Below are positions 1-42,991 of a DNA stretch of 42,991 bases, in pieces (the first letter of the stretch is position 1; each line of letters opens with the position of its first letter). Source of the stretch: Methanobrevibacter sp. (GTDB taxonomy: Archaea; Methanobacteriota; Methanobacteria; Methanobacteriales; Methanobacteriaceae); the NCBI GenBank assembly GCA_017473945.1, contig JAFUIW010000035.1:1-42991 (forward strand). Reading direction: 5' to 3'. The notes beneath the pieces were generated by a model. The model worked only from the letters and a program-made list of their open reading frames with translations, was not told the origin of the DNA and did not search any database. The position numbers were made by a program, and so were the translations under genes.

Positions 1-87
1 GTTTTTTACATTAGCTATTTCCATTGACCTAGTATAAAATTCATCATCTGATAAAATTTCCCTGTTTCCCCCTGGTAGAACATTCAT
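1..87 (-). CDS. Unidentified protein, N-terminal fragment cut by window edge
   Basis: An open frame runs from an ATG at 87 to the left edge of the window (29 codons visible, beginning MNVLPGGNREILSDD). A good Shine-Dalgarno site, GAGGTG, lies about 6 bases upstream of the ATG on the minus strand, which supports a real start. The visible residues are too few for me to name a family. The upstream spacer carries a 46-bp tandem duplication that would lie in its promoter region. Confidence 0.6.
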   Translation of the reverse strand, partial: MNVLPGGNREILSDDEFYTRSMEIANVKN

Positions 88-120
88 TATAACACCTCTA
101 AAAATATTATTAATGACATA

Positions 121-212
121 TATTCCACATATATTAAAACTTTAATACATATTATAATTAATAATATATTCCACACATATTAAAACTTTAATACATATTA
201 TAATTAATAATA
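121..212. repeat. Tandem duplication, 2 x 46 bp
   Basis: Two adjacent 46-base copies (121-166 and 167-212) are identical except for base 10 of the unit (T in the first, C in the second). The unit is AT-rich and contains TATA-like stretches. It lies in the 282-bp spacer upstream of the minus-strand gene starting at 87 and downstream of arfC, so it may duplicate promoter or operator elements of the left-hand gene. I see nothing else in 88-369 apart from AT-rich sequence. Confidence 0.9.
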
Positions 213-369
213 TATATTGAAATTACAAATATAAAAAAGTTTGCATATCTGCTAAATACATGCCCTTTTTATTGATTAAGACTTTAAAACCTATAATTTA
301 AATAATTATTGAAAAAAAGAAGAACAATTTTACATACCCAGACAATATTTTATCTAAATTAAAAAATAA

Positions 370-1038
370 TTATTTTAAAACTTTATATTTTAAAATCAAG
401 TCTTTTCCTAAAGAATAAGAATCAACTAGCTCCAATTTTACTGATTCATCCATGGTGTCAAAGCCTTCACCGTCAAAGAAAGTCTTTGCATTTGCACCAC
501 CAACGACCATCGGAGCCACACATATACTTATCTCATCAATAAGACCTGCCTTAATCATGGAAAAGTTTAAAGTTGACCCTCCTTCAAGCATCAGCTTATC
601 TATTCCTTCCTCGTGAAGATAGCTCATAAGCAAGCTTAAATCCACCCTTTTATCTCCGCTCCAGAAGAATTTGACTCCACGTTTTTTGAATGTTTCATAT
701 TTCTCAGAATTGATAAAATCATCTTTATACTCATTTGCACAGGCAATTATTGTCTTTGCATCAGAGTTTGTGATTCTTGCATCAATCGGAGTTCTGCATT
801 TGCTGTCAACCACAACACGGACAGGATTGTCTTCAGGCTTTGCATTGATTTTGTGAACTGTAAGGCGAGGATCATCAGCAAGAACTGTTCCGATTCCAAC
901 CATTATGCCGTCACAATCCTTTCTGATTTCATGAACCCTTTTGAGGTCCTCTTCACCGGAAATGTTTGAACTTCCAGTTTGAGTTGCAATCTTTCCGTCC
1001 AATGTCATTGCCGCATTTAAAATAACATATGGCCTCAT
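370..1038 (-). CDS. arfC: 2,5-diamino-6-ribosylamino-pyrimidinone phosphate reductase
   Basis: This is the archaeal riboflavin-pathway reductase that uses NAD(P)H to reduce the ribosyl side chain of the diaminopyrimidinone phosphate to a ribityl chain, on the way to riboflavin and the deazaflavin F420. The 222-residue length matches the stand-alone RibD C-terminal (DHFR-like) domain. Visible signatures are the N-terminal RPYVILNAAMTLDGKIA, the GIGTVLADDPRLT segment that contacts the substrate, and the late LEGGSTLNFSMI nucleotide-binding stretch. It starts at ATG 1038, four bases after the stop of the upstream glycosyltransferase gene, so the two are probably co-transcribed. F420 is also served in this window by cofH. 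Confidence 0.9.
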   Translation of the reverse strand: MRPYVILNAAMTLDGKIATQTGSSNISGEEDLKRVHEIRKDCDGIMVGIGTVLADDPRLTVHKINAKPEDNPVRVVVDSKCRTPIDARITNSDAKTIIACANEYKDDFINSEKYETFKKRGVKFFWSGDKRVDLSLLMSYLHEEGIDKLMLEGGSTLNFSMIKAGLIDEISICVAPMVVGGANAKTFFDGEGFDTMDESVKLELVDSYSLGKDLILKYKVLK

Positions 1039-1042
1039 CCAA

Positions 1043-2059
1043 TCACCCTACATGATAGAACATCTCTTTTATTTGAAGGAAGTTCATAAGTGTCTTGCTT
1101 TCAAGCATTCCAGGCATTACCAAAGCCACAATGATTCCAAGTATTCCGAATGCAATTCCTATTGCCCAGATTATTTTTACAGCATCCTTTTCAGCAATCG
1201 GTTTTCTCAATATCAACCTTATCAGTGACTTGAAACCGACATCAGGCCTTACAAGTTTTCCTTCATCGTTTAACTGTGTAGGTTTTTGCTGGGAACGGTT
1301 CATTACACCTGCAGAGTAGAATTTCAATGCCGCGTCAATGATGTTCGGCATCAGCACTATAAGCGCAATAAGTTTGACCCTACCAATGAATGCAATACAT
1401 ACAATAGCCGCACCTATGATTAACGTTCCTGTGTCTCCCGGGAAAATTTTTGCAGGATACCTGTTGAAGTATAAAAATGCAAGCAATGCGCCGAGCATGC
1501 TCATGGATATGATTGTTACGTCATATTTACCGAGTATTATACATGCTATTGTAAGTGATGCCATTGAAATGACACCCAAACCTGATTCTATACCGTTTAA
1601 GCCTGCAAGCATGTTGGTCAGGTTTGATCCAATTGAAAGTGCTATTGGAATTGTAATTAAATATAATATGCCTACATTTGGAGGTGCCGCCCACATCAGT
1701 GGAAGACCTGCAATGAAAAGCAGTGCGAATTTGGATTTTGATGAAAGTGCAAGAAGGTCATCCAAAATACCTATCATTCTGACAAGCAAAATTACTACAA
1801 GAACAACCATCAATGGAAACGCCAGAAGGTCATGCATGTAGATTCCGGAAAACATTCCTATTACAAATCCGAATATTATTCCGAACCCGCCCATTTCAGC
1901 TACAACGGGTTTCCAGGATTTGTGAATGTCTTTTCCAACGATGTCTGCTTCTTCCAGTTTTCTAATAATCTTCGGCATTAATAATCTGGTTACTGAAAAT
2001 GAAAGTAATCCACAGATTATTGCTATAACATATAACGGCAATTGCGGTAGAATCATCAT
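1043..2059 (-). CDS. MraY/AglH-like polyprenyl-phosphate sugar-1-P transferase
   Basis: A polytopic membrane enzyme of glycosyltransferase family 4, which moves a sugar 1-phosphate from a UDP-sugar to a polyprenyl phosphate. Family signatures are visible in order: an early cytoplasmic loop with KPVVAEMGGFG, the Mg-binding GILDDL, NLTNMLAGLNGIESG, and NRYPAKIFPGDTG. About ten hydrophobic segments fill the rest of the 338 residues. In Methanobacteriales such an enzyme could start either the dolichol-linked glycan for protein N-glycosylation (AglH role) or a pseudomurein lipid intermediate; the sequence alone does not tell me which. The lipid carrier would come from a cis-prenyltransferase such as the one at 25977. 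It lies immediately upstream of arfC. Confidence 0.85.
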   Translation of the reverse strand: MMILPQLPLYVIAIICGLLSFSVTRLLMPKIIRKLEEADIVGKDIHKSWKPVVAEMGGFGIIFGFVIGMFSGIYMHDLLAFPLMVVLVVILLVRMIGILDDLLALSSKSKFALLFIAGLPLMWAAPPNVGILYLITIPIALSIGSNLTNMLAGLNGIESGLGVISMASLTIACIILGKYDVTIISMSMLGALLAFLYFNRYPAKIFPGDTGTLIIGAAIVCIAFIGRVKLIALIVLMPNIIDAALKFYSAGVMNRSQQKPTQLNDEGKLVRPDVGFKSLIRLILRKPIAEKDAVKIIWAIGIAFGILGIIVALVMPGMLESKTLMNFLQIKEMFYHVG

Positions 2060-2125
2060 AATTAATTATATAATGCTCATTATTAAAAAAAGTAATTATT
2101 TAAAAAAAATAAAAAATAGGATTGC

Positions 2126-2818
2126 TTAGGCAAATCCAAGCAACATAATGACAAAAACAAACCAATCTGTTAATAAATGAGTAAGGTAGCAAACCAAAAT
2201 GTTTTTAGTCTTTATGTATCCGTAAAACTCAAATATTGATCCGAATCCCTGTATGAAAAGTGCAAAAATAAGCATGATAGGATTATACGCATGCAAACAT
2301 GCAAACATCACCATTACTATAGCAACAGATATGATTACGGATATTTTACGATTTTTAGAATATTTGTAAAACACCCTTAAAAGGAACATGAATGGAATGA
2401 ATTTTAGGAATTCCTCTCCCATTAATGAAAATATTGATGTAAACAGAGTCATTACTGTTACTGATGCCTGGTCAACAGTTCCGCTGCTGACTATTCCGAA
2501 TTGTTCCAATATTGCCCCCATCGAAATTGAATATATCATATATCCAATGAAAAGAGCAACCGCAAGAAGAATATCCCTATGGGACGGCATTCTAAATATG
2601 GCCTTATAATCCCATTTTAAAAAATATAATATCGGAACAATAAATACTATACAGCACAATATTGTCTTGTGAAGACTTTCCGACATTGACAATAAAGTTC
2701 CGATGATAAGTACTATGAATAAAACAATCCAACCCCATTTGGGGATGTGAGGATTTTTGTTGTAGAACGGAAAATCATAACCTTCATCTTCAAATTTAAA
2801 CCTGTCCAAATCTGTCAT
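2126..2818 (-). CDS. CPBP/PrsW-superfamily intramembrane protease-like protein
   Basis: A 230-residue polytopic membrane protein. Three motifs place it in the CPBP/PrsW superfamily of intramembrane glutamic proteases: GEEFLKF, FACLH (FxxxH) and HLLTD (HxxxD). Its first motif is EExxK, as in PrsW proteases, and not the EExxxR of classical CPBP (CAAX protease and bacteriocin-processing) proteins, whereas the other two are CPBP-like; it may be an intermediate subfamily. Its substrate is unknown. No clear Shine-Dalgarno site precedes ATG 2818. A second, classical CPBP gene lies just upstream on the same strand, beyond a strong terminator-like hairpin. Confidence 0.75.
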   Translation of the reverse strand: MTDLDRFKFEDEGYDFPFYNKNPHIPKWGWIVLFIVLIIGTLLSMSESLHKTILCCIVFIVPILYFLKWDYKAIFRMPSHRDILLAVALFIGYMIYSISMGAILEQFGIVSSGTVDQASVTVMTLFTSIFSLMGEEFLKFIPFMFLLRVFYKYSKNRKISVIISVAIVMVMFACLHAYNPIMLIFALFIQGFGSIFEFYGYIKTKNILVCYLTHLLTDWFVFVIMLLGFA

Positions 2819-2915
2819 GTAACTAATTATGTTTTAAATATATTTAAATATTGCTTGAATTACGTTAAAATTTTTAGCAAAATATCGAAAAAACAGTATT
2901 AAATTGAATATTATT

Positions 2916-2950
2916 AAAAAAAGAAAAAAAGATTATTCAATTGAATAATC
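2916..2950 (-). terminator. Palindrome plus U-run terminator of the CPBP gene
   Basis: A perfect 20-base palindrome at 2931-2950 (8-bp stem with an AATT loop) overlaps the stop codon of the gene at 2949-3827. Reading the minus strand, it is followed directly by T7-C-T7-type sequence. This is the shape of an intrinsic terminator. Archaeal termination depends mainly on the U-run, so the hairpin may instead protect the 3' end. Confidence 0.7.
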
Positions 2951-3827
2951 ATGAATTTTGAGAGTTTTCCGGAATTTCTCCAAACCAACTGGTTTTCTTA
3001 CCAACATAATACAATAAGACACACAGCAATATCTCAAAGACAATTACTGGTAAAACAGTACTTATCTGAGGGGATGAAGTTGATGTGTGGAGTCCCAACA
3101 TAACGAAAAATCCAACACAAAAATTATTAGCAGTGTGAATTGCAGAGCTTACTTCTATACCATCTGTTTTCCATGCGAAAAATCCGCAAATAAGACCCAT
3201 CACTACTGTTTCAAAGAATCCGAAACTGTTGTATCCATGGGCCAGTCCAAAAATTATTGCTTGAATAACAATAGCTAAAACAGGTATCTTGAACCATGAT
3301 CCTAATGTTTGCAAAAGGATTCCGCGAAACATGAATTCTTCTGCAATTGATTGGAGAGGCACTGAAATAAAAAGCACAATCAAAAATAATATTGAGAATT
3401 GAGGTGTACCTTTTCCACCAATTACTGCAATTTCTATACATTGATAAATTAAAAATAATATTAATGGAATTATCAATGCCTTCAAATAAAGTTTGAAATT
3501 CCATCCACCTCGTGAAGAGGAATAGGAAGAAAATGGCCTGTCTTTAACGATTTTAGATGCAATATATAATCCTGGTATAAACATGAAGATAAATAAATCT
3601 GTAAATATTATTGGTATTGCAGAATTCAAACCATCTATTCCTTTACCTAAAACAAATTTTATAAAATCAACTCCAAAAACTTGAGAAGCAGCTAATGTCA
3701 TTAATCCTCCGAGGATGAACATTATTATGGTAGCTAATATGAAAACAATTATTGGCTTGTACCACGCATATTTTTCAAAAGTTCTTGGAAATGTAATATA
3801 ATCCGAAATTTTTTCATTATTTGACAT
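2949..3827 (-). CDS. CPBP family intramembrane metalloprotease-like protein
   Basis: A 292-residue membrane protein of the CPBP (Abi, CAAX-protease-like) family. All three motifs are intact: AEEFMFRG (EExxxR), FGLAH (FxxxH) and HTANN (HxxxN), embedded in hydrophobic helices. I chose ATG 3827 over an in-frame GTG at 3836 because a GTGAT Shine-Dalgarno site ends 4 bases before that ATG and would overlap the GTG. Members of this family process prenylated proteins or bacteriocins, or act in immunity; nothing here points to a particular substrate. Its neighbours are a relative (2126-2818) and, upstream, a regulator-like gene. Confidence 0.85.
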   Translation of the reverse strand: MSNNEKISDYITFPRTFEKYAWYKPIIVFILATIIMFILGGLMTLAASQVFGVDFIKFVLGKGIDGLNSAIPIIFTDLFIFMFIPGLYIASKIVKDRPFSSYSSSRGGWNFKLYLKALIIPLILFLIYQCIEIAVIGGKGTPQFSILFLIVLFISVPLQSIAEEFMFRGILLQTLGSWFKIPVLAIVIQAIIFGLAHGYNSFGFFETVVMGLICGFFAWKTDGIEVSSAIHTANNFCVGFFVMLGLHTSTSSPQISTVLPVIVFEILLCVLLYYVGKKTSWFGEIPENSQNS

Positions 3828-3946
3828 TCTTATCACATTCTTAACTTTCTGAACCGCAAATTAAATTTGTTATATAATTAAATATGAAATCAGTATATTA
3901 TATATTTACTATAAAAATTATTTCACATATAGAAACATTTAGAATA

Positions 3947-4411
3947 TTATTTTTTGTTTAAAATGTAATAGACGCTTCTCAATGGCATGTCCAATTTACT
4001 AGATATTTCTTTTGCAGTTAATCCTTCATCTTTAAGGTTTTTAATTTCAGTGTGGTTGTATTTGCGTTTTCTATTGTCAAAATTAGCTTTGCTTTTTCTT
4101 AAAAGGTAATAAACACGGTTTAAAGTCATACCCATTTTTTCAGCAATCTCTTTTGGTTTTAAACCATCATTAGACAGTTTTAAAACTTCAAATTCAATTC
4201 CCTCTGTTTGTGATTTGGCTCCCCAGTTGTATTTTTTTGAAACTTCAATGTCAAGCTGTTCCAATGCACCAATATATGTTTTTGAGGTTCTGTTGTAAAC
4301 GCTTGGAGAACAGGTAATCTTGGCAAGGTTCGGATATTCTTCAATAAGCTCCACAATCATTGAAGATGAAAGGGCTTTTGTTATGTGAATTGTTGTTACA
4401 TCCTCATCCAT
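3947..4411 (-). CDS. DUF1699-like protein with two helix-turn-helix motifs
   Basis: A 154-residue protein. The N-terminal ~75 residues (TTIHITKALSSSMIVELIEE onward, then YPNLAKITCSPSVY) resemble the archaeal DUF1699 family; this is from memory. Two similar helix-turn-helix units follow, GLKPKEIAEKMGMTLNRVYYLL and, about 45 residues later, GLTAKEISSKLDMPLRSVYYIL (shortened here), so DNA binding is likely. It is the last gene of a tight metG - DUF530 - HTH unit, 7 bases after the DUF530 stop. A regulatory role is inferred only. Confidence 0.75.
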   Translation of the reverse strand: MDEDVTTIHITKALSSSMIVELIEEYPNLAKITCSPSVYNRTSKTYIGALEQLDIEVSKKYNWGAKSQTEGIEFEVLKLSNDGLKPKEIAEKMGMTLNRVYYLLRKSKANFDNRKRKYNHTEIKNLKDEGLTAKEISSKLDMPLRSVYYILNKK

Positions 4412-4418
4412 ACAATCA

Positions 4419-5996
4419 CTATTTCTTAATTAAATCCAGGAATTTTTTGGACTTGTCGCTTTTCGGATTTCTGATTTGGTCGATGTGCTTTATTTCCTTT
4501 TTAACTCTTGATGCATTGATATTGAATGCGTTGCATATTTCCTCAATTGAAATGTCTGAGTTTTGACATATCAATGCGGCGCCCAATGCAACATAGTTGA
4601 ATTTGATGTTGGAGCTTCGAGACTGCTTTTCAAACTTGAACTTTTCATATAAAAGCAGGTCCATTTCAGGAATTGGAATTATCTTGATATCAGTGAAGTT
4701 GTTCAATGTTTCTATAACCTTTGTGTAGGTTGTCTGGAATACCTTTCTCTGTTCACGGTCCAGTTCCACACGAATATAAGGGAAAGGACCTGATGTGATT
4801 TTACGGGCATTGTTGGAAGTGGTCATGTAATATCTGAAAATATCCCACATTATCAGTGTTGTTGCAATGTTTTTGAATGTATTCTTATAGATTGAATCCC
4901 TTATTTTTATGTCACGGTTAAGGGATCTCTTAAGGTTGCCAAACCTGTCTGCATAGTTCAATTTGATGAATTCATTTGTTATTTGGGCCTGTCTCCATTT
5001 TTCAATGGCGTTCATGTCATACTTGTCAATAAAATCAGGAGTTTCATTTTCATATCTTGAAAGTATCTCATAATACTTGTTCAATCTTTTAAAATCAGTC
5101 AGTCTTCTTTTTAAAATGTCATCTTTGATGTTGCCAACGATTTCCTCACCGTATTTTACATAAGCAAGTGCCAAAGCGGTTCGGGCGTGCTTGTCATCAA
5201 TTATTGCAGGTTTTGTCCTATGAAACCTCAAAGCCTCAATTCTGACATTTCGCCCATAGATGCGCCTTACTTCCTCTTCATAGTTGTTGACATATTCAGA
5301 GCCCAATGAAACATTTTTCCTGATTAGACGATTGTTTTTACCCCTGAATCTGATGACAAGAGAAATTGTCTTTACAACACCTTTACGTTCCTGCTTTAAA
5401 ATGTTCAATACCTGTTTAAATGAGTCTCTACCATATGTTGATAGTTCACTCATCAGCACCATATAATTTCCGGAAAGCGGAAGATAAGGTATTATTTCAA
5501 GTCTAAAAGTAGCTTCCCTATTGATTTTGAATGTGAAACCCTGTGAGCCGCAGCTGCATTTGCCCTCAATTTGGCCGTATTCATCCATTGAATACTTCTT
5601 ATAGCAGTTGTTGCATTTCACATAGCCGAATTGCTCAAGGTTTCCGATTGCAATTTTGTGTGAGTCGATGGCTGATTTGACCCTATCAAGAATATTTTTT
5701 TTAGAATTAGCTCTCATCCTGAATATCTGGTTGTGACGAGAGTTTTCACCAACTTCTTCAAGAGATACATCCGAACCTGATTTGGTTCCGTATCGGCTTA
5801 AGGATGTGAAAGGGGTGGTGTATCCCTGTGCATCCATGTCATCTTTAAGTTTCTGCAAATAGTTTAATCTGTCGACTAGCTTAAAGTAAAGATTTTTGAA
5901 ATTGTCAAACTCATCAATGTCAACCAGACTAATTGAATCGTTTGCAATTTCTTTTAGGTAGTTCTCGGCTTTATTTACCAGGACAGATTCTTCCAT
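4419..5996 (-). CDS. DUF530 family protein with zinc ribbon
   Basis: A 525-residue protein that I recognise as the methanogen DUF530 family, function unknown. Residues of about 155-180 form a zinc-ribbon-like site: CNNCYKKYSMDEYG, then CSCGS. The rest is largely basic and helical, with an ending (ISIEEICNAFNINASRVKKE) that looks like a helix-turn-helix. Basic charge, a Zn site and a possible HTH suggest nucleic-acid binding. It starts 10 bases after the metG stop and is followed 7 bases later by a double-HTH protein, so the three are probably one operon. Confidence 0.75.
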   Translation of the reverse strand: MEESVLVNKAENYLKEIANDSISLVDIDEFDNFKNLYFKLVDRLNYLQKLKDDMDAQGYTTPFTSLSRYGTKSGSDVSLEEVGENSRHNQIFRMRANSKKNILDRVKSAIDSHKIAIGNLEQFGYVKCNNCYKKYSMDEYGQIEGKCSCGSQGFTFKINREATFRLEIIPYLPLSGNYMVLMSELSTYGRDSFKQVLNILKQERKGVVKTISLVIRFRGKNNRLIRKNVSLGSEYVNNYEEEVRRIYGRNVRIEALRFHRTKPAIIDDKHARTALALAYVKYGEEIVGNIKDDILKRRLTDFKRLNKYYEILSRYENETPDFIDKYDMNAIEKWRQAQITNEFIKLNYADRFGNLKRSLNRDIKIRDSIYKNTFKNIATTLIMWDIFRYYMTTSNNARKITSGPFPYIRVELDREQRKVFQTTYTKVIETLNNFTDIKIIPIPEMDLLLYEKFKFEKQSRSSNIKFNYVALGAALICQNSDISIEEICNAFNINASRVKKEIKHIDQIRNPKSDKSKKFLDLIKK

Positions 5997-6006
5997 TTTA
6001 ATCTAT

Positions 6007-7998
6007 TTATTGAATTCTTTCGCCGATTTCAGCATTTTCATCCGGTGTGAGTAATGCTCCAGACTCACCGGTTGCTAAAATCATCCCTTCGGATAATGTT
6101 CCGAATAGTTTTGCTGGCTGTAGGTTAGCCACTACACATACTTTTCTGTCGATTAACTCATCTGGAGAGTAGAATTTTGCAAGACCTGCAACGATTTGTC
6201 TTGGTTTTTCCTCACCGATATCGACTTGCAATTTTAATAATTTGTCTGATTTTTCTATTTTTTCAGCTTCTTTTACTTGTCCAATTTTAATTACAACTTC
6301 ATCAAATTGATCAATACTTATTAAGTCACTCATATTTTCATCCTCATTATTTTCTTTTAAATTTTCCTGTAATTTTGCTTTTTGAGCTTCGATTTCTTTA
6401 TCTTCAATTTTTTTGAATAATGGTTTGGCCTTATTTATTTCATGGCCTGCAGGCAATGCTGTTTTTGCATCCTCCCAGTTGTCCAAACTTCCAAGGTTCA
6501 TAATCTCAGCAATCTTGTCCGCCTTTGTTGGAAGGAACGGTTTTAACATGTATGCCAGGGTTTTTGCCAGTTGATTTGATAAGTATAAGCAGTTTGCCGC
6601 TTTAACCTTGTCTTCCTTAACGGCTTTCCAAGGTTCTGCATCATTGAAGTATTTGTTTCCTTTTTTGGCTACCTTGAATATTTCAAGCAATGCTTCCCTG
6701 AATTCGAAATTAGCTATATATTCACCTGCCTTGTCAGGAAGCGCTTCAATGGCCAGTCTGAACTGCTCGTCTTCATCAGTTGGATTTGTATATTCGGGGA
6801 TTTTGCTGTCAAATTGTTTTTTGGTGAATACAAATGTTCTGTGAAGGAAGTTTCCGATTACATCTGCCAGTTCATCATTGTTTCTTCTCTGGAAGTCATC
6901 CCATGAGAAGTCTGAATCCTTGTTTAAAGGAGCGTTGATTGTCAGGTAGTATCTTAATAAATCAGGGTCATAATCCTTTACAAAATCAGCAATCCAGATA
7001 ACCCAGTTTTTACTTGTAGACATCTTTTCCCCTTCAAGGGAGAGGAATTCACCCGCATAAATCATGTCAGGCAACTTGCAGCCATATGCCTTTAGAAGTC
7101 CAGGCCAGAAGATTGAATGGTGGTAGATAATATCCTTACCTATGAAATGAACGACAAAGTCATTCCAATATTCTTCCCATTTACTGCCAGATTGCTTTGA
7201 CCATTGTGATGCTGATGAGATATAACCCAAGAATGCTTCAATCCAAACGTATAATACTTTACCTTTAGCCTCATCCAACGGTACAGGAATACCCCAATCC
7301 ATATCACGGGTTAAAATCCAGTCATTTAATCCTTCTTCCAACCAGTTGGATGCATAGTTTTTCACATTTGCAGGCAAGTTATCATTGTTGTTGATGTATT
7401 CCTTAAGGTCATCTTCCAGTTCAGACAATTTGAATGCATACTGGAAAGTGTCCTTGATTATTGGAGTGGTACCGCATGTGATACAGTGCGGTTCATCAAG
7501 TTCTGTAGGGTCAAGTGCCTTTCCACATTTTTCACAGTGGTCACCTCTTGCTTCAGACCCGCAAACCGGACATAATCCTTCTACATACCTGTCAGGCAGG
7601 AACTTGTTACAGTTCGGACAGTACAGCTGTTGGATATCTTCCCTGTAGATATATCCGTCATCATATAATTTTTTAAAGAAGTTCTGAGCCAGTTCGTAGT
7701 GGGCTTCATCAGTGGTTCTTGTAAAATTGTCCAATGAGATGTTCATTGATTCAACGTCACGGACAATCATGTCGTGATATCTTTTAGAAATTTCAATCGG
7801 TTTTTTGTTTTCTTTATCTGCCTTAACTGCAATTGGAGTTCCGTGCTCGTCGGTTGCACAGACCATCAGCACGTCATTGCCGACCATTCTGTTATATCTT
7901 GCATAGATATCTGCAGGCAGATATGTGGAACGGATATGGCCTAAATGACATGGTCCATTTGCGTAAGGAAGTGCACATGAAATAAAAATTTTTGACAT
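6007..7998 (-). CDS. metG: Methionyl-tRNA synthetase with C-terminal tRNA-binding domain
   Basis: A class I synthetase charging tRNA-Met with methionine. Visible features are the HIGH signature as HLGH (residues 18-21), two zinc knuckles in the connective domain (CPNC..CPVC and CEKC..CITC), and the KMSTS loop (GEKMSTSKN). The C-terminal ~105 residues are an EMAP/Arc1p-like tRNA-binding domain, after an acidic linker rich in Glu and Asn. The total of 663 residues is usual for the fused archaeal/bacterial form. Start ATG 7998 is preceded by GGGGATT. It is the first gene of a unit with DUF530 and HTH genes. Confidence 0.97.
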
Positions 7999-8371
7999 TT
8001 AATTAATCCCCTCAATTATTTTAAACATGATATAATTATGTTACTCATATATAATAAAACTAATATTTTTAACAGCGTTATAATATGAAGAAATAAAATA
8101 AAAATAAAAATAAAATATATCTATTAAAAGTTGTTAAAAAAAGATTTAAAAACTTAATAAAGGAAAGGGAATTGAAATAAACAACCCTTACCAATATTAA
8201 AAGAGAATCACAAACTATGATTAAATATACACATCAATTAAATTATTTTATAAACATATTATTTATAATTTTCCACTGAAATTTAATAGTAATACTTTTT
8301 ATAATATTAGTAATAAATAATTATCTTCTGGAATTTATAAAAATTTCAATAAAACAAAGAGGAAAAACACT

Positions 8372-8488
8372 ATGAAAAAAAGACACATCAAAATCTCCTC
8401 TTTAGGAGGGTTGGGTTTGGAAGCAGTGATTTTAGATAGCATTTTCTTTTTAGCTGTCACATACTGTTGGTATTTAATCCAACAGTAA
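8372..8488 (+). CDS. Possible 38-residue hydrophobic peptide
   Basis: ATG 8372 is preceded by AAAGAGG with 9 bases of spacing, a good ribosome site in otherwise AT-rich spacer. The frame encodes 38 residues: a basic N-terminus (MKKRHIKISS), a Gly-rich stretch (LGGLGLEA), then a hydrophobic segment with one Cys and aromatic residues (FFLAVTYCWYLIQQ) to a TAA stop. It looks like a short single-span membrane peptide or a precursor peptide. The last codons and stop are covered by a 9-bp stem (8463-8471 with 8480-8488, approximately). No processing enzyme lies next to it. I do not recognise a family. Confidence 0.4.
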   Translation: MKKRHIKISSLGGLGLEAVILDSIFFLAVTYCWYLIQQ

Positions 8489-8627
8489 CCTACTGCAATT
8501 GAGATGATTTTTTAAAAAAGCAAAGACAGGTTATAGTTTTCAAGTTGAGAAAACGATGAAAAAGTAACAATGAAGCGGAATTTTAATGTGTGACATAATT
8601 TGTGGATTTAGAAATGAATTTCAATTA

Positions 8628-8652
8628 GGGTGGAACTTTCCATCCTCCACCC
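8628..8652. other. Hairpin upstream of priL
   Basis: A perfect 7-bp stem (GGGTGGA with TCCACCC) encloses an 11-base loop. It is GC-rich against an AT-rich background and ends 76 bases before the priL start. It could be an RNA element in a long priL leader, the end of a small RNA, or an operator. Confidence 0.45.
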
Positions 8653-8728
8653 AACTTTTCAAAACAAATTCAATTTTGCTTTTTAAAATGAGTTAGCTAT
8701 TTAATATATAAAATAAAAAGTTTAAAAC

Positions 8729-10060
8729 ATGGCTGAAGTATCCTATATCAACCCATTGTCAAACGAAGGAAGACAAATCATAAGACAATACGGCGATTTG
8801 AATCAGATTTTCGAAGAAGATGAAATGCTAATAGAAAGCATTACCCATACAACAAACCAAAGAATATCTGATGACTCTTTAATTCCAAAATCCTATGCTG
8901 ATTATGCAATGAAACGTATGCAATGGGCTATTGAAAAAAAGAACAATAAGAATTTTACACAGGCCGAATTCGAATACCTGACAAATTCAGACCTGTTCAT
9001 GCAGGATGTAGTGATATTTCACATCTTATGCCAGGCAATAGCTATCCAGTTCAATACAGGCTCCCGTGAAACAAGATTATTCGTCGAATCACAGGGAACA
9101 CTAATTTTAGAGAGACTTGCAAAAATACCTCCAATGTCAAGGGCAGAAATCATTGATGAAGTTCTCGATGAGGTCAAAGTGGACGGATCAATTCACTGGA
9201 AATCCCTAAGGGATGTTGTGGCATCAAAAAAACTCAAGCTTACAGATTTGCTGATAGACAACGGAGATGTGATTCTCCAACAGGATGACTTTCTGGAAAG
9301 ATTTGCATCAGAATTTACAGACAGAAGCCCAGACCGGATGTATGGAATACTAATCGGAGACAGCGTTAAGGAACAAATCCTGTCAAGACTTATAATGCAA
9401 AAGACAGAAGAATACATTGCAAGAATCAAGGAAATGTCTGCAAGAATCGAGATTCACCCTGCAATCATTAAGATAGGTGAAGAGCTTAAAGACTTCATTC
9501 CGGAAGAGATAAGCAAATATAACCAATATTATGCCGGAAGCGGAGGACTGTTCGGTTCAGTTCAGGCTGGAAAACTGAATCCAGAAGCATTTCCACCATG
9601 CATTCAAGCAACTGTTGACGGCGTATCATCAGGAGGGCGTAACGATGCAATAGTGCTTCTGCTCACATCATTTGCATCATATGCAAGACTGTATCCAAGA
9701 ATATTTGCATCAGATGAAACCGTGAAAGTTTCAGATATGGATCCTGATTTATCCATTACTGAAAATGAGATTTTGCCGTTGATTTTTGATGCTGCAGACA
9801 ACTGTACACCACCTTTATTTGAAGACCAGCCACAGGAAAAAATAAATATCATATCAAAACTGGGTTTCGGAATGCACGACAGGGTCGACATCAACCACGA
9901 AGGTGAAACAAAATGGTACACTCCAATGAGCTGTGAGAAAATTAAAATTCACCTCCCACACCTATGCCATCCCGACAAGTCATGCAAAGGAATAAACAAT
10001 CCTCTATCCTGTTACGGACGTAAAAAATTCCAGTTGGACAAGGAAGCTCCTAAAGAATAA
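8729..10060 (+). CDS. priL: DNA primase large subunit PriL
   Basis: The regulatory, iron-sulfur subunit of the archaeal/eukaryotic-type DNA primase, which with PriS makes primers at the replication fork. The 443 residues have the usual helical N-terminal half and a C-terminal [4Fe-4S] domain. Cys 291 (FPPCIQATVDG), Cys 402 (SCEKIK), Cys 413 (LCHPDK) and Cys 428 (LSCYG) are the likely cluster ligands; Cys 359 and 419 are extra. No strong Shine-Dalgarno site precedes ATG 8729. The catalytic partner priS lies 1.4 kb downstream on the same strand, separated by two genes on the opposite strand. Confidence 0.95.
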   Translation: MAEVSYINPLSNEGRQIIRQYGDLNQIFEEDEMLIESITHTTNQRISDDSLIPKSYADYAMKRMQWAIEKKNNKNFTQAEFEYLTNSDLFMQDVVIFHILCQAIAIQFNTGSRETRLFVESQGTLILERLAKIPPMSRAEIIDEVLDEVKVDGSIHWKSLRDVVASKKLKLTDLLIDNGDVILQQDDFLERFASEFTDRSPDRMYGILIGDSVKEQILSRLIMQKTEEYIARIKEMSARIEIHPAIIKIGEELKDFIPEEISKYNQYYAGSGGLFGSVQAGKLNPEAFPPCIQATVDGVSSGGRNDAIVLLLTSFASYARLYPRIFASDETVKVSDMDPDLSITENEILPLIFDAADNCTPPLFEDQPQEKINIISKLGFGMHDRVDINHEGETKWYTPMSCEKIKIHLPHLCHPDKSCKGINNPLSCYGRKKFQLDKEAPKE

Positions 10061-10097
10061 TCTTTTTATTAAAAAAATGACATGAAAATAATATATC

Positions 10098-10158
10098 TGG
10101 GAAGAACATGCTTCCCAAATATTTAATCAATGAGTTTACTCCAAAGTCAAACGGAGTA
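10098..10158. other. Two hairpins downstream of priL
   Basis: The 275-bp spacer 10061-10335 holds two perfect inverted repeats: 10098-10117 (7-bp stem TGGGAAG/CTTCCCA, 6-base loop) and 10137-10158 (6-bp stem TACTCC/GGAGTA, 10-base loop). Neither is followed by a strong T-run, so they are not simple terminators. They could be 3' UTR structures of priL or a small RNA. I see no gene in the rest of the spacer. Confidence 0.4.
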
Positions 10159-10335
10159 CATCTAAGTGTATTTTAAAATATGAAAATTCCCATATACATA
10201 ATTATTTAATTAACTGAAATTACAAGAAATCGTCTAAAATTCATTTTTAATACTTTGTTTAAGAATATCGATGAAAAAAAATATGAAAATCTATGAATGG
10301 AAGTAGCAATTACGTTTTTAAATGTCATTATTCCA

Positions 10336-10851
10336 TCATAAACTGGATTGTGAAAACTTGAACGGATTGTGGTCTTCAAGGATTGCATCATAATACTTAT
10401 TTAAAACCTTAGATTCCCACATGTTATAGTTGGCCTGCTCATTTTTTTCAAAATTATATGCCAATAACCCGATTTTTCGCTCATGCTCGTCAATTCCCTT
10501 CATTTCACAAAAATCTGTGATGATGTCCGGAATGTATTCACATGGATCATCACTGCTGAACTCCAGAAATTCCTCGTATTCATGAGGTGAGAACAGTTCT
10601 TCCTCATTTATCGGATATTCATCGAATTTGATTGTGAATAATTCAATGTATATTTCAGTGGCCAAATGCAGTTCATTGAAGTCCACTCCCAAACCGTAAA
10701 CATTGCCGTTTTCCAAATTTACAATGGTATGACCTGTTTTAACTCCAGGCATCCAATTGTCATAAGCAGGCTTTACAATCTCTTCGGGTGAAAGGCCAGA
10801 CAGGACCGTTTTCAAATGTTCTACTCCTATAACTTCAACAAATTCTTCCAT
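10336..10851 (-). CDS. Acidic protein of unknown function
   Basis: A 171-residue soluble, strongly acidic protein (many Glu and Asp, runs such as NEEELFSPHEYEEFLEF). I recognise no family, signal peptide or membrane segment. Its centre has an alternating hydrophobic pattern (HTIVNLENGNVYGLGVDF) suggesting beta strands and the C-terminal half looks helical. It and the membrane protein gene upstream (10892-11386, 40-bp gap) sit on the minus strand between priL and priS. Start ATG 10851 has only a weak ribosome site. Confidence 0.6.
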   Translation of the reverse strand: MEEFVEVIGVEHLKTVLSGLSPEEIVKPAYDNWMPGVKTGHTIVNLENGNVYGLGVDFNELHLATEIYIELFTIKFDEYPINEEELFSPHEYEEFLEFSSDDPCEYIPDIITDFCEMKGIDEHERKIGLLAYNFEKNEQANYNMWESKVLNKYYDAILEDHNPFKFSQSSL

Positions 10852-10891
10852 GAATATACTCTCACAATTATATGTAATATAATTATTGAAT

Positions 10892-11386
10892 TCATATTAA
10901 TGAACATATATATGCTAACAGCAATGCTATCAGTGGAAATACAATGAACAGTTTCAACAGCTGTGATTTTATATTAAATCCATACTTGTCATAGCTTTTA
11001 CATCCTTCTGTTTCAGGGTAGTATTTTTGATAGAAATGGGCTTTTGTAAGCAGATACCAGTCAAAGACAAACATGTCAAAGAGTTTGTATGACAAAGCCA
11101 TTATCAGGAACCTTACAAAGAAATCCCAGAAAGTAAAATTGTTCTGAATTCCATCCCATGCACCGTAGACAATTGCAAAAGTAATCAGAAGAGCTGAAAC
11201 AATCAGTAAAATCCAACCAATAAGATGAGCTCCTTTGAAGCGTTCCTCATGGTCGACCATTGCATCCTGAATATCTTTAGGTGCGGAACCGAAAAGTTTT
11301 CTGTTCTGTATCAATGCAACAGCTGAATATAACATAAGTACGATTGAAAACCATATCAAAATAGTTAAACAGATAGTTAAAAACAT
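10892..11386 (-). CDS. Four-helix membrane protein of unknown function
   Basis: A 164-residue protein with about four hydrophobic helices: residues 3-25, about 55-76, about 85-108 and 143-163. A cytoplasmic-looking loop after helix 1 is charged (APKDIQDAMVDHEERFKGAH). ATG 11386 is preceded by AAAGGTG at a good distance. I recognise no family. It is divergent from priS, sharing a 116-bp spacer, and is followed by the acidic protein gene. Confidence 0.65.
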   Translation of the reverse strand: MFLTICLTILIWFSIVLMLYSAVALIQNRKLFGSAPKDIQDAMVDHEERFKGAHLIGWILLIVSALLITFAIVYGAWDGIQNNFTFWDFFVRFLIMALSYKLFDMFVFDWYLLTKAHFYQKYYPETEGCKSYDKYGFNIKSQLLKLFIVFPLIALLLAYICSLI

Positions 11387-11447
11387 TTTTACACCTTTTT
11401 TAGTTATGCCTAAAAATATATTTTTTCATAGTGTGTATTAAAATTTT

Positions 11448-11490
11448 TGCACACATGTGCACTTGCCCAAATAATATATACTTTAAAAAT
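11448..11490 (+). promoter_or_regulatory. Likely priS promoter with adjacent inverted repeat
   Basis: A TATA-like run (AATAATATATACTT, 11470-11483) lies 20-33 bases before the priS ATG at 11503. No Shine-Dalgarno sequence separates them, which fits a leaderless or nearly leaderless transcript. Just upstream is an inverted repeat TGCAC-ACAT-GTGCA (11448-11461), GC-richer than its surroundings and placed where a regulator could act on priS or the divergent gene. Confidence 0.45.
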
Positions 11491-11502
11491 CAACTATTAA
11501 TC

Positions 11503-12480
11503 ATGTTTTCTAAAGCTACAATCAAAGAGCGAAGACAGTATTATCGTGAGGAATGGGACCCTAAGGACCTGCCAGAATTCATCTCCACTGACATTAAAAA
11601 AAGGGAGTTCGGTTTTGACCATAACGGAAGAGGTCCTAACGACAGATACAAAGTTTTCAGCAATACTGAGTCACTTCGAAAATTCTTAAGGTATAAGGCT
11701 CCTTTTGCAGCTTACATCTCAGTAGCTTTCTACAACAATCCCAGAAGAAGGGAAGACTGGCTGAAGGCAGAATACATTTTCGATGTCGATGCCAAAGACA
11801 TTCCAATCAGGTCATGTCAATGTGATGGCGTTTGTGAAATATGCCTTGGTGAAGCTTTAGAAATAGTTAACAGACTCATTGATACTTTGGAAGGAGATTT
11901 GGGGCTTAAAAACATCCATCTGATTTATTCAGGACGTGGATATCACATCAGAATTCTTGATGAAGAGATGATGCTTGCAAACAGTGAACTCAGATCAGAA
12001 GTATTGAAGTATGCCGCAGGTGCTGAAGTGCCCAAATCCCAGTTCATAAACTCTGAAATTTCAAACCAGAGCTTCAACTTTGAGCATTTCTCAATTCCGA
12101 TTGGATATTCTAAAATATTTACCGATAAAGTCAAGTTCAATGTTCAGCATCTGGTAGGAAATGAAAAGTTGGATGGAATCAACCCTAAACTGATGAAGGA
12201 CATCATTGCAGCAAGACACCACCTTGATAATGACAACTGGGGATTATTCAAAAAAGACATTGGGCCTAGACGGTATAAGAATCTTGTTGAAGCAATGGCA
12301 AGAGTCAATCTTGCAACAATTGACGCTAAGGTATCAATAGACTTGAAAAGGATTTTAAGACTGCCATCATCACTTCACTCAAAAGTGAGCATGAAATGCA
12401 TGGAAGTTAAAAACAGGGAAACATTTGATCCTTTTGACAAGGCAGTGCCTAAATTTGTTTATGAAAGAAAAGGTGTTTAA
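11503..12480 (+). CDS. priS: DNA primase catalytic small subunit PriS
   Basis: The catalytic subunit of the archaeal/eukaryotic-type primase. In the 325 residues I see the metal-binding DVD (Asp 94 and Asp 96 in YIFDVDAKD), the zinc knuckle with Cys 105, 107, 111 and 114, and the SGRGYH nucleotide-binding motif at 143-148. An upstream in-frame ATG at 11431 would add 24 residues (a Cys-rich MCIKIFAHMCTCP stretch). I prefer 11503, because a TATA-like box lies inside that extension and the start MFSKATIKERRQYY fits the family. The next gene starts one base after its stop. Confidence 0.95.
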   Translation: MFSKATIKERRQYYREEWDPKDLPEFISTDIKKREFGFDHNGRGPNDRYKVFSNTESLRKFLRYKAPFAAYISVAFYNNPRRREDWLKAEYIFDVDAKDIPIRSCQCDGVCEICLGEALEIVNRLIDTLEGDLGLKNIHLIYSGRGYHIRILDEEMMLANSELRSEVLKYAAGAEVPKSQFINSEISNQSFNFEHFSIPIGYSKIFTDKVKFNVQHLVGNEKLDGINPKLMKDIIAARHHLDNDNWGLFKKDIGPRRYKNLVEAMARVNLATIDAKVSIDLKRILRLPSSLHSKVSMKCMEVKNRETFDPFDKAVPKFVYERKGV

Positions 12481-12481
12481 A

Positions 12482-12739
12482 ATGAGTGATGATTTAAAAG
12501 AAATATTACGTGAAAATCAGTATTTTGAAGAAGTGTCATCAGACAGATTCATTCCGGAATATCTTGGACTGATAGTCAATGGAGTTGTCATATATCATGT
12601 CAATTGGATTGATATTGTTGAAAATGAACTAATATTCATGCACAAGGACATTCAGACTCATCCAATCGTTTCCATTGTGGTTGAAAATCTTAATTCAATG
12701 ATGATTATTACCAGTGACGGCATAAAAAAAGTATTATGA
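12482..12739 (+). CDS. Small protein of unknown function downstream of priS
   Basis: An 85-residue acidic protein. Its ATG lies one base after the priS stop and is served by AAGGTG inside the end of priS, so it is almost certainly co-transcribed and translationally coupled. The pattern is mixed alpha/beta, with a predicted strand-rich second half (GLIVNGVVIYHVNWIDIVENE). I recognise no family. Coupling with priS suggests a role in replication or in regulating primase, which is inference only. Its last 6 bases overlap the convergent kinase-like gene. Confidence 0.65.
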   Translation: MSDDLKEILRENQYFEEVSSDRFIPEYLGLIVNGVVIYHVNWIDIVENELIFMHKDIQTHPIVSIVVENLNSMMIITSDGIKKVL

Positions 12740-13318
12740 AAGTTGTTTGTCTGTTTCAAGACATTTGTTTATTATTTTTTCTGAAATCTCTTCGGGAGAG
12801 TCATCACCTGAAACCACATTCCAGTTATATGTGAACTTCTGTGATTTTTGACGGTTCTCCCTTAACGAATCAATGTTTTCAAACATCTCTTTTTCTTCAT
12901 GACGAGCCCCGATTCTTCTGAGAGACTCCTCTGGAGTCACATCCAAAAAGAACATGCAGTCTGAAGTCGGAAGAACAAATGCAACGATTTTATAAACGAC
13001 AGTGTTAATAAAATTAGGAAGATACATCACCGCCAGAATATATCTTGAAAAGATCACCACGTCAGTATCCTTGTTATAATAATACATTTGAACAGAACGA
13101 ATAGCATCCAACCCAAAATAAAGTGTTGCCTTTATATGATTCAATTTTCCTTCTTTTAGAAGTGCCTGTTTTGATTTTCTACCGAACTTATTGTCAGAAC
13201 ATGGATGGGACCTTACAGTTACTTTTCTTCCCTGCTTTTCATAATTTTCAGCTAGCAGATTTACCTGTGTATCCTTTCCGGAACCATCCAAACCGTCAAT
13301 GACAATAAATTTCTTCAT
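12734..13318 (-). CDS. Thymidylate kinase-like P-loop NMP kinase
   Basis: A 194-residue P-loop kinase of the dTMP kinase fold. The Walker A is GLDGSGKD (residues 9-16), and a DxR-like segment lies in the middle (VVIFSRYILAVMYLP). A LID-like basic stretch follows (ESLRRIGARHEEKEMF). It differs from canonical Tmk in the nucleoside-binding region, so dTMP as the substrate is uncertain; it may belong to the thymidylate-kinase-like archaeal group. It starts 15 bases after the cofH stop and is probably co-transcribed with it. Confidence 0.75.
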   Translation of the reverse strand: MKKFIVIDGLDGSGKDTQVNLLAENYEKQGRKVTVRSHPCSDNKFGRKSKQALLKEGKLNHIKATLYFGLDAIRSVQMYYYNKDTDVVIFSRYILAVMYLPNFINTVVYKIVAFVLPTSDCMFFLDVTPEESLRRIGARHEEKEMFENIDSLRENRQKSQKFTYNWNVVSGDDSPEEISEKIINKCLETDKQLS

Positions 13319-13333
13319 AAAACCACTTAAAAA

Positions 13334-14476
13334 TTATTTTGAAGGCATTTTAACAGTATCTTCAATCGGATAAAACTCTGTGTATTTAGAGTTTCTCTCT
13401 ATTGGATTTCTGCCTAAATCTTCAACCATCCTACTTAATGTTCCGATTGAAGCATCTACACCATCAGGTGCTCCTGAAGCGGCAGACAATTCATCTCCGC
13501 CTAAAGTACCTCCTAAATCATTGGTGCCTGCAGTTAGGGCAACCTGAGCAAATCTGAATCCCATTTTTACCCATGAAACCTGAATATTTGGAATCAAGTC
13601 CCTAAGCATCAGTCTTGATACCGCATATAATTTCAAATCCTGGGTTCCTGTAGCTCCCAAATCGGATTGACCTTCTAAAAATATCGGAGAGTACTCATGC
13701 ATGAAGGTCATTGGAATGAACTCTGTAAACCCATGAGTTTCCTCCTGTAAGCGTCTAACCACATCAATATGCTCTACCCTTTCTTCTAAAGTTTCCACAT
13801 GCCCGTACATGATAGTAGCTGAACCTGGAATGCCACATTCATGAGCGGTCTTTACAATGTCAACCCATTCGGATACACTTACCTTTTCAGGACAAATCAA
13901 GTCCCTTGACCTGTCCGTCAGTATTTCAGCAGCTGTTCCTGGTAAAGTGTCAAGACCTGCATCGCGCAGTCTTTCACAGCCTTCCGCAATGTCAATTCCT
14001 GAAACCAGACATGCATCGTTAATCATAGTCGGTGAAAATCCATGAATCATAACATTGGGATATTCATCTTTTAATAAATGCATTAAATGCTCATAATATT
14101 CAATATCTGCATCAGGAAGCACCCCTCCCATTACACAGAATTCATGAGCACCTTTTTCGACTGCACCCTGAGCCTTTGATAAAATTTGCTCATCATTTAA
14201 AATGTATGCTTCCGGATCATCAGCATCCTTTCCGAATGCACAGAATCCGCATCGAACAGTACAAATGTTTGTGAAGTTAATGTTACAGTTATTAATGAAT
14301 GTCACGTCGTTTCCGACGATTTCCTGTCGTAAATAATCAGCAGTTGCAAGTAAAGGATACAAATCTGCACCTTTAATATTCATCAAATGATTTGCTTCCT
14401 CAACAGTGATTTGCTCATCCAGGGATTTTGTCAAAATCCTTTCTGTTTTAGAAGAAATTGGTAGTTTATCAAACAT
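13334..14476 (-). CDS. cofH: Radical SAM F0 synthase subunit CofH
   Basis: CofH works with CofG to make 7,8-didemethyl-8-hydroxy-5-deazariboflavin (F0), the chromophore of coenzyme F420. It is a radical SAM enzyme that joins a tyrosine-derived fragment to the flavin precursor. The [4Fe-4S] motif is C72-x3-C76-x2-C79 (ICTVRCGFC). The HGFSPTMI, GLDTLPGTAAEIL and TIMYGHVE segments are typical of CofH/MqnC-type enzymes. The 380-residue length is normal. CofG is not in the window. It is divergent from comDE across a 196-bp AT-rich spacer. Confidence 0.93.
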   Translation of the reverse strand: MFDKLPISSKTERILTKSLDEQITVEEANHLMNIKGADLYPLLATADYLRQEIVGNDVTFINNCNINFTNICTVRCGFCAFGKDADDPEAYILNDEQILSKAQGAVEKGAHEFCVMGGVLPDADIEYYEHLMHLLKDEYPNVMIHGFSPTMINDACLVSGIDIAEGCERLRDAGLDTLPGTAAEILTDRSRDLICPEKVSVSEWVDIVKTAHECGIPGSATIMYGHVETLEERVEHIDVVRRLQEETHGFTEFIPMTFMHEYSPIFLEGQSDLGATGTQDLKLYAVSRLMLRDLIPNIQVSWVKMGFRFAQVALTAGTNDLGGTLGGDELSAASGAPDGVDASIGTLSRMVEDLGRNPIERNSKYTEFYPIEDTVKMPSK

Positions 14477-14672
14477 GATTATATATAAGTTAAAAGTTAA
14501 ATAAAAAGGTTGCTATTAATTAAACCAAATGTATAGAAATGTACATTAAGATAATCAAATTTATACTAAAAATATTCAAATAAATAATGAATTAAATGAA
14601 AATATATAATTTAAATATATTTTTATAATATATTACCCTATAATTAAAATATTAACAAAAAAACGTGATATT

Positions 14673-15164
14673 ATGGACAGTAGTGAAGCTATTTTTAATG
14701 GTCTTAAAGACTGTGGAATTGACTTTATCGTTAGCGTTCCATGTGTAAACCTATCAAAATTATTGGATATGATTGATGAAGATTCAGAAATTACACATAT
14801 TCCAGTTACACGTGAAGAGGAAGGAATCGGAATCTGTGCAGGCGCTTATCTTGGAGGAAAAAGCCCAGCAATACTAATGCAAAATTCAGGGCTTGGAAAC
14901 TCAATCAACGCACTTAAATCATTGATGGAACTATATGAATTTCCACTTTTAATGATAATGAGTCACAGAGGCACAGAAGGTGAAAACATTTGCGGACAGG
15001 TCCCAATGGGTGAGTCAACACCAAGAATTCTGGAGGGAATGGACTTTAAATTCTTCAAACCGACAAATCCCGAAGGAGCATATGATGACATCAGGCATGC
15101 ATGGGATTTATCAAAAGAAGAAGGAAGACCTGTAAGCATACTTTTAGAGATTAAATATTGGTGA
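14673..15164 (+). CDS. comD: Sulfopyruvate decarboxylase subunit alpha
   Basis: ComD pairs with ComE to decarboxylate 3-sulfopyruvate to sulfoacetaldehyde, the thiamine-diphosphate step of coenzyme M synthesis. The 163 residues match the Pyr-type half of a split TPP enzyme: VTREEEGIGICAGAYLGG contains the conserved activating Glu, followed by LMQNSGLGNSINAL and MSHRG. The ATG is preceded by a GTGAT Shine-Dalgarno site. Its own stop codon lies inside the GGTGAT site of comE, so translation of the two subunits is coupled. It faces the comA - hdrA unit tail to tail. Confidence 0.95.
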   Translation: MDSSEAIFNGLKDCGIDFIVSVPCVNLSKLLDMIDEDSEITHIPVTREEEGIGICAGAYLGGKSPAILMQNSGLGNSINALKSLMELYEFPLLMIMSHRGTEGENICGQVPMGESTPRILEGMDFKFFKPTNPEGAYDDIRHAWDLSKEEGRPVSILLEIKYW

Positions 15165-15168
15165 TAAT

Positions 15169-15711
15169 ATGGCAAGATTTGAAGCAATTTATGAAATTAT
15201 GGAATACATTGATGATGAATTAGTCGTCTGCAATATTGGATTTCCTTCAAGAGAATTATACGAAATAAATGACAGAGATGAAAACTTTTATATGATTGGA
15301 TCAATGGGCCTTGCATCATCAATAGGTTTTGGACTGGCATTGGCAAGACCTGACAAAGACATTGTTGTTATCGATGGGGACGGTTCCCTTTTGATGAACA
15401 TGGGGTCACTTGTGACAATATTCGCAAACAATCCTAGAAATTTAACATGGATTGTTATAGATAACGGCGCTTACGGTTCAACCGGAAACCAGGACACCTA
15501 TGCACAAGCAATTGATTTAGTAGATATCGCAAAAAGTGTCGGATTTAAAAATAGCTACAATTTTAATGAAATCAATCTGAAAGACATGATCAACAGTGAT
15601 GATGCTAGTTTTATTGTCTATAATACGGAACCTGGAAACTCAAAAGCTCCAATTATTGATCTGGACCCAATCACCATCAAAAAAAGATTTATGGAAGCTA
15701 TTGAAAAATAG
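15169..15711 (+). CDS. comE: Sulfopyruvate decarboxylase subunit beta
   Basis: The PP-type half of the split thiamine-diphosphate decarboxylase making sulfoacetaldehyde for coenzyme M. The TPP/Mg-binding motif GDGSLLMNMGSL with the downstream NPRNLTWIVIDNGAYGSTGNQ (cut here) is intact, as is the GSMGLASSIGFGLALA strand-helix. Length of 180 residues is typical of archaeal ComE. Translation is coupled to comD by a GGTGAT site that overlaps the comD stop. Its stop lies 8 bases from the stop of the convergent hdrA-like gene. Confidence 0.95.
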   Translation: MARFEAIYEIMEYIDDELVVCNIGFPSRELYEINDRDENFYMIGSMGLASSIGFGLALARPDKDIVVIDGDGSLLMNMGSLVTIFANNPRNLTWIVIDNGAYGSTGNQDTYAQAIDLVDIAKSVGFKNSYNFNEINLKDMINSDDASFIVYNTEPGNSKAPIIDLDPITIKKRFMEAIEK

Positions 15712-15719
15712 CTACCAGT

Positions 15720-18029
15720 TTAATTTTCAGATGAATCAAGCTCTGCAATCTTTTCATCAAATTCATTGAATTTGCGAGCAAGACCTGAGAAATAGGGAAT
15801 ATACACTTTGGAAAAAGTAATTCTTTCAGGATTTTGACCCATCTCATCAATCCTGTCTTTTACCCTTTGGATTTTACGTTCTACTTCATTATACATTAAA
15901 TCTCCAGGGAATTCACCGATAAATACACCATCAGCACCGTTTTCCAATGCATATCGGATATGTCTTGGCATTACACGATTTACAGAAATCACCTTGATGA
16001 TATGTATGGATTCCGGATATGAGAGTCTGTTAACTCCAATGTTATCCGCAGCTGTGTAACCGATATTATCCAGGAACACCAAAATCATACGATCGCCTTC
16101 TTGTTTTTTGGACAAAACCCCCTTAATGGTTGACATTATCTTTTCGTCAATGTTACCATTTACTGTAATAGCTCGCTGTTTACATCCGACCAGACATTTT
16201 CCACAGCCAGTACAGCTCATCGGGTCAATGTAGATTTCATCGTTCTGTACACTCATTGACTTGTATTTGCATCTCTCGATACATTCACCGCAAACTATAC
16301 ATTTTTCAGTATCAATTTCTGCAATGAACGGCTCTATTTCCACTCCACCATAGTTATACTCATTGACTTTTGCTGCGGCTGCTGTTGCCTGCATGATTGA
16401 ATCTGTTATGTCTTTTGGATCATGTGCAGTACCACATACGAATATTCCCTGAACATCAGTTGCAATAGGCTTGATTTTCGGATGTGACTCCTTGATGAAT
16501 CCGTCTTCTGTAACACCAACATTTAGAATTTCAGCTATCTCTTTGGTACCTTCTGACGGTTCCATTGCTGTTGAAAGCACAACCATATCCGCTTCGATTT
16601 CAACAAATTCCCCTTTAAGAGTGTCTTCTGTTCTTACAATGAAATTGTCCCCTTTCTTGACAACCTCGCCCGGACGGCCTCTCAGGAATCTCACTTCATT
16701 TTCCTGAGTGTGCTTGTAGTACTTCTCAAACATTCCGGGAGTTCTGATATCAGTATAACATATTAAAACATCAGTGTCAGGGTATTTGTGCTTGATGATG
16801 TTTGCATTCTTTAAAGCTACCGTACAGCATATCTTTGAACAGTACCTGTGTCCGTCAGGCTTTTCATCACGTGAACCAACACACTGTATCATCACAACAC
16901 GTTTAGGCACTTCACCGTTTGACTTTAACAGTTTACCTTTTGTCGGGCCATTGACACCAGTAATACGTCCCAGTTCTGATTGGGTTATCACATCATCATA
17001 TCTGGTGTAGCCGTATTCTGGACGCTTTTCCATGTCAAACAGCTTGTGACCTGTTGCTACAACTATTGAACCCACCTGAAGAGGAATCCTTTCAGGTTTT
17101 CCTCTGAGTTTAATCGCTCTCATTGTACATACTTTAACACAGTTACTGCATTTTGTACAATTGTCCATGTCAATTACGTAGGATTCGGGATAAGACTGTC
17201 CGAATGGCCTGTAGATTGCCTTTCTCATGGAAAGATTATCGTTCCAGTCGTTTGGAACTTCGACTTCACATACTTCAGCACATTTTCCGCAGGCAATACA
17301 CTTTTCAGTGTCAACATATCTAGGGGATTTCTCCAAAATCAGATTATATGTTCCGGCACGCCTTTCTGCCTCAATGACTTTGGTGTTTGTCAAAACCTCA
17401 ATGTTTTCATTCCACACCAGTTCATTTAGAATCGGATTTAAAAGACACATTCCACATTCTTCAGCAATTTTAACCGGTGAAAACACTTTACCAATCTTTG
17501 CCATGTGTCCTCCGATTGACGGGGACTGCTCTATCAATGTCACTTTTGTTCCCTGTTTTGCAAGGGACAATGCGGCATTCATACCTGCTATTCCACCGCC
17601 TATAACAGCAACCTCATCAGGAGTTTGGCAGTAAATCGGGTCAACCGCATCTGATTGCTTTACCTTTTCTATTGATGCATTGATTAAAGTAATGGCTTTG
17701 TGTGTTGCCTTTTGTTTGTCTGAGTGAACCCATGAGCATTGTTCACGTATATTTGCCATGTCCATCAGATAAGGATTTAGAGGTTTTACATAATCCTGGA
17801 AGGTTTTTTCATGAGAAATTGGAGAGCATGCCGCAACGACAACCCTGTCCAAGTCATGGTCAAATATTGCATCCCGAATGATTTTACGACCATTCAAGGA
17901 ACACAAGTTCTCAAACTGACCTATGAATTCAACGTCAAGTTCTTCTCTGACCTTATCCAAATCTACAATATCTGCAATATTTCCTCCGCATTCACATAAA
18001 AACACGCCAACTTTCAAATCATCCCTCAT
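15720..18029 (-). CDS. HdrA-like flavoprotein with cysteine-free MvhD-like tail
   Basis: A 769-residue relative of heterodisulfide reductase subunit A. Seen in order: the HdrA N-terminal domain (FLCECGGNIA, VVVAACSP); an FAD site, GGGIAG (144-149); ferredoxin motifs at Cys 244-254 and 291-301; the HdrA cluster segment with Cys 383, 397, 401 and 402; and two more ferredoxin motifs at 577-587 and 606-616. Residues 648-769 match the MvhD fold, as in HdrA-MvhD fusions. All usual MvhD cysteines are replaced: CNWC becomes LDNI, the MCxGRV Cys is Ser, and the GCHxGDCHY region reads GEFPGDLMY. It overlaps the hdrB-like stop by 4 bases, with a GGAGGT site. Its place beside com genes suggests a biosynthetic role. 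Confidence 0.9.
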   Translation of the reverse strand: MRDDLKVGVFLCECGGNIADIVDLDKVREELDVEFIGQFENLCSLNGRKIIRDAIFDHDLDRVVVAACSPISHEKTFQDYVKPLNPYLMDMANIREQCSWVHSDKQKATHKAITLINASIEKVKQSDAVDPIYCQTPDEVAVIGGGIAGMNAALSLAKQGTKVTLIEQSPSIGGHMAKIGKVFSPVKIAEECGMCLLNPILNELVWNENIEVLTNTKVIEAERRAGTYNLILEKSPRYVDTEKCIACGKCAEVCEVEVPNDWNDNLSMRKAIYRPFGQSYPESYVIDMDNCTKCSNCVKVCTMRAIKLRGKPERIPLQVGSIVVATGHKLFDMEKRPEYGYTRYDDVITQSELGRITGVNGPTKGKLLKSNGEVPKRVVMIQCVGSRDEKPDGHRYCSKICCTVALKNANIIKHKYPDTDVLICYTDIRTPGMFEKYYKHTQENEVRFLRGRPGEVVKKGDNFIVRTEDTLKGEFVEIEADMVVLSTAMEPSEGTKEIAEILNVGVTEDGFIKESHPKIKPIATDVQGIFVCGTAHDPKDITDSIMQATAAAAKVNEYNYGGVEIEPFIAEIDTEKCIVCGECIERCKYKSMSVQNDEIYIDPMSCTGCGKCLVGCKQRAITVNGNIDEKIMSTIKGVLSKKQEGDRMILVFLDNIGYTAADNIGVNRLSYPESIHIIKVISVNRVMPRHIRYALENGADGVFIGEFPGDLMYNEVERKIQRVKDRIDEMGQNPERITFSKVYIPYFSGLARKFNEFDEKIAELDSSEN

Positions 18030-18967
18030 TTTTCAACCTCCTTTAACTCCTTAATAATAGAATCGATTGGTACAGTATGTGCCTTTTGCCCAATTACTTT
18101 ATCCAAATCTCCCCCCATTGCCAATGCAATGAACTGTGTAATATTCAAATGGATTGCCTTGAATTTTCTGCCTTCCCGCTCACCAATTAAATGCTGATAC
18201 CTGTCAAATTGAATATGGCAGTTAGGGCATAAATGAACCAGAATGTCAACATCCTCATCTGCTATTGCATTCATCTTATCTGCAGTTGCTGTGAAAGACA
18301 AATCAGGATTGGAATATCTTTGTCTGAAACCTGTTCCGCAAGTTGCCCTTTTGTGGTCATAAAATCCAATTGTCTTGCAGCCGCACTCTTCGATAATCTC
18401 ATCCATAATGTTAGGATCCCTTACGCCACCAATCGTATCTTCATAGTGGACTTTACAATAGTGACATCCATGGTGAGTAGCTATAGTATAATCGCTTAAA
18501 TCATATTTGATGTGGTCTTTGATTTCATCTTTTTTGCCGTATAGAATATCGACCACATGGAAAATATTTTCAGTAGGCTTTAAATCATCCTTTTCATATT
18601 TCAAGTGAGACAATCCGTTATCGTCAAACAATTGATTGATGTGCTCTCTTAAATCATCCTTTTTATTGAGCAATTTCACTGATTTTTTGTTTATTGCATA
18701 ACATGTTGCACACATCATTACCAAATTAGGACGACCTATATCACGAGCTATCTTGAAATTACGGGCTCCAATAGCTGAAGTGTCAATTTGATTGAATACA
18801 TCGGAGTAATGGCCAAGACCAGTGCAACAGGTCTGTTTTTCTGAAATTGCATAATCAATTCCGAGTTTGTCAAATACGAATTTTGTTGATGCCTCAACAC
18901 CTGGATATTCCACACTTACAAGACAGCTCCTAAATAAAAGAATATCTTTATCAGGAACATTTTTCAT
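18026..18967 (-). CDS. HdrB-like CCG-domain protein with altered second cluster site
   Basis: A 313-residue relative of heterodisulfide reductase subunit B, whose two CCG domains each hold a non-cubane [4Fe-4S] cluster that does the disulfide chemistry. The first set is complete: Cys 15, 47, 48, 86 and 89. The second has Cys 168, 210, 247 and 250, but the residue before Cys 210 is Thr 209 (RATCGTG) where canonical HdrB has CC. Spacing matches the canonical pattern well, so this is a true substitution rather than misalignment; Cys 171 is an extra nearby cysteine. The start ATG 18967 overlaps the hdrC-like stop (ATGA) and has an AGGAGG site. Confidence 0.9.
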   Translation of the reverse strand: MKNVPDKDILLFRSCLVSVEYPGVEASTKFVFDKLGIDYAISEKQTCCTGLGHYSDVFNQIDTSAIGARNFKIARDIGRPNLVMMCATCYAINKKSVKLLNKKDDLREHINQLFDDNGLSHLKYEKDDLKPTENIFHVVDILYGKKDEIKDHIKYDLSDYTIATHHGCHYCKVHYEDTIGGVRDPNIMDEIIEECGCKTIGFYDHKRATCGTGFRQRYSNPDLSFTATADKMNAIADEDVDILVHLCPNCHIQFDRYQHLIGEREGRKFKAIHLNITQFIALAMGGDLDKVIGQKAHTVPIDSIIKELKEVEK

Positions 18968-19566
18968 TGTGATTCCTCCTGAGATGCTCTTATTTTTTCA
19001 ATTTTTGCTTTAAAACCAGTTATAGTCAATATTTTACTTACTTCATCAATGACCTCTTCTGACGGCATTAATGGAGGGTCCAACTCAAGCTCATTCCTGA
19101 TTTCATCAAGGTGCTGTCTGAAATCCCACCATCCTGGAACATCACGGTCAATATCTTTGAAAAATATTTCAGGGATTGCACCGATTGCTGCAGTAAAGTA
19201 TGAATCTGCAAATCCCATATATTCATATAGCTTTTCATATCCTATTTCATTTTCAATTGCAATTTGTTTAAGAATTTGGTTAACTTCACATACACTGTTT
19301 CCCACAGGACAAACGCTGTGACATGTGTAACAGTAAAAACAATTCCAAATATTGTCGTCTTCCAAAATTGTCTCATCACCGTCAAGCACCCTTTCAATAA
19401 TTTCACGGGGATTATAGTCTGAGTGTCTTGCTGCAGGGCATGTTGATGTGCACATTCCGCACTGCACACATTTCAGGACACCCTCATCCTTTGAGTTTTT
19501 GACATCATTGATGATTTCAACCGCAAAATCGATTGGTGAATCTGTAATTTTCTGTTGGCTGGACAA
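18964..19566 (-). CDS. HdrC-like bis-[4Fe-4S] ferredoxin subunit
   Basis: A 200-residue relative of heterodisulfide reductase subunit C, passing electrons between the HdrA-like and HdrB-like partners. It has two [4Fe-4S] motifs: Cys 33, 36, 39 and 43 (CVQCGMCTSTC), and Cys 76, 79, 82 and 86 (CFYCYTCHSVC). The C-terminal ~100 residues are helical and cysteine-free. The start is a TTG codon at 19566, chosen because GAGGTGG lies 4-5 bases upstream and no ATG precedes the first cluster. It starts 12 bases after the marker-16 stop and overlaps the hdrB-like start by 4 bases. Confidence 0.9.
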   Translation of the reverse strand: MSSQQKITDSPIDFAVEIINDVKNSKDEGVLKCVQCGMCTSTCPAARHSDYNPREIIERVLDGDETILEDDNIWNCFYCYTCHSVCPVGNSVCEVNQILKQIAIENEIGYEKLYEYMGFADSYFTAAIGAIPEIFFKDIDRDVPGWWDFRQHLDEIRNELELDPPLMPSEEVIDEVSKILTITGFKAKIEKIRASQEESQ

Positions 19567-19578
19567 AATTCCACCTCA

Positions 19579-20829
19579 CTACAATTCGAATTCCCTTGAT
19601 TCTATCATTTTCTTTAATTTTAACGATAACTTATTTCCTCTTAGCCTGTCTGATTGCCTGCATATGATTGGAATATTCACATCACTGCCGTTAATGTTTA
19701 AATCAACACTTCCGGTGTCCATGTCAAATGCATCATTCCTGCAGTAATTTGCACACATCCCACAGCCATAACAATATGCCAAGTTCAATCTTTCATCCTT
19801 AAATGCATTTGTAGGACAAATCTCTTCCACAATACAATTATCACAGGTCTTACATTTTGTCCTATCATATTGAGGTCTTAAATCATATTCACCCCAAAGC
19901 TGAGCATAATTTGTTTCATCCAATGGCAGGTGACGCCCCTTGATGTCTGCAACAGGAATGTCCACCATGTCATCGGTCACTAAAAGATTGTTGTAGATTT
20001 CCTCATTCAATACAGGTATTGGAATAGCTACTGTATCGTAGATTTCTCCTCCCTGACCTGTCTTGAATCCTCCAATATAATATGGGTCCATTTTTGTCAA
20101 GTCTGCTGACAGCATTAAATTTGGTTTTTCAGCACTTGACCTTGTTCCGTCTCCCAATACATAACCTTGCGATCCATTGATTAGAACTTTTGAGCCTTCC
20201 TTAATTACATTGTGAGGAATGTCGTTTTGAAGAGGGTTCAAGTCTCCGCATCCTGAAAAAGTCAATCCCCTAAGACTGCCTTCAAGTGGTGTTGCGGCAA
20301 ATATTGAGCTGATCGGTTCTTTGTTTGGATTGGTGAATGCAGTGTAGTTTTTAAATGCCATTCTTGCCCCTATGATTTGTCCACGGGTAATGTCTTCAAG
20401 AGTTATTGTATTTTCTATTGTCTTTCCGTCAGCACTTTCTACCCTTACATCAATTTCATTACCTTCAAGAAGATCCTTTAGTAAAAATCCGCCACCATAA
20501 TTTTCATCATAGATGGAATGAGCGGTTCCATGAAGTATCACATCAACGGAGCCAAGCCATTCGTTTGGACATGGTCCTGCATATGCCGGAACTCCATTTA
20601 AATAAACTTCATTTGCCCTTATGAACTCTCCAGGAGGAGAAACAATGAAGTTAAGTATTGCCGCCGTTCCGCTCATCACCCCACATGTTCCGCATGTTAC
20701 AACGTCCACTTCCTCAAAACCTGGAGCATCATCGTTTTTTATGAGTTTCTTGAATTCTTCTGCAGTATATATGTTTGCTTCGCCTTTTTCAATTTTTTCA
20801 TTGATTTGGTCAATTGTTCTATTAGTCAA
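19579..20829 (-). CDS. Methanogenesis marker 16 (COG1900) protein with ferredoxin domain
   Basis: A 416-residue protein of the COG1900/DUF39 group, which I recognise as methanogenesis marker 16. Relatives take part in sulfur insertion for homocysteine in anaerobes, and from memory a methanogen COG1900 protein has been reported to turn sulfoacetaldehyde into coenzyme M. The main domain has candidate catalytic cysteines in TCGTCGVMSG (46, 49), AGPCPNEW and FSGCGDLNP. A C-terminal two-cluster ferredoxin domain follows (CKTCDNCIVEEIC; CYGCGMCANYC). The start is a TTG with a GAGGGT site. Position between comA and hdrCBA-like genes supports a role in coenzyme M synthesis. Confidence 0.85.
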   Translation of the reverse strand: MTNRTIDQINEKIEKGEANIYTAEEFKKLIKNDDAPGFEEVDVVTCGTCGVMSGTAAILNFIVSPPGEFIRANEVYLNGVPAYAGPCPNEWLGSVDVILHGTAHSIYDENYGGGFLLKDLLEGNEIDVRVESADGKTIENTITLEDITRGQIIGARMAFKNYTAFTNPNKEPISSIFAATPLEGSLRGLTFSGCGDLNPLQNDIPHNVIKEGSKVLINGSQGYVLGDGTRSSAEKPNLMLSADLTKMDPYYIGGFKTGQGGEIYDTVAIPIPVLNEEIYNNLLVTDDMVDIPVADIKGRHLPLDETNYAQLWGEYDLRPQYDRTKCKTCDNCIVEEICPTNAFKDERLNLAYCYGCGMCANYCRNDAFDMDTGSVDLNINGSDVNIPIICRQSDRLRGNKLSLKLKKMIESREFEL

Positions 20830-20910
20830 TTTAATACCCTCTTTTTATTTTTTAAACAACTCCCCAAAATAATGTTCAAATATTTTTTACATGTCGAGTA
20901 TTAATGAATT

Positions 20911-21681
20911 TTAAATTTTGCCAACTGTGTCTCCCCTTAAACCTCTTCTCAATGTTTCAAGAGATGTTATATCATCACTGGAAACGTTTCCAAGGTTGAC
21001 TGTATTTCCCAATTTAAGTATGAAAAATACCTGCTGGTCCTTGTTTGGAGCTTCCCAGAGTAATTTGCTGCCGTCAAAATTATCCAGGATATAATCGATT
21101 TCATCCTCCTTAGCATTTCCTGACTTATCGAAAATTCCGATGTTTTTTCCACCTTCCCTTGCTTCAACGATGATTAATGATGAACCTGCATCCAATTCTT
21201 CCTGCATGTATTGGATTCTTTCATCTAGAGCGAGTTCCTTATCGAGATTCGGGTCTTTTTTACCCACTTCTGACAATACTTCAAATCCGTTTTCCTTTGC
21301 CAGTCTGATGCATTCCACCTTTTTGTCATGAGGAATGCTGATGGACCCATCAGATATTTCTATTGCCGGAAAACCCAAATCATGTGCTTCTTTAAAAAAC
21401 TCATCCAGTTTTCCGTTCATGTAGGCAAGTTCAAACAGTGTTCCTCCAGTGTATGGAGTTATGTCATGTGCCTTATACATTTCAACTTTGGCCTTGATTA
21501 TTTCCTGTTCATGTACAATTGAGGTTCCCCAACCAAATTTTAAGTAGTCGACATACTCTCCGGAAATATTCATCAAGCTTTCTGCAGTTTCAAGGCCTAA
21601 GCCTTTGTCCAAAACCATAGTAATTCCTTTACTTCTTGGTTTTTCATCTCTTTTTTTGGATAAAAATTCAAATGATTTCAA
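20911..21681 (-). CDS. comA: Phosphosulfolactate synthase
   Basis: ComA adds sulfite to phosphoenolpyruvate to give (2R)-phospho-3-sulfolactate, the first dedicated step of the PEP route to coenzyme M. The 256-residue TIM-barrel shows family segments: GITMVLDKGLGL, YVDYLKFGWGTS, ITPYTGGTLFE, PAIEISDGSISIP and VLSEVGKKDP. It starts with TTG at 21681; no in-frame ATG lies upstream, a GTGAT site precedes it, and the N-terminus is as expected for the family. It heads the unit with marker 16 and hdrCBA-like genes; the 81-bp gap to the next gene is the largest in the unit. Confidence 0.95.
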   Translation of the reverse strand: MKSFEFLSKKRDEKPRSKGITMVLDKGLGLETAESLMNISGEYVDYLKFGWGTSIVHEQEIIKAKVEMYKAHDITPYTGGTLFELAYMNGKLDEFFKEAHDLGFPAIEISDGSISIPHDKKVECIRLAKENGFEVLSEVGKKDPNLDKELALDERIQYMQEELDAGSSLIIVEAREGGKNIGIFDKSGNAKEDEIDYILDNFDGSKLLWEAPNKDQQVFFILKLGNTVNLGNVSSDDITSLETLRRGLRGDTVGKI

Positions 21682-21847
21682 AATATCACACGTGTTAATT
21701 TTAATTTTTTAAATAATAATAATGAATAATAGTATTTAAATATTTTTAACACTTTGTATTTTAAAGGCTGTAAAAGGGTGTTATATATCGAATTTAAAAA
21801 AATAACGGCTATAATAAATTAAAAAAATAGTAAAAAAATAAGAGAAA

Positions 21848-22135
21848 TTAATTTGCATTAATTTCATTTTCAGACCTTGTAACAAGATCAGATAAGGAGT
21901 TTCTAACATTTTCAGGAATTGAATTGTTATCCTTATCAGCAATAACTTGAGCGATGATTTTACACAAAACAAATATTGCATGTTTATGTTCAGCTTTTGT
22001 TTTGTGGATGTGGTGAGGGCTTATTTTTAGGGTAATATATTCACTGCAATCATTGGTTATTTGGTCATCTTCCGCTAAATATTTCAGAATGTATACTAAA
22101 AATTGATGTAATTGAATCATTTCGTCTTTGTACAT
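21848..22135 (-). CDS. UPF0058 family protein
   Basis: A 95-residue protein that I recognise as the archaeal UPF0058 family, function unknown. It is mostly helical, with a His-rich middle (SPHHIHKTKAEHKHAIF) typical of the family, which might bind metal. Start ATG 22135 has no obvious ribosome site. An 8-bp inverted repeat with a 7-base spacer lies 16-38 bases upstream and could be its operator. It is separated from comA by 166 bp of AT-rich sequence. Confidence 0.8.
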   Translation of the reverse strand: MYKDEMIQLHQFLVYILKYLAEDDQITNDCSEYITLKISPHHIHKTKAEHKHAIFVLCKIIAQVIADKDNNSIPENVRNSLSDLVTRSENEINAN

Positions 22136-22456
22136 ATATATCTAACCCATTTAACTAATTTCTTGTTAGTTAAAAATTAACTCCAAATTTTGTATACTTT
22201 AATATTATATATTAATCATATTTAAATTTTGCATTAAAAATAGATTACAAATTATAATTATATCAAACAATCTACAACTGTAATTAAAATTATCTTTACA
22301 ACTGACATTATTCAGATGAAAACATATCCCTACAGATAGATATGGCAAAACAAATTTTAAAATATCAATCATAGATACTTTAAAATTAAAGTTTGAATCA
22401 ATTAAATTATAGGGTATTTAAAAAAAATAAATTTAGATGAACCTATATTGAATATT
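22136..22456. other. 321-bp AT-rich spacer, no gene seen
   Basis: Between UPF0058 and UPF0280, both on the minus strand. Apart from the inverted repeat at 22151-22173 I see no gene or stable hairpin. The stretch near 22310-22350 is less AT-rich but has no coding frame that I can support. Confidence 0.6.
22151..22173. promoter_or_regulatory. Inverted repeat upstream of UPF0058 gene
   Basis: TTAACTAA and TTAGTTAA form perfect 8-bp half-sites around TTTCTTG. The repeat begins 16 bases upstream of the ATG at 22135, inside the expected transcript start or core promoter region. This fits an operator, possibly for autoregulation. It could instead form an RNA hairpin in the leader. Confidence 0.45.
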
Positions 22457-23185
22457 TCAATAGCCTAGATTTGAACCGTCACAGAACCCGTAAGTTTCAA
22501 CAATCTTGGGAAGTTTCCCAACAGTGCCCACATGTTCGCCACAGATAATTAATGCATAGTCAAAAAATTCACTGCAATCGTCACCGCATTCCAAAGCGCC
22601 GGCTACCCTATCCTCAGAAGAATCGCCCTGAGCGGCATTAGCAATTCTTGTTGCAAGCCCATCGCAAAGAGATGCTGATTTTCCCAAAACAGTTACGCAA
22701 TCGGAGTCTCCGAAACTTATTGAATGGCCAATCTTTGAAGAGGATGAACATATTCCAAGGGGTTTTCTGCGACTCTTTAACTCAAATGCAATATTGTTTC
22801 CCAAAACATCATTATTCGAATAGATTCCGCAAAGAACTTTCTCATCATTGACTATTGCAATGTCTCCGCCATTTTCCACAATGGAATACTTTGATCCATT
22901 TTCAATCAGATAATCCAAAGACATCTCGGAAATTGTTCCTGCAACACATGCCATTGGCCCGACACCGCTAAGACCTGAAGATTCATACATCTTAAAAACA
23001 ATGCTAGGCAAATCACCTTCAGGCATTTTCAAAGGTTCCAAAGAGAGTGAAAACTCATTATTTTTAAAAATATAGTCTTTTAAATCCATACGGATATTGA
23101 AGACATATCTTTTCAAATTGTGATTGGACAAATCACTTGTCAGCCTTATATGAGTTTCATCAATGTCAATGCGAGAAAAATTCAT
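22457..23185 (-). CDS. UPF0280 family protein (ApbE-like fold)
   Basis: A 242-residue protein of the archaeal UPF0280 family, which shares features with the flavin transferase ApbE. The [23 protein letters not shown] and [15 protein letters not shown] segments correspond to the ApbE-like core (a His/Asp/Gly-rich nucleotide site). A flavin-linked role is possible but not established. It starts at ATG 23185 and is divergent from the cDPG synthetase frames, with a 47-bp gap. Confidence 0.85.
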
Positions 23186-23232
23186 ATTTAATTATTAAAC
23201 TTTTATATTTATAAAAGATTATATCTATAAAT

Positions 23233-23466
23233 ATGAAAGCTCTTAACAAAATGCTTTGTTTGGTTGACGGTGAACACTACCTGCCAGTCACCCAGGAAGC
23301 AATAGATACCTTAAACAACTTAGAACACATAGACATAGCCGGTGCAGTATTTATAGGAGGGACCGAAAAACTCAGAGATGATTCTGAAGAAACATACTCA
23401 GAAAAATTAGGTGTTCCTGTTCAATTTGCAAAAGACAAGGACATTCCATATGATATCATCGTTTAA
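23233..23466 (+). CDS. cpgS: cDPG synthetase, N-terminal part ending at in-frame TAA
   Basis: The first 77 residues of cyclic 2,3-diphosphoglycerate synthetase ([30 protein letters not shown]). The frame ends in TAA at 23464-23466; the next codon, in the same frame, is ATG 23467, opening the rest of the enzyme. Together the two parts are about 458 residues, which is the normal full length, so one codon interrupts a single ancestral gene. Options are a nonsense mutation, a sequencing or assembly error, readthrough, or a true split enzyme. TAA is neither the pyrrolysine (TAG) nor the selenocysteine (TGA) codon. Confidence 0.8.
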
Positions 23467-24612
23467 ATGATTCGAAAATACGATATCGATACAGTATTTG
23501 ACCTGAGTGATGAACCTATTCTTGACTATCCAAAAAGATTTAAAATAGCATGCAAGGTTTTAAATGAAGGAATAACCTATGAGGGACCTGACTTTAAATT
23601 CGAACCTACATCACAGTATGAGGTCATGGAAAAACCTTCAATCACAATTCTCGGTACCGGAAAGCGTATTGGAAAAACTGCAGTTTCCGGTTTCGTATCA
23701 AGACTTATAGATAAAAACGGTTACGAACCATGTGTTATTGCAATGGGAAGAGGGGGACCTGAAGAACCTGAAATCGTGCATGGTGAAGAATTGGAAATCA
23801 ACGCCAAATTCCTACTTGAGCAATCAGAAAAGGGAGTTCATGCAGCAAGTGACCACTGGGAAGATGCATTGATGAGCAGAATTTTAACAATAGGATGCAG
23901 ACGCTGCGGAGGAGGAATGGCAGGTGAAGTCTTTTTAACAAACATGAAAAAAGGAGCTAAACTAGCCAATGAGGTAGATTCCAAATTCGCCATTTTTGAA
24001 GGAAGCGGTGCGGCAATACCTCCTATTAAAACAAACAAAAAAATTGCACTCATTGGAGCCAATCAACCTATCGAAAACCTTACAACATACTTCGGACCAT
24101 ACAGAGTGGGATTAGGAGACCTGGTTATTTTAACAATGTGTGAAGAGCCAATGTGCAGCGATGACAAAATCAAACAAATTGAAGAGTTCGTCAGCGAGGT
24201 CAATCCCGATGCAATTGTCATATCCACAGTGTTCCGCCCGAAACCTTTAGCTGACATTTCAAATAAAAAGGTACTGTTTGCAACTACAGCCCCTGAAGAG
24301 GTTAAGGACAAATTGGTTGAGTATCTTGAAAGCAATTATGGCTGTGAGGTTGTCGGTACCACAGCACATTTATCCAACAGGCCGCTTTTACGTGAAGACA
24401 TGGCAAAATATATGGATAAGGCTGACGTGATGCTTACCGAGCTTAAGGCTGCTGCAGTCGATGTTGCTACAAAAGATGCAATTGAAGCCGGCCTTGAAGT
24501 GGTATACTGCGATAACATTCCTGTTGCAATCAATGACAAATATCCTGATTTAAAAGAGTCCGTGTTAAAAATAGTCGACTCTGCAATTGATGATTTTAAC
24601 AAATCATCATAA
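23467..24612 (+). CDS. cpgS: cDPG synthetase, main ATP-binding part
   Basis: The remaining 381 residues of cyclic 2,3-diphosphoglycerate synthetase, which uses ATP to close 2,3-diphosphoglycerate to the cyclic anhydride, a thermoprotectant and phosphate store in Methanobacteriales and relatives. The P-loop GTGKRIGKT is at residues 63-71, and the [10 protein letters not shown] and [15 protein letters not shown] segments are family-typical. The ATG abuts the TAA of the upstream frame and has no ribosome site of its own. It would therefore need re-initiation, or the stop must be read through or be an error. A long T-run follows the gene. Confidence 0.85.
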
Positions 24613-24730
24613 CATTTCTTTTTTTTTAATAAATAAAACATATTAACATACTCGAAGTTATATAATTTTTTAAATATTCTAAAAATTATTAAACACATAT
24701 AATTAAAATTAACAATGTTAAAAATAAATT

Positions 24731-24773
24731 GAAAAATAAGTAAAAAAATACATTTAAAATAAACTTATTTTTC
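24731..24773. terminator. Bidirectional terminator-like inverted repeat
   Basis: An 11-bp perfect inverted repeat (GAAAAATAAGT at 24731-24741, ACTTATTTTTC at 24763-24773) lies between the convergent cDPG synthetase and winged-helix genes. It gives U-rich 3' arms on both strands. A separate T9-type run just after the cDPG synthetase stop (about 24618-24630) could act first for that gene. Confidence 0.5.
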
Positions 24774-24827
24774 TAAAAAAAAGATAATTTCTACAATTTA
24801 TTTAATATATTTAATAAATATTGAAAA

Positions 24828-25088
24828 TTATAAAAATTTCAAAATTTCAAGACCTAAATCTGTATTTTTATACAATCTGCCTTTGCGAGCTTCTTCATTT
24901 AAGCAAACGACTAAATTATGTTCTTTTAAGTCTTTAAGTACGTTGGATACATGATTTGTCCTCAAACCAATATCCTCAGCAATTGCAGATGGGATTTTTA
25001 TATCTTCGCCAATACTTTTTAAAATATTAGTTCTGTATTCAGAGGCCATGACATAACCGACCAGCTGAAAAATCTCATCATTTTTCAT
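24828..25088 (-). CDS. Winged-helix (ArsR/MarR-like) transcription regulator
   Basis: An 86-residue winged helix-turn-helix protein. Helix-turn-helix region: SAIAEDIGLRTNHVSNVLKD; the wing carries basic residues (ARKGRLYKNTDLG). I chose ATG 25088 (MKNDEIFQLVGYV) over an upstream in-frame GTG at 25112, because the conserved domain starts here. It is divergent from mtxX, and the shared spacer holds matching inverted motifs, so it may regulate itself and mtxX. No metal-binding cysteines are visible, so it is not a typical metal-sensing ArsR. Confidence 0.75.
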   Translation of the reverse strand: MKNDEIFQLVGYVMASEYRTNILKSIGEDIKIPSAIAEDIGLRTNHVSNVLKDLKEHNLVVCLNEEARKGRLYKNTDLGLEILKFL

Positions 25089-25120
25089 AGTTATATTATA
25101 ACTCGCAATCACTATAAAAG

Positions 25121-25202
25121 ACTATGTATATTTTAGTCATTTATATTAACAGAATAAGCAACAAGAAAAAATAAACTTTAATACATAGTACAAAAATATA
25201 CA
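25121..25202. promoter_or_regulatory. Paired inverted motifs between regulator and mtxX
   Basis: ACTATGTAT (25121-25129) has an exact inverted copy ATACATAGT (25181-25189). The neighbouring TGTATATTTT (25125-25134) has an inverted copy AAAATATACA (25193-25202). The two composite sites flank the divergent promoters of the winged-helix gene and mtxX, as expected for regulator binding near both starts. Confidence 0.45.
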
Positions 25203-25209
25203 TTAAATA

Positions 25210-25923
25210 ATGAAAACTATTGCAATTGGAATCGGTAAAAATAGTAATATACTTAAAGCAGTTAATATTTTTGAGCAGTCACATAATGTTAACATCAAAC
25301 TAATTGACAGCGATGATAAACTGGTTAGTGCAATCCTGAACGATGAAATCGACGCAGTCGTAAGAGGGTCTCTTGCAGCATCAGGAGCCATTAAAGAATT
25401 AAAAAAGCACTTTCCAGAAATATCAAGGGCCACATTCGTTCACGGAGATGAACACGAATTTTTATTAACTCCAGTCGGCATCGACGAGGGATCCACTGTG
25501 GAAGATAAATTAAAAATTGCCATAAACTGCGGGGAATTTCTAAAGAAACTTTCAAAAGAGCCTAAAATAGCCGTTCTTGCAGACGGCAGGAAAGGCGATT
25601 ACGGAAGAAGCGAAAAGATTTCCCAATCCATTGATGATAGTGAAAAGTTAACCCAGTTAATTAAAGAAAATACTGACTTTGAAGTTAAAAACTATTATAT
25701 CCTAATCGAACAGGCCCTAAAAGAAGATTGCAATGTAATTATTGCACCTGATGGAATTATAGGGAACATAATATTCAGAACACTTATTTTAGTAAACTCA
25801 TGGCCAAGCTGCGGTGCCTTAACCTTCGGAATAGATGGAATATACATAGATACAAGTCGAGACCAAAGCGTTGAAGGATATCTCAGAAGCTTGAAATTTG
25901 CATATACACTAGCCAACCTTTAA
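25210..25923 (+). CDS. mtxX: MtxX, methanogenesis marker protein 4
   Basis: A 237-residue protein of the MtxX family, found in methanogens and distantly related to phosphate acetyl/butyryl-transferases. Function is unresolved; the name comes from linkage to methyltransferase genes in other methanogens. Family features are the Rossmann-like start ([15 protein letters not shown]), [26 protein letters not shown] and the end [20 protein letters not shown] 25210 has no ribosome site but has AT-rich promoter-like sequence close upstream, so a short-leader mRNA is likely. It lies 53 bp before the cis-prenyltransferase gene. Confidence 0.88.
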
Positions 25924-25976
25924 AAACATTAACTGACATAATATTAATTACTATTAAACATTTAAGGGATAAAAAA

Positions 25977-26741
25977 ATGGCAGAAAATATACTTTATAGA
26001 ATATATGAATGGTATATCTCAAGGGATTTGGTGCCTGAGAAAATGCCAAAGCATGTAGCTATAATTATGGATGGAAATAGAAGATATTCCAAACTCCAGG
26101 GAAATATCGATGTTGTAAAAGGACATGAGGTTGGAGTTGACACTTTAGAGAAGGTTCTAGACTGGAGTATCGAACTTGGAATTGAAATCATTACTGCTTA
26201 TGCATTCTCAACAGAAAACTTCAACAGACCAAAACACGAAGTTGAAGGATTGATGAATCTGTTTGTAATTAACTTCAAAAGATTAGTAAACCATGAAAAA
26301 ATACACAAAAACGAAGTTAGAGTACAAGTCGTAGGTAGAACTGAACTACTACCAGACAATGTTAAGGAAGCAATTCACGAAGCGGAAGAAGCAACAAAAC
26401 ACTATAACAAAAGATTCTTTAACTTGGCAATCGGATATGACGGACGTCTGGAAATCATAGATTCATTCAAAAAGATTATCGAAGAGGTGCAGGCAGGCAA
26501 CATTACAATAGATGATGTTGATGAAGAACTTGTAAGCAAAAATCTCTACACTGCAGGGCTTGACGATCCAAATCTAATCATCAGAACCAGCGGTGAAGAA
26601 CGTCTAAGCGGATTTTTACTCTGGCAGTCATCATATTCAGAGCTTTATTTCTGTGAAACATTATGGCCGGAACTTAGGAAAGTTGATTTCATAAGAGCTA
26701 TTCGCTCATATCAAGCAAGAGACAGAAGATTTGGAGCATGA
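25977..26741 (+). CDS. uppS: cis-prenyltransferase (polyprenyl diphosphate synthase)
   Basis: It condenses isopentenyl diphosphate in cis to make the long polyprenyl diphosphate carrier for pseudomurein and glycoprotein synthesis. Signatures: [12 protein letters not shown] with the catalytic Asp 32, [11 protein letters not shown], and [20 protein letters not shown] near the end. At 254 residues it is a normal length. ATG 25977 is preceded by AAGGGAT. The tatD-like gene starts just after its stop, so the two are one unit. It could feed the MraY/AglH-like transferase at 1043-2059. Confidence 0.93.
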
Positions 26742-26745
26742 AAGC

Positions 26746-27507
26746 ATGATTGATACCCATTGCCACATTGATTTTGAAGATTTTGACAAAGACCGTGAAG
26801 AAGTAATTAAAAGAGCACGTGAAAAGCTCGATTATGTTGTCGCTTCAGGATACAGCATAGACAGTAACCGTGATGTTTTAAACCTTTCAAAAGAATATGA
26901 AGGATTCATTTATCCTACATTCGGTTTTCACCCAGTAAGTTCCCAAAACTGTACAAACGAAGAGCTTGAAGATGCCCACAAGTATCTGATTGAAAATTTA
27001 GATGACATAGTTGCAGTCGGAGAGGTGGGAATGGATTACTACTACGTTACCGACAAGGCATTACGTGAAAGACAGCAGGAAATCTTCAGAAGCTTTTTGG
27101 ACATAGCCAATGAAAATGAAGTTCCAATCGTAATGCATGTTAGAGATTGCGAAAAAAAGGCAGTGAATATCATAGAAGATTACGAGGATATCCCATATTT
27201 CATTTTCCATTGTTATGGTGGCAGTTTAAAGACCGCCAAAAGAATAATGAATAAGGACAATTGCTTTATGAGCTTTTCAACAATGCTTTGCTACTCACAA
27301 CACCACCAGAATCTAATAGAAAAGATTGACCTTGATTATGTTTTAACCGAAACCGACAGTCCATATTTGGCTATGACAAAAGAAGAGAGAAATGAACCTG
27401 TCAATGTTGTTAAGGCAGTTCATAAAATAGCTGAAATTAAAGATTTGGATGTTAGTGTTGTTGATGAAATAACCACCAACAACGCAAGAAAGATTTTCAA
27501 AATTTAG
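26746..27507 (+). CDS. TatD family metal-dependent hydrolase
   Basis: A 253-residue TIM-barrel amidohydrolase-type nuclease of the TatD family. Metal ligands are visible as DTHCH (His 5, His 7), the Glu in VGEVGMDYYY, MHVRD, FHCYGG and the Asp in TETDSPYL. Family members have 3'-exonuclease or DNase activity; the cellular role here is unknown. I chose ATG 26746, four bases after the uppS stop, over a TTG at 26731 inside uppS. Its stop overlaps the stop of the convergent gene at 27504 by 4 bases. Confidence 0.9.
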   Translation: MIDTHCHIDFEDFDKDREEVIKRAREKLDYVVASGYSIDSNRDVLNLSKEYEGFIYPTFGFHPVSSQNCTNEELEDAHKYLIENLDDIVAVGEVGMDYYYVTDKALRERQQEIFRSFLDIANENEVPIVMHVRDCEKKAVNIIEDYEDIPYFIFHCYGGSLKTAKRIMNKDNCFMSFSTMLCYSQHHQNLIEKIDLDYVLTETDSPYLAMTKEERNEPVNVVKAVHKIAEIKDLDVSVVDEITTNNARKIFKI

Positions 27508-27872
27508 TAATGCAATGTGTAATTTAAATTAATCAACACATCATTATTTTCTTTTACCGCTTCTATTTCCAATTCAAAATCCGTCAAATCTTGCATGACC
27601 AATTTTATTAAATCCCATTCCAAAATGGAATCGTTTAAAAATATTGTAAATTGGTTCCTGTCAATTCGAACCTGTTTTCTGCAGAACAATTTGAAGGCAT
27701 AGAAATACAACTCTATTCTGAAAATCAAATCTTCCTTATCTCCGTTGCCGTTGATGAAAAACTCCTTTAAGTCCTCCTGAAGGATTTTGCCTTCATCGCC
27801 AGTGTCAGCCTTAAATGTTTCCATTTCCTTTAAATCATCCATCAACTGCTTTTTTTCATCATCACTGTACAT
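27504..27872 (-). CDS. Small acidic protein of unknown function
   Basis: A 122-residue protein with a helical acidic N-terminal half (KKQLMDDLKEMETFK) and a C-terminal alpha/beta stretch. Its last ~50 residues (RNQFTIFLNDSILEWDLI and on) align by eye with the same region of the upstream neighbour, so the two may be ancient tandem paralogues. ATG 27872 directly follows the neighbour's TAG stop and is served by a GGTGAT site overlapping that gene's end. It is the last gene of a five-gene unit headed by pilin-like proteins. Confidence 0.65.
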   Translation of the reverse strand: MYSDDEKKQLMDDLKEMETFKADTGDEGKILQEDLKEFFINGNGDKEDLIFRIELYFYAFKLFCRKQVRIDRNQFTIFLNDSILEWDLIKLVMQDLTDFELEIEAVKENNDVLINLNYTLHY

Positions 27873-28235
27873 CTAATCACCGTCAAGTAAAAATTTTATC
27901 TTAAGTAAATTATATTCATTTGCCATGAAGCTCATTTCAAACTTATCAAAGACATCATCCAACTGTCTTAAAACAGCAAATTCCAAATCATCAGGTATAA
28001 CATATAAAATGAAAGCATCATCAGTAATTTCAACTCCCAAATCCTCTAAAAGCGGAACTTTCAACTCACTTATGAATACATACTTGTAGACAATCAATTC
28101 ATAGTCATTGACTTGTTTTTTGCTTTGAATGATTTCTATCAATTCATCCTGAAGTTTTCGGGCAATCGCTTCAAACGTTTCACCAGTAATTTCAATCCCT
28201 CTCTTCAAATACCTCTTTTGCTGCAACAACACCAT
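27873..28235 (-). CDS. Small protein of unknown function, possible paralogue of neighbour
   Basis: A frame of up to 120 residues, helical in its first half and alternating hydrophobic (DAFILYVIPDDLEFAVLRQL) in its second. The start is uncertain: ATG 28235 overlaps the upstream gene by 44 bases and has no ribosome site. A TTG near 28208, or an initiation site near the upstream stop, is possible. The downstream gene's ATG abuts its stop. I recognise no family; its C-terminal pattern resembles the downstream gene. Confidence 0.6.
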   Translation of the reverse strand: MVLLQQKRYLKRGIEITGETFEAIARKLQDELIEIIQSKKQVNDYELIVYKYVFISELKVPLLEDLGVEITDDAFILYVIPDDLEFAVLRQLDDVFDKFEMSFMANEYNLLKIKFLLDGD

Positions 28236-28557
28236 TTATGGATTTTGGAAAACCGCAATAAGCACTCATCTGCATTATAATTTCAACAATTTCAGTTTCA
28301 CTGTTTCCCACATTCAATGCAGCGTTGATATGCTCTTTTAGTTGTGGAATTGTTCCTAAAACTGTAAGTGCTGCAACTGTACAAAGTTCTCTTGTTTTTA
28401 AATCGACTTCACTGCGAGTGTAGATTTCAGCATATGGAAATTCAACAACAAATCTCCCCAAATCAGGAGCAATGTCTTCCAAGTCCTTGAAAATTTCCTC
28501 AACAGACCTTTGCTGAATTTCTTCCAAAACTTCTTTTCCTTTTTCATATCTTGACAT
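28192..28557 (-). CDS. Carboxymuconolactone decarboxylase-like (AhpD fold) protein
   Basis: A 121-residue protein of the carboxymuconolactone decarboxylase family. The family core is visible as DLKTRELCTVAALTVLG and LKEHINAALNVGNSETEIVE. It lacks the CxxC of the peroxidase-type AhpD members; single Cys residues occur in RELCT and SAYCGF. I chose ATG 28557 (MSRYEKGKEVLEEI) over one at 28608 inside the upstream pilin-like gene, because the family N-terminus fits. It lies third in the pilin-headed unit. The reaction is unknown. Confidence 0.8.
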   Translation of the reverse strand: MSRYEKGKEVLEEIQQRSVEEIFKDLEDIAPDLGRFVVEFPYAEIYTRSEVDLKTRELCTVAALTVLGTIPQLKEHINAALNVGNSETEIVEIIMQMSAYCGFPKSINGVVAAKEVFEERD

Positions 28558-28573
28558 GATTATACTATTGTCC

Positions 28574-29071
28574 CTAAACCCATTTAACATTAGCTGTTGT
28601 GAAAACATAATGGGGTGAAAATACTGGATTGTACAGTTTGTTCGTTGATGAAGTTGAATTGAAACTAATCGCTATGGATTTTCTCAAATTATAATTAATT
28701 CTATCACCAATTGAATCCTTCTGTTTTTTGGAAAAGTCCTTAGAAGCTGTTGCATAAACCTTGAACTGTATTTTCTTTTTGCCAAAAGCATTATCAAATC
28801 CAATTTCAGAATATGAAATATTTACAATCTCAACTGAATATGGAATCAGCAAATCACTTTTTGATTTCGAATAGTCATTGTAAGTCTGCTTTGGATAGAT
28901 TCCACTTGATGATGACACCATTCCATCATTAACACCACTTCGTGCAGCACTCATTGCAATGTTTAATTCCTGTTGGGAGTAAACAAAAGCAATGCCCATC
29001 ATGATTATCAGTATCATCACTCCTGTGAAAAACAGGTATTCAGCACTTATTTGAGCTTTATTTTCTTTCAT
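28574..29071 (-). CDS. Pilin-like protein with class III signal peptide
   Basis: A 165-residue protein starting MKENKAQISAEYLFFTG, a class III signal peptide of the archaeal QxSxEYxxL type. It would be cut before Gln by a prepilin peptidase such as EppA, and a single hydrophobic helix follows (residues 14-32). The rest is Ser-, Lys- and Tyr-rich, compatible with a surface pseudopilin. Its ATG overlaps the stop of the preceding pilin-like gene (ATGA), with a GGTGATAAA site. It may be a minor pilin of a type IV pilus-like or adhesin structure. Confidence 0.75.
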   Translation of the reverse strand: MKENKAQISAEYLFFTGVMILIIMMGIAFVYSQQELNIAMSAARSGVNDGMVSSSSGIYPKQTYNDYSKSKSDLLIPYSVEIVNISYSEIGFDNAFGKKKIQFKVYATASKDFSKKQKDSIGDRINYNLRKSIAISFNSTSSTNKLYNPVFSPHYVFTTANVKWV

Positions 29072-29463
29072 TTTATCACCAGTTTTCCATCTTCAATTTT
29101 AGATATGGTATATGAATGACCCGAATGCAATTTATACTTTGAATCAATATTTGAAAGCAAAAGAAATGTTTCTCCCTTCCTGTCACCATATTCTATTGTC
29201 AATTTATCATTTTCAACCGTTATTTCATAATACCCTACATTTGAAGGCAATGTTATTGATTTTGAGAAACCTTCACCATTGGAATTAACCTGGCTTATAG
29301 AGTTTGCAACATCATCCAGAATCAGCCTATGTGAGACACTATCCTGCATATTAAAACTTGATTCAATGGCTGATTGAGATAAAAATAACAATGGAATAGC
29401 TATTATTAAAATAACAAAGATTGAAAATAAATATTCTATTGAAATAAAACCTTTATTATCCAT
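29068..29463 (-). CDS. Pilin-like protein with class III signal peptide
   Basis: A 131-residue protein starting MDNKGFISIEYLFSIFVI, a class III signal peptide variant with Phe rather than Gln at the expected first mature residue. One hydrophobic helix (about 9-30) is followed by a polar domain rich in strands, as in pseudopilins. It is the first gene of a five-gene minus-strand unit and is divergent from cbiF across 97 bp. No prepilin peptidase or secretion ATPase gene lies in the window. Confidence 0.7.
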   Translation of the reverse strand: MDNKGFISIEYLFSIFVILIIAIPLLFLSQSAIESSFNMQDSVSHRLILDDVANSISQVNSNGEGFSKSITLPSNVGYYEITVENDKLTIEYGDRKGETFLLLSNIDSKYKLHSGHSYTISKIEDGKLVIK

Positions 29464-29560
29464 ATTTTCTAATTATCTTTAAAATTAATAAAGTTTTCTC
29501 AAATTAAAAGTCAATTTTGATACCAAATAATTAAATAATACTTGAAATATAAAATTTATC

Positions 29561-30313
29561 ATGAAAGGAAAAGTTATATTCATTGGTGCAGGCCCAGGTG
29601 ATCCTGATTTAATTACCGTAAAAGGAAGAAATGTTATCGAAAAAGCTGACGTGATCATTTATGCAGGTTCTCTTGTCAATAAGGACGTATTGTCTCCTGC
29701 AAAAGAGGACTGTGAAATTCACAACAGCGCATATTTAAATTTAGATGAAACCGATGCAATCATTACCGAAGCGGTGAACGAAGGAAAGCTCGTTGCCCGT
29801 GTACATACAGGTGACCCTTCAATTTATGGAGCGATTGCCGAACAGATTAGAGAGCTTAAAAAACACGACATAGAATATGAAATCATTCCCGGCGTAAGCT
29901 CACTTTTCGGTACTGCAAGCGTATTGGAAGCCGAATTGACATTGCCTGAAATTTCACAAAGTGTCATAATTACACGTCCTGAAGGCAGAACTCCAAAACC
30001 ACGCAGCGAAAGCATTGCCAGCTTTTCAAAACACCATGCAACCATGTGTATCTTTTTGGGAATAGGTATGATTGACAAAGTTGTTGACGAATTGCTTGAA
30101 GGCTATGAGGAAACCACCCCAATTGCAGTTGTCAAAAAGGCAACTTGGCCAGACCAGCAAATAATTAGAGGAACCCTCGCGGATATTGCACAAAAAGTTA
30201 AAGATGCCAATATAACAAAGACTGCAATGATTGTGGTGGGAGATGTCCTAGACCCTGGCGAGTTTAATGCATCAAAGTTATATGACAAAAACTTCAAACA
30301 CGAATATCGTTAA
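29561..30313 (+). CDS. cbiF: Cobalt-precorrin-4 C11-methyltransferase
   Basis: A SAM-dependent tetrapyrrole methyltransferase that methylates C-11 of cobalt-precorrin-4 in anaerobic cobamide synthesis. The cofactor supports methanogen methyl transfer (Mtr) and core MetE. The 250 residues show GAGPGDPDLITVKG, the family-specific YAGSLVNKDVL, RVHTGDPSIYGA, EIIPGVSS and the late VVKKATWPDQ. It stands alone here and ends in a clear terminator-like hairpin. Confidence 0.92.
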   Translation: MKGKVIFIGAGPGDPDLITVKGRNVIEKADVIIYAGSLVNKDVLSPAKEDCEIHNSAYLNLDETDAIITEAVNEGKLVARVHTGDPSIYGAIAEQIRELKKHDIEYEIIPGVSSLFGTASVLEAELTLPEISQSVIITRPEGRTPKPRSESIASFSKHHATMCIFLGIGMIDKVVDELLEGYEETTPIAVVKKATWPDQQIIRGTLADIAQKVKDANITKTAMIVVGDVLDPGEFNASKLYDKNFKHEYR

Positions 30314-30317
30314 AAAT

Positions 30318-30352
30318 GGGACTGAGTTAAAGTCCCTAAAAATCTTTTTTTT
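30318..30352 (+). terminator. Hairpin and T-run after cbiF
   Basis: A 6-bp stem GGGACT/AGTCCC (30318-30323 with 30331-30336), 7-base loop, is followed by T8 at 30345-30352. It lies directly after cbiF and touches the stop of the convergent zinc-ribbon gene. Confidence 0.7.
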
Positions 30353-30890
30353 AATCTTCACCAATTACCTTGACATCACTAAATGCATCATAATCAGAAA
30401 CATATATCATGCAAACCTTATCCTTCATTCCAAAGACAAATGAATAGCTTTCCTCATCATATTTCTGATAATAACCATCATAACCAAACATTTTAGTGGG
30501 TGACCCTCCAACCTGAGCAGCCACATCTTTTGAGTTGATTCCAGAACCTGGAGTTCGTGTTATCCCAATTTCAATATAGTTTTCATCATTGCTCCAGCCC
30601 ATTGCTGAAGATTTTACATTACCATCATAGCTGATGTCTGTTCTAGACGGGTCATTGACATAGGAAGATGGAATTTCAAATTTAACGCCGTCAACAGTGA
30701 CAATTTGAGTCTGATTTCCAACTAAAAAAACTGAAGCCAAAACGGCTATGACAATTACTGCAATAATTATTAAAATAATATATCTATTTCTTGGATTTTT
30801 CTTTGGTGCAGGATTTTTTTCACCGCAATTCGGACAAAAATCACCCTTTTCCTTTAATTTTGCACCACATTTCCTACAATACCCATCCAT
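30351..30890 (-). CDS. Membrane-anchored zinc-ribbon protein
   Basis: A 179-residue protein with an N-terminal zinc ribbon (YCRKCGAKL and FCPNCGEKN). A basic linker and one hydrophobic helix (about 37-57) follow, then an exterior-facing domain of about 120 residues rich in Asp, Ser and Tyr. Such zinc-ribbon membrane proteins are common in Methanobrevibacter and of unknown function. A GGTGG site precedes ATG 30890. Confidence 0.75.
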   Translation of the reverse strand: MDGYCRKCGAKLKEKGDFCPNCGEKNPAPKKNPRNRYIILIIIAVIVIAVLASVFLVGNQTQIVTVDGVKFEIPSSYVNDPSRTDISYDGNVKSSAMGWSNDENYIEIGITRTPGSGINSKDVAAQVGGSPTKMFGYDGYYQKYDEESYSFVFGMKDKVCMIYVSDYDAFSDVKVIGED

Positions 30891-30958
30891 TGGTTACCAC
30901 CAAACATCAATTCATAACTAATAATTTGATAATAATTTATATATAACTTTTTTAAAAA

Positions 30959-31411
30959 TCAAATATCATTTTTGTGATTTAAATGTATTCCAATATGGCC
31001 TATTCCCAATATTATTGACAATATGACTAAAAGAATGTTATTTGCACAGATTCCCAAAAGTAAAAATGCAAAAACAGGCAGTGTTGCTCCAGGAAGCGGA
31101 ATGAAAAGCATATTTTCATACATATCCCGCATTGTTCTTGAGCTTTTGAAATATCTAATCCAGTATATCTCATACAGTATCATCAATAAAAAAGCAAAAA
31201 TCAATATGGGATTTGAAGAAAAAGTTACACCACAAAACAGAGAAAATATAACAACCAAAATCTGACCAATTCTTTCTAATGCCAAAAGTAGCTTATTTTC
31301 ATTCTTAGAATAATTATCATAATCTTTTGGAGGATATTTACTCCACAGAATATTAGGGACAAACAGCATTGCCAAAAAAATTAAACCAACAAATGAAAAT
31401 CCGAAATTCAT
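30959..31411 (-). CDS. Small polytopic membrane protein, unknown
   Basis: A 150-residue protein with about four hydrophobic segments (1-22, 46-66, 68-88, 108-142). The loop sequence YPPKDYDNYSKNENKLL resembles a group of small membrane proteins also seen in Clostridia, which is from memory only. Its ATG lies 5 bases after the core metE stop on the same strand, so it is probably read from the same transcript. Function unknown. Confidence 0.65.
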   Translation of the reverse strand: MNFGFSFVGLIFLAMLFVPNILWSKYPPKDYDNYSKNENKLLLALERIGQILVVIFSLFCGVTFSSNPILIFAFLLMILYEIYWIRYFKSSRTMRDMYENMLFIPLPGATLPVFAFLLLGICANNILLVILSIILGIGHIGIHLNHKNDI

Positions 31412-31416
31412 ATTAT

Positions 31417-32361
31417 CTATGAATATTTATCCTTGATTTCATTCATCAATCTCAATTTTTCAAAAGCAACATCCTTTGGTGCTCTTCTCAAACCGCAATC
31501 AGGATCCAAAAGCAAATTGTCCTTACCAACAATATCAATAGCTTTTGTTACAAGGTTTTCAATATCTGCAACGTCATCAACTTCATTGACTGATGAGTCA
31601 ACACAGCCAAAACCCAATTTTTTATTTGCCAAAAGTGATGCATTTTCTTCCAATATTCCAAGATTGACATTATTTCCTGCAAATTCAAAATCTAAAATAT
31701 CCACATCGAATGTTGCTATATCCTTAAATACATCTGACAATATTCCGCAGACATGCATTCCCAATGGAACTTCAAGCCCATCCTTGATGATTCCAATGGC
31801 TTCACGGGCAGTTTTCATGTCAACCATGCTTGTTGATAGGAACGGTTCATCCAGTTGAATATATGCAGGCTGAACCTTTTTTGCAATGGCATCAGCTTCA
31901 CCCTTTAAAGAATGTGCCAGGTCAATTATTGCATCTTCCTTGTCTTTATAAAAACCAGTGATCCTTGAAGAGTGAACGATAGTGTTAGGGCCGGTGATGA
32001 TTCCTTTTATTCCCTTGCCTTCAGGAATACTGCCTCCAAAATACTCTTTCATTACTTTTTTGGCATATTGCAAATCCTTAATTGAAATTTCCTGGGTGGG
32101 ATTTCTGATTTTTGAAACAATAAAAGTGTTTCCATCCTCGATTTTCATTCCAGGAATGTAATTTGTAAAAATAGATACCATGTCACCTCTGACCTGACCG
32201 TCGGATATAATATCCACACCTGCATCAAGTTGAGCTATGACACTTGATTTAATAGCTTCCTTGAACGAATCATATGACCCCAAGGAGTTTAACAGTTTAT
32301 CTTTAAAATTAGAGGGAGAGCTTTCCTCGGCAGGAAAACTTCCAACAACAGTTGATTTCAT
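31417..32361 (-). CDS. metE: Folate-independent core methionine synthase (MetE C-terminal type)
   Basis: It transfers a methyl group to homocysteine to give methionine. The 314 residues are only the catalytic half of cobalamin-independent MetE, as in archaea, where a methylcorrinoid rather than methyl-folate is thought to be the donor. Zn ligands are seen as GMHVCG and DPDCGLRR; the GSFP start and IQLDEPFLS are family-typical. Its ATG overlaps the stop of the DUF1894-like gene (ATGA), tying it to that gene and DUF1890. Confidence 0.9.
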   Translation of the reverse strand: MKSTVVGSFPAEESSPSNFKDKLLNSLGSYDSFKEAIKSSVIAQLDAGVDIISDGQVRGDMVSIFTNYIPGMKIEDGNTFIVSKIRNPTQEISIKDLQYAKKVMKEYFGGSIPEGKGIKGIITGPNTIVHSSRITGFYKDKEDAIIDLAHSLKGEADAIAKKVQPAYIQLDEPFLSTSMVDMKTAREAIGIIKDGLEVPLGMHVCGILSDVFKDIATFDVDILDFEFAGNNVNLGILEENASLLANKKLGFGCVDSSVNEVDDVADIENLVTKAIDIVGKDNLLLDPDCGLRRAPKDVAFEKLRLMNEIKDKYS

Positions 32362-32672
32362 TTTTTGTTACCAGTGTCCAGTTTTCTGATTTTTTCAACT
32401 TCTTCTTCATCAATTGGCAATTCTACAACTGAAGTTCCATGGCAAGGTTTTGTGTATGGTAAAAATACAGTTCCTTTCTCATGGTCAAAACCGATTGGTA
32501 TTGGTGGAATTCCAATGACTCTAACACCTAAAACCTCATCTCCAGGTTTTATGTAAACCAAATCATCAGCTTTATATCTAATAATCATTGCGCAATCTTT
32601 AAAACCTGCTTTAGATGCATGAATTTCATAATTATCTAATTGTTGAAGATAAGTATCTAAACAGAATGACAT
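32358..32672 (-). CDS. DUF1894-like methanogen protein
   Basis: A 104-residue protein that I believe belongs to the methanogen family DUF1894; the assignment is from memory. Notable segments are KAGFKDCAMIIRY, VYIKPGDEVLGVRVIGIPPI and YTKPCHGTS. I chose ATG 32672 over one at 32702 because AAGGAG lies 10 bases upstream and it begins one base after the DUF1890 stop. The gene ends in a 4-base overlap with core metE, so coupling to metE is strong. Function unknown. Confidence 0.75.
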   Translation of the reverse strand: MSFCLDTYLQQLDNYEIHASKAGFKDCAMIIRYKADDLVYIKPGDEVLGVRVIGIPPIPIGFDHEKGTVFLPYTKPCHGTSVVELPIDEEEVEKIRKLDTGNKK

Positions 32673-32673
32673 T

Positions 32674-33132
32674 TTATTCAAACTCCTTAATTGCTTTGTC
32701 AAATTTAACTTTAATCGGTGAAGGATTATGGAATGCCCTAACTGCAGTAATTACTGCATTGCTTCCGCTTTCTTCTATCATGTTAACGAATTCTGCAACT
32801 TCATCAGCATCCCTTGAAAATACAAGAGCCAATGATTTGCACTGCAATATCTGTTCGAAAGTTACGAAAAATGATGCTGCCGCATCTTTATGAACAAAAC
32901 CGACTAATAAATCATAGTCTCCTTCTTTAATGTCACCTAAAGTTCTTTCCAAATCAACTAAATTAAGTTTATAAAAACCTTCAGGGTCAGATATTTTAAC
33001 TAATTTAGCAGCTGCTGGATTTGCAGCTATTGTTACATCATAACCTAATTTTGTCAATTTGTTAAATACATAAACTGCCATAGGAGTTTGTGATGGAGTC
33101 TCAGGACATCCAAGTAAAACTAAAGCTTTCAT
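32674..33132 (-). CDS. DUF1890 family methanogen protein
   Basis: A 152-residue protein with a Rossmann-like start (ALVLLGCPETPSQTPMAVYV), which I recognise as methanogen family DUF1890. The GYDVTIAANPAAAKLV and DLLVGFVHKDAAASF segments are compatible with a small-molecule-binding fold. ATG 33132 has a GAGGT site. It begins 13 bases after the polytopic membrane protein gene and precedes the DUF1894-like and metE genes in one tight unit. Function unknown. Confidence 0.8.
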   Translation of the reverse strand: MKALVLLGCPETPSQTPMAVYVFNKLTKLGYDVTIAANPAAAKLVKISDPEGFYKLNLVDLERTLGDIKEGDYDLLVGFVHKDAAASFFVTFEQILQCKSLALVFSRDADEVAEFVNMIEESGSNAVITAVRAFHNPSPIKVKFDKAIKEFE

Positions 33133-33145
33133 ATAACTACCTCTC

Positions 33146-34228
33146 TTATGATCTAGTTTTAAGCGATACCACATTCGCTAAAATCAGTGCACCAATAAAC
33201 ATGAATGTTAAAAGCGCCATACCATTGATTGTCCTGTTGAATATAAACATACCAATTAAAGCTTGAGAACAGAATGCTGCAAGTGCACCAGTTAACAATA
33301 CCTCTCTTCCCAAGTATTTTTTATTATTTTTCTCTCTTTTTTCTCTGTAAATGGTCAATATTTTAAATCCTATGATGATTGTACCAAGTACAAATACCAT
33401 CAATCCTATCAGACCCAAATATCCAAAGTCAAATCCATATCCAAAAATACCTGGAAGCATATAATCGATTGTATCTTTCTGGTTAACCAATATACCGAAA
33501 AACATTGGGAAAGGCAAACCAAAGAATAAAACCAGTTGCATTGGCAGTGTAATGTACCCTTCAGCAAATGCCGTACCTTCCGCACCCCAATATGATGCAT
33601 TGGCACTATGCCCTATCAGTTGGATATTGCTCAATACAGTTTTAATACTGGAAAGGGAATATTGTTCAATTCTAACCATCCTTAACACTGGAGAGAAGAT
33701 TGTCATTCCGGTTACACGTGCGACAGCTTCCAGTAATAGAAAACCTACACCTGCAGCTCCGAAAAACATTAAAATTCTTTTTCCGGTTAAGAAAGATTTT
33801 TCCCTGAATGATTTTGATATGATTAAATAACCTAAGAACAATCCTAAAATCCATAATAATAAGAAAGATCTGTGCATTAATCCACCGAATACAGTAATTC
33901 CTATTATGAATAATATAACGAAACGTCTTAAAGGCCTTATATCAACACCCGATTCTTTCATGACCTTCAGCGATGCTAAAGCCGCTACAGCACCTAAAAG
34001 CGCAATTGGACCGAATGGGTGAGTAAATTCCGCCTGACTGGATGATATTATCAAAAGAAGAATATCCGCTCCGAAAATTACTGTAAAACCACCTATAATA
34101 AACAGTGATAAAAAGGTGACTACACTTAATGATAATGGGATTAAGTTAAGACAAAAGACTAATGTCACAAACAACATTACTCCCATTTCTACAATTAACT
34201 GTAAATGATTTTGCGCAATTAATAACAT
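33146..34228 (-). CDS. Polytopic membrane protein of unknown function
   Basis: A 360-residue protein with about nine to ten hydrophobic helices and a long polar loop near residues 180-220 (RIEQYSLSSIKTVLSNIQLI). The layout recalls O-antigen ligase/polymerase-like proteins, but I see no motif that would settle it. It begins 33 bases after the tRNA-Ala 3' end on the same strand and leads the DUF1890 - DUF1894 - metE unit. Confidence 0.65.
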   Translation of the reverse strand: MLLIAQNHLQLIVEMGVMLFVTLVFCLNLIPLSLSVVTFLSLFIIGGFTVIFGADILLLIISSSQAEFTHPFGPIALLGAVAALASLKVMKESGVDIRPLRRFVILFIIGITVFGGLMHRSFLLLWILGLFLGYLIISKSFREKSFLTGKRILMFFGAAGVGFLLLEAVARVTGMTIFSPVLRMVRIEQYSLSSIKTVLSNIQLIGHSANASYWGAEGTAFAEGYITLPMQLVLFFGLPFPMFFGILVNQKDTIDYMLPGIFGYGFDFGYLGLIGLMVFVLGTIIIGFKILTIYREKREKNNKKYLGREVLLTGALAAFCSQALIGMFIFNRTINGMALLTFMFIGALILANVVSLKTRS

Positions 34229-34261
34229 ATTATAATCACAATTCGTTCTTTATTTAAAAAA

Positions 34262-34334
<73 letters not shown>

Positions 34335-34387
34335 AAAAAAAGTTAATTCAAATATCAAATATAATATTTGAACTTAGTACTATATAA

Positions 34388-35419
34388 TTATTTTCCATTT
34401 TTTGCCAAATCATATAAGTTGTCTATGATGACCTGGAACAAATCATCAGTTTTTATATCGACAGGTTCATGTGGATTTACAATAAAGTCCAATGCCTGAT
34501 TAATAACATCATCAGTGTCAACTGACCTGTACATCAAACCTTGATTGATGTAATACTGATCAACTGATAATGTTTCTCCAGGATAGCATGAAATTACTGG
34601 AGTCTGCAAAATTGCAGCTTCCCTATTCATTGTTCCACCAGCACCTATGACCAAGTCAGATTTTTTAATTATGCTGGATGTGTCAACAGGAGGTTTTAAT
34701 ATATGAACATTGTCAATGCCCTCAAAGATTTCAGCCTGTTCCTTGAATCTAGGAAGAACCAGAATATTGGCCACGTTTTTTAGCTCATCAACAATCGGAG
34801 ACAATACAGATTTCCTGCAATCCGCATCAAGGTAAGATGCAAGTGAGGGTTCAGGCCTCATCAGAATTGTCTTTTGATGTTTCAAATCCAAATCCAAATC
34901 ATTGAAAACATTATCATTATATTCAAAACTTTTAAAATGCATTAATTCAGAGGTTCCATTATAGGATATGATAGTATTTGGGTCCGCTCCAAATTTCATT
35001 AATTTCCACATGTCTATGATTTTAGGAGTAATTATTCTATCACATAACGGAAGTGTCAATTTATTGGCTGCAAGAGCATGTTCGTTGTCTAAAACGTACA
35101 AACTTGGGATTCCCAGACCGAATGAAATTCTAGGAAGCTCAATAGAATGCTTGCTAAGGGCAACATCCACCTTTTCATCATGTATAATATCAACAAGATT
35201 ATAAACTCTTGAAGTACTTTCCCTCAATTTATCATACAGACTGACTCCATGTTTTCCGACAGATATGAAGTCAATGTCATACATTTCCATCAATTTATGG
35301 ATATCTCCAAATTGTCTTGCTGTAACAATCACATCTTCGCCTTCAGCTTCCAGATATTTGATGACATCCTTAAAGAACCTTACGTGAGGCGCATTAGAGA
35401 TATCTATCCATACTTTCAT
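34388..35419 (-). CDS. DUF354 family glycosyltransferase-like protein
   Basis: A 343-residue protein of the DUF354 family, which has a GT-B glycosyltransferase-like or epimerase-like fold. Typical are the start VWIDISNAPHVRFF, the middle VLDNEHALAANK, and the C-terminal nucleotide-binding GAGGTMNREAAILQTPVIS. A role in surface or lipid glycan synthesis is plausible but unproven. A strong AAGGTGG site precedes ATG 35419. It lies 23 bases after hypB on the same strand, so it may be co-transcribed, though its function looks unrelated. Confidence 0.85.
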   Translation of the reverse strand: MKVWIDISNAPHVRFFKDVIKYLEAEGEDVIVTARQFGDIHKLMEMYDIDFISVGKHGVSLYDKLRESTSRVYNLVDIIHDEKVDVALSKHSIELPRISFGLGIPSLYVLDNEHALAANKLTLPLCDRIITPKIIDMWKLMKFGADPNTIISYNGTSELMHFKSFEYNDNVFNDLDLDLKHQKTILMRPEPSLASYLDADCRKSVLSPIVDELKNVANILVLPRFKEQAEIFEGIDNVHILKPPVDTSSIIKKSDLVIGAGGTMNREAAILQTPVISCYPGETLSVDQYYINQGLMYRSVDTDDVINQALDFIVNPHEPVDIKTDDLFQVIIDNLYDLAKNGK

Positions 35420-35442
35420 GAAACCACCTTACTTGAATAATT

Positions 35443-36096
35443 TTAATTATTTTTCTTTTCTTCAATAGCTTGAATAATTTCATCCAAACCATTACCATCT
35501 TTTAAATTAGATGTAATGACCTTAACGTTAGGGTTTAATTTTTTAGCATCAGCCACCATCTTGTCAACATCAGCACCGACAGCTTCAGCCAAATCAATCT
35601 TATTGATAACAATTACATCTGATGTTTGGAAAATTATCGGGTGCTTTTCTACGGTGTCGTCTCCTTCAGTGACACTGACGACAACAATTCTCATGTGTGA
35701 ACCCAATTCAAAGTCAACAGGACAAATCAGATTACCCACATTTTCAATGATTACTACATCCAAATCTTCCAATGGCAAATCATGAAGTCCATGACCGACC
35801 AAATGTGCATCAAGGTGGCATTCTTTACCAGTATTTAATCCTTCTACAGGAACATTGTGTGATTTGATACGTTCTGCATCGAATTTAGAGATTACATCCC
35901 CTGCAAGAACACCAATTTTATAATCGGTATTGTCGATGATTTCTTCAATCAATGTTGTTTTACCGGATCCTATCGCTCCTACAAAATCAACACAGAAAAT
36001 TCCATTATCTTCCAAGTTTTTTAAGTTTTTGTCAGCTAATTTCTTATTAGCGTCCATGATATTTTTTTCTATTTCAACATCAGCAATCATATGCAT
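35443..36096 (-). CDS. hypB: Hydrogenase nickel incorporation GTPase HypB
   Basis: HypB is the GTPase that, with HypA, inserts nickel into [NiFe]-hydrogenases. In the 217 residues the P-loop GAIGSGKT is at 40-47. The metal-binding ECHLDAHLV and guanine-specific NKID follow. It lacks the His-rich N-terminal stretch of some bacterial HypB. I chose ATG 36096 over an in-frame GTG at 36105, which would be part of the AGGGTGA ribosome site. It lies 19 bases downstream of hypA. Confidence 0.95.
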   Translation of the reverse strand: MHMIADVEIEKNIMDANKKLADKNLKNLEDNGIFCVDFVGAIGSGKTTLIEEIIDNTDYKIGVLAGDVISKFDAERIKSHNVPVEGLNTGKECHLDAHLVGHGLHDLPLEDLDVVIIENVGNLICPVDFELGSHMRIVVVSVTEGDDTVEKHPIIFQTSDVIVINKIDLAEAVGADVDKMVADAKKLNPNVKVITSNLKDGNGLDEIIQAIEEKKNN

Positions 36097-36115
36097 AGTT
36101 TTCACCCTATTCTAG

Positions 36116-36493
36116 TTAGTTATCATCAGGTTTTTCAATAACAATATTTTTAACAACAATATCTCTTCCATTGAGAATTTCAACAGCTAAACTATCACAC
36201 TCAGGACATTTAACCATTGGAGCATAATGATCCTTATCATCAAGTATTGCATCTCCATGGAATCCACAGTTAGAACAATCGACCTCTACAGGAATTTCGT
36301 CGAATATTATTTCAGCATCTTCAACAATAGTATTTTCCACCAAAACTCCTAAAATAAACTTCAATTGTTCAGGATTAACCATTGCCAATCTACCAAGTTC
36401 AATAGTAACTTCATTAACTTCAGTAGCATTATTCGCTTCTGCAGTGTCTATAACCGCATTAATAATACCTTGAGCCATAGATAATTCGTGCAT
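36116..36493 (-). CDS. hypA: Hydrogenase maturation nickel chaperone HypA
   Basis: HypA delivers nickel during [NiFe]-hydrogenase maturation. The 125-residue protein starts MHELSMAQ, with the essential nickel-ligand His 2. Its zinc site has two CxxC motifs (CSNCGFHGD and CPECD). ATG 36493 has a GAGGAG site; an earlier frame start at 36508 would bury His 2 and is rejected. It is followed by hypB, and its upstream spacer is full of inverted repeats. Confidence 0.95.
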   Translation of the reverse strand: MHELSMAQGIINAVIDTAEANNATEVNEVTIELGRLAMVNPEQLKFILGVLVENTIVEDAEIIFDEIPVEVDCSNCGFHGDAILDDKDHYAPMVKCPECDSLAVEILNGRDIVVKNIVIEKPDDN

Positions 36494-36537
36494 TTTATTT
36501 CTCCTCAAATAAATATCAATATTATAATTATGATTTT

Positions 36538-36630
36538 AAGTATTAATAAAAGTATTTACTATTACATTAATGTTAAAGTAATACTTTGAAATTTATAAAA
36601 ATATTACAAATGTTGCTATTAACAACATTT
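36538..36630. promoter_or_regulatory. Palindrome-rich spacer between hypA and aldo/keto reductase
   Basis: The divergent spacer holds several exact inverted repeats. AAGTATTA (36538-36545) pairs with TAATACTT (36579-36586). ACATTAATGT (36564-36573) is a 10-base palindrome. AAATGTTG/CAACATTT (36608-36615 with 36623-36630) surround CTATTAA. Their positions suit operators for either gene; a nickel- or redox-responsive regulator is only a guess. Confidence 0.4.
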
Positions 36631-36680
36631 AAATAATTCATCAAATAAAAATTACTATAATTATTATTTGGAGATAGATT

Positions 36681-37820
36681 ATGACTTACAAATCAAAATT
36701 TGGTTTTGGATGCATGAGGCTTCCGCAAACCGATGCAAATGACCCTACAAAAATCGACCAGGAACTGTTCAACGAAATGGTTGACATTTACATGGAAAAA
36801 GGATTTAACTACTTCGATACATCATATGCTTATCACAACGGAACAAGCGAAGATGCCATAAGAAAGGCAGTAGTTGAAAGATATCCTCGAGAATCCTTTC
36901 AAATCTGCGATAAAATGCCAACATGGGCATTGACATCAGAAGAGGACAATGAAAAGTATGTCAATGAAATGCTTGAAAGATTGGGAATCGACTATTTTGA
37001 CGTGTTTTTCATACACAACATCAATGTTCCATGGTTAAAACTTGCTGAGAAATGCAATACCTTTGAATACCTTAAAAAGATGAAAGAGGAAGGAACTGCC
37101 AAAAAAATCGGTTTCAGCTTCCACGACAATGCAAAATTATTAAAAGAGGTTTTAGACAAGTATGGAGATGTGCTGGACGTTGTTCAACTGGAGCTTAATT
37201 ATCTTGATTGGGAAGACCCTGCAATTGAAGCCCACAAATGTTACGACTTATGTGTTGAACACGGAATTGACGTTTATGTGATGGAACCTTTGAAAGGTGG
37301 AGTTATTGTAAATTTACCTGAATCCATCCAAAATGACTTTAAAGAGTTTAATCCTGATAAATCAATTGCAAGTTTTGCATTAAGGTTCTGTGCATCACTT
37401 GAAAACGTCAAAATTGTGTTAAGCGGAATGAACAAGATGGATGATTTAATCGATAACTGCAATACATTCGAGAATTTTGAAGTATTGAGTGATGAAGAAA
37501 ATGAATTTTTACAGAAAATGGCTTTGAAACTCAATGAAATAGTGGCAGTTCCATGCAGCGAATGCGGATACTGCATTAAAGCATGTCCTGAAATGATTCC
37601 AATTCCAGAATACTTTAACTTATACAATACAAGTAAAATTCAACCGGAATCAAATATCTACAGATTATACTTTAATAAATTGGGAGAAGAAAAAGTACCT
37701 GCCGACGAATGTACCTACTGCGGAACTTGTCTAGACCACTGCACACAGCAAATTGACATTCCGGAAGAATTAGAAAAAGTTTGTGAACACTTTGAAGAAG
37801 GTTTTACACCTTACGGATAA
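36681..37820 (+). CDS. Aldo/keto reductase with C-terminal ferredoxin domain
   Basis: A 379-residue protein: an aldo/keto reductase TIM barrel (GFGCMRLP start, catalytic-type FDTSYAYHNG, IGFSFHD, VMEPLKGG), followed by a two-cluster [4Fe-4S] domain (CSECGYCIKACPEMI; CTYCGTCLDHCTQQI). Such fusions are common in strict anaerobes and may couple ferredoxin to carbonyl reduction; the substrate is unknown. ATG 36681 has a GGAGAT site. It ends at the base next to the stop of the convergent helicase gene. Confidence 0.9.
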   Translation: MTYKSKFGFGCMRLPQTDANDPTKIDQELFNEMVDIYMEKGFNYFDTSYAYHNGTSEDAIRKAVVERYPRESFQICDKMPTWALTSEEDNEKYVNEMLERLGIDYFDVFFIHNINVPWLKLAEKCNTFEYLKKMKEEGTAKKIGFSFHDNAKLLKEVLDKYGDVLDVVQLELNYLDWEDPAIEAHKCYDLCVEHGIDVYVMEPLKGGVIVNLPESIQNDFKEFNPDKSIASFALRFCASLENVKIVLSGMNKMDDLIDNCNTFENFEVLSDEENEFLQKMALKLNEIVAVPCSECGYCIKACPEMIPIPEYFNLYNTSKIQPESNIYRLYFNKLGEEKVPADECTYCGTCLDHCTQQIDIPEELEKVCEHFEEGFTPYG

Positions 37821-40700
37821 TTAAACCACTCTCATCTTTAACTCCTTAACCATTTCACCATTTTTATTTATTTTTGATGCCTTTTTATAATATTCCACCG
37901 CTTTTGGAAAAATTCCGGAATTGTAATAAATCAAACCCATCAATGCCAGAGCATCAGCATTCCTGTCATCAAAGTCCAAAATCTTTTCAAGCAACTCAGA
38001 TGAAGTTTCCAAATCGCCCTGTTCATACAAGTCATACGCCTCTTCATACATTACTTCAATGTCATCCAAAGATTCAACTTCAACATCAGCCTCTTCAGCT
38101 TTTGGCTTTGAAGAAAGCAGAACATCCAGCTCATTAGCTGTTTCATTTGACCTGTCCAAGGACAATGCCTTTTTAACAAAATATAATGAAATATCCTTCT
38201 GTTCCTGTATATACAATATCTTAGCCATTAAAGCAAGTGAATTGACATGTTTTTTATCGATAGCTAAAATATTGTTTAAAATGTCCTTTGATGTTGAATA
38301 ATCCCCATTATCAAATAAGTTTAAGGCCTCATCATATAACTCTTCCACATCATTGCCCTCAGTTTTTTCCTCTGAAGTTTCAATAATTTCCTTTTCAACA
38401 GTTTTTTCATTGGAAATTAATTTTTTCATGTAGTTGAGAATATATTTGGTTGCATTTTTGTGAAGTGGCTTGTTATCGTTTCCGCATTTTGGAGAGTAAA
38501 TACAAGAAGGACATCCACTTTTACAATTACAGTTTTCAAGAAGATCAATTGTGGAATCAAGCAGGTCAACAAACACGTCAACAGCCTTTTCACAGATTCC
38601 AATTCCTCCAGCATAGCCGTCATAAATAAATATTGTCGCTTCCTGAGTGTCTTCATGATAATTTGTTGAAAGGCCTCCTATGTCAAACCTGTCACACATT
38701 GTATGAAGTGGAAACAGTCCAATTAATGCATGTTCTGCCCCATGAAGACCTCCGGCAAAAACCTCTTCCTCATTTGGAAACATGTCTTCAAGTGTGTCCT
38801 TTACCTGTTTCGGAATTGTGAACCATAAACCCTTGGTTGTGAACTTCAAAGGAGGTAAATCAAGAGGATATGTTCCGATAGCCTTTGAAAATTGCATCTT
38901 TTTATACTTGAAGTAATCTTCACGTACAGTCAGCTCGCCAAAATGAATAGTCAGACCACCATACCTTGTTTTGGAAATTTTCCTTTCAATGTTGATGTCT
39001 GTCTTGTTTAATACCATAGTATGGTAATCAACTGTCTTTTGACTTACATTGACAAATCCGTTTTTTAGATTGACACCATTCACGACATAGGTATCGCCCT
39101 TGTTGATGAGAATCGCACCTTCATGGGCTTCCCTATAAACCTGTGACCTTTCCATTGTCTCAAGCAGCCTTCCGTTGTTCATAACTTTAAATTCCTGGCC
39201 TGAAATCTGGTCAAGGGAATGGTCCATGGCAGGATTGTCATCATAAGGATACATGTAATCGCCACGGAAATTCCTATGCAGGTCCTTTTTTAAAACCAAA
39301 TCATCCAAAATTTTCTCATCTATTCCAAAGTATTTTTTAACTTCACCCTTTTTAATTGGCAATTCCTTTGCGGAACAAAGTATATGTGCTTCCTGTAAAA
39401 TAGGATTTGTCAAGTCGATAATTGCATTTTCATGAGGCTTATCAAAGAAAAACTTAGGATTGTTCATGAAATACTGGTCAAGCTGATTTTCAAAAGCAAT
39501 TAAAACAGCCAATGATTTTTGATTGCTTCTTCCTGCTCTACCTGACTGTTGCCATGTGGAAATCATGGTTCCAGGATAACCTGAAATAATTACCGCATCA
39601 AGCGATCCGATATTGATTCCCAATTCCAGTGCATTTGTACATGTTACTCCCAAATATTTTCCGCTTTTGAGACCCTCTTCGATTTCACGCCTCTCCTGAG
39701 CCTGATAACCCGCACGATAGGCAGCAATCCTATGAGCCAGTTTACCCTTGATTTGGGTCATGTCCTTTTTAGCCCACATTGCAATCAGTTCAGTTGTTTT
39801 CCTTGAAACTGTAAAACACAATGTTTGAATTCCCTTAAGCATCATGTAAATAAAAATGTTTTCAGTTTCCATGTGAACAGAAGGTGCATTCTGCATGTTA
39901 ACCTTGTTTCTTCGGTAGTTTTTAAAGGGATTGTATAAAATAAAGTCCTTTTCACCGCTTGGAGATGCATCTTCATCAACCAAGCTGAATTCTTCACCTG
40001 TCAGTCTATTGGCCAACTCCAACGGATTTGCCAGGGTAGCGGATGATAAAATAAATTGAGGATTTGAACCGTAAAAGTTAGCAATTCTCTTCAATCTTTT
40101 AATTAGGAATGCAACATTGGACCCGAATACCCCTTTATAGTAATGTGATTCGTCAATGACAATATATTTCAGGTTTTTATAAAATCGACTCCATTGATGG
40201 TGCCATGACAAAATTAAATGCAATTGGTAAGGGTTTGTAAGAACTATTCTAGATTTTTCACGAATTCCCTTTTTATCCGCTCTTGGAGTGTCCCCGTCAT
40301 ATGTTCTTGGCTTTATGTCGATTTCAAGTTCCCTTTCAAGATTTTCCAAAACGTGCAGCTGGTCATTTGACAGTGCCTTTGCAGGATAAATGTAAAGTGC
40401 AGTTGCCTCCATATCCTCAATCATCGTTTCCATGATGGGTAAATTAAAGGCTAAGGTCTTACCGGATGCAGTTGGAGTTGTGATAATGACGTTTTCATTG
40501 TTTTTAATGGCCTCATAAGTTTCAGCCTGATGAGTATATAACTTAACGCCCCTTGAATCCAAATATCTGATAATTTTTTCATTTAGATTATCGACTTTTT
40601 TAAAACTAGCTTTTTTGGCTGGTATTGTCTCAACATGTGCAATATTATCCCTATAACGGACATCATTCTTAAACATATCAATATTGTTAGGCTCAGACAT
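37821..40700 (-). CDS. MrfA/YprA-like DEAH helicase with C-terminal TPR repeats
   Basis: A 959-residue superfamily 2 helicase. The Walker A TPTASGKT is at 75-82, then the DESH box (IVIDESHYYKG), SSATLANP and the QQSGRAGR motif VI. A DUF1998 domain follows with a four-Cys site (CNCKSGCPSCIYSPKC). This architecture matches MrfA-type 3'-5' DNA helicases tied to repair of mitomycin-type damage. Unusually, the last ~185 residues add an acidic linker and two or more TPR-like units (EELYDEALNLFDNGDYSTS; VMYEEAYDLYEQGDLETS). Confidence 0.9.
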   Translation of the reverse strand: MSEPNNIDMFKNDVRYRDNIAHVETIPAKKASFKKVDNLNEKIIRYLDSRGVKLYTHQAETYEAIKNNENVIITTPTASGKTLAFNLPIMETMIEDMEATALYIYPAKALSNDQLHVLENLERELEIDIKPRTYDGDTPRADKKGIREKSRIVLTNPYQLHLILSWHHQWSRFYKNLKYIVIDESHYYKGVFGSNVAFLIKRLKRIANFYGSNPQFILSSATLANPLELANRLTGEEFSLVDEDASPSGEKDFILYNPFKNYRRNKVNMQNAPSVHMETENIFIYMMLKGIQTLCFTVSRKTTELIAMWAKKDMTQIKGKLAHRIAAYRAGYQAQERREIEEGLKSGKYLGVTCTNALELGINIGSLDAVIISGYPGTMISTWQQSGRAGRSNQKSLAVLIAFENQLDQYFMNNPKFFFDKPHENAIIDLTNPILQEAHILCSAKELPIKKGEVKKYFGIDEKILDDLVLKKDLHRNFRGDYMYPYDDNPAMDHSLDQISGQEFKVMNNGRLLETMERSQVYREAHEGAILINKGDTYVVNGVNLKNGFVNVSQKTVDYHTMVLNKTDINIERKISKTRYGGLTIHFGELTVREDYFKYKKMQFSKAIGTYPLDLPPLKFTTKGLWFTIPKQVKDTLEDMFPNEEEVFAGGLHGAEHALIGLFPLHTMCDRFDIGGLSTNYHEDTQEATIFIYDGYAGGIGICEKAVDVFVDLLDSTIDLLENCNCKSGCPSCIYSPKCGNDNKPLHKNATKYILNYMKKLISNEKTVEKEIIETSEEKTEGNDVEELYDEALNLFDNGDYSTSKDILNNILAIDKKHVNSLALMAKILYIQEQKDISLYFVKKALSLDRSNETANELDVLLSSKPKAEEADVEVESLDDIEVMYEEAYDLYEQGDLETSSELLEKILDFDDRNADALALMGLIYYNSGIFPKAVEYYKKASKINKNGEMVKELKMRVV

Positions 40701-41007
40701 AATAACAGCTCAATAAAATTAACAAATATATTTTAAATCGAAATAATATTTAAAATATTCGTTATTTTTGAAAACAATTCCATAAGAAAAAAGAAATATA
40801 ACAAAAAAGTTAGGAAAATACCATTTCCTAACTTATTTATGCATATTATGGAAATTAAATTTCCACGATAATAATATATTTTTTCCAATTTATAATTGTT
40901 TTGATGAAAAAAATTCAAATAAATTTATTATTCATCAAATGCTCTCACAATTACTTTATTAATATGAATAAACCATAAATTAATTATTATAGATTAAGAG
41001 GGAAAAA
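40701..41007. other. 307-bp divergent spacer with two hairpins
   Basis: Between the divergent helicase genes. It holds an 11-bp perfect stem (40807-40817 with 40824-40834, 6-base loop) and, 15 bases on, a near-perfect short palindrome (40849-40865, TGGAAAT arms). Neither can terminate the flanking genes, which both point away. A small RNA, operator pair or relic of a mobile repeat is possible. A weak minus-strand frame at 40733-40918 looks non-coding. Confidence 0.5.
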
Positions 41008-42991
41008 ATGATTTCATATGAAGAATTTGAAGACATTGTAGTAAATATACTCAAAAGAGATATTTCTTCAAATGAAGACCAGAAAAAAGCGATACTGTCT
41101 GAAAGCTATAAGTCCCTTTTTATTGTAGCAGGACCGGGATCTGGAAAAACAACAGTTATGGTGCTTAAAATATTGAAATACATATTTGTTGATGGAATTG
41201 ACCCAAGTGAAATATTGGCTACAACATTTACAAGAAAGGCTGCCGAAGAGTTATATTCAAGAATTCTGGGTTGGGGAGATGAAATCAAAAACTACCTGAC
41301 CAATTCTTTAGATGAAGATGACTTTGACGACATTTCAAAGATACTTAAAATTGAAGGAATCGATTTCAACCAGATAAACATCGGTACTACAGACAGTGTG
41401 GCTGAAGAGTTGCTTAGAAAATACAAACAACCCGGAGAAACACAGCCAGTTGTAATTGAAGACTTTGTTGCTAACTCCGCAATGATAAAAATACTCATTA
41501 AGGATGAGAAATATCTCAATAAGGACCTTGTGGAATATCTCAAGGAACTCAAGAGAATATCCAAACTCCAAGAGCCTGCAAAAATGAGTCAGATACTGAT
41601 TGAAATCAAGAACAGAATTTATTATGACCAGGTTGACTTTGACGAACTTTATGCAAAGGCACAGCAAAATAATGGGGCGAAAATGGCTCTTGATTGCATT
41701 AAGGAATATGAAAACACATTAAAGGAAAGACATACCATTGATTTTTCCATGCTTGAGTCAACATTTCTTGATAAACTTAAAAACAATTATTTGGACGAAT
41801 TTTTAGATGAAATAAAGATTGTTCTAATCGATGAATATCAGGACACCAATCTGATTCAGGAAGACATCTATTTCACAATTGCCGAATCAGCACTGAAAAA
41901 TGACGGAAGCATTACTGTTGTAGGAGATGACGACCAGTCCCTTTACAGATTTAGGGGGGCCACTGTGGACCTGTTTACAAACTATAAGACACGTGTGATG
42001 CAACGTTTATCAATAGAAGTTGAAGAGATTAACCTCAAGACAAATTACCGTTCAACTGAAAACATCATCGAACATTGCAACAGATTTGCCGAGCTGGACA
42101 GTGAATATCAAAATGCAAGGGTTGAAAACAAACCAAAAATCATTGCTCCTGACTTCGAAAAGGAAAAGATGCCCATTCTGGGAATGTTTAGAAACAATCC
42201 TGAAATGTTGGCCCATGACCTTGCAAGATTAATCAGCGATTTGATCAACAAAAAAGAGGCTGAACTGAAAGTCCTCCAAGTTTTAAATGAGGATTACTAC
42301 AAAAAGGTTAACGGAAACATTAGCATTGCGGAGCTGCAGAAGTTTAGGCAGCAAAGAATTCGTGAAGGCAAAAAAATCGAAAAAATCAAATTGAAACTAG
42401 ACAGCGAATACGGTTCTGCTGCAGACATGGCAATATTATCATTTTCACCAAAGGAGAGAAGTAAAGGCTCAAGGTCATTCCTGCATCACTTGAGAAAAAA
42501 TTTGAAACATGCAAGAAAGCCAATTGAAATGTTCAATCCGAGAGGAATAGAACTTCAGGATGTGGAACTTGTTGCCATCTTTTGCGGACTGATTTTGGAG
42601 TGTATTGACCCTGAAGGAGGAATACAGAAATCGGATAAAAGTATTCCAAAACTGGCGAAATACAACATGAATCGCTGGAGAGTGAAAGCTAAAGAATACA
42701 TTAAATTAAACCCTGAGCCACACCATCCAATGGATTTGAATTCATTTGTTACACGCTGGCGAACCAGAAGACCTTACCCCGAGGTTGATGATAAAGGCAA
42801 AGAAAACAAATGGCCAAAGCAGGCCAGCCTAATGGAACTTGCATATAAACTAACCACCTGGATAGAACCCCTTCAGGATGATGTGGAAGGAATCGTATAC
42901 CTTGAGGCAATTACAAAATCAATTACACAGACAGGATTTTTCAACGAATACCACTCAACAATATCATTTAAAAGTGATATTGATGTAAAAA
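41008..42991 (+). CDS. UvrD/PcrA-like superfamily 1 DNA helicase, C-terminus beyond window
   Basis: An open frame of 661 codons from ATG 41008 (AGAGGG site) to the window end. The Walker A is AGPGSGKTT, motif Ia TTFTRKAAEELYSR, motif II LIDEYQDTN and motif III GDDDQSLYRFRGA, followed by the Q/R-rich NYRST. These identify a UvrD/Rep-type 3'-5' helicase involved in repair or recombination. The Walker B is DEYQD rather than the usual DEFQD. The C-terminal 2A/2B motifs IV-VI are not all in view. It is divergent from the MrfA-like helicase. Confidence 0.92.
   Translation, partial: MISYEEFEDIVVNILKRDISSNEDQKKAILSESYKSLFIVAGPGSGKTTVMVLKILKYIFVDGIDPSEILATTFTRKAAEELYSRILGWGDEIKNYLTNSLDEDDFDDISKILKIEGIDFNQINIGTTDSVAEELLRKYKQPGETQPVVIEDFVANSAMIKILIKDEKYLNKDLVEYLKELKRISKLQEPAKMSQILIEIKNRIYYDQVDFDELYAKAQQNNGAKMALDCIKEYENTLKERHTIDFSMLESTFLDKLKNNYLDEFLDEIKIVLIDEYQDTNLIQEDIYFTIAESALKNDGSITVVGDDDQSLYRFRGATVDLFTNYKTRVMQRLSIEVEEINLKTNYRSTENIIEHCNRFAELDSEYQNARVENKPKIIAPDFEKEKMPILGMFRNNPEMLAHDLARLISDLINKKEAELKVLQVLNEDYYKKVNGNISIAELQKFRQQRIREGKKIEKIKLKLDSEYGSAADMAILSFSPKERSKGSRSFLHHLRKNLKHARKPIEMFNPRGIELQDVELVAIFCGLILECIDPEGGIQKSDKSIPKLAKYNMNRWRVKAKEYIKLNPEPHHPMDLNSFVTRWRTRRPYPEVDDKGKENKWPKQASLMELAYKLTTWIEPLQDDVEGIVYLEAITKSITQTGFFNEYHSTISFKSDIDVK

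Follow-up and report, generated by a model that had tools for sequence, protein, structure and literature searches.

A candidate type I toxin-antitoxin module with a divergent antisense RNA on the chromosome of Methanobrevibacter

The spacer between metG and priL on the chromosome of a Methanobrevibacter species is, to judge from its sequence, likely to carry a type I toxin-antitoxin module that consists of the mRNA of a small peptide and a divergent silencing RNA. Its copies comprise two conserved units, with coding conservation of the peptide, covarying helices in the mRNA, a conserved leader frame, and complementarity between RNA and leader that is specific to each copy. We infer that both RNAs are made, that translation of leader and peptide is coupled, that the peptide is harmful, and that loss of the RNA frees the peptide. 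The copies probably represent a type I family of Archaea, new within the searches made here, that joins a mok-like leader and a 5'-3' lock to a divergent RNA. As part of the same reading, paralogous pairs with diverged seeds would keep most antitoxins chiefly to their own mRNA.

In the proposed mechanism a strong promoter would drive a structured mRNA of ~330 nt that encodes a 23-residue hydrophobic peptide. The ribosome site of the peptide would be locked by a local hairpin with an anti-Shine-Dalgarno (anti-SD) strand and by pairing with the mRNA's own 3' end, and a ribosome translating the leader (from ATG 8372) through the locked site would open it. The divergent RNA of ~84 nt (minus strand, ~8238 to 8155) would pair over the ribosome site, start codon and first codons of the leader, which would stop leader translation and so keep the peptide off. 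Positions refer to the window, the whole stretch of 42,991 nucleotides that was analysed, which contains one tRNA (34261 to 34335). A search with Rfam gave no match at the spacer.

The peptide and its leader frame

An earlier note on this DNA had singled out a short frame in the spacer of 730 bp (7999 to 8728) that separates metG (minus strand) from priL (plus strand), genes whose identities are backed by Pfam. The frame runs on the plus strand from ATG 8372 to the TAA at 8486 to 8488, encodes 38 residues (MKKRHIKISSLGGLGLEAVILDSIFFLAVTYCWYLIQQ) and has a good ribosome site of the GAGG type (AGGA/GAGG, as GAGGA at 8359 to 8363) 8 nt upstream of the ATG. The note had also described a 9-bp hairpin (arms 8462 to 8470 and 8479 to 8487) and a T6 run (8508 to 8513). 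All of these features are present as it gave them, and the leader-frame test described below places the frame with its ribosome site beyond chance.

The frame that is conserved among relatives is shorter. Its start in the window, TTG 8417, aligns with an ATG in most relatives, and this homology is the basis on which the TTG was assigned as the start. The candidate toxin peptide (8417 to 8488, plus strand) has 23 residues (MEAVILDSIFFLAVTYCWYLIQQ) and is preceded by the SD sequence AGGAGG at 8404 to 8409. Among the 18 intact copies the peptide has 19 to 26 residues (an example from a relative is MVEMLLDCIIFLAVTYIPTYIG), and its best 19-residue hydropathy ranges from 1.29 to 1.97, with 1.92 for the window peptide. 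Across the family one aspartate is nearly invariant, and a threonine/serine-tyrosine pattern recurs. The peptide is hydrophobic and probably inserts into membranes. The earlier reading of the locus as a unit for a small membrane-type peptide holds, but with a different start and length, position 8372 being the start of the leader. Its architecture, size, hydrophobicity and pattern of decay are what suggest that the peptide may be toxic.

Coding conservation was evaluated in 20 copies, with the frameshifted G016_C7 excluded. In all 20 copies the peptide frame is open, with a homologous start, while every one of them has stops in the +1 frame and 15 also have stops in the +2 frame. Pooled pN/pS was 0.41 in frame and 0.64 and 1.35 in the other two frames, and 200 column shuffles gave a mean of 0.86 and a minimum of 0.41. 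Because RNA structure also limits change in this region, the value of 0.41 does not reflect pure protein selection. The earlier note had set conservation of a peptide against conservation of an RNA structure as alternatives; both are retained, the frame being open throughout while helices inside it covary.

The upstream part of the 38-residue frame behaves differently. An SD-led leader frame that stays open beyond the ribosome site and start of the peptide is present in 18 of the 19 complete family copies; when the leaders were shuffled 200 times, 0.51 copies on average and never more than 3 of 19 had such a frame. This set of 19, used for both the leader and the antitoxin tests, excludes G040_C38 and G058_C3, which are without the promoter side. 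Close relatives are included in the count (C53a, G024 and G027 are near-identical), so the 18 leader-positive copies are not independent. Their leaders start with ATG or TTG 42 to 52 nt upstream of the peptide start, and G018_C3 is the only complete copy without a standard leader start. The register relative to the peptide is frame 0 in 8 copies, frame 1 in 5 and frame 2 in 5, the leader residues are not conserved, and four leaders terminate within a few bases of the peptide start codon. Varying register and unconserved residues in a frame that is kept open are the signature of a leader that is translated but not selected for its product. The mok-like leader frame of the window (8372 to 8488, plus strand) is this 38-residue frame, which lies in the register of the peptide by chance.

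A stand-alone 38-residue peptide was dropped as a candidate because the leader is conserved neither in residues nor in register. As a protein query against 100 genomes, the 38-residue frame had matches in 10 at E values up to 1. At E < 0.001 only four genomes besides the window's own had a match (G045, G025, G018 and G058), and three of the four matches contain an internal stop. The idea that the product is a precursor peptide found no footing either, as the neighbours are metG and priL and nothing points to maturation. With five peptides as queries, Pfam gave only a subthreshold match (E 0.1), to the 38-residue frame, and NCBIfam gave none.

Structure and promoter of the mRNA

The toxin-like mRNA is predicted to span ~333 nt (~8328 to 8660, plus strand) and to be folded on itself. 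The fold of 8335 to 8665 has an energy of -84.3 kcal/mol (z -4.43). Single folds of 21 copies gave z values from -1.0 to -6.3, and the same helices recur in them. At 8395 to 8409 an anti-SD/SD element, CTCCT-CTTT-AGGAGG, covers the ribosome site of the peptide, and CTCCTCTTT is able to pair also with the AAAGAGG of the leader. Helix P2 (8423 to 8496) joins codons 3 to 5 of the peptide to bases just 3' of the frame, with GCAGT at 8423 to 8427 opposite ACTGC at 8492 to 8496 and GAAATGC/GCATTTC in relatives. Helix P3 (8435 to 8458) lies within the peptide frame, with GATAGC at 8435 to 8440 paired to GCTGTC at 8453 to 8458. Its variants across the copies are GACTGC/GCAGTC, GATGGC/GCCATC and GATAGC/GCTGTC, so that Asp-Cys, Asp-Gly or Asp-Ser accompanies Ala-Val or Ala-Ile on the opposite side. 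Helix P4 (8462 to 8487), evident from the sequence and from single folds, spans the end of the peptide frame.

RNAalifold returned no consensus fold on two MAFFT alignments. For this reason the copies were folded singly and covariation was counted on the pairs of a structure written by hand, not on a program consensus. In alignment A4, 88.8% of the P2 and P3 cells are paired, compared with 78.2 ± 1.2% in shuffled alignments and 31 to 50% when the two helices are slid along the sequence as controls. Cells changed on both sides numbered 28, versus 10.0 ± 2.2 in shuffles, and the covariation score was 0.397 versus 0.212. On another of the five measures, 7 pairs showed a double change in at least one copy, a count that 110 of 500 shuffles also reached.

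A second lock would be formed by the 3' end. A 3' hairpin and a complement of the peptide start region (8628 to 8660) were found in the folds and as inverted repeat I15, the complement, CCACCCAACTT (~8647 to 8657), facing 8404 to 8420. In most copies ACCATCAC stands opposite GTGATGGT or a near variant, and the partners change together: ACCCAAC/GTTGGGT in the window, TCCAAC/GTTGGA in G045 and ACCACAC/GTGTGGT in G025_C7. Own pairs of 3' end and start region outperformed reassigned ones across 21 copies (p = 0.0003), own pairing was matched in 2 of 120 reassignments inside the five-copy window-type subfamily, and the pairing is part of the minimum-energy fold in 16 of the 21 copies. Copy by copy, the energy of this duplex was mostly not significant against mononucleotide shuffles. 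Removal of the 3' end in silico from 18 copies (G016_C7, G040_C38 and G058_C3 were not included) freed the start region in 5 copies, closed it in 1, and raised the mean unpaired fraction from 0.31 to 0.35. With the start freed in only 5 of the 18 copies, folding gives no support for hok-style activation by trimming of the 3' end.

The earlier note had taken the hairpin and the T6 run to mark the end of a small transcription unit. The hairpin is the internal helix P4, and conservation continues as far as the 3' hairpin and complement at ~8628 to 8660; the T6 run was dropped as a terminator because conserved sequence goes on past 8513. Between these points lies a block (8528 to 8600, plus strand; AGGTTATAGTTTTCAAG ... 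GGAATTTTAATnTGTGACAT) that the alignment of copies places among the best-conserved parts of the family. Neither coding nor a shared helix accounts for the strong conservation of 8528 to 8600, and this block may be a binding site for a protein or for a further RNA.

The mRNA promoter, ATAGTAATACTTTTTATAAT (8286 to 8305, plus strand), has a score of 24.9 on a matrix whose construction included this very site, and would start transcription near 8325 to 8330. Its motif, GTAATACTTTWTATA (window 8286 to 8305; loci L038-L052), also occurs upstream of unrelated genes of the genus, some of which appear by eye to be pilin-like or efflux-like. A dedicated operator was considered for the near-palindrome TAATACTTTTTATAATAAAAGTAATA and dropped; because the same motif stands 5' of unrelated genes, the near-palindrome is read as a strong core promoter. 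In some copies this promoter scores in reverse too, at up to 18.0 compared with 17 to 26 forward, which makes the 5' end of the antitoxin RNA uncertain.

The candidate divergent RNA, its family and locus history

The decisive feature of the locus, a predicted divergent antisense RNA, was absent from the earlier note, in which the frame sits alone. A conserved RNA gene is predicted just upstream of the mRNA, and conservation runs ~170 nt past the frame. The candidate antitoxin RNA (8155 to 8240, minus strand) is ~84 nt long, with a predicted span of ~8238 to 8155 whose 5' end may lie ~20 nt further upstream, and is conserved in the 19 complete copies, back to back with the mRNA promoter. Its gene is divergent and does not overlap the mRNA, and its predicted end lies ~157 nt before the start of metG. 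Single folds leave a 5' seed unpaired and place hairpins on the 3' side, namely a small hairpin and a hairpin resembling an intrinsic terminator (8162 to 8192, minus strand) that is followed by a T-rich stretch. The latter was recognised from folds and from an alignment of antitoxin RNAs (A6) that covers the 13 of 18 matched by one search string. A BRE/TATA-like promoter, AAAATTATAAATA (8260 to 8272, minus strand), was located by alignment and by scoring the reverse strand with an archaeal consensus set by hand. In all 19 complete copies a site at this place ranks in the top three on the reverse strand; it is top or tied in 17 and second in the window copy. An antisense RNA that starts inside the mRNA was also considered, but no site for one recurs among the best two or three of the reverse strand in each copy.

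The 5' part of the RNA can pair with its own leader across the ribosome site, start and first codons. In the window the seed UUGAUGUGU (8229 to 8237, minus strand) matches 9 bp of the leader frame perfectly, at ACACAUCAA (8383 to 8391, plus strand), a target identified by duplex and seed-helix analysis, and the full own duplex has an energy of -34.8 kcal/mol. Own duplexes of the 19 copies range from -24.0 to -47.2 kcal/mol with a mean of -36.2, versus a mean of -19.4 for swapped partners. Each is stronger than the 60 shuffles of its RNA and three flank controls (the controls' mean was -14.7). The uninterrupted seed helix measures 8 to 15 bp, with a mean of 12.0 bp compared with 7.2 bp for swapped partners. 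The sum of own duplexes was reached by none of 200,000 permutations, which reassign partners only and hold fixed the compared regions, themselves picked after the alignment had been viewed; the same result was obtained on 17 less redundant copies, and kinship among the copies inflates the tests throughout. By row the own duplex was the strongest in 17 of 19 cases, and by column in 16 of 19. In the two exceptional rows, the C20 RNA slightly prefers the leader of G016 (-35.8 versus -30.9 kcal/mol with its own) and the G044 RNA prefers a leader of the C53a type (-34.1 versus -32.7).

Four copies are present in the window genome (G000). The three others, one on C20 and two on C53, were found by DNA search and are 67 to 71% identical to the window copy. 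The seed is TTGATGTGT in the window and ATCGGAATTTA in C20, and the copies on C53 have TTGGATGTTTGTT and TTGGATATTCGTT; seeds this different suggest that the four pairs are mostly independent of one another. An exception may be the C53b RNA, for which the C53a mRNA is a possible second target (-36.0 versus -38.6 kcal/mol for its own duplex). A Zeta_toxin-like gene (PF06414, E 1.1e-8; L021, 2402 to 2995, in G000:C53) lies on the other strand just past the 3' end of the C53a copy. The C20 copy has a radical SAM gene (Pfam) convergent to it, and sequence resembling that downstream of C20 was seen by eye at ten other aligned copies, including the partial G036_C99, and at G003.

A covariance model (R1), built on alignment A4 of 18 copies without G016_C7, G027_C65 and G040_C38, was run against 67 Methanobrevibacter genomes and matched 15 of them, with 22 matches in all (E 5.5e-18 to 1.8e-8). 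It gave no match in the other 52, many of which are incomplete. DNA search had already found 21 of the 22; the copy in G003 was added by the model and was examined separately from the copy sets. The DNA search had matches in 46 of the 67 genomes, mostly short promoter matches that were not counted as copies. Two further candidates were left out: the tblastn match G058_C23 proved false, lying within another gene, and G036_C99 aligned over its 3' part only. An order-wide search of 150 genomes from 19 genera, with filters that can lose weak matches, matched 15 genomes, all Methanobrevibacter. In the GTDB collection the pattern of the 3' block occurred at 10 loci, each under a Methanobrevibacter title; the titles name samples from roe deer and goat as well as one M. 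thaueri, and the RUG isolates among them are rumen genomes. The same pattern had no match in viral contigs, the element DNA had none in phage and plasmid records, and Rfam 15 had no match to the element.

The module occupies the metG-priL site in G000, G045, G018 and G058. Of 30 priL loci fetched, 25 were readable, the other 5 having no recognised priL start and not being judged, and 22 of the 25 are without the 3'-block string in up to 900 nt upstream. By priL sequence the closest relative is G003 (96% identical), whose spacer has no copy and is ~495 bp shorter. Direct repeats of at least 10 bases were not found in 7990 to 8735 of the window. A 40-bp stretch elsewhere in the window genome (G000:C12:5462-5501, L005) is 88% identical to window positions 8653 to 8692 upstream of priL. 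At G040:C38 (L061) the sequence is nearly identical to the copy of G049 from the leader on, and the promoter side consists of unrelated sequence, which may reflect recombination or an assembly join.

Three copies show decay of the kind that would be expected of such a module. A one-base deletion in G016 frameshifts the peptide while the divergent RNA is retained. By eye, G003 and G058_C3 lack the promoter region that separates the seed repeats; recombination between the direct repeats that seed and target form in the DNA would produce such a deletion. In the corresponding loci, L105 (G003:C1:65124-65230 region) and L059 (G058:C3), both promoters are gone and the antitoxin antisense abuts the peptide start.

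Alternative explanations and known systems

One possibility is that the same RNA-controlled architecture serves a peptide that is a useful regulator or membrane-stress protein instead of a toxin. Conservation of the peptide, with its near-fixed aspartate and threonine/serine-tyrosine pattern, would be in keeping with a useful product, as would fixed chromosomal sites such as metG-priL in four genomes and the lack of matches in the phage and plasmid records. However, layered translational locking is typical, in bacterial type I systems, of peptides that must not leak. Furthermore, the model left 52 of the 67 genus genomes (many incomplete) without a match, and G016 has kept the RNA while its peptide is broken. 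We consider a useful peptide unlikely. That the product is, as the earlier note had proposed, a stand-alone membrane or precursor peptide of 38 residues, with ATG 8372 as its start, is highly improbable: the frame is open with a ribosome site and shares the peptide register in 8 of the 18 leader-positive copies, but 10 are out of frame, the leader residues are unconserved, and the start that is conserved is 8417.

Slightly less credible again is a structured noncoding repeat, or a miniature mobile element, whose reading frame arose by chance. The sequence is indeed repeated, structured and variably present at metG-priL, the G003 spacer having no copy, but the coding pattern and distribution of stops, conservation of the SD and start, recurrence at orthologous sites, and the lack of direct repeats in 7990 to 8735 argue against such an element. 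The divergent RNA might also be thought the mere 5' leader of a neighbouring gene, here metG, toward which it is oriented in the window. We give this explanation the least credence, as the terminator-like hairpin and the match to the leader are kept in 19 copies despite differing outer flanks and the RNA is predicted to end ~157 nt ahead of the metG start.

The preferred reading, a type I module, has several counterparts among known systems. Type I toxins are small hydrophobic peptides, usually of < 60 residues, and the peptides here have 19 to 26 residues with coding conservation, next to a predicted RNA that is complementary to the peptide mRNA at the level of sequence. In hok/Sok the antitoxin is transcribed from the strand opposite the leader; here the predicted RNA gene is upstream and divergent. 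The likeness to hok/mok/Sok, both on plasmid R1 and in the related chromosomal systems, lies in a small membrane peptide, a self-folded mRNA with 5'-3' pairing, an overlapping leader whose translation would open the toxin start, and an antitoxin RNA aimed at the leader frame. The accessible text on hok describes a membrane peptide, a 5'-3' mRNA lock, a coupled leader and a leader-targeting RNA (PMC4147584, PMC8167048). The corresponding observations here are the leader that overlaps the toxin start (18 of 19 copies, versus 0.51 in shuffles) and the 5'-3' fold-back (p 0.0003 and 16 of 21 folds, with single-copy shuffles mostly not significant). Unlike hok/Sok, this locus has a divergent antitoxin RNA of partial complementarity and archaeal-type promoters; release by 3' trimming is unsupported by folding, and the peptide has no family match.

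A divergent antitoxin gene beside the toxin is what the locus shares with tisB/IstR-1, zorO/OrzO, shoB/OhsC and dinQ/AgrB of Escherichia coli, in which, as here, a short complementarity is directed to the 5' leader, away from the toxin start. The arrangement predicted here, a nonoverlapping divergent gene with short leader complementarity, is IstR-like. Sequestration of the toxin ribosome site, as proposed here, is described for tisB and zorO in the accessible text of the same sources (PMC4147584, PMC8167048). Similar paralogues with separate specificity recall OrzO versus OrzP. These systems belong to another domain of life, and the tisB standby site is described without the SD-led overlapping leader found here. 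The peptide family and gene arrangement of ldrD/rdlD are unlike those of this locus, and the two share an overlapping leader frame, whose coupling would here be analogous. For ldrD/rdlD of E. coli the accessible part of one source describes an overlapping leader, ldrX, coupled to the toxin (PMC8167048).

Like msoT1/msoA1 of Microcystis, which is bacterial, the locus is type I-like and outside the classical phyla. According to the accessible text of a 2025 paper (PMC12390103), Proteobacteria, Firmicutes and Tenericutes were the only phyla with known type I systems before that cyanobacterial case. TADB 3.0 scanned 532 archaeal genomes with a lower protein limit of 30 residues, as far as its accessible text states (PMC10767807), a limit that would exclude peptides of 19 to 26 residues. 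No report of an archaeal type I system was among the matches listed in our literature search, which drew on openly accessible text; with most of the subscription literature beyond it, absence from print is not proven.

If the reading is correct, this system of gut methanogens would show that Archaea, which differ from bacteria in promoters and membrane lipids, also have antisense control of killer peptides or evolved it independently. The natural compensatory variants, in defined sequences, make the pairing directly testable, and the module may represent a possible growth switch for methane-producing organisms of livestock. It would also combine two strategies that have been described separately in bacteria, the mok-like leader with its 5'-3' lock and the divergent antitoxin RNA.
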